Below are positions 1 through 64,000 of a stretch of 64,000 bases of DNA, one piece after another. Numbering within the stretch: the first letter of the stretch is position 1; each line of letters begins with the position of its first letter. A program made the position numbers and the translations under genes. The DNA lies in contig CAMVUB010000003.1 of assembly GCA_947170495.1 (NCBI GenBank), positions 34,004 through 98,003 of the forward strand. Direction: 5' to 3'. This stretch comes from an uncultured Prevotellaceae bacterium (GTDB taxonomy: Bacteria; Bacteroidota; Bacteroidia; Bacteroidales; Bacteroidaceae). The notes below the pieces were generated by a model. It had not been told where the DNA came from, ran no database searches, and worked only from the letters and a program-made list of their open reading frames with translations.

Positions 1-1
1 A

Positions 2-220
2 GCTGACGTTAAACAATGTATTTTCCTGATTGTAGAGTTCATAAAAGAAGGTGAAGATGCCAATCCCAGAAACCAAGAAGACTTTGAGCGTTTTGAGGCG
101 CTACTTCCCACGGCAATAGTATCTCAAGCTATGAAGCGTGTCTTCATGGTGAAAGAACCCAAAGAAAAGCATGGAACAAAGATTGGGTGTTGGCTTGTCA
201 AAAAGCAAGTAGCAATATAA
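2..220 (+). CDS. C-terminal fragment of an unknown protein (5' truncated by window)
   Basis: Frame 2 open from window edge: ADVKQCIFLIVEFIKEGEDANPRNQEDFERFEALLPTAIVSQAMKRVFMVKEPKEKHGTKIGCWLVKKQVAI*; not in the ORF track because there is no start in the window. Confidence 0.55.
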   Translation, partial: ADVKQCIFLIVEFIKEGEDANPRNQEDFERFEALLPTAIVSQAMKRVFMVKEPKEKHGTKIGCWLVKKQVAI

Positions 221-312
221 TTAAGTATTATGCGCATAGATAATGAGAGATTATCTTGAAAAAATAAATATTTCTTAACAAAGAAACATCGCACATCGCA
301 CGAATTTACATC

Positions 313-344
313 CAGCAGGCTGCATCACCCGATGCAGCCTGCTG
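313..344. terminator. Strong hairpin: 14-bp perfect stem, 4-nt loop
   Basis: CAGCAGGCTGCATC-accc-GATGCAGCCTGCTG downstream of the 2..220 ORF. Confidence 0.6.
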
Positions 345-890
345 CGTTACCCTCTACAGTGTCTGCGCGTAGTCTCTATAAAGAGTCAGGCGAGGGACTA
401 CTAGTGTCTTTTGTGTAGCCATAGAATTAGTTTTGCGGAAAACCCTATGAGCCCTACGCACACGGGTAGGTGAATCGGCGTCGGCGACTTGCAGGATTGT
501 GACGGAGGGATGCGGTTTGCGTAGGGCTCATAGGGTCTTCGGCAAAACTTTTTTCTGAGGGACGCGTCGCAACGGCATTTACGACGCATCGTAACGGTTC
601 GAGGGACGCGTCCTTATTGCTTTTCTCACGCGTGAGAAAAACTGGAAGACCGCGGTGCATTGAGTGTTCCACCATGGTGGTCCAGTTGGAAGAGCGCGGT
701 GCGTTCGTTGTTCGGTCGCGATGGAACAATGAGAAGACCATGGTCTTCGGGTCATAACCCTTAAGGGTTTTGGCCGAAAGGCTTAAGGGTTATGAGGAAA
801 AGCCTTAAGGGTTGTGATGGAAGAAGTAAGAAGTAAGATGTATGAGGGAAGAAGGAAGAGGGAAGAGGGAAGAAGGAAGAGATTTAACGA
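345..890 (+). repeat. Palindrome-rich composite intergenic array, copy 1
   Basis: Ordered modules: cctctacag/gtctgcgcgtag/gcgaggga; ccctacgca inverted repeat; GACGCGTC; TTTTCTCACGCGTGAGAAAA; CCACCATGGTGG; GAAGACCATGGTCTTC; AACCCTTAAGGGTT; purine tract with gatgtatgaggga. Inverted counterpart at 57676-59014. Confidence 0.8.
429..549. repeat. 32-bp inverted repeat (arms 429-460 and 518-549)
   Basis: agttttgcggaaaaccctatgagccctacgca vs reverse complement of tgcgtagggctcatagggtcttcggcaaaact, two mismatches. Confidence 0.85.
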
Positions 891-1047
891 CTTTTAGCGG
901 AAAAGATTTTGTGGGGTGGGGGATTTGTTGTACCTTTGTGCGGTTTTCGGGGGCATAGAACGCCAAAAGGCCGAAAATAGGGCGAAATTTGCCCTCTGAC
1001 GCACGAAAAGGAAATGACAACAAGGAAGAATGTTTACAAAAATTCAT

Positions 1048-1364
1048 TTAACCGCAAAGACGCAAAGTTTTTAAGGTTGCATGTCCTCAAGTAGCTTTGG
1101 CTATTGCGCTTCGCGAGGCCACAGAGCCGAACAAACATGCTTCGCACAAGGCTTTGTTCTGGGCAAAGAACGCAAAGATTTCATGTCCTCTGGCAAGTGA
1201 AAGTTCAAACAGTTCAAGAAGTTCAATACTTCTATGCGCAGCCTTTGCGACCTTTGCCCCTCGAAAGTTGCGAAGCGTTTCGAGGCTTAGCGATCTTCCG
1301 ATAGGCACAGGACCGACTTAGAGATCTTAAATAATTCTTTGGGCCTTTGCGCCTTTGCGGTAAA
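1048..1364. repeat. Element bounded by inverted (C)GCAAAG-type repeats
   Basis: ttaaccgcaaagacgcaaag at the left and ctttgcgcctttgcggtaaa at the right, plus internal gcaaagaacgcaaag and gcctttgcgacctttgc. Confidence 0.6.
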
Positions 1365-1433
1365 AAAAAGAAAAATGCAGATTGAAAACATAACTTAGAT
1401 AATACAAATCATTAACTATATAACAAGAAAAGA

Positions 1434-3992
1434 ATGCAAGATTCAGAAGACAGAATTATCAAAGTGGACATTGAGCGCGAGATGCGGAGCTCATTCCTCG
1501 ACTACTCGATGTCCGTGATTGTGGCCCGTGCACTGCCAGATGCACGCGACGGCTTCAAACCTGTTCACCGCCGCATCCTCTATGGTATGCGCGTGGATGG
1601 CAACACTCATGACCACGACTACCGCAAGTGCGCACGCACGGTCGGTAACGTGCTTGGTCACTACCACCCCCACGGCGACAGCAGCGTGTATTTCGCGATG
1701 GTGCGCTTGGCACAGGACTGGAACATGCGCTACACGCTCGTGGATGGTCAAGGTAACTTCGGTAGCGTGGATGGCGACTCACCGGCTGCCATGCGTTACA
1801 CGGAGGCACGTCTGGCCTCGATGGGTGAGGCAATGATGCAGGATCTGGAGAAGGAAACGGTAGATATGGTGGACAACTTCGACGGTAAGGAGAAGGAACC
1901 CAGCGTGCTGCCTACGCTGTTCCCGAACCTGCTGGTGAATGGCGCCACGGGTATCGCCGTGGGTATGGCCACGAACATCCCAACACACAACTTAGGCGAG
2001 TGCATCGACGGTTGTGTAGCGTACATCGACAACCCCGACATCGACGTGGAGGGACTGATGAAGTTCATCCCTGCTCCGGACTTCCCCACGGGGGCGTACA
2101 TCTACGGTATGCAGGGCGTGCGCGAGGCTTACGAGACGGGGCGCGGACGCGTGATCATGCGTGCACGTGCAGAAATTGAGCCGGGCGAGCAGCATGACAA
2201 GATCGTCATCAGCGAGATTCCCTACGGCGTGAACAAGGCAGAGCTCATCAAGTACATCGCCGACCTGGTGAACGAGCATAAGATCGAGGGCATCTCGAAT
2301 GCCAACGACGAGAGCGACCGCGAGGGTATGCGCATCGTCATCGACGTGAAGCGCGACTTCAACGCCAACGTTGTGCTGAACAAGCTGTACAAGCTGACAC
2401 AGCTGCAGACGTCGTTCTCCGTGAACAGCATCGCTCTGGTCAACGGCCGTCCGAAGCTGATGACGCTGCGCGATATGATCAAGTGCTTCGTGGATCACCG
2501 CCACGAGGTGGTCATCCGCCGCACGGAGTACGACAAGCGCAAGGCTGAGGAGCGTGCCCACATCCTGGAAGGTCTGATCATCGCCAGCGACAACATCGAC
2601 GAGGTGGTACAGATCATCAAGAGCAGCAAGACGCCCGAAGAGGCCCGCAAGCGTTTGGAAGAGCGCTTCAAGCTGGACGAACTGCAGTCCAAGGCCATCG
2701 TAGATATGCGTCTGGCACAGCTCACAGGTCTGCAGCAGGAGAAGCTGCACGCCGAGTACGACGAGCTGATGAAGAAGATTGAATACTACAACCAGATCCT
2801 CACCGACGACGCCCTCTGCTGGAAGGTCATCAAGGACGAGCTCATCGAGGTGAAGGAGCGCTTCGGCGATCCCCGTCGCAGCGAGATTATGTATTCAAGT
2901 GAAGAATTCAACCCCGAGGACTTCTACGCTGATGATGAGGTGGTTATCACCATCTCGCACCTCGGTTATATCAAGCGCACACAGTTGGCTGAGTTCCGTG
3001 CTCAGGGACGTGCGGGCGTGGGTGCCAAGGGCTCCGCAACGCGCGACGGCGACTTCATCGAGCACATCTATCGTGCCACGATGCACAACACGATGTTGTT
3101 CTTCACGCAGAAGGGTCGCTGCTACTGGCTGAAGGTGTATGACATTCCCGAAGGCAACAAGGCCTCGAAGGGTCGCGCCATACAGAACATGCTCAACATC
3201 GAGCCGGACGACAGCATCAACGCCTGCCTCTACATCAAGAAACTCAACGACAAGGACTTCAACGAGAGCCACTACGTGCTGTTCTGCACGCGCGAGGGTA
3301 CTATTAAGAAGACGTCGCTGGCCAACTACAGCCGTCCGCGCACGAACGGCGTCATCGCCATCAACATCAACGAGGGCGACCGTGTGGTTGACGTAGCGCT
3401 GACGAACGGCGAGAACGAAGTAGTCATCGCCTCGAAGATGGGACGTGCCGTACGCTTCAACGAGAGCACCGTGCGCGCCATGGGCCGCAACAGCACCGGT
3501 GTGCGTGGCATCACGCTCGAAGGCGAGGGCAACGAGGTCGTTGGCATGGTGGTGGTCGATAAGCCCGATGAGGAGACCATCCTGGTGGTTTCCGAGAAGG
3601 GCTACGGCAAGCGCTCCGACGTGGAGGACTACCGCATCACGAACCGTGGCGGCAAGGGCGTGAAGACGCTGGAAGTCACGGAGAAGACTGGTCTGCTCAT
3701 GGCCATCAAGAGCGTCACCAACGACGAGGACCTGATGATCATCAACAAGAGCGGCGTGACGCTACGCATGCACCTGGAGGACATCAAGATCCAAGGTCGC
3801 GCCACACAGGGCGTGAAGCTCATCGAGCTGCAGAAGCGTGGCGACGTGATAGCCAACGTCTGCATCGTGCCCACTACGGAGGACGAGGAAGAGGAGGAGC
3901 TGCCCGAGGAGGCACGCGCCAAGGAGCTTCCGGAGCCTACGCAACTGAGTGACGGTCAGACAGTCACCCTCGATCGCGACGATCAACAATAA
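1434..3992 (+). CDS. gyrA: DNA gyrase subunit A
   Basis: 852 aa; SFLDYSMSVIVARALPDARDGFKPVHRRILYGM, YHPHGDSSVY and GyrA C-terminal blades. Confidence 0.97.
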   Translation: MQDSEDRIIKVDIEREMRSSFLDYSMSVIVARALPDARDGFKPVHRRILYGMRVDGNTHDHDYRKCARTVGNVLGHYHPHGDSSVYFAMVRLAQDWNMRYTLVDGQGNFGSVDGDSPAAMRYTEARLASMGEAMMQDLEKETVDMVDNFDGKEKEPSVLPTLFPNLLVNGATGIAVGMATNIPTHNLGECIDGCVAYIDNPDIDVEGLMKFIPAPDFPTGAYIYGMQGVREAYETGRGRVIMRARAEIEPGEQHDKIVISEIPYGVNKAELIKYIADLVNEHKIEGISNANDESDREGMRIVIDVKRDFNANVVLNKLYKLTQLQTSFSVNSIALVNGRPKLMTLRDMIKCFVDHRHEVVIRRTEYDKRKAEERAHILEGLIIASDNIDEVVQIIKSSKTPEEARKRLEERFKLDELQSKAIVDMRLAQLTGLQQEKLHAEYDELMKKIEYYNQILTDDALCWKVIKDELIEVKERFGDPRRSEIMYSSEEFNPEDFYADDEVVITISHLGYIKRTQLAEFRAQGRAGVGAKGSATRDGDFIEHIYRATMHNTMLFFTQKGRCYWLKVYDIPEGNKASKGRAIQNMLNIEPDDSINACLYIKKLNDKDFNESHYVLFCTREGTIKKTSLANYSRPRTNGVIAININEGDRVVDVALTNGENEVVIASKMGRAVRFNESTVRAMGRNSTGVRGITLEGEGNEVVGMVVVDKPDEETILVVSEKGYGKRSDVEDYRITNRGGKGVKTLEVTEKTGLLMAIKSVTNDEDLMIINKSGVTLRMHLEDIKIQGRATQGVKLIELQKRGDVIANVCIVPTTEDEEEEELPEEARAKELPEPTQLSDGQTVTLDRDDQQ

Positions 3993-3998
3993 ACCTTC

Positions 3999-4035
3999 GT
4001 GGCTTCGCGCTGTCTAAACGACAGTGCGAGGCCAC
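3999..4035 (+). terminator. Hairpin downstream of gyrA
   Basis: gtggcttcgcgctgtc-taaac-gacagtgcgaggccac. Confidence 0.6.
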
Positions 4036-4078
4036 TCTTAAACTCTTAAACCTCTTAAACTTTTAAACTAATAAACTA

Positions 4079-5356
4079 ATGAAAAAGATTTTATTTGCAG
4101 TAGCTTTGTTCGCAGTAGCCGGCACAGCTATGGCACAGGACAAGGTCGTGCGCAAGGCACGCTACATCAAGGAAGAAATTCAGAATCTGATGGCCAACAC
4201 GCAACGCAGCGAGAAGGAAACGGCCCAGATGAACCAGAAGATCCAGCAGTGTCTGGAGATGCTGGAGCCCACCTTCACCAGCCCCGAGACGAAGAAGGAG
4301 CTGGCCAACGCATGGGACATCAAGGCACAGGTCTATAAGTATAAGTTCGCTCCGCTGCTCGACAACGTCATCAAGAAGGAGCCCACCGACACGGCAGCCC
4401 TCGCAGAGTACATCTACACAGCCCTCGACGCCATGGAGCAGTGCTACAAGACCGTGCAGGCCCAAGGTCTGAAAGGCGACAAGGATCCCTACACAACGCC
4501 CAACAAACTGGATGTCGTGCGCTTCCGCCAGTATATCGCCTTCTGCGGCCAGATGTTCTTCCAGAACGGCCAGCATGCTAAGGCCCTCGATGCCTTCAGC
4601 CGTTGGATGAAGTACCCCCAGACCTACACCATCTTAGGCGCTGACGCCCAGGCGCTGGCCGAGGACGAGACAACGCCCCAGATTGCCTACTACACCTGCC
4701 TCTGCGCTTACTTCGCCAAGGACCACAAGGCCTTCATGGAGTTCATCCCCACAGCACGCGAATATACACAGGAGAAGAGCCAGGTGAACCAGCTGTATCT
4801 GGCCGACCTGATGGAGCAGGGCGACACCGTGCAGTGGCTGAAGGTGGGCCGCGAGGTGGTGGCTGAAGATCCTGTCACCAACGAGGGCATCGCCCAGAAT
4901 ATCCTGGCTTACTACTTCGGCCACGACGACAGCGCTAGCGCTATGGCCTTCGCCGACGAGATCCTGGCTGCCGATGAGCTCAGCAAGATTGGTAACTTCG
5001 CCAAGGGCGTGGTGCTCATGAACGATAAGAAGTACGAGGAGGCCGTCAAGTACTACGACAAGGCCATCGAGGCAGATCCCGAGTATTCGGATGCCTACTT
5101 CAACGCCGGCGTCTGCTGGAGCAACCACGGCTACGACATCAACGAGGCCCTCGCAGGCAAGAAGATGACGACGGCACAGTTCAACGAGGCCGTGAAGCCC
5201 GTGAAGGAAGCCTACGCCAAGGCTGAACCTTACTTCCTGAAGGTGAAGGAGCTGGAGCCCGAGAACACACATAAGTGGGCCAGCCGTCTTGCCACCGTCT
5301 ATTACATCCTTGAGGACAAGGCGAAGCAGGCGGAGATGGAAAAACTTCTCGAATGA
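4079..5356 (+). CDS. Exported tetratricopeptide repeat protein
   Basis: 425 aa; signal peptide MKKILFAVALFAVAGTAMAQ; TPR-like YEEAVKYYDKAIEADPEYSDAYFNAGVCW. Confidence 0.85.
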   Translation: MKKILFAVALFAVAGTAMAQDKVVRKARYIKEEIQNLMANTQRSEKETAQMNQKIQQCLEMLEPTFTSPETKKELANAWDIKAQVYKYKFAPLLDNVIKKEPTDTAALAEYIYTALDAMEQCYKTVQAQGLKGDKDPYTTPNKLDVVRFRQYIAFCGQMFFQNGQHAKALDAFSRWMKYPQTYTILGADAQALAEDETTPQIAYYTCLCAYFAKDHKAFMEFIPTAREYTQEKSQVNQLYLADLMEQGDTVQWLKVGREVVAEDPVTNEGIAQNILAYYFGHDDSASAMAFADEILAADELSKIGNFAKGVVLMNDKKYEEAVKYYDKAIEADPEYSDAYFNAGVCWSNHGYDINEALAGKKMTTAQFNEAVKPVKEAYAKAEPYFLKVKELEPENTHKWASRLATVYYILEDKAKQAEMEKLLE

Positions 5357-6585
5357 AACGATTAGCACTTTTATTTCTCATTGCACTCAGCACCCCTGTC
5401 CTGGCGGACAATATCGTCCGCCAGGTCAAGGATGCCTTGAAGCGTCCGCAGAAGCGCGAGCAGATTATCAAATATGCCGACCAGCTGCTGGCCGAGGCCG
5501 AGAAGCCTGGGTTGAAGCAGCGCAAGCGCGTGGATTGTCTGCTCATGGCGGCTGAGTGCAGCAAAGTCATCAACAACGAAGAGAATGTCAAGCTGTATCT
5601 GAAGAAGCCCTACGACACGGTGGTCTTCTTCAGCTCTATCCGTGATATCTTCGAACGGGTGCTGAAGGCCGACAGCATCTCTGTGCTGCCCGACGAGAAA
5701 GGGCGCGTGACCCTTGCAGGGCGCAAGCATCATCGTGAGCTGCTGTTGCCTTACCGTTCGAACCTCCTTACGGGTGGTATGTGGCATTACCAGCGTGGGC
5801 ATACGCGTATCGCCTACGATTTCTTTAACAGCTATATCGACGCTGCCACACATCCCATCTTCGAGCAGGACTCCCTGCTGACGAAGGACAAGCAGCTGGC
5901 GACGACGGCATATCTGGCCGTCTTCTCAGCACAGAAGGAGGGACTCACCGACGGCGTCATCAAGCACGCTCCGCTGGCCAAGCTGGCAGGACAGCGCGCT
6001 GACATGGTGCAGGAGTACTACGCCAGGGCGTGGGAATCGAAGGGCGACACCATGCAATGGCTGTCGGCACTCCAAGAGGGCATCCGTTCGCACGCCCAGA
6101 ACCTGTTCTTCTTCACACATCTGCTGAACTACTACACGACAAATGCCTACTGGCAGGAGGGGCTGGCATTGGCTGACTCGCTGGCAACGGCCGCCGACAC
6201 GGTGCCGTTGTTCTGGTATGCCAAGAGTCTGATGCTCCTGCGACTGAATCGCGACCGCGAGGCCGTAGAGGCTTGCGACGCCTGCCTCAAGTTGGCACCC
6301 GATCACGCCAACGCCTTATATAATAAAGGTATGGCATCGCTGAACCTGGCCGCGGCCTTCGCCGATACGGCCTGCACGGACATGAAGAACCCACAGTGCC
6401 GCAAGGACCAGGAGACGCTGCGCCAGCTGTACCGCCAGGCGAAGGAGCCCATGGAGCGCCTGCGTAAGTTGGAACCCAACGATCCTGCACGCTGGGCACC
6501 GGCGCTCTATCGCATCTACCTCCACCTGAACATGGGCAAGGAGTTCGACGAGATAGACCGTCTGCTCAAGAAAGTGAGACTATAG
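5353..6585 (+). CDS. Exported TPR-like protein, translationally coupled to the previous gene
   Basis: 410 aa; ATGA overlap with the upstream stop; signal peptide MKRLALLFLIALSTPVLA; TPR-like AVEACDACLKLAPDHANALYNKGMASL. Confidence 0.8.
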   Translation: MKRLALLFLIALSTPVLADNIVRQVKDALKRPQKREQIIKYADQLLAEAEKPGLKQRKRVDCLLMAAECSKVINNEENVKLYLKKPYDTVVFFSSIRDIFERVLKADSISVLPDEKGRVTLAGRKHHRELLLPYRSNLLTGGMWHYQRGHTRIAYDFFNSYIDAATHPIFEQDSLLTKDKQLATTAYLAVFSAQKEGLTDGVIKHAPLAKLAGQRADMVQEYYARAWESKGDTMQWLSALQEGIRSHAQNLFFFTHLLNYYTTNAYWQEGLALADSLATAADTVPLFWYAKSLMLLRLNRDREAVEACDACLKLAPDHANALYNKGMASLNLAAAFADTACTDMKNPQCRKDQETLRQLYRQAKEPMERLRKLEPNDPARWAPALYRIYLHLNMGKEFDEIDRLLKKVRL

Positions 6586-6610
6586 ATTGTTTTTTCCCTA
6601 AGCTGAAAGT

Positions 6611-9600
6611 TTGAAACAGGCGCTGACCTTGTGCATCGTCGTCGCAGCAACCATCGTGATAGGGTGGGGCTGTGCACGAGAATCGACCTCTGAGGATGTC
6701 GGGAGACAGCGCGTGGACTCGCTGAATGCGAGCGCCTACGGCTGGCACTACCGCAATGTGGATTCCGTGCGCGTGCTGGCACAGGCGGCCTACGAGGAAG
6801 CCGAGCGCATCGGCTACGCCACGGGTGAGGCCGAGGCGCTGAACCACCTGGCCTTCGAGCGCTTTCAGCAGATGGACTTCGACAGCACGCTGACGCTCAC
6901 GACACGGGTGGAGGAGCTGACGGGCGACGCCGTGGAGTGCCTCGTGGCCGACGTGATGCAGATGCGCGTGGCACAGCGCACCAGCGACAACCTCGCTTTC
7001 TTCCGCCATCGCAGCCATGCGCTGCAGCGCGTCAGCAGACTGCAGAAACAAGAGAAAAAACTGGACGAGCGCCAGCTGCGACGCTTCAACTACGGCTGCG
7101 GCGACCTGCACATCGTCGCTTCCACCTATTTCTATTACCTCGACCAGTGCGAGCGCGCCATTGACGAGATCGACGAGGCTGAGCCTTTCTGCCAGCTCGC
7201 AGCGGACACGGCACAATGGCTGTACTATTGTTATATGCACGGGTCGGGTGGCCTGAGCCGGCAGCTGACGGCCGAGGCAGTGGCCAACGAGGAGTTCGAC
7301 TATCTCCTGAAATGTTTCTGGGTGTCACGGCGCGACGGCTACCTCTTCTTCGAGGCCAATGCCGAGCAGTCGATGGCCACGTTCTTCGCTGACTCCGTGA
7401 TGCTGCGCGCAGTGCGACAGCGGCAGCCGGAGGTGGTGAAGGTGCTGGAGGAATCCTTTGGCGAGGGTGCCTCGGCACAACGCATGGCGGAGGCGGCCTT
7501 AGAGACCTTTACGCGCTACGACGACCTCTACCAGCGCGCTAACGCCCTGCGCACCCTGGGCGAGCTGGCCTTCAATGCCGGCGACTATCTGCAGGCTGTC
7601 AACTACTTCGACTGCGCACTGGAATGCGTGGATTGGCAGCAGCAGAAGCACAGGAAGACGGTGCCCGTGTGGATCGGCAATATCCACGAACGTATGTCGA
7701 TGGCCTATAGCGCCCTTGACATGAAGGACGAGAGCGATTACTACCGCAACATATACCTGGACATGCTGAACATCACGCGCGAGGATGCCGAGCTGGAGAG
7801 CCGTGTGGAGCAGCTCCATGCGCGCAGCTCGCGACAGCGGCTGATGCTGTCCATCATCGTAGCAACGGCATTGCTGACGGCCATCTTCCTCTATCTGCTC
7901 GTGCGCACATGGCGCCATCGCACTGCCTACGAAGAACAAATGCTCAAGCAGCGCTTCCAGCAGGTGCAGGAGGCTGCCAACCGCTTGCAACAGCAGCAGG
8001 CCGAGGAGCAGGAACTCATCCGCGAGCAGCAGGCGGCCACAGAGCAGCGGCTGCTGCGCTACAAGCGACAGAATGTGGAGAAAAGGGCCAAGCTGCAACT
8101 CGTGCAGGGCATTATGCCTTTCCTCGATCGCATTATCAATGAGGTGAATCGCATGAAACGACGGGGCACGACGGACAGCGCCTCGCTGCAATATGTCGAT
8201 GAACTCTCAGAGCGAATCATCTATTACAACGACTTGCTGACGGAATGGATACAGATGGAGCAGGGGCAGATCAGCCTGCAGCTCACGACATTCCCGCTGG
8301 AGCCGCTCTTCGACAGCCTTCGCAAGAGCCGCTTTGCCTACGAGCAGAAGGGGCTGACGCTGGACGTGGAGAGCACTGACCTCAGCGTGAAGGCCGACCG
8401 TGCGCTCACGCTCTTCATGCTCAACACGCTAGCCGACAACGCCCGTAAGTTCACGCCTGAAGGCGGCAGCATCACCATCAGCGCCACGGCCGACGAGAAC
8501 GAGGACGGTGCCTTCGTGGAACTCGCCGTGCAGGACACGGGCGTGGGCCTCAAGCCGGAGGAGATCGACCTCATCCTGAACCATAAGGTGTACGACGCCA
8601 GTCTCATTGGCAACGGCGAGAAGGGCTCGGGCTTCGGACTGATGAACTGTAAGGGTGTCATCGAGAAGTACCGCAAGACAAACCCGCTGTTCCGTGTCTG
8701 CCAAATGGGCATCGACAGCGCTGTGGGCGAGGGGAGCCGCTTCTGGTTCCGACTGCCGCGTGTCGTGACGACCATCATCGTGGGCTTCTTCCTCCTGTGG
8801 AGCACGCCGCTGGCGGCACAGACACAGGTGCATGCGTTGGCCGACTCCGTTTATTACTGCAACGTCGAAGGACGTTATGCGGAGGCTTTGCACTACGCTG
8901 ACAGCGCCTTCCAGATCATCAGCCGTAACCACGTCACGCACCATCGCAACAACCACGAACGCCTGACGCTGACGGACACGGGCTCGGAGTCCATAGAACT
9001 GGTGTGGCTGGAAAGGGGCGAACCGGTGGATTTCTCGTTGCTCCTGGGACTGCGCAATGAAGTCGCCGTGGCTGCGCTCGCGCTGAAAGACTGGGGACTC
9101 TACCGCTATAACAACACTATCTACACACGCCTCTACAAACTCTCAAATCAGGACACGACGCTCGAGACATTCTGCGAGCAGACGGAACGGGCACAGCAGC
9201 GCGATCGCTATGCGCTCTTCATCCTGGCGGCCCTGATACTCACGAGCATCGTCGCCTTCTACTTCCTGTGGGCGCTGCCCAGGTTGCGCTTCCGCAAGAA
9301 GATCAAGCTGCTCAACGAACAGGAGCTGCAACAGCTGCAGGCGGCCAAGGAAATGGAACGCGAGCAGCGGCAGTCGGACATCGAGCTGGCAGAGGATGAG
9401 CACCACCGCAGACTCTACGAAGAGGAACGCCTGCATGTGCAGAACCAGATCATCGACAACTGCCTCTCCACCATCAAGCACGAAACGATGTACTACCCAG
9501 GGCGCATCCAACAGCTAGCACGACGGCTGCAGACGACAGAGGACATCGACAAGGACCTGCTGGACACGCTGGCAGAGACGGCAGACTACTACAAGGAGGT

Positions 9601-10135
9601 GCACACGCTGCTGAGCGAACAGGCGCAACGGCAATCCGAAGCCGTGAACTTCCGCAGGCGTAACATCCTGGCGGAGGAGCTTTTAGGAGCGTTGTCGCAA
9701 CGCTGCAAAGCGCTGTCGCGCAAGACAGAGATGGAAATCGTCCTTGATACAGACAACAGGCTGGGCGACAAACCTTTCCGTGGCGACCCCGACCTCATTG
9801 AGATGCTCATGGAACAGCTCATCGAGGCCGAAGCAGCGCTGACGAAAGGGCAGGGGAGTGGTGACCTGGAAACGCTGCCGCTGCGCCTCACGGTGACGGC
9901 AGAAGAAGCCTTCGCACGCTTCACGCTGGAGAACCAGTTCCTGGCGCTGGAGGAGGACACGCTGCAGGAGCTGTTCATGCCCCACGACGGCGGCGTGCCG
10001 TTCCTCGTGGCCAAGCAGATCATCCGTGAACACGACACCTTCCTCGGACATCCCGGCTGCCGCATCGCAGCAGAACCCTTCGACGAAGGCCACGCCCTGT
10101 GGTTCACACTACCACTCGTGGTAAATGAAAAATGA
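6611..10135 (+). CDS. Very large membrane sensor histidine kinase-like protein with two tandem sensor/TM/ATPase-like units
   Basis: 1174 aa; TTG start; lipobox IGWGC; TM LMLSIIVATALLTAIFLYLLV; HATPase motifs NTLADNARKFTPEGG, DTGVGLKPEE, GSGFGLMNCKG; then an internal signal-peptide-like segment VVTTIIVGFFLLWSTPLAAQ, a second TM and a degenerate second ATPase-like region. Confidence 0.75.
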   Translation: MKQALTLCIVVAATIVIGWGCARESTSEDVGRQRVDSLNASAYGWHYRNVDSVRVLAQAAYEEAERIGYATGEAEALNHLAFERFQQMDFDSTLTLTTRVEELTGDAVECLVADVMQMRVAQRTSDNLAFFRHRSHALQRVSRLQKQEKKLDERQLRRFNYGCGDLHIVASTYFYYLDQCERAIDEIDEAEPFCQLAADTAQWLYYCYMHGSGGLSRQLTAEAVANEEFDYLLKCFWVSRRDGYLFFEANAEQSMATFFADSVMLRAVRQRQPEVVKVLEESFGEGASAQRMAEAALETFTRYDDLYQRANALRTLGELAFNAGDYLQAVNYFDCALECVDWQQQKHRKTVPVWIGNIHERMSMAYSALDMKDESDYYRNIYLDMLNITREDAELESRVEQLHARSSRQRLMLSIIVATALLTAIFLYLLVRTWRHRTAYEEQMLKQRFQQVQEAANRLQQQQAEEQELIREQQAATEQRLLRYKRQNVEKRAKLQLVQGIMPFLDRIINEVNRMKRRGTTDSASLQYVDELSERIIYYNDLLTEWIQMEQGQISLQLTTFPLEPLFDSLRKSRFAYEQKGLTLDVESTDLSVKADRALTLFMLNTLADNARKFTPEGGSITISATADENEDGAFVELAVQDTGVGLKPEEIDLILNHKVYDASLIGNGEKGSGFGLMNCKGVIEKYRKTNPLFRVCQMGIDSAVGEGSRFWFRLPRVVTTIIVGFFLLWSTPLAAQTQVHALADSVYYCNVEGRYAEALHYADSAFQIISRNHVTHHRNNHERLTLTDTGSESIELVWLERGEPVDFSLLLGLRNEVAVAALALKDWGLYRYNNTIYTRLYKLSNQDTTLETFCEQTERAQQRDRYALFILAALILTSIVAFYFLWALPRLRFRKKIKLLNEQELQQLQAAKEMEREQRQSDIELAEDEHHRRLYEEERLHVQNQIIDNCLSTIKHETMYYPGRIQQLARRLQTTEDIDKDLLDTLAETADYYKEVHTLLSEQAQRQSEAVNFRRRNILAEELLGALSQRCKALSRKTEMEIVLDTDNRLGDKPFRGDPDLIEMLMEQLIEAEAALTKGQGSGDLETLPLRLTVTAEEAFARFTLENQFLALEEDTLQELFMPHDGGVPFLVAKQIIREHDTFLGHPGCRIAAEPFDEGHALWFTLPLVVNEK

Positions 10136-10155
10136 AAGAATGAAAAGTGAAAAAT

Positions 10156-10878
10156 ATGGAACCGTTCAAAGTCATTATCGTAGAAGATGTTAAGTTAGAA
10201 CTGAAAGGCACAGAGGAGATATTCCGTTCGGACATCCCTGAAGCAGAGGTGCTGGGGACTGCCATGAACGAAGGAGAGCTGTGGGCGCTGATGCGTCAGC
10301 AGCTGCCGGATCTCCTGCTGCTCGACTTGGGCCTCGGAGGCTCCACGACCGTCGGCGTGGACATCTGCCGACAGGTGCATACCAAATACCCGCAGGTGAA
10401 GGTGCTCATCTTCACGGGCGAGATTCTCAACGAACGCCTGTGGGTGGACGTGCTGGCAGCGGGGGCTGACGGTATCATCCTGAAGACGGGCGAGCTGCTC
10501 ACACGCAACGATGTGCGTCTGGTGATGGACGGCCGACGTCTGGTATTCAACCAGCCAATACTGGAGAAGATCGTGGCACGCTTCAAGAAGAGCGTCATCA
10601 GCGAGACACGTCGCACGGATGCCGTCATCGACTACGATATCGACGAGTACGACGAGCGCTTCCTGCGTCATCTGGCACTCGGCTATACCAAGGACATGAT
10701 TGCAGCCCTCAAGGGAATGCCGTTTGGCGTGAAGAGTCTGGAGAAGCGACAGGTGGATCTCGTGAACCGTCTTTTCCCTGAGAACGAGCGCAACGGAGTG
10801 AATGCCACGCGATTGGTGGTGCGCGCCCTGCAGCTGCGTATCATCGATCTCGACCACCTGAAAGCGGATGATGAATAA
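10156..10878 (+). CDS. Response regulator with C-terminal HTH-like output domain
   Basis: Receiver FKVIIVEDVKLEL...LLLLDLGLGG...IFTGE...ILKTGE; C-term HLALGYTKDMIAALKGMPFGVKSLEKRQVDLVNRLF; next to the kinase. Confidence 0.85.
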   Translation: MEPFKVIIVEDVKLELKGTEEIFRSDIPEAEVLGTAMNEGELWALMRQQLPDLLLLDLGLGGSTTVGVDICRQVHTKYPQVKVLIFTGEILNERLWVDVLAAGADGIILKTGELLTRNDVRLVMDGRRLVFNQPILEKIVARFKKSVISETRRTDAVIDYDIDEYDERFLRHLALGYTKDMIAALKGMPFGVKSLEKRQVDLVNRLFPENERNGVNATRLVVRALQLRIIDLDHLKADDE

Positions 10879-10918
10879 AATTGAAAATTGAGAATTGAGA
10901 ATTGAAAATTGCGGATTG

Positions 10919-13282
10919 ATGAATCTGGATGAACTGAATCCTGCCCAACGCGAGGCGGTGGAATATATCGACGGGCCGTCGCTGGTGATTGCCGGTGCCG
11001 GTTCGGGCAAGACGCGCGTGCTGACGTATAAGATTGCCTATCTGCTGAGTCAAGGCATGGCACCTTGGAACATCCTGGCGCTGACGTTCACCAACAAAGC
11101 CGCCGAAGAGATGAAGTCGCGTATCGCTCAGCAGGTGGGCTATGAGCAGGCGCAGCGATTGTGGATGGGCACCTTCCACAGTATCTTCGCGCGTATCCTG
11201 CGCATCGAGCATGAGATCATCGGCTTCACGGCAGACTTCACCATCTACGATGCCGCCGACAGCAAGAGCTTGGTAAAGAGTATTATACGAGAGATGCAAC
11301 TCGATGAGAAGGTCTATAAGCCAGGCACGGTGCTCGGACATATCTCAGCGGCCAAGAACAGGCTCATCCTGCCATCGCAATACCAATCGAATCCTGAGCT
11401 CTACAAGGCTGACCAAGCCAGCAAGATACCAGCCACGGGTGAGATCTATAAGCGCTATTGGGCGCGCTGTCGGCAGGCAGATGCCTTGGACTTCGACGAC
11501 ATACTGGTCTATACGTATCTGCTCTTTGCCAAGCGTCCTGATGTGCTGGCACGCTATGAGGAGCGCTTCGACTTCGTGCTGGTCGATGAGTACCAAGACA
11601 CGAACTACGCGCAGCATGCCATCGTGTGGCAGCTGTCGCAGCATAAGAGGAAGGTCTGCGTGGTGGGCGACGATGCCCAGAGTATTTACAGCTTTCGTGG
11701 AGCGAACATTGACAATATACTCACATTCCAACAGTTATACACTGGTGCAAGGCTCTTCAAGCTGGAACGGAATTATCGTTCGACGCAAAACATCGTAAAT
11801 GCGGCCAACAGCGTCATCAAGCACAACAGAGGACAGATTTACAAGGAGGTGTATTCGGAGAAAGTGCAGGGAGATCCCATTCATGTCTATAGCTACTACA
11901 GCGACTTGGAGGAGGCTGCCGGCGTGGCCAAGAAGATCTTGAACCTCCATCGCTACGACCATATCGAGTGGAATGAGATAGCGATTCTGTATCGCACCAA
12001 TGCCCAAAGCCGCACGTTTGAGGAGGCCTTTCGCAAGCAGGAAATACCGTATCGCATCTATGGCGGCACATCGTTCTACCAACGCAAGGAGATCAAGGAT
12101 GTCATCGCTTACTTCCGTCTGGCCGTGAATCCCAACGACGAGGAGGCGCTCAAGCGTGTCATCAACTATCCGGTACGCGGTATCGGGCAGACCTCCCAGC
12201 AGAAGCTGCTCATGGCGGCCTCTGAGAACAATGTCAGCGTGTGGCAGGTGCTGTCGAATCCTGCGGCGTTCAATGTAGATATCAATCGTGGCACGGCTGC
12301 GAAGGTCTATGCCTTCGTGCAGCTGATTGAAGGTTTCCGAGCCGTTGTAAATCAGGAAGATGCAGCCACGCTGGGCAAACGCATCGCACAGGAGTCAGGC
12401 ATCGTGGCAGAGATCTTCCGAGGCCGCGAGCCAGAAGACATCTCACGCCAGGAAAACCTGCAGGAACTGTTGGACGGTTTGCAACAATTCGTGGATGATA
12501 GGGTAGAGGAAGAGGGTAGTGACAGCGCCTATCTGTCTCATTATCTGCAGGAAGTGGCGCTTGTCAGCGATTTGGACGAGAGCGATGACGACCAAAAGGA
12601 AAAGGTGTCGCTGATGACGATACACGCTGCTAAGGGATTGGAATTCAAGGTCGTATTTGTCGTTGGCATGGAAGAAAACCTGTTCCCGAATCAGATGTCG
12701 GCCACTTCGCCACGTGAGATGGAAGAAGAACGCAGGCTGTTCTATGTGGCGCTCACGCGTGCAGAGGAACGGTGTTATCTGTCACACGCGCAGAATCGCT
12801 ATCGCAACGGCAAGAGTGAGTTTACGACGCCCAGCTGTTTCCTGAAGGAAATCGACGCGCGTTTCATGAAACAGGAAAATGAGCTGGCAGCGCCGTCACG
12901 GCCGCGTAGCTTCTCAAAACTTGGCTTCGACGATTATTTCACGTCGCCGTCGCCACGCAGCGGTGCAGAAACGCCACAGCACTACCGGCAATCATCAGAG
13001 CACTACGGACAGCAGGAATCCGTCCGTCAACCAGGACAGGTGTTCTCCTCGCGTTTCTCGAGACTGTCCAGCACTTCAGCGACGGCAGACGCACCTGTTG
13101 AGCAGACGCACACATCAGCAGGAACCTTGACCGTTGGTTGTCGCATCGAGCACGCTCGTTTTGGTCAAGGCACCGTGACAGCACTCTCGGGAACAGGCAT
13201 CGATGCCAAGGCGACCGTTAATTTCGACAACGTTGGTTCCAAGCAACTGCTCCTTCGCTTCGCCAAGTTCGAAGTGATTTAA
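10919..13282 (+). CDS. pcrA: UvrD/PcrA family ATP-dependent DNA helicase
   Basis: LNPAQREAVEYIDGPSLVIAGAGSGKTRVLTYKIAYLL; VDEYQDTNYAQH; SLMTIHAAKGLEFKVVFVVGMEENLFP. ATG at 10919 preferred over the TTG at 10895, which lies in an AT repeat. Confidence 0.93.
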   Translation: MNLDELNPAQREAVEYIDGPSLVIAGAGSGKTRVLTYKIAYLLSQGMAPWNILALTFTNKAAEEMKSRIAQQVGYEQAQRLWMGTFHSIFARILRIEHEIIGFTADFTIYDAADSKSLVKSIIREMQLDEKVYKPGTVLGHISAAKNRLILPSQYQSNPELYKADQASKIPATGEIYKRYWARCRQADALDFDDILVYTYLLFAKRPDVLARYEERFDFVLVDEYQDTNYAQHAIVWQLSQHKRKVCVVGDDAQSIYSFRGANIDNILTFQQLYTGARLFKLERNYRSTQNIVNAANSVIKHNRGQIYKEVYSEKVQGDPIHVYSYYSDLEEAAGVAKKILNLHRYDHIEWNEIAILYRTNAQSRTFEEAFRKQEIPYRIYGGTSFYQRKEIKDVIAYFRLAVNPNDEEALKRVINYPVRGIGQTSQQKLLMAASENNVSVWQVLSNPAAFNVDINRGTAAKVYAFVQLIEGFRAVVNQEDAATLGKRIAQESGIVAEIFRGREPEDISRQENLQELLDGLQQFVDDRVEEEGSDSAYLSHYLQEVALVSDLDESDDDQKEKVSLMTIHAAKGLEFKVVFVVGMEENLFPNQMSATSPREMEEERRLFYVALTRAEERCYLSHAQNRYRNGKSEFTTPSCFLKEIDARFMKQENELAAPSRPRSFSKLGFDDYFTSPSPRSGAETPQHYRQSSEHYGQQESVRQPGQVFSSRFSRLSSTSATADAPVEQTHTSAGTLTVGCRIEHARFGQGTVTALSGTGIDAKATVNFDNVGSKQLLLRFAKFEVI

Positions 13283-13525
13283 TTTGACCTTATTGGACAA
13301 TTTCAAATTCCGTTGCACCATTTACAAAAGGACATGTTCCGTGTCTTTCCGTTCATTTCCGTGTTTTTCCGTGTTCCAGGTCCTAATCGGTGTTATGTTT
13401 AATAGAGTAGTGAAATAAGAGGGGTAATCCATCAAAAGGTGTACAAAACACGAGAAAATATGGAGAAATAGATGTATAGACGAAGGAAAATAGCATGAAG
13501 AGTTGGCTGTCTCAACAAATTCCAT

Positions 13526-13533
13526 TACTTTTG
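13526..13533 (+). promoter_or_regulatory. Bacteroidetes -7 element (TACTTTTG)
   Basis: TAnnTTTG about 88 nt upstream of the 13621 ORF. Confidence 0.5.
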
Positions 13534-13620
13534 CCGCTGATAACGATGAAACTCTACTAAGTAGAGACTGATTAGTAAATGCTCATTTTACCAAAGTAAA
13601 CTAACAACATCTTTTATATT

Positions 13621-16299
13621 ATGCAACATCTATTCTTGCGCAAGCTTGCCATAGCTGCGTCCTTTTGTTTTGGTCTTGCTACAGTCTTGTATGCAGACGA
13701 TGTCGTCATGACCAACTACATCTTGAATCCGAGCTTTGAATCTGGCACGACTGACTGGACGGTTTCTAACATGAAGGTCCAGAGCAACAACAGTTTCACG
13801 AAGAAGCAAGGCACTAACTACCTGGAGCGTTGGGTTGATAAAGGCGGCGCGGCCGGCACTTGCTCTGTGACGCAGAAGATTCAAGCCTTGCCTGCAGGAC
13901 AATATCGCCTGACGGCGGCTGCGCAGAATATCCAGCAGGACAATCCGACAACAGCACAAACAGGAGCAACCATCACTGCTGGTTCAGCGGCTACGACCGT
14001 GACGGTGGTCAACGATTATAACGTAGAATTTGGGGCTTATGGCGAAGTGACCATTGGCTTTAAGGCTATGAGTGCTACGGGTAACTACCTGTGTGTGGAT
14101 AACTTCCGTCTATTCTACATCGCTCCTGATCTGGCACTCCTGAAGGAAGCGATTCCTGCCGCTCAGCAAGTCATCACCAACTCCGCGAAATCCTCTTATG
14201 CCGGCATGCAACCAGGCATCAAAACGGCGCTGGAAACGGCCATCGCCAATGCCACGAATGCCACCGAAGCGACCTCCACTGATGACCTGCAAGCCTACGC
14301 CTTCGACCTTGCTGAGCAGACAGCACTCGCCAGCGTTAATATCGAGGAGTTGAAATCTCTTAAGCAGCTGATTAACAAGGCAAAGACGAGCCTCACGCAC
14401 GATATGGCTCAGGCGTATAAGAACACGCTTCAGACAGTTTACGACGCTGCCGTAGTGTTCATGCTGCTCACCACCGACGAGGCACCTGCCACAATCTTGA
14501 ATCCATTGCAGGAGGCCTATGACAATGCTGAAGCCAGCTACAACGCCAAGAATAAATTGAAGACATCTATCACCCAAGCCAACATTGTCCTCAATCGTGA
14601 GGGATTGGTGGGAGCAGACGACCTGAAAGCCGTTGTAGATGAAGCCATTGCAATGCGCGACAGCGAGACGGCCACACCCGATGAAATGTTGGCGATGAAG
14701 GAAAAACTGGATAACGCTACCCTACTCTGCCGCGTCAATAATCCCACCTCCACAAGTGCCGTGAACGTGAAAACCCTCTCTGCAGTTCAGGGCGCTACGG
14801 AGATCTTTGGCCGTGCTTCCTTCTCAGGTGCCACAGCCAAGGAGAAAGGCTTCTGCTGGAGCGAAAGCCCAGAGCCAACCATTTTCGACAACCGCTCTAC
14901 CACCGTCTATAGCAACAACGGCGACATCTACGCTATGCAGGATTTGAAGCCGGCTACGGTTTATTACGTCCGTGCTTATGCTTACACCTCAGGCTATCGC
15001 CTCACCTATGGTGATGTCATCAAGGTGGTGACACGTCCGATGGGAAATGTGGGCTTCAGCTATGGCTATGAGGGCGATGACGCTACGAATCAACGCATTT
15101 ATGCCGCTTGTGAGGAAGCCGTATGGATGTGGAACAATATCGGCGGTATCCAAAGCTTCTTCCTCAGCGCACATTACAAATATGGTGCTGGTGCTGGCAC
15201 TGGCACGGCAGAGTGCAGCTATGGAGGCTACATGAGTGTCAGCCAAAACACGGGTTGCCAACGCACGGGTACCATTCTCCATGAGGGTGCACATGGCCTT
15301 GGCATGGTTCCTTATACCGATTGGACAAACTCCATCTATCGCACTAATGGCGATCGCGGCGAGTGGCTTGGCCCACGTGTGGACAGAGCCATACAGTTCC
15401 TCGATAACAGCTCCACCGCCAAGCTTCATGGCGATAACCAGCACATGTGGCCCTATGGCATCAACGGCGCAGGCGAAGACACTGGCTCGCCAATCCTCTA
15501 CCGCGCTAACGCCTTGATTGTCGAGGCCTTGTCCGAGGACGGCATTACGCACTCCGGCCAATCATTCCTCACGCCCGCCTACTCATTCGTGCAGGATGAC
15601 GACACCAAGTACTACATCAAGAGCGAATCCACAGCCCGTGGTCTGGCTACCTCCTACTTGCGCCAGACAACAGGAACAGCCGTGCGCTTTACAGAGGCTA
15701 CCGCCGACGAGGCGTTCGCCGACGACTCCTATGCCTGGTACATCGCGTTCAACCCCAATACATGCTACTACACTTTCAAGAACGCATCCACTGGCAAGTA
15801 TCTGTCTATGTCCTCAGGTACTGCCACAGCATCCTCTACTCCTACCAGTTACCATCTGTTAGGCTCGCGCAACCAGACCACCTACGAAGGCTTCACCTTC
15901 GCCGGCACCTCCTACTGGATTGTGAACGGTAACAACCATAACGCCATGAATGCCACAACAACGGGTGCTTCCTCGACCACCTTCAACCATGCCGACGCAG
16001 CCATCACACAGCGCTGGCTGTTGCTCACGGCTGACGAGGTGACGCGCTTCGCAGAGTCACGGGGCGAGACCGTAGGTGTGAGTGCCCTGTGTGCTAAGCC
16101 TTCAGCATCGGCGCCGCTGGCACGAGGTGGCTATGGTGTCATCTATATCACAGCCAACAGCGCTGGTCAGGACGTGGATATCTACACCCTTGACGGTCGT
16201 CGCGTCAGCCGCCTCTATGTGCAGCTCGACGCCACCGCCACCGTGCGCGTGCCTCGCGGCCTCTACCTAGTCAACGGCCAGAAAGTCCTCGTCAAATAA
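13621..16299 (+). CDS. Secreted putative zinc metallopeptidase-like protein with T9SS-type C-terminus
   Basis: 892 aa; signal peptide; ILHEGAHGLG = HExxHxxG; possible FnIII (ATEIFGRASFSGATAKEKGFCWSESPEPT) and trefoil-like C-terminal region; ends DVDIYTLDGRRVSRLYVQLDATATVRVPRGLYLVNGQKVLVK. Confidence 0.7.
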   Translation: MQHLFLRKLAIAASFCFGLATVLYADDVVMTNYILNPSFESGTTDWTVSNMKVQSNNSFTKKQGTNYLERWVDKGGAAGTCSVTQKIQALPAGQYRLTAAAQNIQQDNPTTAQTGATITAGSAATTVTVVNDYNVEFGAYGEVTIGFKAMSATGNYLCVDNFRLFYIAPDLALLKEAIPAAQQVITNSAKSSYAGMQPGIKTALETAIANATNATEATSTDDLQAYAFDLAEQTALASVNIEELKSLKQLINKAKTSLTHDMAQAYKNTLQTVYDAAVVFMLLTTDEAPATILNPLQEAYDNAEASYNAKNKLKTSITQANIVLNREGLVGADDLKAVVDEAIAMRDSETATPDEMLAMKEKLDNATLLCRVNNPTSTSAVNVKTLSAVQGATEIFGRASFSGATAKEKGFCWSESPEPTIFDNRSTTVYSNNGDIYAMQDLKPATVYYVRAYAYTSGYRLTYGDVIKVVTRPMGNVGFSYGYEGDDATNQRIYAACEEAVWMWNNIGGIQSFFLSAHYKYGAGAGTGTAECSYGGYMSVSQNTGCQRTGTILHEGAHGLGMVPYTDWTNSIYRTNGDRGEWLGPRVDRAIQFLDNSSTAKLHGDNQHMWPYGINGAGEDTGSPILYRANALIVEALSEDGITHSGQSFLTPAYSFVQDDDTKYYIKSESTARGLATSYLRQTTGTAVRFTEATADEAFADDSYAWYIAFNPNTCYYTFKNASTGKYLSMSSGTATASSTPTSYHLLGSRNQTTYEGFTFAGTSYWIVNGNNHNAMNATTTGASSTTFNHADAAITQRWLLLTADEVTRFAESRGETVGVSALCAKPSASAPLARGGYGVIYITANSAGQDVDIYTLDGRRVSRLYVQLDATATVRVPRGLYLVNGQKVLVK

Positions 16300-16346
16300 C
16301 CCTCAAATATAATTATAATCACCTCTACAGCCTACTCCTTAGTATT

Positions 16347-16378
16347 CCTTCCCCCTTGGGGGAGTTAGAGAGGGGCTC
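16347..16378. repeat. GC-rich ccttcccccttgggggagttagagagggg repeat
   Basis: Pyrimidine/purine palindromic core similar to the other GC-rich repeats in the window. Confidence 0.45.
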
Positions 16379-16395
16379 CTAAACGTCAAACGAAA

Positions 16396-17007
16396 ATGTA
16401 CATCATCGGTATCGCAGGTGGAACGGGTTCCGGCAAGACCACCGTCGTACGTAAAATCGTGGAAGCCATCCCCAATTCCCAAGTGGCTGTCATCCCGCAG
16501 GACTCCTACTACAACGACAACACGGGCATTCCCATGGAGGAGCGTCGGAAGATCAATTTCGACCACCCCAACGCCTTCGACTGGAAGCTACTCATCCATC
16601 AGATCAATGAGTTGCGTGCAGGGCGATCTATCGAGCAACCCACGTACTCCTATATCGAGAGCAACCGTATGCCCGAGACCGTGCATATCGAGCCCTGCGA
16701 GGTCATCATCATCGAGGGCATTATGGCGCTCTGCAGCAAGGAGTTGCGCGACCTCATGGACCTGAAGATTTTTGTCGATGCCGACCCCGACGACCGTCTT
16801 ATCCGCGTCATCGCCCGTGATATGGCTGAGCGTGGGCGCACAGCGCAGATGGTGATGGATCGGTACACCGACGTCCTCAAGCCCATGCATCTAGAATTTA
16901 TCGAGCCTACGAAGCGCTATGCCGACCTCATCATCCCGCAAGGCGGTGCGAATCAGAAGGCTATCGACATCATGCGAGCCTATATCATTCATCGCCTGAA
17001 GCCCTGA
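16396..17007 (+). CDS. udk: Uridine kinase
   Basis: 203 aa; MYIIGIAGGTGSGKTTVVRKIVEAIP, INFDHPNAFDWKLL, IIIEGIMALCSKELRDLMDLKIFVDADPDDRLIRVIARD. Confidence 0.93.
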   Translation: MYIIGIAGGTGSGKTTVVRKIVEAIPNSQVAVIPQDSYYNDNTGIPMEERRKINFDHPNAFDWKLLIHQINELRAGRSIEQPTYSYIESNRMPETVHIEPCEVIIIEGIMALCSKELRDLMDLKIFVDADPDDRLIRVIARDMAERGRTAQMVMDRYTDVLKPMHLEFIEPTKRYADLIIPQGGANQKAIDIMRAYIIHRLKP

Positions 17008-17026
17008 ACATCCTACCTTTCATCTG

Positions 17027-18133
17027 TTGAAGCAATCTCTCACCATCTTACTCTCTCTCCTGCTGACACTCACATCGTGTCAACGTGAGAACAAGGCGCC
17101 GTCCGTGATGTTCGGACAGGCCGATGAGGATGTGCTGCCCGAGGACTATGACCTCTCCGACGTGCAGGCCTCCGGCGAGTTGATTGCTGTGACGCTCTCC
17201 AGCCCTGACACCTACTACGAGTACCGTGGTCAGGGCTTCGGCCTGCAGTTTGCGATGGCACAGGCATTTGCCAACAGTATCGGCGCTCGTTTGCGCATGG
17301 AGATGGCCACCGACACGACAGATCTCTTACAAAAGCTCACCAGCGGCGAAGCCGACCTCGTCGCCCTGGAATTCGACAGCCTTCAATGGGCGCAGGACAC
17401 CTTGGCCACGCCGGGCACCCTGCAACGCCAAGCGAACGGATGGCTCATCCGCAGCGCTTCCCCACAGCTCTCCGAAGCCGTTGCACGCTGGTGGCGCCCT
17501 ACCCTACGCCAGCAGTTCCTTGCTGCTGAGCAGGCGCGCACAGCACCCTCCAACCGTGTGCGGCGCCGTATGAATCCGCCGATGCTGTCGCGCCACAAGG
17601 GAACCATCAGCAGCTACGACCATTACTTCATGCGTGCCGCCCAGCGCATCGGCTGGGACTGGCGACTGTTGGCTGCACAGTGCTACCAGGAATCCGGCTT
17701 CGACCCGCAAGCTGTCTCTTGGGCAGGCGCCTGCGGTCTGATGCAGCTGATGCCCGCCACGGGTGAACGCCTGGGCCTCTCCCCTGCCGACCTCTATGAC
17801 CCAGCCCGCAACATTGAAGCTGCCTCGCGCTATATTGTGCAGCTCAGCAACACGTTTTCCGATGTCGGCAACGCCCACGAACGCATCTTCTTCGTGTTGG
17901 CAGCCTATAACGGAGGTGCAGGTCATATCCGCGATGCGATGGTGCTCGCCTCGGCACACGGCCATTCCCCACAACGCTGGTCTGAGGTGGAGCCCTATGT
18001 CCAGGCCCTCTCCTCCCCTGCCTACTACCGCCATCCACTCGTGAAATACGGCTACCTTCGTGGCGAAGAAACCGTGGACTATGTCCGCCAGATTCGCCTC
18101 CGCTGGGCTGCTTATCGAGGAATCAGGTCTTAG
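17027..18133 (+). CDS. MltF-like membrane-bound lytic murein transglycosylase (lipoprotein)
   Basis: TTG start; LLTLTSC lipobox; SLT motifs AAQCYQESGFDPQAVSWAGACGLMQLMPAT and AAYNGGAGHIRDA. Confidence 0.87.
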   Translation: MKQSLTILLSLLLTLTSCQRENKAPSVMFGQADEDVLPEDYDLSDVQASGELIAVTLSSPDTYYEYRGQGFGLQFAMAQAFANSIGARLRMEMATDTTDLLQKLTSGEADLVALEFDSLQWAQDTLATPGTLQRQANGWLIRSASPQLSEAVARWWRPTLRQQFLAAEQARTAPSNRVRRRMNPPMLSRHKGTISSYDHYFMRAAQRIGWDWRLLAAQCYQESGFDPQAVSWAGACGLMQLMPATGERLGLSPADLYDPARNIEAASRYIVQLSNTFSDVGNAHERIFFVLAAYNGGAGHIRDAMVLASAHGHSPQRWSEVEPYVQALSSPAYYRHPLVKYGYLRGEETVDYVRQIRLRWAAYRGIRS

Positions 18134-18181
18134 ATTCAAATCATATGATGTAAAAATACTAACAATCATAATAATTATCTC

Positions 18182-19531
18182 ATGGTACAAGATTTGTATG
18201 TTTTGATGATCACGGCAGCTGTGGTCAGTATTGTGTTTAAGTTCCTGAAGCAGCCTGTGGTGCTGGGTTACATCGTTGCCGGTGTGCTCATAGGCCCGAA
18301 CCTCTATGGCGAGAACATTGTCAATGGCGACAACGTAAAGGCATGGGGTGACATCGGCGTGCTGTTCGTGTTGTTCTGCATCGGTCTGGAGTTCCGCCTG
18401 AAGAACCTCATCAGCAGCGGAAAGATTGCAGCCATCGGTGCAATGACCATCATCCTAGGCATGATGGGCTTGGGCTACCTCGTTGGACAAGACGCCAACC
18501 TTGACATGATCAACTCGCTGTTTCTGGCTGGAATGCTCTGCATGTCGAGCACCACGATTGTGATGAAGGTCATCGATGAGGCAGGCATGAGCAAGGAACG
18601 TTTCGTCAAGGGCGCTACCAGCATCCTCATCGTGGAGGATGTCGTGGCCGTGGTGCTGATGGTGTTGCTCTCCAGCATCGCCATCCGTCATCAGTTTGAA
18701 GGTGCGGAACTGGTCAACAAGGTGCTCGTCCTGGCCCTCACGCTTGCGGTGTGGTTCATCGTCGGCATCTTGATTATTCCTACAGTGCTTCGCAAGATCA
18801 AGAAATTCCTGAATGACGAGACACTGATCATCCTCGCCCTAGGCCTGTGCTTAGGCATGGTGCTGACAGCTGAGGAAGCTGGCTTCAGCAGCGCCCTCGG
18901 CGCTTTCGTGATGGGTTCTATCCTTGCCGAGACGGTGGAGTCGCATCGCATCGAGCACCTGATGTCGCCCCTGAAGAATGTCTTCGCCGCCATCTTCTTC
19001 ATCTCCGTCGGCATGCTCATCAATCCCCCCACTTTGGTGGAATATTGGGTTAGCATCCTCTGGGTGAGTCTTGTCGTTATCGTCGGCATGATTCTCTTCG
19101 GTACCTTGGGTTGCTGGTGGGGCGGCGCTACGATGCGCGACTCCATGCTGACCAGTTTCTCGTTCGTGCAGATTGGCGAGTTCTCATTCATCATTGCTTC
19201 ACTAGGTACCAGCTTGGGTGTTCTCGATCCTATCATCTATCCCATCATCGTGGCATCCAGTGTATTGACCACCTTCCTCACGCCCTATATCATGAAGGCC
19301 GCTCAGCCAGCCTACAAGTTCCTCTACAAACACGCCTCGGCAAGCTTGCGCGAGAAGATTGACCGCCGCGAGCAGGAGGTGGCAGCAGCGGAAAACGCTA
19401 CCCAATCCGACGGCCCGTCGATTGCAGACAAGGCTCGCCATGCCGTCCGTCGCACCGTCGTCACGAAGCATCTGGTGAACCTCATGATCAAGAACATGAG
19501 CGCCCACGACGAGGAGAAGAAAGAAAAGTAA
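18182..19531 (+). CDS. Monovalent cation:proton antiporter (CPA2/KefB-like)
   Basis: 449 aa polytopic; VLGYIVAGVLIGPNLYGE, GVLFVLFCIGLEFRLKNL, FSSALGAFVMGSILAETVESHRIEHLMSPLKNVFAAIFFISVGM. Confidence 0.88.
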   Translation: MVQDLYVLMITAAVVSIVFKFLKQPVVLGYIVAGVLIGPNLYGENIVNGDNVKAWGDIGVLFVLFCIGLEFRLKNLISSGKIAAIGAMTIILGMMGLGYLVGQDANLDMINSLFLAGMLCMSSTTIVMKVIDEAGMSKERFVKGATSILIVEDVVAVVLMVLLSSIAIRHQFEGAELVNKVLVLALTLAVWFIVGILIIPTVLRKIKKFLNDETLIILALGLCLGMVLTAEEAGFSSALGAFVMGSILAETVESHRIEHLMSPLKNVFAAIFFISVGMLINPPTLVEYWVSILWVSLVVIVGMILFGTLGCWWGGATMRDSMLTSFSFVQIGEFSFIIASLGTSLGVLDPIIYPIIVASSVLTTFLTPYIMKAAQPAYKFLYKHASASLREKIDRREQEVAAAENATQSDGPSIADKARHAVRRTVVTKHLVNLMIKNMSAHDEEKKEK

Positions 19532-19534
19532 TCA

Positions 19535-21349
19535 TTGAAAATGAAGCCGAAGAGGGCGATGGGCATTGGGGCGTTGCTGTATCGCATACTGCGGTATGTG
19601 ATGCCGTATCGCTGGCTGGTGGCCATCACGTTGTTCTTGACGCTGGTGGGGTCGCTGCTGGCGCAGGTCAATGCCATCGTGCTGGACCGCTCTGTCGATG
19701 CCATCAATGTGCTGGACCAACAGCCTACGCTCTCGTGGAGCATGGCGGTGCGCATCCTGACGATTGTGAGTGCGGTGCTGCTGGGCAAGGAGCTGCTGGC
19801 GGCGGTCGTGAATTTCTTCCGTCGTTACTACGGGGAGCGGATGCGCATCCTCGTGAGCCGCGACCTGTCGCTGAAGGTGGTCAGCCACATGCTGACGTTC
19901 CGCATCGCGTTCTTCACGACCTCAGGCAATGAGGCGGGCCGCCTGCAGTCGCGCATCGACAAGGGTGTGATGAGCACCAGCCGCGCCGTGAACAGCCTTT
20001 TCATTGACATCCTGCCGCTGTTCTCGAGTGCTGTGATAGCCCTCGTGCTGATGTTTGCGGCGAACTTCTATGTGGGACTGGTGGCGCTGTGCATTGTGCC
20101 GGTATATTTCTATGTGACGTATATCCAGGCTGAGCGTATGCGAGGTGGCCGCCGCGCCATCTTCGACGGGCAGCAATCGGTGAGCCAGAACATTCTCAAC
20201 ATCATTGAGAGCATCACAGTCATCAAGTCGTTCAACCGGGAGATGATTGAGAGCGAGCGGCAGGCCAATGTGCAGAACGCCGTGACGGACCTGCAGATGA
20301 GCACCCGCAAGCAGAGCTATTTCTACACGGGCTTGAAGGGCTTCCTGGAACAGGTCGGCACGGTGCTGGTGATCATCCTGACAGCTTATCTCGTGCTCAT
20401 TGACTACCCGGGTATGACGATTGGTAAGATTATGTATCACGTGATGCTGTTTGCCAACGTCAGCGCACCCATCCGCCAGCTGCATCGCATCTACGACGAC
20501 ATCAACGACGCCCTCATCTACTCAGAGGGACTCTTCGAGCTGCTGGAAGGCAACGCGGATGTAGAGGAGACGGGCTCGTATCACCCGGCGACGGTGGCGG
20601 GACGTTTCCAGCTGGAACATGTCGATTTCACCTACCCCAACGGCGTGAAGGCGCTGCACGATGTCTCGATGACCATAGAGCCGGGGAAGATCACGGCGCT
20701 CGTGGGACTGAGCGGTGCGGGCAAGAGCACGGTGGTGAACCTGCTGGATAAGTTCTACCTGCCCGACAGCGGCAACATCAGCCTCGACGGCACACCGCTC
20801 CACGAGTGGGACACGCGCTGGCTGCGCGAGCATGTGGGCTTGGTGATGCAGAAGAACCACATCTTCGACGGCAGCATCGAGGAGAACATCCGCTACGGCA
20901 ACACGCATGCGTCCCACGAGGAGGTGGTGGCGGCGGCCAAGCAGGCGTTCCTCTACGACCAGGTCATGCAACTGCCTGAGGGCTTCGCCAGCAGCGCGCT
21001 CCGCCTCAGTGGCGGACAGCAGCAGCGCGTGGCCATCGCACGCATGTTCATCAAGAACCCGGCCGTCATCATCCTCGACGAACCCACGGCCAGCCTCGAC
21101 GCCATCGCCACGGAGCAGATCAAGGCGAGCCTCGACGCCATCAAGCGCGGGCGCACAGTCATCATCATCTCGCACAGCATGGGACAGATCGTGGATGCCG
21201 ACCAGCTGTATGTCCTCGACCACGGACACGTGGTGCAGAGCGGTACGCCCGAAGAGGTGTATCACCAAGGCGGGCGCTACAAGGAGATCTTCGATGCCAG
21301 CGCACGCTCCATGAATGCCGACAAGATTGCCAACGTGATTGCTAACTGA
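19535..21349 (+). CDS. ABC exporter, fused permease and ATPase
   Basis: 604 aa; 6 TM; Walker A GLSGAGKST, LSGGQQQRVAIARM, Walker B AVIILDEPTASLD. Confidence 0.92.
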   Translation: MKMKPKRAMGIGALLYRILRYVMPYRWLVAITLFLTLVGSLLAQVNAIVLDRSVDAINVLDQQPTLSWSMAVRILTIVSAVLLGKELLAAVVNFFRRYYGERMRILVSRDLSLKVVSHMLTFRIAFFTTSGNEAGRLQSRIDKGVMSTSRAVNSLFIDILPLFSSAVIALVLMFAANFYVGLVALCIVPVYFYVTYIQAERMRGGRRAIFDGQQSVSQNILNIIESITVIKSFNREMIESERQANVQNAVTDLQMSTRKQSYFYTGLKGFLEQVGTVLVIILTAYLVLIDYPGMTIGKIMYHVMLFANVSAPIRQLHRIYDDINDALIYSEGLFELLEGNADVEETGSYHPATVAGRFQLEHVDFTYPNGVKALHDVSMTIEPGKITALVGLSGAGKSTVVNLLDKFYLPDSGNISLDGTPLHEWDTRWLREHVGLVMQKNHIFDGSIEENIRYGNTHASHEEVVAAAKQAFLYDQVMQLPEGFASSALRLSGGQQQRVAIARMFIKNPAVIILDEPTASLDAIATEQIKASLDAIKRGRTVIIISHSMGQIVDADQLYVLDHGHVVQSGTPEEVYHQGGRYKEIFDASARSMNADKIANVIAN

Positions 21350-21357
21350 TAACCGAT

Positions 21358-21780
21358 ATGTCTATGAAAATCAGAACACTCCTATATGCTGCACTCCTGC
21401 TGGTGCTGACCGCCTGTAACCGTCAGGAGCTGCCGCCGACGGCCTCACAGTTCATTAAAGAGCACTTCCCCGATGCATCGCTCGTCATGGTAGAGATGGA
21501 GGAGGACGACGATAACGGGATGGAGTACAACGTGTGGCTCAATGACGGCACGAAGCTGGACTTCAACATGACAGGTGAGTGGATGCAGGTGAGCCGTAAG
21601 AAGACGGGCGTGCCTGCAGAACTCGTGCCTGAAGCCATCCGGCAATATGTGGCCACAAACTATCCGGAGAAGGCTATCTTCAAGCTGAAGAAGCGCCCCT
21701 ATGGGTATAAAATAAGCCTCTCCGATGACAGCGACCTCAGGTTTAATCCCCAAGGGCTGTTTCTCGAAGAGGTGGATTAA
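21358..21780 (+). CDS. PepSY-like lipoprotein
   Basis: 140 aa; LLLVLTACN lipobox; PTASQFIKEHFPDASLVMVEMEED and GYKISLSDDSDLRFNPQGLFLE. Confidence 0.75.
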   Translation: MSMKIRTLLYAALLLVLTACNRQELPPTASQFIKEHFPDASLVMVEMEEDDDNGMEYNVWLNDGTKLDFNMTGEWMQVSRKKTGVPAELVPEAIRQYVATNYPEKAIFKLKKRPYGYKISLSDDSDLRFNPQGLFLEEVD

Positions 21781-21786
21781 CAGGGG

Positions 21787-22968
21787 TTAGAGCACGCCCT
21801 TGCTGGAGGGCAGCTGCATGTGGTGGATATCACGGCGCACAGCCATGCGCAGGGCACGGGCAAGGGCTTTGAAGATGCCCTCAATCTTGTGGTGCTCGTT
21901 CTGACCTTCGGCCTTGATATTCAGGTTCATGCGGGCGGCATCACTCAGACTCTTGAAGAAATGCAGGAACATCTCGGTAGGCATCTCCCCTACCCGCTCG
22001 CGATGGAACTCGGCGTCCCAGACGAGCCAGGGGCGTCCGCCGAAGTCGAGGGCGACGCTGCAGAGGCAGTCGTCCATAGGCAGGGTGTAGCCGTAGCGCT
22101 CGATGCCACGCTTGTCGCCGAGGGCCTTGAGCAACGCCTCGCCCAGGGCGAGGGCGGTGTCCTCGATGGTGTGGTGTTCATCGACGTGCAGGTCGCCCTT
22201 CACGCGGATGTCCAAGTCGATGGCGCCGTGCTTGGCAATCTGTTCGAGCATGTGGTCGAAGAAGCCGAGGCCCGTGGAGATCTGGCTCTTGCCGGTGCCG
22301 TCAAGGTTCACGCTGACAGCGATATCCGTCTCCTTCGTCGTACGCTTCACCGTCGCCGTCCGCACCCCAGCATACACAAGCTCGGCAACTTGTTGCCAAG
22401 AATGGACAATGGACAATTGAGAGGTAACCACCCTCCCCCCCCTAACAGGGGAGGGGTCGGGGGTGGGGCCTATTATGACCGCTTTACATCCAATATTCTT
22501 AGCCAGCTGCGCATCGCTCTCGCGATCGCCGATGACGTAGCTGTTGGCGAGGTCATAGGAGCCGTCCATGTATTTCGTGAGCATGGCGGTGCCCGGCTTA
22601 CGCGTGGGCAGGTTGTCTTCGGGGAAGCTGCGGTCGATGAGGATGTCGTCGAAGGTGACGCCCTCGCCATCCAGAATCTCCAGCATCAGGTTATGTGTGG
22701 GCCAGAAGTCTGCTTCGGGATACGAGGGTGTACCAAGCCCGTCCTGATTGGAGACCATCACGAAGCGGTAGTCGGTATGCTGACGCAGGAAGCGCAGGGC
22801 GCTGATGGCTCCCGGCAGGAAGTGGAACTTCTCGAAGGAGTCTATCTGTTCGTCGACAGGCTCACGCAGGATCGTGCCGTCGCGGTCGATAAAGAGAAGA
22901 CCCACCCCCGACCCCTCCCGTGAAGGGAGGGGGGAGGGCTGGCGCGTAGATTCATTATTTTTCGACAT
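21787..22968 (-). CDS. hisB: Bifunctional histidinol-phosphatase / imidazoleglycerol-phosphate dehydratase
   Basis: 393 aa; [62 protein letters not shown]. Repeat-derived peptides at the N-terminus and in the interdomain linker. Confidence 0.95.
22429..22470. repeat. GC-rich palindromic repeat, in frame in the hisB interdomain linker
   Basis: ccaccctcccccccctaacaggggaggggtcgggggtgggg; encodes [14 protein letters not shown] on the minus strand. Confidence 0.8.
22900..22940. repeat. GC-rich palindromic repeat, in frame at the hisB N-terminus
   Basis: acccacccccgacccctcccgtgaagggaggggggagggct; encodes [17 protein letters not shown]. Confidence 0.85.
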
Positions 22969-23016
22969 TTCGATATTTCGATATTACGTTATTACGAAGA
23001 AAGTCACCCCGCAGGT

Positions 23017-23052
23017 CTCCCCTCCCTTCACGGGAGGGGTTAGGGGGTGGGT
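23017..23052. repeat. GC-rich palindromic repeat at the hisC 3' end
   Basis: ctcccctcccttcacgggaggggttagggggtgggtc; hisC ends RPTP* inside it. Confidence 0.85.
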
Positions 23053-24140
23053 CTGTATTGTCTTAACGCCCCAAGTAATGCATTGTTCTCCTGCGGGGTG
23101 CCAATGGTGATGCGGAGGCAGTTACCGCAGAGCTGCACACGGGAACGGTTGCGGACAACGATGCCGCGGTCGATGAGGTAGTGATAGATGCCGTCGGCAT
23201 CCGTCATGCGGGCCAGGAAGAAGTTGGCATCCGTGGGGTACACGGCCTTGCAGATGGGCAGCTCGGCCACGGCGGGCAGCAGCTGCTCACGTTCGCGCAG
23301 GAGCGTGGCACGCCAGTACTGCACCTGCTGGATATCGGCCAGCATCTTCATCGCCTGCTGCTGGGTGAGCGCATTGATGTTGTAGGGATATTTCACCTTG
23401 TTGAACAGCGCGATGATCTCCTCGGAGGCGAAGGCCATACCCAGTCGGATGGCAGCCGAGGCCCACAACTTGGAGAACGTATTGAGGACGATGAGGTTGG
23501 GGAAACGGTCGAGGTCGAGGCGGAAGGGACGCGCGTCGTTGAAGTCGCTGTAAGCTTCATCGACGACCACGATGCCCTGGAACTCCGTGAGGATGCGCTC
23601 GATGGCCTTGCGGTCGAGGGCGTTGCCCGTGGGGTTATTGGGCGAGCAGAGCCAGATGACCTTGGTGTGGTCATCGCAAGCCGCCAGCAGACGGTCTGCA
23701 TCGAGCGAGAAGTCGTCGTTGAGGGGCACGGCGCGATATTCCACATCGTTGACGTCGGCACAGACACCATACATGCCGTAGGTGGGAGCGATGGCCACCA
23801 CGTTGTCCTGTCGCGGCTCGCAGAAGATGCGATAGACGAGGTCGATGGCCTCGTCGGAGCCGTTGCCCAGGAAGATGCGGCTAGCGGGAACCTCCTTCAC
23901 CACCGACAGCTTCGCCTTCAGCTCTTCCTGCAAGGGGTCAGGATAGCGGTTGAAGTTGGCGTTGTAGGGGTTCTCGTTGGCATCGAGAAACACATTGGCC
24001 GCACGACCTTTGAACTCATCGCGCGCACAAGAGTACGGCGTGAGGGCAAGGATGTTCTTGCGAACTAGCAGACCCACCCCCGACCCCTCCCGTGGAGGGA
24101 GGGGAGAGGGCTGGAGCGTAGATTCTATATCTTTATTCAT
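23040..24140 (-). CDS. hisC: Histidinol-phosphate aminotransferase
   Basis: Fold-type I PLP features [57 protein letters not shown]. Start at MNKDIEST preferred. Confidence 0.93.
24071..24114. repeat. GC-rich palindromic repeat, in frame at the hisC N-terminus
   Basis: gacccacccccgacccctcccgtggagggaggggagagggctgg; encodes [17 protein letters not shown]. Confidence 0.85.
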
Positions 24141-24185
24141 ACTTGGAAAATATCTAATAGAAAAAGAGAGACTCGAGGACTGAAA

Positions 24186-24222
24186 CTCCCCTCCCTTCAC
24201 GGGAGGGGTTGGGGGTGGGTCT
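24186..24222. repeat. GC-rich palindromic repeat supplying the hisD C-terminus and stop
   Basis: tcccctcccttcacgggaggggttgggggtgggtctt; hisD ends LKTHPQPLP* in the repeat. Confidence 0.85.
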
Positions 24223-25534
24223 TCAGCCTTACCGTCATCGCATTCTTATGCGCATCGAGCTGCTCGGCGGCAGCCATGAGCTCCACGGAACGGCCGATGC
24301 TCTGCAGGCCTTCGGGCGTAATCTTCTGATAGGTAATCTTGCGACAGAAGGCATCGAGGTTCACGCCGCTGTAGGCGGTAGCGTAGCCGTTGGTGGGCAG
24401 CGTATGGTTGGTACCCGAGGCGTAGTCGCCAGCGCTCTCAGGAGTGAGATGTCCGATGAAGACGCTGCCGGCATTCACCACGCGCTCCGCCAGCGCTTCG
24501 GCATCGGCGGTCTCGATGATGAGGTGCTCAGGGGCATAGCGGTTGCTGATGGCGAGGGCCTCGTCCGTGGAGGACACGAGCACGAGGCGGCTGTTCTCGA
24601 GGGCGGCAGCGGCGATGTCCTTGCGTGGCAGCAGGGCTAGCTGACGGGCGACCTCTTCCTGCACAGCAGCGAGCAGCGCTTCGGAGGTGGTCACGAGGAG
24701 CACCTGGGAATCCACGCCGTGCTCCGCCTGCGAGAGCAGGTCGGCAGCCACGAAGGCGGGGTTGGCCGTAGCGTCGGCGATGACCTCCACCTCGCTGGGG
24801 CCTGCGGGCATGTCGATGGCGACATCAGCCAGCGACACGAGCTGCTTGGCGCATTGCACATACTGGTTGCCGGGGCCGAAGATCTTCGACACCTTAGGCA
24901 CCGACTGCGTGCCGTAGGCCATAGCACCGATGGCCTGAACGCCACCTGCCTTGAAGACCTTGGAGACACCAGCGATGCGGGCAGCCACGAGGATGGCGGG
25001 ATGCACGCTGCCGTCCTTGCTGGGGGGCGTGCAGAGCACAATCTCGCTACAGCCAGCGATGCGGGCAGGCGTGGCCAGCATCAGCACGGTAGAGAACAGG
25101 GGTGCTGTGCCGCCGGGAATATAGAGTCCCACCTTCTCGATGGGTACGCTCTTCTGCCAGCAGCGCACGCCGGGTGCCGTCTCCACCTCGATGCCAGCAT
25201 AGCGCTGGGCGCTGTGGAAGCGGGCGATGTTATCGTGGGCCAGCTGCAGGGCGGCTTTCAGCTCTGCGCTGACGAGCGACTCGGCACGCTCGAATTCAGC
25301 GGGGGTGACGGCAAGGGGACTGACGGCTGCGTCAGTTGCCTTGGCACGGCAACAAACGGAACGCAGATCGACTTGGTCGAACTGCTGTTCGTAGTCGAGC
25401 ACGGCTGCATCGCCCTCTGCCTTGATGCGGGCCAGCACGGCCGACACGAGGGCTGTCAGGTCTTTGGCATCCTTCGTGGGTCGCGTGATGATCTCCTTCA
25501 GCGCCGCCTCATTCGGATTTTTATAAACTAACAT
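24197..25534 (-). CDS. hisD: Histidinol dehydrogenase
   Basis: 445 aa; [67 protein letters not shown]. Confidence 0.95.
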
Positions 25535-25546
25535 AGCTATTTCTTC

Positions 25547-25582
25547 ACTCCCCTCCCTTCACGGGAGGGGTCGGGGGTGGGT
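25547..25582. repeat. GC-rich palindromic repeat between hisG and hisD
   Basis: actcccctcccttcacgggaggggtcgggggtgggt. Confidence 0.85.
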
Positions 25583-25585
25583 CTA

Positions 25586-26437
25586 TTACAAAATCATTTT
25601 CTCAATGGGAATCACTAGGATGCCCTGGGCGCCAAGCGCTTTCAGCTGTGAGATGACTTCCCAGAAGCGCTTCTCGTCGATGACGGTGTGGACGCTGTTC
25701 CACCCCGGCGTTGCCAGCGGCATCACCGTGGGGCTCTTGGCACCCGGCAGAACGGCGATGACCTCCTGCAGACGCTCGCTGGGGACGTTCATGAGGACGT
25801 ACTTCTTGTCCTCGGCAGCCTTGACGGCTTCGATGCGGAAGAGCAGGTCTTCGAGGATGGCACGCTTCTCAGCGTCGAGGTTCTTGTTGGCAATCAGCAG
25901 GGCTTCGCTCTGCATCACCACCTCCACCTCTCGCAGGTTGTTGCTCACGAGGGTGCTGCCCGACGAGACGATATCGAAGATACCGTCAGCGAGACCAATG
26001 CCCGGGCTGATCTCCACGGAACCCGTGATGACGTGCACCTCGGCATTCACCTTATTCTTATTAAGGAACGCGCGAAGGATGCCGGGATAGCTGGTGGCAA
26101 TCTTCTTGCCCTCGAACCACTCGACACCCGGATAATCGATAGCCTTGGGGATGGCCAATGACAGACGGCATTTGCTGAAGCCCAGGCGGCGGACGATGTC
26201 AGCCTCCTCGGCACGCTCCACGAACTCATTCTCGCCGACGATGCCCAGGTCAGCCACACCCGTGGCCACGCTCTGGGGAATGTCATCGTCGCGCAGGTAG
26301 AGCACTTCAATGGGGAAATTGGGCGACTGCACGAGCAGCGTGCGCTTGCTCGACGGAATCTTGATGCCTGCTTCGGCAAGCAACGCCATCGTGTCCTCAA
26401 ACAGACGGCCTTTGGATTGTACTGCGATACGTATCAT
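25586..26437 (-). CDS. hisG: ATP phosphoribosyltransferase
   Basis: MIRIAVQSKGRLFEDTMALLAEAGI; VADLGIVGENEFVER; GLADGIFDIVSSGSTLVSNNLREVEVV. Start moved to the internal Met. Confidence 0.95.
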   Translation of the reverse strand: MIRIAVQSKGRLFEDTMALLAEAGIKIPSSKRTLLVQSPNFPIEVLYLRDDDIPQSVATGVADLGIVGENEFVERAEEADIVRRLGFSKCRLSLAIPKAIDYPGVEWFEGKKIATSYPGILRAFLNKNKVNAEVHVITGSVEISPGIGLADGIFDIVSSGSTLVSNNLREVEVVMQSEALLIANKNLDAEKRAILEDLLFRIEAVKAAEDKKYVLMNVPSERLQEVIAVLPGAKSPTVMPLATPGWNSVHTVIDEKRFWEVISQLKALGAQGILVIPIEKMIL

Positions 26438-26480
26438 AGTAGTGTCTTGTTTTACTCGTTGTGGCCTCAAGAACAGACAA

Positions 26481-26505
26481 CGCCGCACGAGGTCTTCATG
26501 CGGCG
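26481..26505 (-). terminator. Hairpin downstream of tRNA-Pro
   Basis: CGCCGCA...TGCGGCG stem just 3' of the tRNA on the minus strand. Confidence 0.5.
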
Positions 26506-26518
26506 CTGAGTCCTTGCG

Positions 26519-26591
26519 TCGGGGCGACCCGACTCGAACGGGCGACCACCTGGTCCCAAACCAGGTGCGCTACCAACTGCGCTACGCCCCG
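26519..26591 (-). tRNA. tRNA-Pro (anticodon TGG)
   Basis: Reverse strand CGGGGCGTAGCGCAGTTGGTAGCGCACCTGGTTTGGGACCAGGTGGTCGCCCGTTCGAGTCGGGTCGCCCCGA folds as a cloverleaf; 7-bp acceptor; loop TTTGGGA; CCA not encoded. Confidence 0.95.
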
Positions 26592-26602
26592 AAAAGCGGG
26601 TG

Positions 26603-26610
26603 CAAAGATA
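26603..26610 (-). promoter_or_regulatory. -7 element for tRNA-Pro (TATCTTTG)
   Basis: Reverse strand TATCTTTG 12 nt upstream of the tRNA 5' end. Confidence 0.65.
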
Positions 26611-26747
26611 CATAAAAAGTTTAAAGTTGATGGTTTAAAGTTGAAAGATTTTGCATTTCGGGTTGTATTTTTGTGCTTTTCCTGTCTTTTTTCTCGTGTC
26701 ACCTCCTCATTTTTCACGTTTCATGCTTCCATTATTCACTTTTTATG

Positions 26748-26755
26748 TACCTTTG
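26748..26755 (+). promoter_or_regulatory. -7 element (TACCTTTG) next to the recR start
   Basis: TACCTTTG followed by ATG at 26765. Confidence 0.65.
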
Positions 26756-26764
26756 CGGGCGTTT

Positions 26765-27373
26765 ATGGAAATCCCATCCCTATATCTGGAGCGTGCCGTG
26801 AGTCAGTTTGCGGGACTGCCGGGCATCGGACGTAAAACGGCGATGCGCTTGGTGCTGCATCTGCTCAAGCGCGAGCGCACAGATGTCGATGCCTTTGCCG
26901 ACAGCCTCAAGGCGCTGATGGCCAACGTGCACTACTGCCGCATCTGCCATAACATCTGCGACGGCGACATCTGCGGCATCTGCGCCACGCCCAGCCGCGA
27001 CCACAGCACCGTGTGTGTTGTGGAGAGCATTCAGGATGTGATGGCCATCGAGGCCACACAGCAGTTCAGCGGCGTGTATCATGTGCTGGGAGGTGTCATC
27101 TCACCCATGGACGGCATCGGGCCGCAGGACTTGGAGATCACATCGCTGGTGGAGCGCATCGCCAAAGGGGGCATCAAGGAGGTCATCCTAGCCCTCAGCC
27201 CCACGATGGAGGGCGACACCACGGATTTCTATATCTACCGCAAGCTGGCGGACTACAAGGTCACCATCACCACCATCGCACGCGGCGTGGCACAGAACGA
27301 CCTGCTGCATTACACCGATGAGGTGACGCTCGGCCGCAGCATCTTAGACCGTAAACCCTTTATCCTCAAATGA
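26765..27373 (+). CDS. recR: Recombination mediator RecR
   Basis: [34 protein letters not shown]; zinc finger [16 protein letters not shown]; Toprim [16 protein letters not shown]. Confidence 0.95.
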
Positions 27374-27822
27374 AGAAAATCATCACTGCACTCAGATGCG
27401 TCTATGCCACGCAACTTCTTGTGGCTGCCCTCATCCTGCTCGTCTATGAAGCTGGCTGGCTGTCACCAGGGCTGCTGGCCGGCGATGCCACGACGTCGTA
27501 TTGGATGAACATGGTCGGCGTGGTCGTGACGCTGCTGTGCATCCTGCTGGCATTGAAACTGATGAACTTCAAGCGCGTGAAGGCCATGATTCATGCAGAC
27601 GAGCAGGACTATTTTGTCCTGTCGCTCGTACGCATCCAACTGCTGGGCCTGCCGCTCCTGTATAACACCTTCGCGTATTATCTGCTGGGCTGTGAGCCCA
27701 CCTGCGGCTATCTGGCGCTGATGTGCGTCGTGGCCTTCTTCTTCATCTGGCCCTCCGAGGACAAGATGCTGTACGAGCGTGGCATCGACGATGCCAAACA
27801 GGAGGACTCAACAAAGAACTGA
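27370..27822 (+). CDS. Small polytopic membrane protein, function unknown
   Basis: 150 aa; ATGA overlap with recR; several hydrophobic helices. Confidence 0.6.
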
Positions 27823-27828
27823 GAACTG

Positions 27829-29025
27829 ATGAAACTGTCCGTCGTCATCGTCAACTACAACGTCAAGCACTTCCTCTGGCAGTGCCTGGACTCCGTGCGT
27901 CGCGCCTCCAAAGGTTTGGATGTGGAGGTGTGGGTCGTCGATAACGCCTCTTCGGACAAGTCCATCGACTATGTGCGTGTTGACTTCCCCGACGTTCACT
28001 ATATCGAGAACACGGAGAACGTGGGCTTCGCCCGCGCCAACAACCAGGCCATCCGACAGGCCACCGGCGATCTGGTGCTTCTCCTCAACCCCGACACATT
28101 CGTGGCGGAGGACACCCTCGCCCATTGCATACATTTCTTCGAGGAGCACGAACGCGCCGGTGCCGTGGGCATTCACATGGTGAACCACGACGGTTCCTTT
28201 GCGCGCGAGTCGCGACGCGGGCTCCCCACTCCAGCCACCTCCTTCTATAAGGTCGTCGGTCTTGGGCGTCTCTTCCCCACACATCGTCGCTTCGCCAAAT
28301 ACTATATGGGCCATCTGCCTGAGTTCGCCGACGGACAGATTGAGGCGCTCTCGGGGGCTTTCATGATGCTGCGGCGCAAGGCGCTGGAGGAGGTGGGATT
28401 GCTCGACGAGACCTATTTCATGTATGGCGAGGACATCGACCTCAGCTACCGCATCGGACGTGCCGGTTGGGAACGATGGTACACGCCCAAGCTGATGCTG
28501 CACTATAAAGGTGAGAGCACCCAGCAGACGAGCTTCCGCTATGTCTATAACTTCTACCACGCGATGCTCATCTTCTTCCGCAAGCATTTTGCGCGCCGCT
28601 ACTGGTTTGCGTGGCTTTTCGTGGAGATGTCCGTACTCGCAATGGGCATCCTCAGCATGGCCCGCAAATGGTTGAAACGCGGCTGGCGCTGGCTGAAGAA
28701 GATCACGGGCATCAACCGCTTGCAGCAGTTACGCCCCGGCAGCCCGGAGACTCTCCTCTTCCTCGGCTCCAACGAGGCATGGAACGAGGTGCAGGCCATC
28801 TGCAGTCGCGAGGGACTCGCTGCCACGCGTGCCGACGATATACCCTCTGACCCCATGGCGCCCAACTACCTCTATATCGTCTTTGAGGTGACCACCTACG
28901 GCCACCCCTATCAGAATATGCTGTGGCAGATGGTGGCCGCACACCGCAAGGGCATCCGCAGCCACCTCGGCACCTATAACCAGCAAACCCACACGCTCAT
29001 CCTGCCCAATGACATCTACTGCTGA
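27829..29025 (+). CDS. Family 2 glycosyltransferase
   Basis: 398 aa; MKLSVVIVNYNVKHFLWQCLDSV, VWVVDNASSDKSIDYV, NVGFARANNQAIRQATGDLVLLLNPDT, SGAFMMLRR, DEDID-like YGEDIDLSYR. Confidence 0.93.
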   Translation: MKLSVVIVNYNVKHFLWQCLDSVRRASKGLDVEVWVVDNASSDKSIDYVRVDFPDVHYIENTENVGFARANNQAIRQATGDLVLLLNPDTFVAEDTLAHCIHFFEEHERAGAVGIHMVNHDGSFARESRRGLPTPATSFYKVVGLGRLFPTHRRFAKYYMGHLPEFADGQIEALSGAFMMLRRKALEEVGLLDETYFMYGEDIDLSYRIGRAGWERWYTPKLMLHYKGESTQQTSFRYVYNFYHAMLIFFRKHFARRYWFAWLFVEMSVLAMGILSMARKWLKRGWRWLKKITGINRLQQLRPGSPETLLFLGSNEAWNEVQAICSREGLAATRADDIPSDPMAPNYLYIVFEVTTYGHPYQNMLWQMVAAHRKGIRSHLGTYNQQTHTLILPNDIYC

Positions 29026-29560
29026 CATACGCCTGCGCGCCCTGGAGCCCGAAGACCTGGAGCTCATGTACCGCATTGAGAACGACAGCCGCTTCTGGCG
29101 TCACGGCAGCACGACCGTGCCCTACTCCCGCTATGCCCTGCGCGAGTATATCGCCAACAGCCGGGGGGACATCTTTGCCGACGGGCAGGTGCGACTCGTC
29201 ATCGAGCGCGTCAGCACAGAGGACAGCAACGCAGCAGCCACACCCATCGGCTTCGCTGACCTCGTGAACTTCGACGCCATCCATCTGCGGGCAGAGATAG
29301 GCTTGCTGATTCTACCTGAATACCAAGGGAAACACTATGGCCGTCCCGTGGTGGAAGCACTCTGCGCCTATGCCCGCCAGTTGCACCTCCACCAGATCTA
29401 CGCCATCATCGCCACCACAAACGAGCCAGCCCTGCAACTTTTCTCGCATGCTGGCTTTCAGGCCTCGGCGAAGTTGCAGGACTGGCTTCGTACTGACGAT
29501 GGCTTTGTAGATGCTGTCGTCTGGCAACAGCTTTTATCTTCCACGCCCGCCACCGCGTGA
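29009..29560 (+). CDS. GNAT family N-acetyltransferase
   Basis: 183 aa; IRLRALEPEDLELMYRIENDSRFW, AEIGLLILPEYQGKHYGRPVVEALCAYA, NEPALQLFSHAGF. Confidence 0.9.
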   Translation: MTSTADIRLRALEPEDLELMYRIENDSRFWRHGSTTVPYSRYALREYIANSRGDIFADGQVRLVIERVSTEDSNAAATPIGFADLVNFDAIHLRAEIGLLILPEYQGKHYGRPVVEALCAYARQLHLHQIYAIIATTNEPALQLFSHAGFQASAKLQDWLRTDDGFVDAVVWQQLLSSTPATA

Positions 29561-30451
29561 GCTACCGCCGTGGGAACCGCCTCTGTGGGAACCGCCACTG
29601 AAGCCGCCACCTCGTGAGCCGCCGCTGTGCGAACCTCCGCTGAAGGAGCCGCTGCGCGTGTGGCTGCCACCACCGAAGCTGCTGGGGCGCGAACCACCGT
29701 AGCTCGAAGAGGATGAGTGACCTACCGATGAGCGACCTACGGACGTATGACCTACGGACGTATGGTTGCTGTGACCTACCGTGGAGCGGGTGGAGCTGGG
29801 ATGACCGTAGCTGCTGCTGCCGTGCGAACGGGAATCGTGGTTCGAAGGACGACCGCTCATGTGGGAACCGCCACCTCTATTCGGGGAATGGTAGCTACCG
29901 CCGGGGCGATGGCTGGGATGACTGCCGCCGTGGTGTACGCTGCCATGATGGCCGATGGGGCCACGGTCATGTCCGCGGAAGCCGCCGTTCCAATGTGGGC
30001 GACGCGAACCATAGTAGCCTGCGTGGTGATAGTAACGCCCGTGGCCGCCACGATAGCTGTAGAACACCGACGGGTGGTTGTAATAGTAATGACCCACGCG
30101 ATAGTAGCGATACACCGGCAGGTACCACGCGCCACTCAGCCAAGTCAGCGGACGGAAGAAATAGTCAGCCGCCATGAACAGCGAATACTGCCAGTCGTAG
30201 AGTATGTGGCGCAGGTCGGCGTTGCGATACGTGAGATAGTCGCCATAGAGATCGCGCTCATCGCGTACACTCAAGAGGTAGTCGAGGTTGATCTCATAGG
30301 CGTCGTTGTACTGCTGGTCGTTGAGGTTCAGCTCATACGCCATCTTATCTGTCAGGAAGCGGGCCTCCTCGCGAGCCTGCTCGAAAGACATTGCATTCAC
30401 GGGAAGAAGAGCGGCGAGGCTCATCACGAGGGAAAGAATCATCTTTTTCAT
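29534..30451 (-). CDS. Exported protein with Ser/Gly/His/Arg-rich low-complexity C-terminal half
   Basis: 305 aa; signal MKKMILSLVMSLAALLPVNA; long SGH/RGG-rich tail; convergent 27-nt overlap with the GNAT gene. Confidence 0.75.
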   Translation of the reverse strand: MKKMILSLVMSLAALLPVNAMSFEQAREEARFLTDKMAYELNLNDQQYNDAYEINLDYLLSVRDERDLYGDYLTYRNADLRHILYDWQYSLFMAADYFFRPLTWLSGAWYLPVYRYYRVGHYYYNHPSVFYSYRGGHGRYYHHAGYYGSRRPHWNGGFRGHDRGPIGHHGSVHHGGSHPSHRPGGSYHSPNRGGGSHMSGRPSNHDSRSHGSSSYGHPSSTRSTVGHSNHTSVGHTSVGRSSVGHSSSSSYGGSRPSSFGGGSHTRSGSFSGGSHSGGSRGGGFSGGSHRGGSHGGSSRGGGRGR

Positions 30452-30562
30452 ATCTGTATAATTTTAGGGTTTCTTTTTGTTTTCTGCTGCAAAGGTACGA
30501 CCTTTTACACAGCCCACAAAAGGAAAAAACCTAAACCGAAGAGGATTTTCCCTATCCCTGCA

Positions 30563-31591
30563 TTATGGGATGAAATTGGCGAGGGGACGGAGGCAGTCGC
30601 CTTCGTCGTCCATGAGGAAGTAATGGGGAATGCGAATGAAGCGGCCATTGCGGTCCACATGGCTATGCAGTACGAGGAGGAGGCGCCCGCGCCAGTCGTG
30701 GAAGAGCATCCCATGGCCGTAGTTCGGCGGTGTAATGGGTTTCGGCTCCTGCACCCAGGGACCGTCGAGGGTGCCGCTCTTGCTGTAGGCTACACCCATC
30801 GTGTAGTCACCGCCAACCCAGCTGGTCCACAGACATCCGAGGCGCCCGCTCTCTGTGCGGAACAGCCAGGGGCCGTCGGTGACGCGATTGGGCCAGGTGC
30901 CATCAGCGCGCTGCTGGCGCAATGGGGAACTGGGTTGCACATCACCGGCCTCGGTGCTCCAAGGGCTGTCGCTGGCACGGAACATGACGTGGCTCCACCC
31001 TATCGTGCCACTGAGGTCGTCGGTGAGGCGAATTTTCTCTACAGTGCCGTCGCCGTTCTGCAACCATTCATGGCAATAGACCATGTAGGGGTGGCCGTCC
31101 GTGTCGATCCACAGCGTGGCATCGAGCGTGGGCTTGAAGGCGGGCAGATAGACAGGGTCCTTCATGGGGCGGTACGGCCCGTCGGGGCGGTCGCTGACGA
31201 GGATGTGGCAGGCGCGACGCGGAATGGGCCGGCCAGCAACGGTGTCAATGTGGAGGTCGTTGTTGGTGAAGGTGGCGAAGTAGTAGTATTTGCCGCGATA
31301 GTGGTGCAGCTCAGCCGCCCAGACCTCCGGATGAGGTCCCATCCACGAAGCGGTATCGACCTCTATGACATTGCGGGGGCCGTCCCATGTCTGCAGGTTC
31401 TTGGAGGTCCACAGCAATCCGCCCGTGCCTGTCATATAATAGGTATGGGTGGCGGAGTCTGCGAGGATGAAGGGGTCGCTGAGGCGAATGCTGTCCGTGG
31501 GCACGCCCTCACGATAAGGCGGCACGCTCCGCTGCGCCGAAGCGGGCAATGAGACGATCAATAAAAGGATGAAGGATAAAGGACGAAGCAT
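30563..31591 (-). CDS. Glycoside hydrolase family 43-like protein
   Basis: 342 aa; signal peptide; IRLSDPFILADSATHTYYMTGTGG, GPHPEVWAAELHHYRGKYYYFATF, PTLDATLWIDTDGHPYMVYCHEW. Confidence 0.85.
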   Translation of the reverse strand: MLRPLSFILLLIVSLPASAQRSVPPYREGVPTDSIRLSDPFILADSATHTYYMTGTGGLLWTSKNLQTWDGPRNVIEVDTASWMGPHPEVWAAELHHYRGKYYYFATFTNNDLHIDTVAGRPIPRRACHILVSDRPDGPYRPMKDPVYLPAFKPTLDATLWIDTDGHPYMVYCHEWLQNGDGTVEKIRLTDDLSGTIGWSHVMFRASDSPWSTEAGDVQPSSPLRQQRADGTWPNRVTDGPWLFRTESGRLGCLWTSWVGGDYTMGVAYSKSGTLDGPWVQEPKPITPPNYGHGMLFHDWRGRLLLVLHSHVDRNGRFIRIPHYFLMDDEGDCLRPLANFIP

Positions 31592-31605
31592 GGGCGGGTT
31601 TATGG

Positions 31606-31745
31606 TTTATGGTTTATGGTTGAAGGTTCAAAAGTTCAAGGGTTCAAGAAGTTCAAGGGTTCAAAAGTTCAAGGGTTCAAGAAGTTCAAGGGTTCAAGGA
31701 CTAATCTTTAATCTCTAATCTTTAATCTTTAATCTTTAATCTTTC
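31606..31745. repeat. Intergenic oligonucleotide repeat tract
   Basis: gtttatggtttatgg, repeated (aag)ttcaagggttcaa, then repeated taatctttaatc. Confidence 0.8.
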
Positions 31746-32656
31746 CTCCTAAAGAGGAATCGTATCTTCTTCCCCGCAACGAGGAGGGTGACGGCACCAA
31801 GGATGAGGACGATGCCGATGCAGATGCGAACGGTCAGCGTCTCACCAAAGACGAGTACACCGATGACGAGGGCCGTAATGGGCTCCAAGGCACCGAGAAT
31901 GGCAGCCGAGGTAGAACCGATATAGTGGATGCTCAGGTTCATGGTCACCAGCGAGATAATCGTCGGGAACAGTGCCAGACATACGAGGTTCACCCACAGC
32001 CATGGGTTATGGGGCGTCTGCAGGGCGAAGGAGAAGGAGGCAGCGTCGAGGTCGATGCCCGTGAGACGGATGACATAGAGGCTGGAGCCGAAGACGAGGG
32101 CCCAAAAGGTCAGCGTCGTAGATTCCATCTTCTTCAGCACGGAACGGTTCACGCCCACAATATATACCGCGTAGCTGAGCGACGACAGCAGCACCAGCAC
32201 CACGCCGATGGTCGATAGCGGCGCATCGGGTTTGCCGCGATAGAGCAAGGCGATACCCACGGAGGCCATTGCGATGCAGACCCATGTCAGGATGCTGGCC
32301 CTCTCATGGAAGACGAGCCACATGATCAGCGCCACGAGCAGCGGGTAGGCAAAGAGTATCGTGGAGGCGATGCCGGCGTCCATATACTGATAGCTGAGGA
32401 ACAGCAGCAGCGACGAGGCGCTGAAGACGATGCCCATGAGCGCCAGCGACAGCAGCTCGCGACGCCGCAGCCGGAAGCTCTTGCCCTGCACCAGCATCAG
32501 CGCTCCCATCATCAAAATAGCGAAGGCATAGCGGTAGAAAAGCATGGAGTCGGCTGTCATGCCGTCGGCATACAACGGCAATGCAAACAACGGATTCAAG
32601 CCGTAGCTGGCAGCAGCGATACTGCCGAGGGTGACACCTTTAACCTTGATATTCAT
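31736..32656 (-). CDS. EamA/DMT family transporter
   Basis: 306 aa, about 10 TM; SIAAASYGLNPLFALPLYADGMTADSMLFYRYAFA; TSAAILGALEPITALVIGVLVFGETL. Confidence 0.9.
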   Translation of the reverse strand: MNIKVKGVTLGSIAAASYGLNPLFALPLYADGMTADSMLFYRYAFAILMMGALMLVQGKSFRLRRRELLSLALMGIVFSASSLLLFLSYQYMDAGIASTILFAYPLLVALIMWLVFHERASILTWVCIAMASVGIALLYRGKPDAPLSTIGVVLVLLSSLSYAVYIVGVNRSVLKKMESTTLTFWALVFGSSLYVIRLTGIDLDAASFSFALQTPHNPWLWVNLVCLALFPTIISLVTMNLSIHYIGSTSAAILGALEPITALVIGVLVFGETLTVRICIGIVLILGAVTLLVAGKKIRFLFRRKD

Positions 32657-33954
32657 TCTCTTGCGGTGTAGAAATCAATGAGACGGCGAATGGCACGCTG
32701 ACAGACGGGACAAAACTCCTTCACCTCGTTAACCTTCATTCGACACTCCTGTGTGGGGCGATAGACGCCCTTGCTCTGGTAGCCGCCACCTTCATAGACG
32801 CCCACCTTTGTGGTGACGTCCTGACCATCGGGGACGGTAGGAATCGCTGTGCCCTCGGGCAGCATATCCTGCCACTTGCTGCCGAAATCTACGAGCGTCG
32901 TGAGATTGGGTTCCCAAGGCTCAGTATCTGCAGGGTACCAGGTCTCATACATGTCATCGTAGAAATACTCATCGCCGAGGCCGCCGAAGCTATGTCCGAA
33001 CTCGTGGACGATGACCTCCAGCTTCGAACGCGGGCTCTTGGCCGAGGCGATGGTGTAGCTGTTGAAGATGCCACCGCCGCCGTACTGCGTGGTGTTCGCC
33101 AGGATGATGAAATGCTCGAAGGGGATTCCCGTGCAGATATCGTAGAGGCGGTTGACGCTGGGGATGGTCATATAGCGGTCGGTGTAGAAGGTGTCGTAGT
33201 GAGCACCGAGGGCGGTGTCGAACCACACGCCCTTGCGGGGGATGGAGACGCCGTTCTGCACGGAACGCGGCATCACAGCCACGAAATTGAACTTCTGTAT
33301 CTGCGAGCGATAAGGCTCGTGGCTCATCAGCGCCAGCATCGTCGTATCGCACATCGCCAGGAAATCGGGCATCTGCTCCTCGTTGAAGCCTTCGGCTACG
33401 ATGGCGATGTCAATGCACTCGCGCGAGTCGCCGCCCTTCCAGATATAACGCCACGGCGTCTGCAAATCCATCGAGCGGTCACGGATGAGGATGTCCTTCG
33501 GATCCACGACGTGCCGCAGCTCCGAGGTGACGCGGTTGTGGGTGTCCGTGAGCGTGCAGACAACCTCCACGGGTCGCTGGGGATGCGGAATGAGGAAGCT
33601 GTTGTCGAAGCTGCGCTCCAGGCGCGTGGCCTCCTCGGTGTTCTGCCATTCCTGGAAGAGCGAGGAGAACGAGTGTTGATAGACGGTGTCCTTCGTGGCC
33701 GCGTCCAGCACCACTAACTGCCCATTGCCGCGCAGGAGCTGCTCGCCGAGATGATGGCGACGCCCATACCAGCCGCTGGTCTTCGACAAAGCCTTCAAGG
33801 CGATATGCTGTGTCTGCTTGGTTCCAGAGAACATGTAGTCGATGCGCAGCGTGGAATCCGTGAAGACCTCATTGAAATACACCTTCCGCGCTATAGCGGG
33901 TGACGACCAGAAGCCGCAGAACAGGAAGAAAAGAGCGAGACAATACTTTTTCAT
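32653..33954 (-). CDS. M64 family metallopeptidase
   Basis: 433 aa; signal peptide; VHEFGHSFGGLGDEYFYDDMYETWYP; VAEGFNEEQMPDF. Confidence 0.88.
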   Translation of the reverse strand: MKKYCLALFFLFCGFWSSPAIARKVYFNEVFTDSTLRIDYMFSGTKQTQHIALKALSKTSGWYGRRHHLGEQLLRGNGQLVVLDAATKDTVYQHSFSSLFQEWQNTEEATRLERSFDNSFLIPHPQRPVEVVCTLTDTHNRVTSELRHVVDPKDILIRDRSMDLQTPWRYIWKGGDSRECIDIAIVAEGFNEEQMPDFLAMCDTTMLALMSHEPYRSQIQKFNFVAVMPRSVQNGVSIPRKGVWFDTALGAHYDTFYTDRYMTIPSVNRLYDICTGIPFEHFIILANTTQYGGGGIFNSYTIASAKSPRSKLEVIVHEFGHSFGGLGDEYFYDDMYETWYPADTEPWEPNLTTLVDFGSKWQDMLPEGTAIPTVPDGQDVTTKVGVYEGGGYQSKGVYRPTQECRMKVNEVKEFCPVCQRAIRRLIDFYTARE

Positions 33955-33961
33955 GGTCTAT

Positions 33962-34408
33962 TTATTTTATTCTCATTCGGCCGTGCGCATTCGTCTTGTC
34001 AAAAAGGACAGGGGCGATATAGCAACTGAAATCAGCATCCATATCTACTGTATAAGTACCACTGGTGCAGTTCTCCGGCACTTTGAACGTGACTGTCGGA
34101 GCCTGCTTGTCGTAGCCGTCGTAGTTCGTGTGGATCTCAATCACCTTATCAATCCTATAGCCCGTCTCTTCATCGGTGTCCAAACCGCGGATTTTCCAAG
34201 TGTAAGTGGTGCCTGCAATACCGTTCCCTTTCCGGGTTTGGGTGAAAGTGAGTGTCACTTCCTCACCGGCCTTCGCAGGGTTCGGCTCTTGCTCGAGTTC
34301 ACCGAACATGGGACACACATATTCATCTTTCTCCTCAGCGCAAGAGAAGAGCACCACGGCAGCAAACGCCAATGGCAGTGCCAATAAAATCAGAAGTTTA
34401 TTCTTCAT
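33962..34408 (-). CDS. Hypothetical lipoprotein with Ig-like beta-sandwich pattern
   Basis: 148 aa; AAVVLFSCAEEKDEY lipobox; NPAKAGEEVTLTFTQ. Confidence 0.65.
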   Translation of the reverse strand: MKNKLLILLALPLAFAAVVLFSCAEEKDEYVCPMFGELEQEPNPAKAGEEVTLTFTQTRKGNGIAGTTYTWKIRGLDTDEETGYRIDKVIEIHTNYDGYDKQAPTVTFKVPENCTSGTYTVDMDADFSCYIAPVLFDKTNAHGRMRIK

Positions 34409-34477
34409 ATCTTAAATATTTTATTTAACTTATTCGCTTATAAATGTCCAATTGTAAATTGTCCAATTGTCCAATGA

Positions 34478-35056
34478 TCAAAATGTTTTGAGCGCTTGAT
34501 AGAGTCGTTGCACGGGCAGGCCCACAACATTGAAGAAGGAGCCTTCGATGCGCTCCACGCCCACATAACCTATCCACTCCTGCACGCCGTAGGCACCGGC
34601 TTTGTCCAGCGGACGGTAGTGCTCGACATAGTAATTGATCTCGTCGTCGGTAAGCTGGCAGAAGGTGACATCCGACTGACACGAGAACGCCACCTGCTTC
34701 TCGGTGGTCGTCAGGGCGACGCCCGTGAACACTTGATGTGTCTTGCCCGAAAGCGCGCGCAGCATACGGCGAGCGTCGGCTTCGTCCTTGGGTTTCTCCA
34801 GCACCAGCCCGTCGATCCACACGATGGTGTCGGCCGTGATGAGCAGTTCGTCGGCCTGCAAGCTTGCGCGATAGGCCTCCGCCTTCTTACGACAGATATA
34901 TAGCGGTATGTCGCCGCCCTGCAGTTCCTGCGGATGGCTCTCGTCGATGCCCTGTAGCACGCGCACCTCGAAGTCGAGCCCCAGCCCGCCCAACAGCTCC
35001 TTTCGCCGCGGCGAGTTGCTGGCAAGAATCAGCTTATATTTAGAAAATCCTTTCAT
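34478..35056 (-). CDS. maf: Maf-like nucleoside triphosphate pyrophosphatase
   Basis: 192 aa; KLILASNSPRRKELLGGLGLDFEV, ITADTIVWIDGLVLEKPKDEADA, LDKAGAYGVQEWIGYVGVERIEGSFFNVVGLPV. Confidence 0.95.
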   Translation of the reverse strand: MKGFSKYKLILASNSPRRKELLGGLGLDFEVRVLQGIDESHPQELQGGDIPLYICRKKAEAYRASLQADELLITADTIVWIDGLVLEKPKDEADARRMLRALSGKTHQVFTGVALTTTEKQVAFSCQSDVTFCQLTDDEINYYVEHYRPLDKAGAYGVQEWIGYVGVERIEGSFFNVVGLPVQRLYQALKTF

Positions 35057-35135
35057 CCTTAATCCCTAATCCATAATCCTTAATCGATAAACGATAACCG
35101 TTAAACGAAAAAAGAACCATAATCCATAAACCCGC

Positions 35136-35654
35136 TTACCAGCCGAACGCCTTCTTGTCTGCCATCCACTTTCCCTGTGCCTTCAGCACCTGCTCCACCA
35201 CATCTCGTCCGCAACCGTAGCCGCCTTTCAGATGGCTGACATACACGGAGATGGCCTTGATTTCGGGGCAGGCATCGGCAGGGCATACGGGGCAGCCCAC
35301 GCGTGTCATGATCTCGTAGTCGGGGATATCGTCGCCCATATAGAGCACCTCGTCGTCCTTCAGGTCGTACTTGGCCTTCAGCAGCTCGTAGGTCTCCATC
35401 TTCACGGAACAGCTGAGGAAGATGTCCTCGATACCTAAGAGCTCGTAGCGCCGACGGATGGCCTCGGGACGGGCACCCGTGATGATGGCGATATGCAGGC
35501 CGCTCATCTGCGCCAGGCGCAGGGCGTAGCCGTCCTTGATATTTACCGTGCGCACAGGTTCGCCGTCGGGTCCCTGTGAGATCGTCTCAGCACTCAGCAC
35601 ACCGTCGATATCGAACAGCAGCGCACGTATTTTCTTTAAATCGTAGTTGATCAT
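35136..35654 (-). CDS. HAD hydrolase, KDO 8-phosphate phosphatase (KdsC)-like
   Basis: 172 aa; [63 protein letters not shown]. Confidence 0.88.
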
Positions 35655-35682
35655 AAACCTTAAACTCCTTAAACCTTAAACT

Positions 35683-36483
35683 TTAAACCATAAACCGAAT
35701 TATCCCTTCCGACATCAGCGTGTAGAGCCGTTGCAGGCCGGGCTGGTTGGCCAGCATCGCGCGCTGGAGCCCCATGACATTTTCGTCGCGCCGCACGGCA
35801 GGTCCCGTCTGCGCCTCGCGCGGCGAGAGGTCGTGCAGTTTGGCCACGGTCTCCTCCACGAGCGGCAGCATCACGGAGAAGTCGAGGTCGGCGTCGTGAA
35901 GCAGCTCATCAGAAATCGCGAAGCAATGGTTGGCGAAGTTACAGGCGAAGACAGCCGCCAAATGCAGCTTGCGCCGCAGTGCCGACGTGGAGCGATGCAC
36001 GCGCTCGTCATTACCCGTGAGCGCCGTCGCCAAAGCCGTAAGGCATTGCGCGTCAGCCTCCTGTGCCGCCTCGATGAAGAAATGCACGGTGCTGAAATCC
36101 ACGGCGCGCTCCTTGGAGAACGTCTGCATCGGATAGAACACCCCTCCGCGCTTATGCCCGGCATCCGCGAACAGCGACAGCGGCAGCGAGCCGGCGGTGT
36201 GCGCCATCAGCGCCTGTTCGCGCCCTTGATGCAGAGCAGCCACCGCATCGGGCAGCGCCGCATCTGTGACCGCCAGCAGATAGAGGTCAGCCTCGCGCGT
36301 GACAGCGTCGTAGCTGCCCCACACGGCCTTGCAGCCCATGCGCGCAGCCAACGCCTCGGCAGCGGTGCGGCTCTTGCTCCACACCTCCACCACGTCCTCT
36401 CCGCACGCCTGTAGCGCAGGTGCCACATTCGTAGCCACCCTCCCCGCTCCTATGATCGCAATCCGCATAGTCCTAATTTTCAA
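35683..36483 (-). CDS. NAD-binding Rossmann and DUF2520 domain protein
   Basis: 266 aa; MRIAIIGAGRVATNVAPALQACG; KRGGVFYPMQTFSKERAVDFSTVHFFIEA. Confidence 0.85.
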   Translation of the reverse strand: MKIRTMRIAIIGAGRVATNVAPALQACGEDVVEVWSKSRTAAEALAARMGCKAVWGSYDAVTREADLYLLAVTDAALPDAVAALHQGREQALMAHTAGSLPLSLFADAGHKRGGVFYPMQTFSKERAVDFSTVHFFIEAAQEADAQCLTALATALTGNDERVHRSTSALRRKLHLAAVFACNFANHCFAISDELLHDADLDFSVMLPLVEETVAKLHDLSPREAQTGPAVRRDENVMGLQRAMLANQPGLQRLYTLMSEGIIRFMV

Positions 36484-36497
36484 TTTTCAATTTTCAA

Positions 36498-37025
36498 TTA
36501 GAACCGATCAACATGCACCTTCTCCCACAGCAGCCGCTCCTCGTTGAAGGGCTTGCGCTCCATGCCTTTATGGCCTACGGCCACCATCGCCAGCACGCGC
36601 AGCGGCTCAGGGATGTTCAGCAACTCGCGCACGAGCGTGTCAGAGGGTGTGCCGTCGGGCGCGTAGCGTTCGCGGACCTGCACCCAGCAGGCGCCGAGGC
36701 CCAGGTCTTCAGCCTGATACAGCAGTATCGTGGTGGCCACGCTGGCATCCTCGATCCACACGTCGCTCTCGGCAGGATCTCCCACCACCACGATGGCCAG
36801 CGGCGCCCCTTCGAGCCAGTCAGACCCTATGGTCTTCACCTGCGACAGTGCCTTCAGCATCGCCTTGTCATCGACAACGACGAAATGCCAGGCGTGCTTG
36901 CCCTTGCTCGACGGCGCCATCAGCGCGCTCTTCAACAGCGTCTCCACCTCAGCGGCCGTCAACGCCTCGTCCGTGAACTTACGCATCGAACGGCGCTGTT
37001 TCACCAGTTCAGAGAAGTTTTCCAT
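36498..37025 (-). CDS. Nitroreductase family protein
   Basis: 175 aa; NFSELVKQRRSMRKFTDEALTAAEVETLLKSALMAPSSKGKHAWHFVVV. Confidence 0.92.
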   Translation of the reverse strand: MENFSELVKQRRSMRKFTDEALTAAEVETLLKSALMAPSSKGKHAWHFVVVDDKAMLKALSQVKTIGSDWLEGAPLAIVVVGDPAESDVWIEDASVATTILLYQAEDLGLGACWVQVRERYAPDGTPSDTLVRELLNIPEPLRVLAMVAVGHKGMERKPFNEERLLWEKVHVDRF

Positions 37026-37060
37026 AATCTATAGATATGATAAATGCTACATTTCGAGCG

Positions 37061-37068
37061 CAAAGGTA
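37061..37068 (-). promoter_or_regulatory. -7 element (TACCTTTG) for the nitroreductase operon
   Basis: CAAAGGTA on the + strand, 36 nt upstream of the start. Confidence 0.6.
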
Positions 37069-37184
37069 CAGATAAAAATGAAAAATGAAAAATGAATGAG
37101 TGAAAATGAACGAGTGAAAAAAGAAAAATGAACTATTTCAAGCAAAAACTTTCCACTTTCAACCCTCCACTTTAAACTTTTCCT

Positions 37185-37192
37185 TACCTTTG
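37185..37192 (+). promoter_or_regulatory. -7 element (TACCTTTG) abutting the helicase start
   Basis: TACCTTTG-cacac-ATG(37198). Confidence 0.65.
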
Positions 37193-37197
37193 CACAC

Positions 37198-39369
37198 ATG
37201 GAAACCAAGAACCCCGAGTTAGAGCTGGCGCGCAACTACGCCCTCTACACCCATCGCAATATCTTCCTCACGGGTAAGGCCGGCACCGGCAAGACCACCT
37301 TCCTGCGGCGCCTGCAGCAGGAACAGGGCAAACGCACGATTGTCGTAGCCCCCACGGGCGTGGCGGCCATCAATGCCGGCGGCGTCACCATCCACTCGTT
37401 CTTCCAGCTTGCCCCCGGCCTCTTCCTGCCGGGGAAGATGGTGGCGGGGCGCGACCCGAAGAGCCGCTTCTCGTTCTCCAAGCAGAAAATCAACATCCTG
37501 CGCTCGCTGGACCTGCTCATCATCGATGAAATCTCGATGGTGCGCGCCGACTTGCTCGACGCCATCGACGATGTCCTGCGGCGCTACCAGCGGCGCGACA
37601 AGCCCTTCGGTGGTGTGCAGCTCCTGCTCATCGGCGACCTGCAACAGCTGGCACCCGTGACCACCGAGAGCGAATGGCCGCTGCTGCAGGAGTTCTACCA
37701 GACGCCCTATTTCTTCTCCTCGCAGGCCCTGCAGCAGACCGACTTCGTATATATCGAGCTGCGGCAGGTCTATCGCCAGCAGGACGCCAGCTTCGTCAGC
37801 ATCCTCAATGCCGTGCGCGACAACCGCCTCACCACCAGCGTGATGCAAGCCCTCAACGCGCGCTACCAGCCCCACTTCCGCCCTGCCGAGGGCGAGGACT
37901 GGATCACCCTCACGACCCACAACCACCAGGCCGCCTTCATCAACAACCAGCGCATGGCCGAGCTGACCAGCGCCCCCGTGACCTTCACGGCCAAGGTCAC
38001 CGGCGAGTTCCCCGAGAGCTCCTACCCCACCGACGCCGAGCTCACGCTGAAAGTGGGCGCACAGGTGATGTTCTGCAAGAACGACCCCAGCAGCGCCAAG
38101 GCCTTCTACAACGGCCGCATCGGTCGCGTCACCGCCATCGACGGCGAACAGGTCAGCGTTCTTTGCGGCAAACAGCTCATCCATGTGGGCCCGCTGGCTT
38201 GGACCAACACGAAATACGTCACCGACTCCGCCACTGGCACCATCAGCGAGGAGACCGTAGGCACCTTCGCGCAGATACCCCTGCGCACCGCCTGGGCCAT
38301 CACCATCCACAAGAGCCAGGGCCTCACCTTCGACCGCACCATCATCAACGCCGGGCGCGCCTTCTCCCACGGACAGGTCTATGTCGCCCTCTCCCGCTGC
38401 CGCACCCTCGAAGGACTCGTCCTCGCCACCCCCATCACCGCCGACCTCATCACCACCGACCCCGATGTGGTGGAGTTCAACAGCTACGCCACCGAGCGCA
38501 CACCCTCCGCAGAGACCTTCCTGCGCGACCGCCGCAGCTTCATCGAGGACATCCTCTGCGACATCTTCGACTTCAGCGCCCTCTCCATGCGCCTGCGCTA
38601 CTTCGCGCGCCTCGCCTCGGAGCACCTGTCAAGCCTCTATCCTCAATACGCCAGCCTCGCGGCCGAGACCGCCACGCAGGTCGATGTCCAGCTGACCGCC
38701 GTGGGCGTCAAGTTCCAGCAGCAGATACGCCAGCTCATCCCCCTCGCCGCCAGCTACGACGACAACCCCACCCTGCAGACGCGCGTCCAGAAAGCCATGA
38801 GCTACTACGCTGCCGCCACCGCCCGCACCCTCGGCGAGCTCCTCGATAAGGAGCTGCCCGAAATCGATAACGCGCGCGTGCGTGAAATGATAAATAATGA
38901 GTACCTGCTCCTGCGCACAGACTTCGATGAGAAGATGGCCATCTACATCGCCTGCATGAACACCTTCTCCCTCAACGCCTACTGGGATGCCAAGGCGCGC
39001 GCTGCCATGACCGAAGACACCACCAAGAAAACCCGCAAACGCGCCAAGAAAGCCATCGCCGACGCCCTTGCCGACAAGCTCGCTTCCGGCAAGTCACCCT
39101 CAGCCAGCAAGGCTTCCTCCGCCGGCGGCTCCGCCTCTGGCGATGTGTCCAGCTCCCCCCTCTATCGCAGCCTGCTCGACTGGCGCCGCCAGCAAGCCCG
39201 CGAGCGTCACCTCCCCCCCCATTACATCCTGACGCTCAAAGCCCTCCTCGCCATCGCTGAGTACCGCCCCACGGACATCGACGCCCTCCTCACCCTCCCC
39301 GGCATCGGCCCCAAGACCGCCTCCGAGTACGCCGCCGACCTCCTCGCCCTCGTACGCCAACACACATGA
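37198..39369 (+). CDS. Pif1-like helicase with C-terminal HRDC/HhH-like domain
   Basis: 723 aa; IFLTGKAGTGKTTFLRRLQ, IIDEISMVRADLLDAID, TAWAITIHKSQGLTFDRTIINAGRAFSHGQVYVALSRCRTLEGLVL; C-term LLTLPGIGPKTASEYAADLLALV. Confidence 0.9.
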   Translation: METKNPELELARNYALYTHRNIFLTGKAGTGKTTFLRRLQQEQGKRTIVVAPTGVAAINAGGVTIHSFFQLAPGLFLPGKMVAGRDPKSRFSFSKQKINILRSLDLLIIDEISMVRADLLDAIDDVLRRYQRRDKPFGGVQLLLIGDLQQLAPVTTESEWPLLQEFYQTPYFFSSQALQQTDFVYIELRQVYRQQDASFVSILNAVRDNRLTTSVMQALNARYQPHFRPAEGEDWITLTTHNHQAAFINNQRMAELTSAPVTFTAKVTGEFPESSYPTDAELTLKVGAQVMFCKNDPSSAKAFYNGRIGRVTAIDGEQVSVLCGKQLIHVGPLAWTNTKYVTDSATGTISEETVGTFAQIPLRTAWAITIHKSQGLTFDRTIINAGRAFSHGQVYVALSRCRTLEGLVLATPITADLITTDPDVVEFNSYATERTPSAETFLRDRRSFIEDILCDIFDFSALSMRLRYFARLASEHLSSLYPQYASLAAETATQVDVQLTAVGVKFQQQIRQLIPLAASYDDNPTLQTRVQKAMSYYAAATARTLGELLDKELPEIDNARVREMINNEYLLLRTDFDEKMAIYIACMNTFSLNAYWDAKARAAMTEDTTKKTRKRAKKAIADALADKLASGKSPSASKASSAGGSASGDVSSSPLYRSLLDWRRQQARERHLPPHYILTLKALLAIAEYRPTDIDALLTLPGIGPKTASEYAADLLALVRQHT

Positions 39370-39410
39370 AAATAGCCATCATCGGAGGTGGCGCCGCCAC
39401 GATGAAATAA
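39366..39410 (+). pseudogene. N-terminal relic of a FAD/NAD(P)-dependent oxidoreductase
   Basis: MKIAIIGGGAATMK*: start plus Rossmann GxGxxG-type motif, ATGA-coupled to the helicase stop, then immediate truncation. Confidence 0.6.
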
Positions 39411-39453
39411 TTATGACGCGTCGTATTTTTTGGAGCGTGAAAGGCAGGTGCCC

Positions 39454-40596
39454 TTACGAGTTGCGGGTGGAGGATTTGTAGAGGGTGAGATTGCGGTAGA
39501 AGGAGGACATGCTGTTGTAGCCGGAGCGGGTGGCAATCTCGTTCTTGGGGGTGGAGGGGTCCTGCGCCATCAGCTGCTCGGCGTAGGCGATGCGTTTGCG
39601 GTTGATGTATTCCTTGAAGGTCATGTGCGCACAGCTGCTCAGTGCCTGAAGCAGGTAGGTTCGGTTGGTGGCTAACAGCTGGGCAACGTCATTGAGCAGA
39701 AGGTCGTTCTGGAGGAAGATCTGCTGTTCGTCCATCATGGTCTCCAGGCGCTCATAGATGAGGATGCTGGTGCTGCTGGGGATGTCCGTTATCTTTTCGT
39801 TGTCGTCGGTCTCCTTCACATGTTCTTCAGGGATATCGCGCATAGAGAAGTTCTGCTGGATGCCTACCCACGACAGTGCGAAGATGAGTGCTGAGAATGC
39901 CACTGAAGGGAGCGCTAAGAAGATGTTATCGACAAACATCTGCTTGCCGATTAGGTTAACAATGGTGGAAAGCAGCGAGGTGACGATGAACAGTATGAGA
40001 ATGGTGGGAATGGCCTTGATCTCACGGTTTTCCGTGTCGGCATACAGCTGTTGCACGGTCTTATTGAATCGTCGGATGCGACGGAATCCCAGGACAATGA
40101 CAAAGACGACTTGTATGGCAAAGATGAAATGGCAGACAAGGTGTACCCATACCTGAACGAGCGACAAGCCGCTGAGGGATGAGTCGTAACTGTGATAGAG
40201 GTTGTTGGTGATGAAGGTTTTATTTTCTCCCGCATCCATCGCAATATATAGGCAACCTACCATCGCTCCGATGATGAACGGTGGAAGGAACACGAGCCAG
40301 AGGAATCGTTTCTGCTGCGAGAGCGGTGTGCGATCTGTAATCTCACTAATATATAATAGGAATAAGGGATATACCATCAGGTTCAGCGCCACATAGAGGG
40401 TGTCACTGTATGGCAAAAGGTCGTTGAAATGGTTGAAATAGATGAAGTGGCAGCCGTATAAGAGCAGTGTAGCCATGGCCCAACGCAACAGCCAGCGTAT
40501 GGCCTTATTCATACGCTGCCAGTAGGTAAGAGCCAGCTGAATGACCATCACCACACAGACCATCAGCGGCAGAGACGAAAATATTTCGTATGTCAT
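39454..40596 (-). CDS. AraC-family regulator with N-terminal multi-TM region
   Basis: TM-rich N-term; C-term LLATNRTYLLQALSSCAHMTFKEYINRKRIAYAEQLMAQDPSTPKNEIATRSGYNSMSSFYRNLTLYK. Start corrected from 40635 to 40596 (MTYEIFSS) because a -7 element lies inside the longer ORF. Confidence 0.85.
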   Translation of the reverse strand: MTYEIFSSLPLMVCVVMVIQLALTYWQRMNKAIRWLLRWAMATLLLYGCHFIYFNHFNDLLPYSDTLYVALNLMVYPLFLLYISEITDRTPLSQQKRFLWLVFLPPFIIGAMVGCLYIAMDAGENKTFITNNLYHSYDSSLSGLSLVQVWVHLVCHFIFAIQVVFVIVLGFRRIRRFNKTVQQLYADTENREIKAIPTILILFIVTSLLSTIVNLIGKQMFVDNIFLALPSVAFSALIFALSWVGIQQNFSMRDIPEEHVKETDDNEKITDIPSSTSILIYERLETMMDEQQIFLQNDLLLNDVAQLLATNRTYLLQALSSCAHMTFKEYINRKRIAYAEQLMAQDPSTPKNEIATRSGYNSMSSFYRNLTLYKSSTRNS

Positions 40597-40604
40597 ATTA
40601 AGCG

Positions 40605-40612
40605 CAAAGGTA
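40605..40612 (-). promoter_or_regulatory. -7 element (TACCTTTG) 8 nt from the AraC-family start
   Basis: Reverse strand TACCTTTG-cgcttaat-ATG. Confidence 0.65.
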
Positions 40613-40730
40613 TGCATTAAACTTCTAAGTGCCAAGACTATGCCTGTTGTTTTGCAATTTTGGGAGTACTATTTTGCATTTTTGGGAGAATGTTTTGCAA
40701 TAATGCATTCCCTATTAAGATAAACAGGGC

Positions 40731-40738
40731 TACCTTTG
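40731..40738 (+). promoter_or_regulatory. -7 element (TACCTTTG) for the LRR protein
   Basis: TACCTTTG 37 nt upstream of the 40776 ATG. Confidence 0.6.
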
Positions 40739-40775
40739 CAAACGAAAACCCATTTTACCAAACATTTTATACATT

Positions 40776-43613
40776 ATGAAACAACTTCTATTACGTTACA
40801 TGGCATCACTAACCCTGATGCTACTGACTACCACTCTGTTAGCGCAGAAGCGCGTGGAGTATGGAGACAACTACGGCGGTAAGTCTTGGTTTATTCTTGA
40901 CGAGGCCAAGGGCTATGCCACTATCACCTACAAATTAAATGCTACGGAAGACGGTCCGGAAGCAGGTTATTACAGCGGTGCCGTCAAAGCCGTTGGCGGT
41001 ATGCGTGAGATGGATGAAGAACAGGGCATCGACAAGTACTGGACCGTGAGAGCCATCGGTGAACACGCCTACTGGTATGCGCCCAACATGTACAGTCTGG
41101 AAATCCAAGACAACATTCGCTACGCTGGTGACCAGCTGTTCAACAACACAGGTGTGACCAAGCTGGTCATTCAGCAAGGCAGCTACGACTATGAAACTGG
41201 TCAGTATCTCCCGTTGTCACTGACCTACAACAGCGAGACGGGCAAGAACAGCTTCTCTGATGCCCCGTTGACGACGCTGGTGCTGGGTCGTAACTTGGAC
41301 GTCCCCGATGGCTGTAAGGTATTTAACGGCGTCACGACGCTGAGCGATGTGCGCATCAACGAGTACGTGACGGAACTGCCCGCAGGGTTGTTTGCCAACT
41401 GCACAGGGCTGCAGACCATCCGCCTGCAGAGCACGACACCCGTGGACTGCGATGCCAGCGTCTTCGAGGGTGTCAACAAGAGCAACGTCTCGGTGCTGGT
41501 GCCGAAATATTCGTACAAGACTTACAAGGCACACCCTGTATGGGGCCAGTTTACTAAAATGCGTGAGATGACTGCGGAAGAGCAGTATGAGTTCACCATC
41601 TATGACAAGGGGAACCTGTATGATGATACCTGGCCTGACTTTTACGCCACCAATACCGAAGGTGTGAAGATCTGGTACAGCTATAACAGCGAGCGGCCTG
41701 GGTTCGTGAGTGTCACCAGTGTTGCCGGACAGCCTGTAGGCGACAGTTGGGTGCATCATTATCCTTACTACGAGAAGCGTCTGTTGATTCCTGAGACCGT
41801 TAAAGACCCCCATGGCGAGACCTATACCGTTAGCCGCATTCAGGCTTGGGCCTTCGAAGCTGACCCCTATCTGGAGGATGTAATCCTTCCTGAGACCATC
41901 GACACCATCGGTCTTCAGGCTTTCAGCGATTTGCCTAATCTGAAGCACCTCGATTTGCCCAACAGCGTAAGCTATATCGGACAGAACTGCTTTGCAGAAT
42001 CGGGCCTTGAGGGCGAGTTTGTGATGCCTGCAGGCGTTCAGGTGATAGAAAGTGCCACCTTCCGCAATACCTTGATCAACAAACTGACGTTTGCCGAGGG
42101 CTCACGCCTCGACTCCATCAGTGACCAGGCCATCTTCTTCATGTTCGAACTGGAGGAACTGGAGCTTCCCACAGGACTGCGCGCCATAGCCTATGCGGGC
42201 ATCTCGAGCTGTCCGTGGCTGAGGAAAGCCAATCTGCCCGAGGGCCTTGTCAAAATGGATCCGATGGTGTTCACCGGCTGCCCCATCGAAGAGTTGACGA
42301 TTCCCAGCACGCTCGTAGAGATCGGCGAGGGCTTCCTGTCCACCGGTCACCAGATGATGGATGGCGACGGCTCCTCTCCGCTGCGTCATATCAGCGTTGC
42401 CGAGGGCAATCCCATCTACGACTCGCGCGAGGACTGCAATGCGGTCATCATCACGGCCACAAACACTCTCTATATGGGCAAGGCTATCTCCAAGCTGCCC
42501 AGCTCACTGGAGGTGATAGCCGCCTACAGCTACTCCGATCCTTGCATGAAGACGCTGACGCTGCCCGCAGGCATCAAGAAGATCGAGAGCTATGCCTTTG
42601 CTGATGCCTTCATGCAGCGTGGCGCCACGTTCAGCAAGATTGTCTCCAGCATCGAGGAGCCTGCCGGTGTGCTCGAGGAGAATGCTTTCTTGAAGATCAA
42701 CGACATGTGGGAAGAGTCTTATGAGACCTACAACCAGGCTACGTTGTATGTGCCCGCAGGTACGAAAGCCAAATATATGGCCGATGCTGAATGGGGACGC
42801 TTCAAGAATATCGTCGAGGATAAGCCCGTAGCTGTGGAGGATGCCCAGCCCATGACCGAGGATACGAGCACTAGCTTTGCTGGTGCAACCGAACTCAGCG
42901 AACAGACAGACCTGTCGGCCGTTGTCGTGGACAACCTCTTCATCACCCTGAGCACTCATAACGACGATGCAGAGAACAATGATGTCTATGACGCTGAGGA
43001 GCAGGCCATCGTCCTCAACTCTACAGTTGCCAACGAGTCGAAAATCGACTTCGTGGAGAGCTGCAATGCCGAGACTGACGCCGTCATGAACAACTTCAAC
43101 GGTATCCTCTTTGAGGTTCAGGCTGGAAGTGGTATCGTCACTGTTACCTTCAAGACCCTCGGCAACCGCATGCTGGCCGTGAAGGTCGGTAACCAGCCCG
43201 CCAGCACCTTTAAGATGGCCACAAAGGATGAGATAGAGATTCCTTATGAAACACAAACAGATACCCATATATACATCTATTCTGTAGAAGATCTCCCGGA
43301 GGAGGAGGCTGCCACCCGCGCTCAGGCCATGGCCTTTGCCACAGCTAAGATGCTGAAGAAGGATGTCGGTCTGAAGAACATGAAGAGCGTGGCCTTGAAG
43401 AAGGCTCTTGATGAGGATGAAGGGGTGAAGAACCAGACCCTCATCTACGGTGTCGGCTGGAAGACGACCGAGACAGGCATTGAGAGCGTCAGCGTGACGC
43501 CCGCAGCTGTATTCGACACCACGGCTCCTGTCTATAACCTCGCCGGCCAGCGCCTCAGCGCTCCCCGAAAGGGCATCATGATACAGGAAGGACGCAAAGT
43601 CGTGATAAAGTAA
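40776..43613 (+). CDS. Secreted BspA-like leucine-rich repeat protein
   Basis: 945 aa; signal peptide; LEDVILPETIDTIGLQAFSDLPNLKHLDLPNSVSYIGQNCF repeats; C-term VYNLAGQRLSAPRKGIMIQEGRKVVIK. Confidence 0.88.
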   Translation: MKQLLLRYMASLTLMLLTTTLLAQKRVEYGDNYGGKSWFILDEAKGYATITYKLNATEDGPEAGYYSGAVKAVGGMREMDEEQGIDKYWTVRAIGEHAYWYAPNMYSLEIQDNIRYAGDQLFNNTGVTKLVIQQGSYDYETGQYLPLSLTYNSETGKNSFSDAPLTTLVLGRNLDVPDGCKVFNGVTTLSDVRINEYVTELPAGLFANCTGLQTIRLQSTTPVDCDASVFEGVNKSNVSVLVPKYSYKTYKAHPVWGQFTKMREMTAEEQYEFTIYDKGNLYDDTWPDFYATNTEGVKIWYSYNSERPGFVSVTSVAGQPVGDSWVHHYPYYEKRLLIPETVKDPHGETYTVSRIQAWAFEADPYLEDVILPETIDTIGLQAFSDLPNLKHLDLPNSVSYIGQNCFAESGLEGEFVMPAGVQVIESATFRNTLINKLTFAEGSRLDSISDQAIFFMFELEELELPTGLRAIAYAGISSCPWLRKANLPEGLVKMDPMVFTGCPIEELTIPSTLVEIGEGFLSTGHQMMDGDGSSPLRHISVAEGNPIYDSREDCNAVIITATNTLYMGKAISKLPSSLEVIAAYSYSDPCMKTLTLPAGIKKIESYAFADAFMQRGATFSKIVSSIEEPAGVLEENAFLKINDMWEESYETYNQATLYVPAGTKAKYMADAEWGRFKNIVEDKPVAVEDAQPMTEDTSTSFAGATELSEQTDLSAVVVDNLFITLSTHNDDAENNDVYDAEEQAIVLNSTVANESKIDFVESCNAETDAVMNNFNGILFEVQAGSGIVTVTFKTLGNRMLAVKVGNQPASTFKMATKDEIEIPYETQTDTHIYIYSVEDLPEEEAATRAQAMAFATAKMLKKDVGLKNMKSVALKKALDEDEGVKNQTLIYGVGWKTTETGIESVSVTPAAVFDTTAPVYNLAGQRLSAPRKGIMIQEGRKVVIK

Positions 43614-43631
43614 AGTAATTGAATGAATGAA

Positions 43632-43663
43632 GAAGAGGTTGGCACGTGAGTGTCAACCTCTTC
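43632..43663. terminator. Bidirectional terminator between convergent genes
   Basis: gaagaggttggcacgtgagtgtcaacctcttc followed by agtttt. Confidence 0.8.
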
Positions 43664-43667
43664 AGTT

Positions 43668-44753
43668 TTAATGGATGTCTGCGACAATGTATTCGGAGCG
43701 GGTGCCGATGCGGAACTTGCCGCCCCAGATGCCGAGGCCGCTGGAGACGTAGTAACGGGTGGCGCCACGCTGGAGGGGACCAAAGGCACACTCGTAGAGG
43801 GCATCAGTAATCCATGAGACGGGCCACAGCTGGCCGTGATGGGTATGGCCTGCGAGCTCGAAGTCGATGCCGGCGGCTTCGGCTTCTTCGAGGTGGTAGG
43901 GCTGGTGGTCGAGGAGGATGAGGTATTTGTCCTTGGGGACACCGGCCATGAGAGCGTCGAGGGTCTTGCGACGGGGACGCATACGGTCGTCGCGACCGAT
44001 GATGACGAGGTCGCCGACGGTGGCCACGCTGTCCTGCAGCAGATGGATGCCGGCCTCGCGGTAGAAGTCGAGGGCACCGGGAACACCGCTGATATACTCG
44101 TGGTTTCCTAGGCAGGCATAGACGGGTGCTGTGAGGCGGTGGAACTCGTCGGCCATGTGCTCGTCGCGCAAGGGACGCTGGCTGCGGTCGATGATATCGC
44201 CTGCGATGAGCACGAGGTCGGGATGCTCGGCATTGATGAGATCTATCCATCGTGCGAGCTCGCTGCGGCGGTTGTGGTAGCCAAGGTGCCAGTCGGATGT
44301 CATCACGATGCGTAGGGGCCTGGCGAGGGGTTTAGAGGTCTGCAAGGGCAGCTCTACGCGTTCCTTATGGAGGTAATGGAAGTAGCCGTAGGTGAAGAGC
44401 ACGGCGATGGTTCCGAGGACGGCCAGCGTGCCACGCCAGCTGTCGTGGAGCAAGGTGGCAGGCACGAGGTGGCAGAGGCGCAGGACGTCCAGGAGGACGA
44501 AGAGCATGAAGAGGTAGAGCAGTATCATCAGCCACGACGTGCCGATATGGTAGATGACGGTGGAGACAGCCATGGGGAAGCGGTCCAGCAACGGCAGCAC
44601 GGAGCAGACGAAAAGCGCAAAGGCTGCGGCCAGCGCCACGCTCATAACGACCTTCCCCCATACGGGCAGCGGCAGTAGCGCCCACAGGCGCCAGGTGACG
44701 TAAGCCTGCGCCAAAATGGGTACGAGGAGGATGAGGAGGAAGAGGTACTTCAC
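43668..44753 (-). CDS. Metallophosphoesterase with N-terminal TM segments
   Basis: 361 aa; RIVMTSDWHLGYHNRRSELARWIDLINAEHPDLVLIAGDIIDR, YACLGNHEYISG, ELAGHTHHGQLWPV. Confidence 0.92.
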   Translation of the reverse strand: MKYLFLLILLVPILAQAYVTWRLWALLPLPVWGKVVMSVALAAAFALFVCSVLPLLDRFPMAVSTVIYHIGTSWLMILLYLFMLFVLLDVLRLCHLVPATLLHDSWRGTLAVLGTIAVLFTYGYFHYLHKERVELPLQTSKPLARPLRIVMTSDWHLGYHNRRSELARWIDLINAEHPDLVLIAGDIIDRSQRPLRDEHMADEFHRLTAPVYACLGNHEYISGVPGALDFYREAGIHLLQDSVATVGDLVIIGRDDRMRPRRKTLDALMAGVPKDKYLILLDHQPYHLEEAEAAGIDFELAGHTHHGQLWPVSWITDALYECAFGPLQRGATRYYVSSGLGIWGGKFRIGTRSEYIVADIH

Positions 44754-44789
44754 GTTTATGGTTGAGGGTTGAGGGTTTATGGTTGAGGG

Positions 44790-45497
44790 TTATGTTTCGG
44801 CATTGAAGTAGTCGTTGAGTTCTTGGATGGCAGAGCCTTGATTGTTAGGCAAATCCTTGATGATGAGTCCACGTTCCAAAAGAAGGATACGAGAGGAGAT
44901 GTCGGAGACGAAGGAGAGGTTGTGCGAGGAGATGAGGACGGTGGTGCCAAGCTCGCGATTCATGTCGGCAATCATACGTGCTACGACAATCTGCGAGGAG
45001 GGGTCGAGGTAGTTGAAAGGCTCGTCGAGGAGCAGCACCTTGGGACGTATCATCATGGCACCGATGATCCCAATCTTCTGGCGGTTGCCCTCGGAGAAGT
45101 CGCGCAGGTATTTCTTAGTGCCGAGGATCTCGTCGTGCATGAGCGGACGGAAGGTCTCCAGGCGCTCGCGGAGCGTCTCGTCGCTGATGCCATAGAGACG
45201 AGCGATGAAAGTGAAATACTCCTCGGGCGTGTAGAAGTCGATGAGGAAATGGCCGTCGATGAAGGAGCCTGTGTAGAGCTTCCAGTCGTCGGACTGCGAG
45301 ACGTCCTTGTCGGCAGAGAGCACGTTGCCGTCGGTGGCTTTGATGAGGTCGAGAATGAGGCGCAGGAGCGTTGTCTTGCCAGCACCGTTGTTGCCGACGA
45401 GTCCTACAAGCTCGCCGCTCTTAATCGTGAGTTCACTGATGTCCAGGGCCGTCTTCTCGCCATAGACTTTTTTGAGATTTTCTATTTTAATTTCCAT
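44790..45497 (-). CDS. ABC transporter ATP-binding protein
   Basis: 235 aa; GLVGNNGAGKTTLLRLILDLI; FSEGNRQKIGIIGAM; KVLLLDEPFNYLDPSS. Confidence 0.92.
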   Translation of the reverse strand: MEIKIENLKKVYGEKTALDISELTIKSGELVGLVGNNGAGKTTLLRLILDLIKATDGNVLSADKDVSQSDDWKLYTGSFIDGHFLIDFYTPEEYFTFIARLYGISDETLRERLETFRPLMHDEILGTKKYLRDFSEGNRQKIGIIGAMMIRPKVLLLDEPFNYLDPSSQIVVARMIADMNRELGTTVLISSHNLSFVSDISSRILLLERGLIIKDLPNNQGSAIQELNDYFNAET

Positions 45498-45641
45498 TGT
45501 TTCAAGTTTTAGGGGTCGCTACGCTCAAAATTAAAGCAAAAATTATATCTAAAATTAAAGCAAAAATTTTTGTTTCAAATTTTGAGGAACGAAGTGACGA
45601 CCAGATTATTAATTTTCAATTTTCTATTCTCAAGAGTTTAT

Positions 45642-45680
45642 ACTCCCCTCGCCCTTTGGAGAGGGGTCGGGGGTGAGGCT
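45642..45680. repeat. GC-rich palindromic repeat between two ABC genes
   Basis: actcccctcgccctttggagaggggtcgggggtgaggct. Confidence 0.8.
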
Positions 45681-47141
45681 TTACTCCGCCAGCCACTGTT
45701 CCATACGCTCGTATCTGCGTTTGTGCCAGAGGCGGGCAATCCAGCGGATATAGAGGGTGTGGAGGGCGAAGCCGAGGATGCCGAGGGCGGCGACGAGGGC
45801 GTGTGCCCAGAGAACAGGGAGAAAGAAGTAGGCGACGTAGTAGATGACGAGAGGAATGAACATGATGAACGAGAAGACATTCAGCTGTTTGTTGCCACCT
45901 TGATAGTTGAAGAAGGCGGAGGCGAAGAGGTCCATCCGGCTGCTGAAGAGGCAACTCGCCATGAACGGCAAGATGAAGAAGCCGCAGGAGAAGAGCAGCG
46001 CAGCCAGCAGCGCCAGCGGCGACAAACCATTCCACAGCACGGCAGGGATCAGCAGGAGTGTCATGAGGCCGCAGAGTGCGCAGAAGAAGTAGTACTTGCG
46101 TCGCAGGATCCCCTCAACGGGCCACGGCTTTGTCCATATGCCGGAGAAGAAGTTGGCCTCGATGCCCAGCACCCACTGCGCCAGGATAAGGCTGGGGAAT
46201 CCCACGGCGAAGACGAGCATCGGGTTGACCTTCAGGCCGAGGTCCTGTTGCATCGTGTCGTCTGTCATCTGTTGCATATAGACGTTGAAAACGAAGAGGA
46301 CAGCCATCACCAGGAAGCTGGTTCTCAAGCGCTTGCTGCGCAGCAGCTGCACCCATTCGATGCTCCACAGCGACACCTCGCCCAGCGAACGTGCCGTGGT
46401 GGCCACGGGCGCGTGTTCCTCCTCGTTGTGGTTCTTCATACGGGCAAAATAGCGATGCAATACGTAGCACAGGAGGCTGTTCAGCACTATGATGACGCCC
46501 GAGGCCACCACTGTGCCCCACTCCACCACATGAGGCCGCAGCGGCATCGAGGGATCGTCCTCTGCCAGCCCCAACACCACGAAAGCGAGGCCTCCAAGAA
46601 CATAGAGCACGAAGACCCACACAAGATAGCCGAAGGCCAGCGGCAGCGTGTATTCATTGCCGGGTGCGCGACGCCAGCAGTTCTGCACCAGCGCATTGGT
46701 GAGCGTGCAGGTGAAGGCCAGCACGAGGGTGAGCAAGCCCCAACCAATGCCTATGAACAAGGCCGCCACAAAGCCCACACACAGCGGGAGCATCCATTGC
46801 ATCGTACTCAGCTTCGTGTCGATGAGCACGAGCAGCGCCCAGTCGCTGGCGCTGACGGGGCGCGAGCGCAGGTAGTCGTCCATCTCCACCGGTGAGCGAC
46901 GCCAGAAGAGTTTCATGAACATATCGGCCGGAACGATGCTCACGGCCAGCAGCGGTACCAGCGCCACGACGGCAAACGGCAGCTCCTTCTCAGCCAGCTC
47001 CGAGGAGACAGCGGTGTAGAACGCCACCACCATCGTGATGAAGAGCACCGCAAAGTAGGCGGCGATGAAGACGTCCTTCCAGTGGAACGCGCGCCGCTTC
47101 TGTGTCCACCACAGCCTTAAGAGTTCTTTAAATGCAGCCAT
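45681..47141 (-). CDS. ABC transporter permease-like polytopic protein
   Basis: 486 aa with many TM segments, next to the ABC ATPase. Confidence 0.75.
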   Translation of the reverse strand: MAAFKELLRLWWTQKRRAFHWKDVFIAAYFAVLFITMVVAFYTAVSSELAEKELPFAVVALVPLLAVSIVPADMFMKLFWRRSPVEMDDYLRSRPVSASDWALLVLIDTKLSTMQWMLPLCVGFVAALFIGIGWGLLTLVLAFTCTLTNALVQNCWRRAPGNEYTLPLAFGYLVWVFVLYVLGGLAFVVLGLAEDDPSMPLRPHVVEWGTVVASGVIIVLNSLLCYVLHRYFARMKNHNEEEHAPVATTARSLGEVSLWSIEWVQLLRSKRLRTSFLVMAVLFVFNVYMQQMTDDTMQQDLGLKVNPMLVFAVGFPSLILAQWVLGIEANFFSGIWTKPWPVEGILRRKYYFFCALCGLMTLLLIPAVLWNGLSPLALLAALLFSCGFFILPFMASCLFSSRMDLFASAFFNYQGGNKQLNVFSFIMFIPLVIYYVAYFFLPVLWAHALVAALGILGFALHTLYIRWIARLWHKRRYERMEQWLAE

Positions 47142-47301
47142 CTCTAATCTTTAATCTCTAATCTTTAATCTTTAATCTCTAATCTTTTTCCGCGGCAAAG
47201 GTAGCACTAATTTTTGTTCTATTTGGCCAATGAATCGTTAAAACCTCTTAAAGGCAATAAACCAACGGGGACGCGAAGGGTCTTTTTTACTGAAAACACC
47301 G

Positions 47302-47309
47302 TACCTTTG
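47302..47309 (+). promoter_or_regulatory. -7 element (TACCTTTG) for the efflux operon
   Basis: gTACCTTTGtac 39 nt upstream of the ATG. Confidence 0.55.
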
Positions 47310-47348
47310 TACGGTTTTAGCAGACCGCTTTACACATTATTAATTATT

Positions 47349-48680
47349 ATGACAAAGAAAACCCTCTTCACGCTCTTCGCCTGGCTGCCGCTGACGGCTA
47401 TGGCGCAGACGTGGACTTTGCAACAATGCTTGGACTATGCTTCGGAGCACAATATCACGGTGCAGAAGAACCGCGTGTCGGAACTTGACGCTGCCGAAGT
47501 GCTGAAGCAACAGAAGGCCGCCCTCTTCCCCAGCCTCTCCTTCTCGATGAGTCAGAGCCTTGGCTACCGTCCCTTCCAGGAGGCGACGGTGATGGTGCAG
47601 AACGGCATGGCCACCAGCACCAATAACAAGCTCACGGAGAACGGCAGCTACGGCATCAACGCCAACTGGACCATCTGGGACGGCGGCGTGAACCGCAAGA
47701 ACATCGAAGCGCAGAAGGTGCAGACGGAGCTGTCTGCCGTGCAGACGGAGCAGAGCCTGAAGACCATTCAGGAGCAGATTGCGCAACTCTATGTGCAGGT
47801 CCTCTACACCACCGAAGCCAAGAAGGTCAACGAACAGATCTGCGCCACTGCCAAGCAGCAGCTGGAACGCGGACAAGAGCGCCTGAAGGTGGGCGACCTG
47901 GCCAAGGCCGACGTGGCACAGTTGGAGGCGCAGTATGCCAGCGCGCAGTACGATGTCGTGAACACGCAGACGCAGATCGACAACTATAAGCGTCAGCTGA
48001 AAGCCCTCCTGCAGCTGGGCATCGAGGAACCCTTCGATGTGTCAGCGGATGAGATGGACGACAGTCGCGCCCTGGCACCCATCCCCGACAAGCAGGAGGT
48101 CTATGCGCAGGCGCTGAACTCGCGCCCCGAGATACGCGCTGCTGAGTTGCAGGCCGCCGCCAGCGACGTGCAGCTGAACATTGCCAAGCGCGGCTACTAC
48201 CCCACCATCAGCATGAACGCCGGCATCGGCGACAGCCACTACAGCGCCTCCGAAGACAGCTACGGCGAGCAGCTGAAACGCAACCTCAATGGAAGTATCG
48301 GTCTGGGCGTGAGCGTGCCCATCTACGACCAGCGTCGCACGAAGACCGCCATCAACCGCGCCCGCATGGCGCAGACCACCGCAGCCCTCGACCTGCAGGA
48401 CAAACGAACCAATCTGGGTTCTGCCATCGAGAACTTGTGGCTCAATGCCACCAGCGCACAGCAACGTTTCATCAGCGCTGACGCCGCCGTGAAGAGTCAG
48501 GAGACGACTTATGAGCTGACCAACGAGCAGTTCAAGGAGGGTCTGCGGAATATCGTGGACCTGCTGCAGGCGCGCGACAATATGCTGCAAGCCCAGCACA
48601 ACAAGCTGCAGAGCAAGTATATGACCATCCTCAACACCCAGCTCCTGAAGTTCTACGAAGGAGGAGCGATTGAAATGTAG
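47349..48680 (+). CDS. TolC family outer-membrane efflux protein
   Basis: MTKKTLFTLFAWLPLTAMAQTWTLQQCLDYASEHNITVQKNRV; paired coiled-coil repeats. Start moved to the internal ATG. Confidence 0.92.
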   Translation: MTKKTLFTLFAWLPLTAMAQTWTLQQCLDYASEHNITVQKNRVSELDAAEVLKQQKAALFPSLSFSMSQSLGYRPFQEATVMVQNGMATSTNNKLTENGSYGINANWTIWDGGVNRKNIEAQKVQTELSAVQTEQSLKTIQEQIAQLYVQVLYTTEAKKVNEQICATAKQQLERGQERLKVGDLAKADVAQLEAQYASAQYDVVNTQTQIDNYKRQLKALLQLGIEEPFDVSADEMDDSRALAPIPDKQEVYAQALNSRPEIRAAELQAAASDVQLNIAKRGYYPTISMNAGIGDSHYSASEDSYGEQLKRNLNGSIGLGVSVPIYDQRRTKTAINRARMAQTTAALDLQDKRTNLGSAIENLWLNATSAQQRFISADAAVKSQETTYELTNEQFKEGLRNIVDLLQARDNMLQAQHNKLQSKYMTILNTQLLKFYEGGAIEM

Positions 48681-48689
48681 ATGATGAGA

Positions 48690-48721
48690 CCCTCCCCCTG
48701 CCCTCCCTGTGAGGGAGGGAG
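48690..48721. repeat. GC-rich palindromic repeat
   Basis: ccctccccctgccctccctgtgagggagggag. Confidence 0.75.
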
Positions 48722-48784
48722 CGTTTACCTTTCAAGATTAAAAATTATATGTATAACATCTTATAAAAGATTAATTATTTCATT

Positions 48785-49984
48785 ATGAATATTTTCAATT
48801 TCACGAAACATTTTACTCCCTCCCTCACAGGGAGGGCGGGGGGAGGGTCCGTCATTCTCTTAGCGTTAGCTTTTACAGCTTGCGGCTCGAAGCCGACGGC
48901 TGAATACGAAATGACCACGGTAGAGAAAGGTAATATCTCTACGACCGTGACAGCCACAGGAACCATCGAGCCTGTCACGAGTGTGGAGGTGGGTACACAG
49001 GTCAGCGGTATCGTAGCCAAGATTTATGTGGATTACAATTCCGTGGTGAAGGCCGGACAGGTCATTGCAGAACTCGACCGCACGAACCTCCTCAGCACCC
49101 TCGAGAGCCAGCGCGCCAACCTCACCAGTGCCGAGAGCGCCCTCGCCTATCAGAAATCCAACTTCGAGCGTTACAAAGCCCTCTACGACAAAGGCCTGAT
49201 CAGCGCCAATGACTTCGAGCAGGCACGCCTCTCCTATGTCCAGGCACAGCAGCAGGCTTCTACAGCCCGCCAAAGCGTGAAGCGCGCCGAGACAGACCTC
49301 GGCTACGCCACCATCACCTCGCCCATCAACGGCGTGGTGCTCTCCAAGGCTGTCGAGGAAGGTCAGACCGTGGCCGCCTCGTTCTCCACTCCTACCCTCT
49401 TCACCATCGCTCAGGACTTGACCGATATGCGCGTGATTGCTGATATCGACGAGGCTGACATCGGCGAGGTCAAGGAAGGCCAGCGCGTCACGTTCACCGT
49501 GGATGCCTTCCCCAACGACACCTTCCAGGGTCAGGTCACGCAGGTGCGCCAGCAGGCCACCACGGAGAGCAATGTCGTCACCTACGAGGTGGTCATTAGC
49601 GCTCCCAATGCCGACCTGAAGCTGAAGCCGGGGCTGACCGCCAACGTGACCATCTTCACGCTGGAGAAGAACGATGTCCTCACCGTCAGCGCCAAGGCCC
49701 TGCGCTTTGCACCCAACGAAGTGCTCATCGCCGAGGACGAGACCATCGAGGGCTGCGAGGCTCCCCATAAGCTGTGGGTTCGCCAGGGCAAGACCTTCAA
49801 GGCCATCCCTGTGGAGACGGGCGTCACCAACGGCACCACCACCGAGATAGTCTCGGGCATCGCTGCCGGCACGGAAGTGCTCGAAGACATGGAGTTCGGC
49901 GGTGCCGCGGAGGATGCTTCTGCCCAGCAGAACAAGAACCCGTTCATGCCCGGACCGCGTAACAACAAGAACCAAAAGAAGTAA
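48785..49984 (+). CDS. Efflux periplasmic adaptor (MacA/HlyD-like) with repeat-derived signal region
   Basis: 399 aa; GTIEPVTSVEVGTQVSGIVAKIYVDYNSVVKAGQVIAELD; TITSPINGVVLSKAVEEGQTV. Confidence 0.92.
   Translation: MNIFNFTKHFTPSLTGRAGGGSVILLALAFTACGSKPTAEYEMTTVEKGNISTTVTATGTIEPVTSVEVGTQVSGIVAKIYVDYNSVVKAGQVIAELDRTNLLSTLESQRANLTSAESALAYQKSNFERYKALYDKGLISANDFEQARLSYVQAQQQASTARQSVKRAETDLGYATITSPINGVVLSKAVEEGQTVAASFSTPTLFTIAQDLTDMRVIADIDEADIGEVKEGQRVTFTVDAFPNDTFQGQVTQVRQQATTESNVVTYEVVISAPNADLKLKPGLTANVTIFTLEKNDVLTVSAKALRFAPNEVLIAEDETIEGCEAPHKLWVRQGKTFKAIPVETGVTNGTTTEIVSGIAAGTEVLEDMEFGGAAEDASAQQNKNPFMPGPRNNKNQKK
48816..48850. repeat. GC-rich palindromic repeat inside the adaptor signal region
   Basis: ctccctccctcacagggagggcggggggagggtcc; encodes PSLTGRAGGGS. 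Confidence 0.8.
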
Positions 49985-50733
49985 TGGAGAAGAAAGTCGT
50001 CATCGAGCTTCAGGATGTCCGTCGCGATTTCCAAGTAGGTAGCGAGACGGTGCACGCCCTACGGGGTGTCTCGTTCAAGATCTACGAGGGCGAGTTCGTG
50101 ACCATCATGGGCACCTCCGGTTCTGGCAAATCGACGCTCCTGAACCAGCTCGGCTGTCTGGACACGCCCACGAGCGGCGAATACCTGCTCGACGGCACCC
50201 CCGTGCGCTCCATGCGCCGTAGCCAGCGCGCCCGTCTGCGCAACCGCAAGATCGGTTTCGTGTTCCAGAACTACAACCTGCTGGCCAAGACTACGGCCAT
50301 CGAGAATGTGGAGCTGCCGCTGATGTATAACAAGGAGTACAACGCCCGCCAGCGTCGCGAGGCTGCCATCGCAGCCCTCGAAGCGGTGGGACTGGGCGAC
50401 CGTCTGGAGCATAAGAGCAACCAGATGTCGGGCGGTCAGATGCAGCGTGTAGCCATCGCACGCGCCTTGGTCAACAACCCCGCCGTCATCCTTGCGGACG
50501 AGGCCACGGGTAACCTGGACACGCGAACCAGCTTCGAGGTTCTTGTGCTGTTCCAGAAGCTCCATGCTGAAGGGCGCACCATCATCTTCGTGACCCACAA
50601 CCCCGAGATTGCACAATATTCCTCACGCAACATCGTCCTGCGCGACGGCAAGATTCGCGAGGATGTCTATAACCAAAACATCCTCAGCGCTGCCGAGGCC
50701 CTCGCAGCCCTGCCCGCGCCACAAGATGATTAA
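49984..50733 (+). CDS. MacB-type ABC transporter ATP-binding protein
   Basis: 249 aa; GTSGSGKSTLLNQLGCLDTPTSGEYLLDG; SGGQMQRVAIARALVNNPAVILADEATGNLDT; TAATG overlap with the adaptor gene. Confidence 0.94.
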   Translation: MEKKVVIELQDVRRDFQVGSETVHALRGVSFKIYEGEFVTIMGTSGSGKSTLLNQLGCLDTPTSGEYLLDGTPVRSMRRSQRARLRNRKIGFVFQNYNLLAKTTAIENVELPLMYNKEYNARQRREAAIAALEAVGLGDRLEHKSNQMSGGQMQRVAIARALVNNPAVILADEATGNLDTRTSFEVLVLFQKLHAEGRTIIFVTHNPEIAQYSSRNIVLRDGKIREDVYNQNILSAAEALAALPAPQDD

Positions 50734-50735
50734 AG

Positions 50736-50770
50736 GCCCCTCCCCCAACCCCTCCCCTGTTAGGGAGGGG
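50736..50770. repeat. GC-rich palindromic repeat
   Basis: gcccctcccccaacccctcccctgttagggagggg. Confidence 0.8.
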
Positions 50771-50828
50771 AGTTGAAACCTTGAACTTTTGAACCCTTGA
50801 ACGCTAAACGCTAAACGTTAAACGAGAT

Positions 50829-52049
50829 ATGAGTTACATCAACCTCTTTAAGATAGCCATCAAGGCAATCCTCAGCAATAAAGCCCGCAGCTTCCTCTCG
50901 ATGCTCGGCATCATCATCGGTGTTGGAGCTGTCATCGTGATGATGGCCATCGGCCAAGGCTCCAAGCAGAGCATACGCGCCGAACTGGCCAAGCAGGGCA
51001 CCAACCTGCTCACCATACGCCCGGGTGCCGACCAGCGCGGCGGCGTGCGCCTCGACCCGTCGGCTATGCAGACGCTGAAGCATGCAGATTACGAGGCCAT
51101 CTTGCGCGAGGCAAAGTTTGTCACCAAGGTGTCGCCGGAGGTGACATCCAGCGGACAGGTCATCAACGGTGCCAACAACACCACCAGCACCTGCTATGGC
51201 GAGTCGCCCGACTACTTGACCATCAAGCTGTGGAGCATCGAGGAAGGCACCTGCTTCACTGAAGAGGATGTGAAGAAGAGTTCCAAGGTGTGCATCATAG
51301 GCAAGACCGTCGTCAAGGAGCTGTTCCCCAACGGTCAGGACCCCATCGGGAAGACCATCCGCTTCAAGAGCATCCCCCTGCGCGTCATCGGCGTCCTCAA
51401 AGGCAAGGGCTATAACAACTGGGGCATGGACCAGGACAACGTCATCATCGCGCCATACACCACCGTGATGAAGCGCCTCTCTGCCCAGACCCACTACAAC
51501 AGCATCGTCTGCTCGGCCGTCACCGAGGAACTCTCGGACCAGGCCATCGAAGACCTCACGGCTATACTGCGTCGCACGCATAAACTCAAGGACGGTGAAG
51601 TGGATAACTTCACCATCCGTTCTCAGCAGGAGTTCATGGAGACGATGTCCTCCACGATGGATACCATCACCATCATTCTCGTGGTGGCCGCAGCCTTCTC
51701 GCTCCTCGTGGCAGGCATCGGCATCATGAACATCATGCTGGTAAGCGTCACGGAGCGCACCAAGGAGATAGGTCTGCGCATGAGCGTCGGCGCTCGCGGT
51801 CTGGACATCAGCAATCAGTTCCTCATTGAATCCATCCTCATCAGTCTCACGGGCGGCATCCTGGGTGTCCTCTTCGGAGCCCTCCTCACCTGGGGCTGCA
51901 ACGCTATCGTGGGCTATCCCGCCGTCATCCCCATGTGGAGCGTTATCGTCAGTTTTGTCGTCTGCGTGGCCATCGGTGTCGGCTTCGGCTATTTCCCTGC
52001 CCAGAAAGCGGCACGGCTGGATCCTATTGAGGCAATACGCTATGAGTAA
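50829..52049 (+). CDS. MacB/FtsX-type ABC transporter permease
   Basis: 406 aa; ALRAIL-type N-term ILSNKARSFLSMLGIIIGVGAVIVMMAIGQGSKQSI; ERTKEIGLRMSVGA; C-term AARLDPIEAIRYE. Confidence 0.94.
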   Translation: MSYINLFKIAIKAILSNKARSFLSMLGIIIGVGAVIVMMAIGQGSKQSIRAELAKQGTNLLTIRPGADQRGGVRLDPSAMQTLKHADYEAILREAKFVTKVSPEVTSSGQVINGANNTTSTCYGESPDYLTIKLWSIEEGTCFTEEDVKKSSKVCIIGKTVVKELFPNGQDPIGKTIRFKSIPLRVIGVLKGKGYNNWGMDQDNVIIAPYTTVMKRLSAQTHYNSIVCSAVTEELSDQAIEDLTAILRRTHKLKDGEVDNFTIRSQQEFMETMSSTMDTITIILVVAAAFSLLVAGIGIMNIMLVSVTERTKEIGLRMSVGARGLDISNQFLIESILISLTGGILGVLFGALLTWGCNAIVGYPAVIPMWSVIVSFVVCVAIGVGFGYFPAQKAARLDPIEAIRYE

Positions 52050-52119
52050 TCCTCACCCTTCTTCAAGAGACGAGGAAGAGAAGATAACAGATAATAAATG
52101 ATCATTAATAGATATAAAG

Positions 52120-52695
52120 ATGAAAAAGATTCTATTGCTTATGTTGATGGCGCTGCCATTGATGGCTGCTGCCGAGAAACGTGATGACTCCAAGTACCTG
52201 CGTGGTGCTGTGCCCGAACAGAATGGTATTGTCACCTTCACCCAGACCTTCAGCGTTCCGGGGAAGACACAGGCCCAACTCTACCCTGTCATGCAAGCCT
52301 TCGTGAAAGAGCTCGTGGCTAAGGGACGTCAGGACCTGCGCACGCGTGTCGTGTCCGACGAGAACAACACCATCATTGCCAATGTCGAGGAAATCATGAC
52401 CTTCAAGAAGAAGTTCCTCAACTGGGACCACTGCTACTTCCGCTACCTTATCAGCGCCGAGTGCACGGCTGACAACCAGGTCAAGATGATCATCACCAAG
52501 ATCAGCTACTACTACGGCTTCGACCAGGAAGGCAAGGGCGGCGAGAACTACAAGGCCGAGGAGTGGATCTCCGACAAGGAAGCTGTCAACAAAGCCAACA
52601 CCAAGCTCTATCCCCGCAGCGGTAAGTTCCGTCGCAAGACCGTGGATCGTGCCGAGGAAATCTTCGCCGCCGCCCAGGCTGCCGCTCAACAATAA
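52120..52695 (+). CDS. DUF4468-like exported protein
   Basis: 191 aa; signal peptide; GIVTFTQTFSVPGKTQAQLYPVMQAFVKEL. Confidence 0.7.
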   Translation: MKKILLLMLMALPLMAAAEKRDDSKYLRGAVPEQNGIVTFTQTFSVPGKTQAQLYPVMQAFVKELVAKGRQDLRTRVVSDENNTIIANVEEIMTFKKKFLNWDHCYFRYLISAECTADNQVKMIITKISYYYGFDQEGKGGENYKAEEWISDKEAVNKANTKLYPRSGKFRRKTVDRAEEIFAAAQAAAQQ

Positions 52696-52707
52696 ACTGC
52701 AGGAACG

Positions 52708-53433
52708 ATGAAGTGGCTTGTGTGTTTACTCAGCCTGGGTCTGTGCAGCATGGCACAGGCGCAGGAAGTGGCCGAGGACAGCGTGGCGAGTAAGCCGAAG
52801 GCTGTCGAGGTGTCGGTGGGCGCTGACATCGTCAGTCAGTATATATGGCGCGGTATGCAGCTGGGAAGTGCCAGCATACAACCAACTGCAAGCATTGGCT
52901 GGAAGGGGCTGAACCTGGAGGCCTTCGCCAGCGTCGGTTTCGTGGATAGGAACGACCCCTACGAGATCGACTTCACACTCTCCTACACCATCAAAGGCTT
53001 TTCCGTGGGCATCACGGACTACTGGAACACCGAGGGCGACCCACGCTATTTCCACTACAAGCAGGATGAGACGGGCCACGCCTTCGAGGCGTTCGTAGGC
53101 TATGATTTCGGGATCCTAAATGTCTCATGGCAGACCATCTTTGCGGGCGCCGACGGCGTGAACAAAAGCGATAAGAGAGCCTTCTCGTCGTACTTCGAGC
53201 TGAATGTGCCGTTCAGCCTGTGGACGTGCGAATGGAATGGCTCGCTGGGTGTCGTGCCGTATGCCACATCGTACTACGACACCAGCGGCTTCGCCGTGAC
53301 GAACGTGAGCCTGCGCTGCACGAAGGAGATTCCCCTCGGGCGCCGCTTCAAGATGCCCATCTTTGCTGAGGTGACCGCAAACCCGAACGCGAAGAAGTTC
53401 TATTTCGTGGGCGGCATCACGCTGGGAATATAG
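52708..53433 (+). CDS. TorF-like putative outer-membrane beta-barrel
   Basis: 241 aa; signal; VSVGADIVSQYIWRGMQLGSASIQPTASIGWKGLNLEAFASVGF. Confidence 0.7.
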   Translation: MKWLVCLLSLGLCSMAQAQEVAEDSVASKPKAVEVSVGADIVSQYIWRGMQLGSASIQPTASIGWKGLNLEAFASVGFVDRNDPYEIDFTLSYTIKGFSVGITDYWNTEGDPRYFHYKQDETGHAFEAFVGYDFGILNVSWQTIFAGADGVNKSDKRAFSSYFELNVPFSLWTCEWNGSLGVVPYATSYYDTSGFAVTNVSLRCTKEIPLGRRFKMPIFAEVTANPNAKKFYFVGGITLGI

Positions 53434-53514
53434 TGTTTAGAGATTAGAGATTAAGGATTAAAGATTAAAGATTAAGGATTAAAGATGTATTTGAGAATGC
53501 TAAATATTGAAGTC

Positions 53515-54822
53515 ATGAGATCGTGGACGGAAAGGTTGAAAAGGGAGCTGTGCTTCTCTCTTTTCATCCTTGCGTTTTTCTCTTTACAGCTGACATCGTG
53601 TAGCGATGATGACGGCGGGAGTGACGGGCCACGCCCGGAACAAACGCACACGGTGGCCACGCGGTCACTGATGCGGATTTGTAATACGAACCCCGAGGTG
53701 AAGAGCCTGCTCAGCCATGCCATCGCGCAGGCTGCAGAGATCAACCCCGACCGCGACTACAACCCTGCGCAGACGTTGGAGGAGTTCTATGACTTCATCG
53801 ACTGGAACGTGCGACAGCTGCCGTGGGATGTGATGATTAAACAGGCTCCCGACGACTACGGACGCTCACTCTATGGCCGCACAGACCAGGGCGTGGGTTA
53901 CTTCTGGTTTGTCGTCGATCAGCCGTTGGAGGAGCTTGAGGACCGAGGCTACTTCTACCCTACCGTGGAGTTCGTGGAACCTTTCTCCTCATGGCTCTCC
54001 ACCTACAGCAACACATGGGGCGCCTGGCTCGACACGGAAGCCAGCTGGAATGACACCTATTATAATATGGTAAAGGATGATCCCGACTGGGGCTTGGACA
54101 AGGGTTGGTACGGCGAGGGTAACCTGTGGAAGACCTTCAACGAGTTCTTTGCCCGCAAGCTGGCATCGCCCGACATGCGACCCATCTCAGACGCCGATGT
54201 CGTAAGCCCGGCAGACTCATGGCCCAAGCAGACCTGGAGCATCGATGATGACAATAAGCTCGTATATACCGATGCTGACCTCTACATCAAGACCAAGAAG
54301 ATTGATGACATCGCAGGGCTCATCGGCAAGGACAGCAAGTATAAGGAAGCCTTCGCCGGCGGCACGCTGACGCACACCTTCCTCGACGTGAACAGCTACC
54401 ACCGCTACCACGCTCCCGTGAGTGGCATCCTGCGCGAGCTACGGCGTATCCCCGGCGTGTCAGCAGGCGGCGGCTATACGGTGTGGAACAACGAGAGAAA
54501 ACTCTACCAATACGAGAACCCCATGGGCTTCCAGATGGTGGAGACGCGCGCCTGCGCCATCATCGAGACCGAGGAGTTCGGCCTCGTGGCCATGCTTCCT
54601 GTAGGCATGTCCCAGATCTGCAGCGTCAACTGGCTGCCGGAGCTGAAGGTTGGTCAGCACCTGCAGAAGGGCGACGAAATGGGCTACTTCAAGTTCGGCG
54701 GCTCAGACGTCGTGATGATCTTCCAGCGTGGCGTGGAGGTAGAGATTCTGCACGATGGCGGTGCCAACGACGAACCAACGCTCGTAGGCCAGCCCTATGC
54801 GAACCTGAAAGTTAAGAATTGA
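53515..54822 (+). CDS. Phosphatidylserine decarboxylase-like lipoprotein
   Basis: LQLTSCSDDDGG lipobox; TFNEFFARKLASPDMRPI; FLDVNSYHRYHAPVSGIL; KFGGSDVVMIFQRG. ATG at 53515 preferred over 53485, which lies in an AT repeat. Confidence 0.8.
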   Translation: MRSWTERLKRELCFSLFILAFFSLQLTSCSDDDGGSDGPRPEQTHTVATRSLMRICNTNPEVKSLLSHAIAQAAEINPDRDYNPAQTLEEFYDFIDWNVRQLPWDVMIKQAPDDYGRSLYGRTDQGVGYFWFVVDQPLEELEDRGYFYPTVEFVEPFSSWLSTYSNTWGAWLDTEASWNDTYYNMVKDDPDWGLDKGWYGEGNLWKTFNEFFARKLASPDMRPISDADVVSPADSWPKQTWSIDDDNKLVYTDADLYIKTKKIDDIAGLIGKDSKYKEAFAGGTLTHTFLDVNSYHRYHAPVSGILRELRRIPGVSAGGGYTVWNNERKLYQYENPMGFQMVETRACAIIETEEFGLVAMLPVGMSQICSVNWLPELKVGQHLQKGDEMGYFKFGGSDVVMIFQRGVEVEILHDGGANDEPTLVGQPYANLKVKN

Positions 54823-54880
54823 ACCCTTGAACTCTTGAACTCTTAGACCCTTAAACCCTTAAACTCTTAAACTCATAAAA

Positions 54881-57268
54881 ATGGGTATATTAAAGCTTGC
54901 AAGTCAGTCTGTTGCACTGCGAACGACATTCGCCGTGTTCATAGTCATTACGGTCATTATGGCCACGGTGAATTGGATTGAGAGCGATCGCGTGGAAGAT
55001 GCCGTATCAAGAGAGATGGTGCGACAAGCCGGTCGTGCCATGGACGGAATGGTAGCCGATATAGACAACCGAGTGTCCAATGTCGAGACCGCCGTGAAGA
55101 CCGCTGCGGCCTTCGCCGACAAGGACACTCAGGACGAGTCGGGCTGCTATGAGCTGCTCTACCGGCTCATCTCCAAGAATAGCGATATCGCCGCCGTCAC
55201 CCTCCTCTACCGCGAGAACTTCTTCCCCGAGATGGGACGCTACTATGCGCCCACCGTCGTGCACAACCCCGTCACGGATGCGTTGGAGGCCGACGAGATT
55301 GGCGGACCGGAAGCTGACTTCTGCTACCTGGAGACAGACAGCAACTGGATCTACACCAATCTGTTGCGCGAGGGCTACTGGTGTCTGCCCTATTCCGATT
55401 CCATCTCCACCAAGCGCGCGATGGTCACCTATTCCGTGCCGCTCTACGACGACCACGACAGCATATATGCCGTGTTGTGCGCTGACGTGGCATTGGATTG
55501 GGTGCGTGACGTCGTGGAAGAGGCCAAGCCCTACGAGGTCTCACGTGTCGTGGTCGTCAGCCGTGACTCGCAGTATATCTGTCACCCTGAGCCCGCATGG
55601 ATTCAGAACGTGAATGTGATTCAGCAGGCAGAGCTCATTCAAGATACCACCTATCTGAACTGGGTCAGGAGTATGCTCTCCTGGCAAAGCGGTAAGGATA
55701 CCCTTGCCAAGGACTTCACGAACATTGGTACCAACCAAAAGTCAAAGACGAACGAGACCACTCTCGTCTTCTACGCTCCCATACCTCGTGTGCAGTGGTC
55801 TGTGAGCTTCACGCTCCCGGAGTCATTCATTATGGAAAAGCCTCGTCAGCTCAGCCAGGCGATGACATTAACGTTGATTCTGATGCTCATCATCACATCT
55901 ATTTCGCTGTTCTTGGTAGTGCGCAAGCAGCTGCGACCGCTCAAAGACCTCGACACCGCAGCCCGCGACATTGCCAATGGCGACTTTAACAAAGAGCTGC
56001 CCAAGATCAAGACCCACGACGAGATTCGCAACCTGCGCGACTCGTTTGAGGATATGCGCACCTCCCTCTCACGCTATATCGATGAGCTGCAGGTCACCAC
56101 AGCCTCCAAGGCTTCCATCGAGAGCGAGCTGAAAGTGGCCAGCGACATACAGATGTCCATGCTTCCCAAGCTCTTCCCGCCCTACCCCGACCGCAACGAT
56201 ATCGACATCTTCGGACAGCTGAAACCCGCCAAAGCCGTCGGCGGCGACCTCTACGACTTCTATATCCGCGATGAGAAGTTGTTCTTCTGTATCGGCGACG
56301 TCAGCGGAAAGGGCGTTCCCGCCTCTTTGGTGATGGCCGTCACGCGCTCGCTCTTCCGTACGATCTCTGCCCACGAGTCAGCCCCCGACCGCATCGTCGA
56401 TGCCATCAACGACACACTGTCCGACGGTAACGAATCCAATATGTTTGTCACCCTCTTCGTGGGAGCGCTCGACCTGCCCACAGGCCGCATGCGCTACTGC
56501 AACGCCGGTCACGATGCCCCCATGATCTGCACGGGCGACGCTGTGACAGCGCTGCCCATGGACTGCAATATCCCCGTGGGTGTAATGAGTCCTTGGAAAT
56601 ACACTGCCCAGAGCACACAGATCACGCCGGGCACCACCATCTTCCTCTATACCGACGGCCTCACCGAAGCCGAGAACATCAACCATGAGCAGTTCGGTGA
56701 GGCACGCATCCTACCTGTTGCCAACACCACGAATACGCCCAAGCCGCTCATTGAAGCGATGACCGCTGCAGTCGCCGAATTCGTTGGCGAAGCAGAACAA
56801 AGCGACGACCTGACTATGTTAGCTATACAATACACCAAACAACAATTAGACATTCGCTACCAAAACGATCTCACCATCACCAATGATGTGAAAGAGGTTC
56901 CGCGTCTGGCAGAGTTCGTGGAAGAGGCATGTGAAGCTTCAGGCTTCGACATGGCCACCACCATGCAGTTAAACCTCGCGCTGGAAGAGGCCGTCGTGAA
57001 TGTCATCGACTACGGCTACCCTGCCGGTACGAAAGGCGACATCTCCATCGAGGCACAAGCCAACGAGCAGCGCCTGAAGTTCACCATCACCGACAGCGGC
57101 GTGCCCTTCGACCCCACCGCCAAGGAAGAGGTTGACACGACGCTCACCGCAGAGGAGCGACCCATCGGCGGTCTCGGCATCCATCTCGTCAGACAGATCA
57201 TGGACTCCATCAACTATGAGCGCTCCAACGGTCACAATGTCCTCACACTACGAAAAAAGATATTATAA
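54881..57268 (+). CDS. Cache/HAMP-linked SpoIIE-type PP2C phosphatase fused to an anti-sigma-type HATPase
   Basis: 795 aa; two TM; HAMP RPLKDLDTAARDIANGDF; SpoIIE GGDLYDFYIRDEKLFFCIGDVSGKGVPASLVMAV; TTIFLYTDGLTEAENI; C-term LNLALEEAVVNVIDYGYP and DSGVPFDPTAKEE. Confidence 0.92.
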   Translation: MGILKLASQSVALRTTFAVFIVITVIMATVNWIESDRVEDAVSREMVRQAGRAMDGMVADIDNRVSNVETAVKTAAAFADKDTQDESGCYELLYRLISKNSDIAAVTLLYRENFFPEMGRYYAPTVVHNPVTDALEADEIGGPEADFCYLETDSNWIYTNLLREGYWCLPYSDSISTKRAMVTYSVPLYDDHDSIYAVLCADVALDWVRDVVEEAKPYEVSRVVVVSRDSQYICHPEPAWIQNVNVIQQAELIQDTTYLNWVRSMLSWQSGKDTLAKDFTNIGTNQKSKTNETTLVFYAPIPRVQWSVSFTLPESFIMEKPRQLSQAMTLTLILMLIITSISLFLVVRKQLRPLKDLDTAARDIANGDFNKELPKIKTHDEIRNLRDSFEDMRTSLSRYIDELQVTTASKASIESELKVASDIQMSMLPKLFPPYPDRNDIDIFGQLKPAKAVGGDLYDFYIRDEKLFFCIGDVSGKGVPASLVMAVTRSLFRTISAHESAPDRIVDAINDTLSDGNESNMFVTLFVGALDLPTGRMRYCNAGHDAPMICTGDAVTALPMDCNIPVGVMSPWKYTAQSTQITPGTTIFLYTDGLTEAENINHEQFGEARILPVANTTNTPKPLIEAMTAAVAEFVGEAEQSDDLTMLAIQYTKQQLDIRYQNDLTITNDVKEVPRLAEFVEEACEASGFDMATTMQLNLALEEAVVNVIDYGYPAGTKGDISIEAQANEQRLKFTITDSGVPFDPTAKEEVDTTLTAEERPIGGLGIHLVRQIMDSINYERSNGHNVLTLRKKIL

Positions 57269-57330
57269 TGGACAAAGGACAATTGACAGTTGACAATTAA
57301 TCAAGACCAATCATATATTATCATTAGATT

Positions 57331-57633
57331 ATGACTACAACAATTCAAGAACGCGACGGCCAACTCGTTGCCGTCTTCGAAGGCAGACTGGACACCGCCG
57401 CTGCCGTACAGACAGAGAAAGACCTGCAGGCCCTGGAAGCTTGCGAGGGCAAGGACATCATCCTCGACTGCACATCCCTGGACTACATCTCCTCCAGTGG
57501 ACTGCGCCTCTTCCTCAGCGTGCTGAAGATGGCGAAAGCCAAAGGCTGCCATGTCTTCATCAGCGGTATGAACAATGACATCCGCAGCGTCTTCACCATG
57601 ACCGGCTTCATCAACCTCTTCGAACTGAAGTAA
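57331..57633 (+). CDS. STAS domain anti-sigma factor antagonist
   Basis: 100 aa; VAVFEGRLDTAAAVQTEKDLQALEACEGKDIILDCTSLDYISSSGLRLFLSVLKMA. Confidence 0.93.
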   Translation: MTTTIQERDGQLVAVFEGRLDTAAAVQTEKDLQALEACEGKDIILDCTSLDYISSSGLRLFLSVLKMAKAKGCHVFISGMNNDIRSVFTMTGFINLFELK

Positions 57634-57648
57634 TCCCCCACACACCCT

Positions 57649-57674
57649 AATCCCCGCCCCCCTCGGCGGGGATT
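57649..57674. terminator. Hairpin terminator after the STAS gene
   Basis: aatccccgcccccctcggcggggatt. Confidence 0.7.
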
Positions 57675-57978
57675 ACTGTTTCCCCTCATCCCTCATCCAT
57701 CATCCCTCATACATCATCCATCTACCATAATAACCCTTAATGCTTTTTCTCATAACCCTTAAGCCTTTCGCCCGAAACCCTTAAGGGTTATGACCCGAAG
57801 ACTGCGGTCTTCCAACGTGTCCCACGCGTGGAACTCGCAATAAGGACGCGTCCCTCGGGCCGTTACGACGCGTCGTGTGAAAAACAGGGTCTTGTCGCAC
57901 AAAAAAACGCCGAATCATCGAAAAGCCTACACCTCGCGCAGAATCCTCGCAACTACCATGAAAGTCAACTCGTTATCT

Positions 57979-58115
57979 TGCGCAGTCCCCTACGCAACCT
58001 CGCGCAACCCTGCGCAACCCTACACGCAAGATGAACCTCCACTGGTTCAGCACTCGCCCAACTAGGGTGCGTGACCTTGCGCAAGGTTGCGCGAGGTTGC
58101 GTAGGGTTGCGCGCG
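57979..58115. repeat. Long imperfect inverted repeat of GCGCAACC units
   Basis: Arms about 57979-58028 and 58067-58115 around a small gaacctccactggttc hairpin. Confidence 0.8.
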
Positions 58116-58291
58116 CCGCAATCTACTGTATAGCAGCCAATTGCAGCCATTTTGCGCGAGGTGTGGGGTTTTAAGCTATTTCCTGAAAAATCAGCAGCGC
58201 AGTACGAAGGCGATTGCACCGCGGTGTGTTGGCCGTTGCACTACGCTCTGATTCTTCCCTCTTCCATCTTACAGCCTACATCATCCATCGT

Positions 58292-58410
58292 TCACTCCCA
58301 ACCCTCCTCATCATTGCTGTCCATATAGCGACTCATGCCGTTGTCGTCCATGTCATCCTCTGATGCAGGATCGAAGTGGCGCATGCCAATATGATGAGTC
58401 CTCGCTTCAT
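58292..58410 (-). pseudogene. Frameshifted small lipoprotein-like gene
   Basis: MKRGLIILACATS, then in the next frame DPASEDDMDDNGMSRYMDSNDEEGWE*; N-term nucleotides match 58725-58765. Confidence 0.45.
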
Positions 58411-58556
58411 GGTTCTATACATTACTATATATGCTGTCGTTAGTATCATAAAAACGGTACCATGTATGCTGGTAGCATAATGGTTTCCTGGTCTTTTGCA
58501 AAGTCTTTGAGATAAATCAGATATCGCCACAATATTCTGGACGAATAAATACGTTT

Positions 58557-58757
58557 TTACGCTGCAAGGATAGAGAAAAGAAACAATCCCCACAAAATTA
58601 TTTTTACAAAAAACGACAATCCCCACAAAAAAATACTAATTGGATTTATACATTCCCCATAGATCTGATCCATAGAATCCTGCTCTGCCGTTTGCGTCCT
58701 CCCTCCACATGACAGCAGCAACAGCGCCGCTGCCAATATGATGAATCCTTGTTTCAT
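58557..58757 (-). CDS. Small lipoprotein-like ORF, likely relic paralogue of 58292-58410
   Basis: MKQGFIILAAALLLLSCGGRTQTAEQDSMDQIYGECINPISIFLWG...; lipobox LLSC. Confidence 0.4.
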   Translation of the reverse strand: MKQGFIILAAALLLLSCGGRTQTAEQDSMDQIYGECINPISIFLWGLSFFVKIILWGLFLFSILAA

Positions 58758-58797
58758 TGTCCTATACCTATATATTACGGGTCCAGCAGAAGGTGAT

Positions 58798-58888
58798 TTG
58801 CACTTTTGCACTCATCCTTGCACGCATCTTGCACGCTATTATCTAGTCGGATGCAAATGAGTTACGGGCAAATAGTGCAAAAGTGCAA
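58798..58888. repeat. 15-bp perfect inverted repeat TTGCACTTTTGCACT / AGTGCAAAAGTGCAA
   Basis: Arms 58798-58812 and 58874-58888 with further TTGCACG copies between. Confidence 0.85.
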
Positions 58889-59011
58889 GAAAACGGCCGA
58901 ACAACCAACGTCGTGCGTCCTTCTTTTAAAGACACTACTACTCCCTCGCCTTACCCTCTATAGTCCCTACGCGCAGACACTATATACGCTTCGCTTAGGA
59001 ACTATAGAGGA

Positions 59012-59116
59012 TAACGTAGCCCATATCGTTTCATCCTTAATCACAACCTGCACCCTGCCTTCCTCATCGGGCAATTGGTACAATATGAATGTATCTCGCT
59101 GTTCATCTTTTATCAA
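59012..59116 (-). pseudogene. Truncated RhuM-family N-terminus
   Basis: (TTG)IKDEQRDTFILYQLPDEEGRVQVVIKDETIWAT resembles the intact RhuM N-term MIEDKGQILLYQTPDGESRIEVRLQGETVWLS; similarity stops where the composite array begins. Confidence 0.65.
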
Positions 59117-59846
59117 TTATTTCCTGAGGCATCTGTTGAATAATCTCACCTTGCAGCATCTTTCCGTTTGCATGTTTGTTTCGCTTAATGCCATCACTGC
59201 CCCAGGTGCCCCACTGCTTGAAAAAGAAAGCTGAACTTTGCGACTCTACTTGTTGTTTAATGCTAACTGCCCATTCTGGCTTCATTGGTCTGGCTTTTGG
59301 ACCGCTCTCACCTCCAACAATTACCCAATTTATGCCTGTAAGATTCAAATTTCCCAAATCCTCTATCAACGGCTCACAAGACAGAAACTTAACCGAAGCA
59401 TCAAGATGGCGTAGATGGTCTATTCTATATTTTGTCGCTTGACATTCCACGGTTACACCTAACCATACATTCTGAGGTATAGTTCGCGTTCTGAAAAACT
59501 CTTCCATCCGCTCTGCGCGTTTTGTCAAAATCTGATAGCGGTGTTGTGGTGTCTGTATAATGGTATTCATTATTTTATCGACAAACTCATAAGGAACTCC
59601 CTCATGGAAGATGTCACTCATGGAGCAGACGAAGATATTATGCGGTTTATTCCATTTCAGAGGTTCTTGCAAATCGTCTTCATGCAAGGCCAGTTCAAAT
59701 CCTTGTTGGTATTTCCCTAAACCCATAGCCTTCAGACGTTGTGCCATGACTTCTGCATAGCAATGTGCGCAGCCTGCCGACTTTTTTGTACAACCCGTTA
59801 TGGGATTCCACGTTTTGTCCGTCCATTCTATTTTTGTCGTCTTCAT
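59103..59846 (-). CDS. DUF5131 (phage Gp37/Gp68, three-Cys-motif) family protein
   Basis: 247 aa; IEWTDKTWNPITGCTKKSAGCAHCYAEVMAQRL; FVCSMSDIFHEGVP; WVIVGGESGPKARPM. Confidence 0.9.
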   Translation of the reverse strand: MKTTKIEWTDKTWNPITGCTKKSAGCAHCYAEVMAQRLKAMGLGKYQQGFELALHEDDLQEPLKWNKPHNIFVCSMSDIFHEGVPYEFVDKIMNTIIQTPQHRYQILTKRAERMEEFFRTRTIPQNVWLGVTVECQATKYRIDHLRHLDASVKFLSCEPLIEDLGNLNLTGINWVIVGGESGPKARPMKPEWAVSIKQQVESQSSAFFFKQWGTWGSDGIKRNKHANGKMLQGEIIQQMPQEIIDKR

Positions 59847-59953
59847 AATCCTTGTTTCTTCTTAATGATCTGACTCGCAATCTTAATTGCAGTTTGATTG
59901 TTTGATGCACAGGCGAAGTGAAATATTGGCGTGTTCCTTGTATTATACAACAC
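59843..59953 (-). pseudogene. C-terminal relic of tcmP (three-Cys-motif partner)
   Basis: VLYNTRNTPIFHFACASNNQTAIKIASQIIKKKQGL* with its TGA overlapping the DUF5131 ATG; upstream part replaced by rhuM. Confidence 0.6.
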
Positions 59954-60950
59954 CAAGCTTTTTCTGCTCCCTTTCAAATTGTTCTAAGAAATGAATTTCA
60001 ACGGGTGTTAGTTCGTTCTTGGTTCTTTCCTTAAACTTGTCATATTCGGCATCGGCTTTGGCTTTTGCCAATTGAGCAGAGATGCGTCCGGCATGAGTCA
60101 GGATGTCCTTACGTGAAATGCGCAGGAAGTCATCAAGAATGGCTATCCAATCTTTCATATACATCGGGCGATGTTCCTCTGCCTGTAGTTCTGCGAAATC
60201 AAGATACAGGCTGACGATGCGGTTGAGTGTCAAGATCTCCTCCTGCGACAGATAGTTTTTAGCGATTTCTGCATCCGTCTTCTTTGGAATGGCCCCCGTC
60301 CATGTAGTCAGCCCCATAAAGTCTTTCTGAGCATCGGCTCTTTCATAGATGATTTCTGCTGCCGTATGGCCATGTACAGAATAGTGCATCTTGTTCTGTA
60401 CTGTTCTGAAGAACTGTTGCGTCATTTCCACGTCGGGGTTATAGTCGATGCTGAGAGCATAGATTTCCAGCACCTTGCGGTAGAAGACCTTCTCTGAAGA
60501 ACGGATGTCACGAATACGTGCCAACAGTTCGTCAAAGTAGTTGCCGCCTCCAGCTCGCTTCAGCAGGTCGTCGTTCAGAGCAAATCCTTTTATGATATAG
60601 TCTTTCAGCACGCGTGTTGCCCACATCCTGAACTGAACACCGCGATAAGAATGAACACGATACCCCACGCTGATAATCATATCGAGGTTGTAATAAGCGA
60701 TGTCTCGCTCAACCTTCCTTTTGCCTTCTGTTTGAACTGTTGCAAAAAACGCAACGGTTGCGTCTGGCTGTAGTTCTCCCTCCTCAAATACATTCTTTAT
60801 GTGTCTGGAGATTGTCGATTTGTTGCGCTGAAACAATTCTGCCATCTGGTCAAGACTGAGCCACACAGTCTCACCTTGTAGTCTCACCTCAATACGCGAC
60901 TCACCGTCTGGAGTCTGGTATAATAGTATTTGTCCTTTGTCTTCTATCAT
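59943..60950 (-). CDS. RhuM family (virulence RhuM-like) protein
   Basis: 335 aa; ILLYQTPDGESRIEVRLQGETVWLSLDQMAELFQRNKSTISRHIKNVFEEGEL; GYRVHSYRGVQFRMWATRVLKDYIIKGFALND. Confidence 0.93.
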   Translation of the reverse strand: MIEDKGQILLYQTPDGESRIEVRLQGETVWLSLDQMAELFQRNKSTISRHIKNVFEEGELQPDATVAFFATVQTEGKRKVERDIAYYNLDMIISVGYRVHSYRGVQFRMWATRVLKDYIIKGFALNDDLLKRAGGGNYFDELLARIRDIRSSEKVFYRKVLEIYALSIDYNPDVEMTQQFFRTVQNKMHYSVHGHTAAEIIYERADAQKDFMGLTTWTGAIPKKTDAEIAKNYLSQEEILTLNRIVSLYLDFAELQAEEHRPMYMKDWIAILDDFLRISRKDILTHAGRISAQLAKAKADAEYDKFKERTKNELTPVEIHFLEQFEREQKKLGVV

Positions 60951-60979
60951 ATTATCGTTTACAAAAGTATAAATAAAAC

Positions 60980-61123
60980 TTAAGGATGCATTAATAAACC
61001 TCTATATTCAAGGTCATGCTTCATCATTTCTTCCATTTGATGCGTTTCAATGTCTATTTGCTTCAGACGCTTTTCTTTTTCTTCATCAGTATGGGTGGTG
61101 TCCAGAAACACGGTCAACCTCAT
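60980..61123 (-). CDS. 47-aa small ORF in the defence-type operon
   Basis: MRLTVFLDTTHTDEEKEKRLKQIDIETHQMEEMMKHDLEYRGLLMHP*; below the length cutoff of the ORF track; begins about 30 nt after the TIR-like stop. Confidence 0.45.
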   Translation of the reverse strand: MRLTVFLDTTHTDEEKEKRLKQIDIETHQMEEMMKHDLEYRGLLMHP

Positions 61124-61152
61124 TTGAGCTTTGATGCATTTACTCTATTCTA

Positions 61153-61935
61153 TTAAAAGGGTAAATCGTCAGATGTTTGTATCGTCGGAGTTTTTGCGGT
61201 ATTTTGACCTAAGTTGAAAAGGGAAACATTGTTCAAGATAATATCGACGCCTTTTGCCGTTAATTTGCATGCATTATATTCATTTCCATTCCAATCATTG
61301 GCTATATATGTCTCTAAGCATTGTTTCCGTTGAAGCAAGCGGATGGCTATACTCGTTGCTGTCTCATTAAAGCCTGCACGATTCATATGGTCTTTTAATG
61401 TGTAAACACTAACATCTTGTTCATCAGTTATTTGCTCACCAATCATATATGCTAGAAGTGCAACTTCATATGACTGGAAACCTTCAGTGTCTTTAACAGG
61501 TGATTCTATCATTTTTCTGTTAGTCGCACCTGTAGCAATGTATGCTTTTATTTTACTCACTATTTCTTCTTTCAATTTTGAAAAATCACTTGGAGATTCT
61601 GTAGTATATGGTATTATGCTTTTATGTCCAATATCAAAAGGAAATGTTTTTCGGCTTTCGTCACATACCATCACAACATCTTTTCCAATTGCGAAAGCAT
61701 ACCCTAATTCATACCAAACATTAGGATTATCCATAGATATATCTGCCAAGCAGATAGATGAGTTTTCTATTTTCTTTTCAATTTCGTCTATAATATTTCT
61801 AACAGAAGAATCCAAATCAACACGATACGGAACAAGTCCTGCGGTTGTAATAGCAGGAACATAAACATCGTCATAACGCTTAGTATATTTGTTGTCCGTT
61901 ATTGGCTGGATGACAAAACAATAATTATTTTCCAT
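61153..61935 (-). CDS. TIR/nucleoside 2-deoxyribosyltransferase-fold protein with C-terminal winged-helix-like region
   Basis: 260 aa; NYCFVIQPITDNKYTKRYDDVYVPAITTAGLVPYRVD, SSICLADISMDNPNVWYELGYAFAIGKDVVMVCDE, PFDIGHKSIIPY; C-term YTLKDHMNRAGFNETATSIAIRLLQRKQCLE. Confidence 0.65.
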   Translation of the reverse strand: MENNYCFVIQPITDNKYTKRYDDVYVPAITTAGLVPYRVDLDSSVRNIIDEIEKKIENSSICLADISMDNPNVWYELGYAFAIGKDVVMVCDESRKTFPFDIGHKSIIPYTTESPSDFSKLKEEIVSKIKAYIATGATNRKMIESPVKDTEGFQSYEVALLAYMIGEQITDEQDVSVYTLKDHMNRAGFNETATSIAIRLLQRKQCLETYIANDWNGNEYNACKLTAKGVDIILNNVSLFNLGQNTAKTPTIQTSDDLPF

Positions 61936-61937
61936 TT

Positions 61938-62765
61938 TTACTTGTTTTTAGTTTCATTAATTTGAGTATTAACCATAATTGGCATATTAGAAAGCACATT
62001 CGTAGTAGCTTGTCCCATTCGAATTTGTTCTTTTACACTTACATACGCTTCATAATTCCATGTGAGATATGAATCAAATAATCCCATATCTATATCATTC
62101 AATAATGATTCTATTTTATCGGCTCTTGGTTTTCCGCTTTCATCAAAATGTAACGGAACATTCACTTGATCTTTGAAAACATAAACTGGTTTTAATTCGC
62201 CTAATGAAAAAAGAGTTTCCCAGTTGTAGGGTGAAGTCATTATGTTTTTGTTTATGTCCAATGTACTTTTTGCAAGGACCTCTTTAATATACTTCTTAGC
62301 CGCATTTCTATATGCAAACAATGTATAATTAGCGGCAAAATATGAATCAGGGTCAATATAGAATAAGTTATCACAATATCCATTGCTAATTTGGAATATT
62401 ATATTTTTTATTTCATCTTTGTCAATTACAGTATCAAGAAAATGAATTTTCTTTATATTAAATACTTCATTTACAGGAACTCCCATAGGAATTCCCAATT
62501 TGTTCAATGCAACAATAATGGTACGTTTTTCTGGAATGGATAAGGAATTATTGAATTCACTTTCTGCTTCTCTATATGATTTCTTTGCATAGGATTCTAA
62601 AATTTTAAGAGCCTTAATTGCAATACCGCGTACTTTTGTCATTTTTTCATCTTCTTTCGCTTTTTGGTATTTGTTACCAAAGAAAGCACCGACCCAACCA
62701 CCAAGAACTGCTGCAAGGATGGGGATTAGGACATATGCACCAATATTAAATGTTGTAGGTTCCAT
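61938..62765 (-). CDS. Uncharacterised protein with one N-terminal TM helix
   Basis: 275 aa; AYVLIPILAAVLGGWVGAFFGNKY then a charged helical region; stop 2 nt from the TIR-like start. Confidence 0.7.
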   Translation of the reverse strand: MEPTTFNIGAYVLIPILAAVLGGWVGAFFGNKYQKAKEDEKMTKVRGIAIKALKILESYAKKSYREAESEFNNSLSIPEKRTIIVALNKLGIPMGVPVNEVFNIKKIHFLDTVIDKDEIKNIIFQISNGYCDNLFYIDPDSYFAANYTLFAYRNAAKKYIKEVLAKSTLDINKNIMTSPYNWETLFSLGELKPVYVFKDQVNVPLHFDESGKPRADKIESLLNDIDMGLFDSYLTWNYEAYVSVKEQIRMGQATTNVLSNMPIMVNTQINETKNK

Positions 62766-62779
62766 AATTTATATGCTTA

Positions 62780-64000
62780 TTATTTGTTATTATTGTATTC
62801 TTCTCGCGTGATTGGGGTCTCTGGGTCAACGATAAGGACTTCATCGTAAGTCAGGCCATAGAGGTGATAGACGAGGGAATCGATTTCCGACTCTATTATC
62901 TGTGAGTCTCCCTCTTGCTGATGTTTTTCCATTGCTTCTTGGACGAGAGAGACCAGTAAAGACTTTTGTCCTTGTGTTACTTCTGGAAGAGGGAAGTCTT
63001 TAATATCTTGAACTAATATCTTGGGGAATGCCCCTTTAGTCGCTTTGGGTGAATGATTAAAATGGTAGAAAGATGCAATCTTAGAGTTTAAAATACCCCA
63101 AAGCAGATACAAATCATTCACTTCACCGTTTCTTGTTATTATAGGAAGTAATTGAGGATCATTGATAAATGTCTCGGATATGAAACAAGCCATTATTGTC
63201 GGATTAGTTATTTCTCTAACTAATAGCCGTGGCGAAGTGAAGAATATGGGGTCAACATAACAAGCAACATGTTTACCATACTTTATGTATTCACCTGTTG
63301 CTTTATAATTGTATTTAGTAATATCTCTACCGTATATTTCTTGTATGTAGTAATCTTTTGTTTTTATATTGGAATGCCACAAGCGTTCTTCTTTAATCCG
63401 TGTACCTTCTTCTTCTCCATATGTTTTTACCAAGTCTGATAACCTATATGGAATATATCCTTGTGAACAATTATAAAAATCATCAATTTTGCATGGTTGA
63501 TCACAGATTTTGTTCACAATAGAGACAACCTCGCTGGGTAAGAAGAATGCCAGTCCCCAATTTTGATTCATCTTTAGCAATTCTTCTTTCCCCATAAGAA
63601 GTTGCTGTGTGTTTATCAATTCATTGAAAGATTCTATACCCGCAGTTTTTCTATATCCAATACTATCGTTGGTGCTATTTGATACTTTCTGCCACGTATT
63701 GATCGTATTGAACACAGTTGCTGATTCAAATATTTTGAATTTGGTACAATCAAGAATCTCTATTACATTCCATCTGTCCAAAATATTTAATCTATAATTT
63801 CTTGCAAAGTTGTTGAACAAATAGGTATTGGGAATAATATACGAGAGAATACCCTTATCTATCAATAAGGACTCGGCAATTTGAATGAAGTAATAGTATA
63901 TTTCATAGTCAGGAACATTTCCCCATAATCCAACAACAGCCTTTCTGTATTGGTCTTTTATAGAAACTCCATAAGGTGGATTTCCAATTATAATATCAAA
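62780..64000 (-). CDS. Eco57I/type IIG-like N6-adenine methyltransferase (R-M), 5' truncated by window
   Basis: Frame open to the window edge: FDIIIGNPPYGVSIKDQYRKAVVGLWGNVPDYEIYYYFIQIAESLLIDKGILSYIIPNTYLF; NPPY motif IV; TaqI-like specificity region. Confidence 0.88.
   Translation of the reverse strand, partial: FDIIIGNPPYGVSIKDQYRKAVVGLWGNVPDYEIYYYFIQIAESLLIDKGILSYIIPNTYLFNNFARNYRLNILDRWNVIEILDCTKFKIFESATVFNTINTWQKVSNSTNDSIGYRKTAGIESFNELINTQQLLMGKEELLKMNQNWGLAFFLPSEVVSIVNKICDQPCKIDDFYNCSQGYIPYRLSDLVKTYGEEEGTRIKEERLWHSNIKTKDYYIQEIYGRDITKYNYKATGEYIKYGKHVACYVDPIFFTSPRLLVREITNPTIMACFISETFINDPQLLPIITRNGEVNDLYLLWGILNSKIASFYHFNHSPKATKGAFPKILVQDIKDFPLPEVTQGQKSLLVSLVQEAMEKHQQEGDSQIIESEIDSLVYHLYGLTYDEVLIVDPETPITREEYNNNK

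What the first reader, a model, noticed from the sequence alone, without database searches (positions are those of the whole stretch)
345..890. Composite array of ordered short perfect palindromes, repeated in inverted orientation about 57 kb away
Within 550 bp are several distinct perfect palindromes: GACGCGTC (561-568), GGACGCGTCC (604-613), the 20-mer TTTTCTCACGCGTGAGAAAA (621-640), CCACCATGGTGG (669-680), the 16-mer GAAGACCATGGTCTTC (733-748) and AACCCTTAAGGGTT (756-769). A 32-bp inverted repeat and a purine tract flank them. The same modules occur in the same order on the opposite strand at 57676-59014. No feature in the window explains an ordered mosaic of unrelated palindromes. It could be a non-coding mobile element, a structured RNA or a protein-binding array.
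Basis: seen in the sequence. Interest (0 to 1): 0.85.

Follow-up and report, generated by a model that had tools for sequence, protein, structure and literature searches.

The report
Intergenic repeats of 22-bp phased palindromes
The cluster of odd palindromes is one of at least 42 scattered copies of a non-coding repeat in this rumen-type Bacteroidales genome, and its seemingly unrelated palindromes turn out to be units of one hidden lattice spaced exactly 22 bases apart, a design that related species repeat with different palindromes.

Summary
All ten perfect palindromes of 6 bp or more at 545-830 lie on one lattice with centres at 564.5 + 22n, none off it. Copies differ from each other by whole units: 34 of 45 indels are exactly 22 nt and 4 are 88 nt. 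Symmetry co-varies, including the central dinucleotide, which a hairpin loop could not pair. The genome holds at least 42 dispersed, intergenic copies in fixed module order (52 of 56 adjacent module pairs), rarely between divergent genes. Across 139 genomes of the genus ACGCGT pairs occur 269 times at spacing 22 against 22 at spacing 23 (sums mine); other species use other palindromes on the same spacing. This genome and most of its genus carry divergent, long RAYT-like HUH transposases; here three of about seven such genes have array modules within 350 bp. Best explanation: a REP/BIME-like dispersed element of 22-bp dyad units, growing and shrinking by unit slippage, probably spread with RAYT help (inferred; most RAYT loci of the genus lack arrays). 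New variant of a known kind; 22-bp phasing was not found described in the held literature.

The parts
349..411 (+). Module A: in better preserved copies CTATAG-centred palindromes 22 bp apart (TACCCTCTATAGT...ACTATAGAGGGTA), then AGGCGAGGGAGTAGTAGTGTCTTT
   Evidence: 22-bp spacing of CTATAG centres in L127, L072, L250
429..549 (+). Module B: long stem-loop, arms 429-463 and 515-549 (35 nt, 91%)
   Evidence: replaced by another stem-loop B' in other copies (L068, L074, L137, copy 2), removed in L061
553..830 (+). 22-bp lattice of palindromic units, centres 564.5, 586.5, 608.5, 630.5, 652.5, 674.5, 696.5, 718.5, 740.5, 762.5, 784.5, 806.5 (modules C1, C2, D, E); 10 of the 12 still perfect over at least 6 bp
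559..620 (+). Module C1: units GACGCGTC / ACGACGCATCGT / GGACGCGTCC
621..640 (+). Module C2: perfect palindrome TTTTCTCACGCGTGAGAAAA; same slot elsewhere GTGTCCCACGCGTGGGACAC
641..750 (+). Module D: units ACCGCGGT, CCACCATGGTGG, GCGCGGT (decayed), TCGCGA, GAAGACCATGGTCTTC
751..830 (+). Module E: units AACCCTTAAGGGTT, CTTAAG, CCTTAAGG
831..883 (+). Purine tract (GGAAGA-type repeats); homology to gyrA-upstream DNA of relatives starts at 883-885, so this is the right-hand end of the element
57683..57719 (-). Purine tract of copy 2
57720..57876 (-). Copy 2, 22-bp lattice part (E, remnant of D, C2, C1), centres include 57782.5 and 57870.5; lacks 88 bp (4 units) of D
57905..58170 (-). Copy 2, alternative stem-loop B' in the slot of B
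58760..58910 (-). Copy 2, module G (inverted-repeat module, also in L066, L266, L267)
58927..59013 (-). Copy 2, module A

Best explanation
It is a dispersed, non-coding, intergenic repeat that works like a BIME/REP element. Its body is a tandem lattice of 22-bp palindromic units, each a dyad-symmetric site about two helical turns from the next, so that all dyads face nearly the same side of the helix. SHOWN: the 22-bp phase, gain and loss of whole units, co-varying symmetry, fixed module order, dispersal to at least 42 places, intergenic siting, species-specific palindromes on the same spacing across the genus. INFERRED: (1) units multiply and vanish by slippage or recombination between neighbouring units; (2) arms diverge but the dyad is kept because a dimeric or structure-reading DNA protein acts on the array; (3) copies reach new intergenic sites through the long RAYT-like HUH transposases of the genus, which process palindromes exposed as single strands, and afterwards serve as homology for rearrangement.
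For: Lattice: spacing 22 has 69 palindrome pairs, 44 has 53, 66 has 39, median of other spacings 4; 19 arrays at period 22 against 0-1 at every other period from 15 to 30. Unit-wise indels. Covariation 0.081 against 0.054 (sd 0.005) shuffled, 0 of 500; cells paired 74.9% against 33-51% when slid. Copies and order. Genus-wide 22 against 23. RAYT family: 26 of 26 members hit NCBIfam REP_Tyr_transpos; MPDHxH in 28 of 28; 96 of 139 genomes. Arrays by RAYT genes: C39, C51, C13, the G107 orthologue of C51 and G064. A G044 RAYT is flanked on both sides by a palindrome that has 7 sites in that genome.
Against: 28 RAYT loci of the genus taken as a set show no strict 22-bp array outside the own genome, although 11 of 28 have a hairpin nearby against 0 of 21 gyrA controls. 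Only 1 of 20 array neighbourhoods holds a RAYT. The G107 palindromes beside its RAYT are not dispersed. Module A-E orders spanning 450 bp look like copying of a long composite, which is longer than known REPINs. No clean empty site was found: the flanks are rearranged. Perfect centres without a loop are unlike classical REPs.
Confidence: 0.45

Rival explanations
1. Protein-binding array: the lattice is a cooperative binding platform for a dimeric, possibly fast-evolving double-strand DNA-binding protein (nucleoid, partition or insulating function), spread passively by recombination; RAYTs are bystanders.
For: 22 bp is about two helical turns; symmetry includes the central pair, which changes on both sides (GC to UA in 3 copies in helices 4 and 5, AU to UA in helix 9); spacing is conserved while sequence is not.
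Against: Core sequences differ between units of one array (ACGCGT, CCGCGG, CCATGG, TCGCGA, CTTAAG), which a single sequence-specific protein would not read; patchy distribution with 0 to 43 sites per genome suggests selfish spread rather than a housekeeping function.
Confidence: 0.25
2. Transcribed RNA hairpins at gene ends (terminators, mRNA stabilisers), as proposed for many REPs.
For: 13 convergent against 2 divergent sites; several copies start within 50 bp of a stop codon; B, B' and G can fold.
Against: No strand preference relative to the upstream gene (19 same, 17 opposite); no Rfam match; centre of the palindromes as symmetric as the arms.
Confidence: 0.12
3. Neutral palindromic minisatellite: tandem 22-bp slippage plus template-switch 'palindrome correction' with no function and no dedicated mobiliser, scattered by ectopic recombination.
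For: Exact 22-nt and 88-nt indels; flanks of copies in G144 and G107 show changed gene order at the elements.
Against: Does not explain why unrelated palindromes in different species keep the same 22-bp period or the fixed order of modules A, B and E around the lattice.
Confidence: 0.15
4. Classical MITE of an insertion sequence, like BrickBuilt of Porphyromonas gingivalis (tandem 23-nt bricks between terminal inverted repeats).
For: Dispersed, intergenic, tandem bricks of similar size (PMC4596501).
Against: No terminal inverted repeat or target-site duplication was noticed at the ends in the copies inspected (no dedicated search); bricks here are palindromic and heterogeneous.
Confidence: 0.03

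Closest known systems
BIMEs / REPs (palindromic units) of Enterobacteria and Pseudomonas with RAYT (TnpA_REP) transposases
   Same: Short intergenic palindromes in composite, ordered, dispersed mosaics; mostly between convergent or tandem genes; HUH REP-associated tyrosine transposase relatives in the genome, some with palindromes next to the gene
   Different: Units lie on a strict 22-bp lattice; each unit has a different palindrome; the centre is perfectly symmetric with no loop; no constant GTAG foot (only A, B, B' and the C51 array carry GTAG next to an arm); RAYTs are 340-480 aa with an extra C-terminal domain
Subclass 2.6 TnpA_Y1 (Bacteroidetes) of Quentin et al. 2018 (PMC6006769)
   Same: Bacteroidetes RAYT-like genes flanked by atypical secondary structures with copies elsewhere in the genome
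   Different: Published motif NH[LIV]H and YIH[QN]NP, about 179 aa; here DHxH and Y[LVM]xxNP, 340-480 aa
TIRtrons / TIRYT of Di Nocera et al. 2013 (PMC3733652)
   Same: RAYT-like genes with partly self-complementary repeats that form moderate repeat families
   Different: Not described as phased arrays; phyla differ
BrickBuilt MITE of Porphyromonas gingivalis (PMC4596501)
   Same: Intergenic element with tandem bricks of similar length, 19 copies in a Bacteroidales genome
   Different: 23-nt identical bricks; palindromes are not mentioned in the paper's text; IS-type terminal repeats

Membership tests
REP / BIME | Short palindromes, many copies, intergenic | tested here: met
   42 loci, 78 BLASTN matches
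REP / BIME | Ordered composite of palindromes with other motifs | tested here: met
   52 of 56 adjacent module pairs in order
REP (GTAG or CGTC tagged) | Unpaired GTAG or CGTC tag at the foot of a stem with a small loop | tested here: not met
   Most lattice units have no such foot and no loop; GTAG occurs only beside A, B, B' and in the C51 array
REP / RAYT system | RAYT gene present in the same genome | tested here: met
   About seven genes or fragments; sub-cutoff NCBIfam REP_Tyr_transpos, best 6.5e-14, all 26 members
REP / RAYT system | Cognate repeats flank the RAYT gene | tested here: inconclusive
   C39, C51, C13 in the own genome, G107, G064, G044 yes; most other RAYT loci no
REPIN | Two inverted REPs about 100 bp apart mobilised as one unit | tested here: not met
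   Units are evenly spaced at 22 bp, not paired
MITE / BrickBuilt | Terminal inverted repeats and target-site duplication | tested here: inconclusive
   None noticed in copies read by eye; no dedicated search was made
CRISPR array | Identical repeats with unique spacers of 20 nt or more next to cas genes | not tested
   The 22-bp units leave no room for spacers; cas genes were not searched for

The most novel reading that the evidence does not exclude
A new class of bacterial repeat, 22-bp phased palindrome arrays, in which only the dyad symmetry and the 22-bp period are under constraint while the sequence of each palindrome is free to change between units and species; it is read by structure or helical phase, and maintained by a RAYT fused to a DprA/SLOG-like single-strand DNA domain.
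Probability: 0.25. Interest if true: 0.85.

Novelty: new variant of a known kind. Interest (0 to 1): 0.64.

Why it matters
Why bacterial genomes hold families of extragenic palindromes, and what reads them, has been open since REPs were found. A family in which spacing and symmetry are conserved but sequence is not separates structure-based from sequence-based recognition, and offers natural replicates (dozens of arrays, several species, different palindromes) for a direct binding and transposition test.

Tried and rejected
Rfam scan: only a tRNA in the window. Segmental duplication as the sole cause: rejected, at least 42 loci. Canonical RAYT by Pfam cut-off: below cut-off in the own genome; found with a two-row profile. 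G123 RAYT-flanking repeat: a local repeat beside a tRNA, not dispersed. Clean empty site at gyrA: none of 29 relatives has modules there, but the upstream genes differ, so it is a breakpoint and not a clean empty site. A joined-flank query for empty sites was written but not run, since it could not be passed by reference. Random stretches of genus and order show no 22-bp lattice, so the lattice is not a general property of this DNA. Structure prediction of the RAYT was not attempted, because loci from the genome search are not on that tool's permitted list. Slot regular expressions were too loose for module D; only the C2, D-end and A slots were used.

Full report
WHAT IS THERE. Against 2000 Markov shuffles of the same 546 bases, palindromes of 12 bp or more number 4, mean 0.11, maximum 2. 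The inverted-repeat flank is the B stem-loop (429-463 / 515-549). A second, altered copy lies on the minus strand at about 57683-59013. The window is contig 3 of an unnamed 2.33-Mb, 79% complete draft genome. The closest gyrA relatives in the public species set are ruminant-associated Bacteroidales / Prevotellaceae metagenome bins.

THE HIDDEN RULE. In 545-830 every perfect palindrome of 6 bp or more is centred at 564.5 + 22n: ten on the lattice, none off it. The two empty slots (586.5, 696.5) hold decayed palindromes that are intact in other copies. Over 388 kb around the copies, palindromes of 8 bp or more form 69 pairs at spacing 22, 53 at 44 and 39 at 66, with a median of 4 at other spacings. 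Runs of three or more on a lattice number 19 at period 22 and 0-1 at every other period from 15 to 30. One of the 19, L062:6968-7056, has unrelated palindromes and may be chance. When copies are aligned, 34 of 45 indels of 5 nt or more in the lattice part are exactly 22 nt and 4 are 88 nt. Pairs of copies are not independent, so these counts reflect fewer events, but few have any other length. The 'unrelated' palindromes are therefore diverged units of a 22-bp tandem array.

SYMMETRY IS KEPT. On 13 copies (A3) the lattice pairing holds in 74.9% of cells against 33-51% when slid by 1-3 columns. The covariation score is 0.081 against 0.054 (sd 0.005) in shuffles, 0 of 500. The innermost dinucleotide changes on both sides in some copies (GC to UA, that is ACGCGT to ACTAGT). 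Adjacent bases cannot pair in a hairpin, so this fits a double-strand dyad or a palindrome-making process better than an RNA or single-strand hairpin. Among interior lattice units the centre is the most symmetric part (0.93, 0.84, 0.92, 0.92 for offsets 1-4; arms about 0.5). The arrays were found through perfect palindromes, which biases that profile; units not used as anchors give 0.65, 0.48, 0.65, 0.70, biased the other way.

COPIES AND ORDER. BLASTN of the element finds 78 matches in the genome. With module probes I count 42 loci in the regions fetched: 23 between tandem genes, 13 convergent, 2 divergent, 4 at edges. Six loci overlap short ORFs that are probably spurious. Of adjacent different modules, 52 are in the order A-(G)-B or B'-C1-C2-D-E and 4 are not; one of those 4 is only G placed before A, and another is a separate E about 500 bp away. 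Orientation relative to the gene ending next to the element is 19 same, 17 opposite.

RELATIVES. Long composites occur in G144 (90% identity) and parts in G107, G132 and G118. At least one site is shared by descent: C36 and G144:C18 align colinearly through the element, 93% over 4.9 kb. Others are not shared or differ in content. For example, the C1 array after a gene on C11 is missing after the orthologous gene in G107. The array beside the C51 RAYT is GGACGCGTCC x3 here, but GTTGACCCGTCAAC-like, still at 22-bp multiples, beside the orthologous RAYT in G107. Several elements sit where gene order changes between species; these are draft bins, so misassembly at repeats cannot be excluded. Upstream of gyrA none of 29 relatives has any module, and homology to the window resumes at 883-885, just after the purine tract.

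GENUS-WIDE. ACGCGT-N16-ACGCGT (period 22) occurs 269 times in 42 of 139 genomes; the N17 version (period 23) 22 times in 10 (sums are mine from the printed tables). The tool's reversed control, itself a palindromic core (TGCGCA), is also concentrated at 22 (42 sites in G098, 30 in G147; about 182 in all against about 46 at 23). Period-22 arrays built of GCCGCGGC, AACCGGTT, ATACGTAT and GTGTACAC turned up in gyrA loci that had been fetched without regard to arrays. Random stretches of the genus (361 kb) and the order (243 kb) show none. Of 20 array neighbourhoods in other species, 16 could be placed between two genes, 1 lay inside a 167-aa ORF and 3 were at edges. The pattern is therefore patchy and species-specific: same spacing, different palindromes.

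THE TRANSPOSASE LINK. The genome encodes a family of long RAYT-like proteins: C39 429 aa, C51 383 aa, C77, a decayed C36 gene, C28/C52 split across contig ends, C13 at a contig end, and a C12 fragment. All 26 aligned members hit NCBIfam REP_Tyr_transpos below its cut-off, and MPDHxH and Y-x-x-x-NP motifs are constant. Profile matches to solved ISDra2-type transposases are weak (E 0.014). 96 of 139 genomes have the family. Array modules lie within 350 bp of C39, C51 and C13. With about 42 elements among roughly 2000 intergenic regions (my assumption), three of seven would be unexpected at about 0.002; this is a rough estimate. A G064 array lies 230 bp from a RAYT, and a G044 RAYT is flanked on both sides by a perfect palindrome that has 7 sites in its genome. 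Against this, most RAYT loci of the genus lack a strict array and 19 of 20 array neighbourhoods lack a RAYT. I therefore hold the RAYT mechanism as likely but unproven.

NOVELTY. BIMEs and REPs, the Bacteroidetes TnpA_Y1 subclass 2.6, TIRtrons and BrickBuilt are the closest known. None is described in the texts read as a fixed 22-bp lattice of differing, loop-free palindromes, and the literature searches returned no such report; most subscription papers are not held, so this is not proof of absence.

STEPS SHOWN AND INFERRED. Shown: lattice, unit-wise indels, covarying symmetry, copy number, order, siting, genus-wide period. Inferred: mobility through RAYT, a protein or structure that reads the dyads, and any effect on neighbouring genes.

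Noticed in passing
L061:4335-5624, L062:3429-4580, alignment A2: The long RAYTs have a C-terminal domain of about 150 aa that resembles the DprA/SLOG Rossmann core (PDB profile hits to DprA E 0.09; hhalign to 24 DprA proteins E 0.006 against 0.17-0.41 for mismatched pairs). A HUH-DprA-like fusion would be new to me.
   Followed up: partly
G098 and G147 (no locus): TGCGCA pairs at spacing 22 occur 42 and 30 times, the same lattice with another core.
   Followed up: no
G135, G110, G130, G126: Genomes with 43, 25, 23 and 18 ACGCGT pairs at 22 bp; G130 also has 23-bp tandem ACGCGT repeats.
   Followed up: no
L127:5953-5990: 38-bp perfect palindrome GAAGAGCTAGGTCTTACGGCCGTAAGACCTAGCTCTTC upstream of the C13 RAYT.
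   Followed up: no
window 22433-25584, 50729-50772, 48688-48849: Second family of intergenic inverted repeats (CTCCCCTCCCTTCACGGGAGGGGTTGGGGGTGGG) at gene borders.
   Followed up: no
window 31687-31758, 47130-47201, 53441-53487: Intergenic 7-nt tandem repeats (TAATCTT and similar).
   Followed up: no
L265-L278 against own loci: Gene-order breakpoints between close species fall at the mosaic elements; could be repeat-mediated rearrangement or misassembly.
   Followed up: partly
L070:1-450 and L125:1-640: Contig ends C28 and C52 overlap by about 55 bp inside one RAYT gene, so the contigs probably join there.
   Followed up: no
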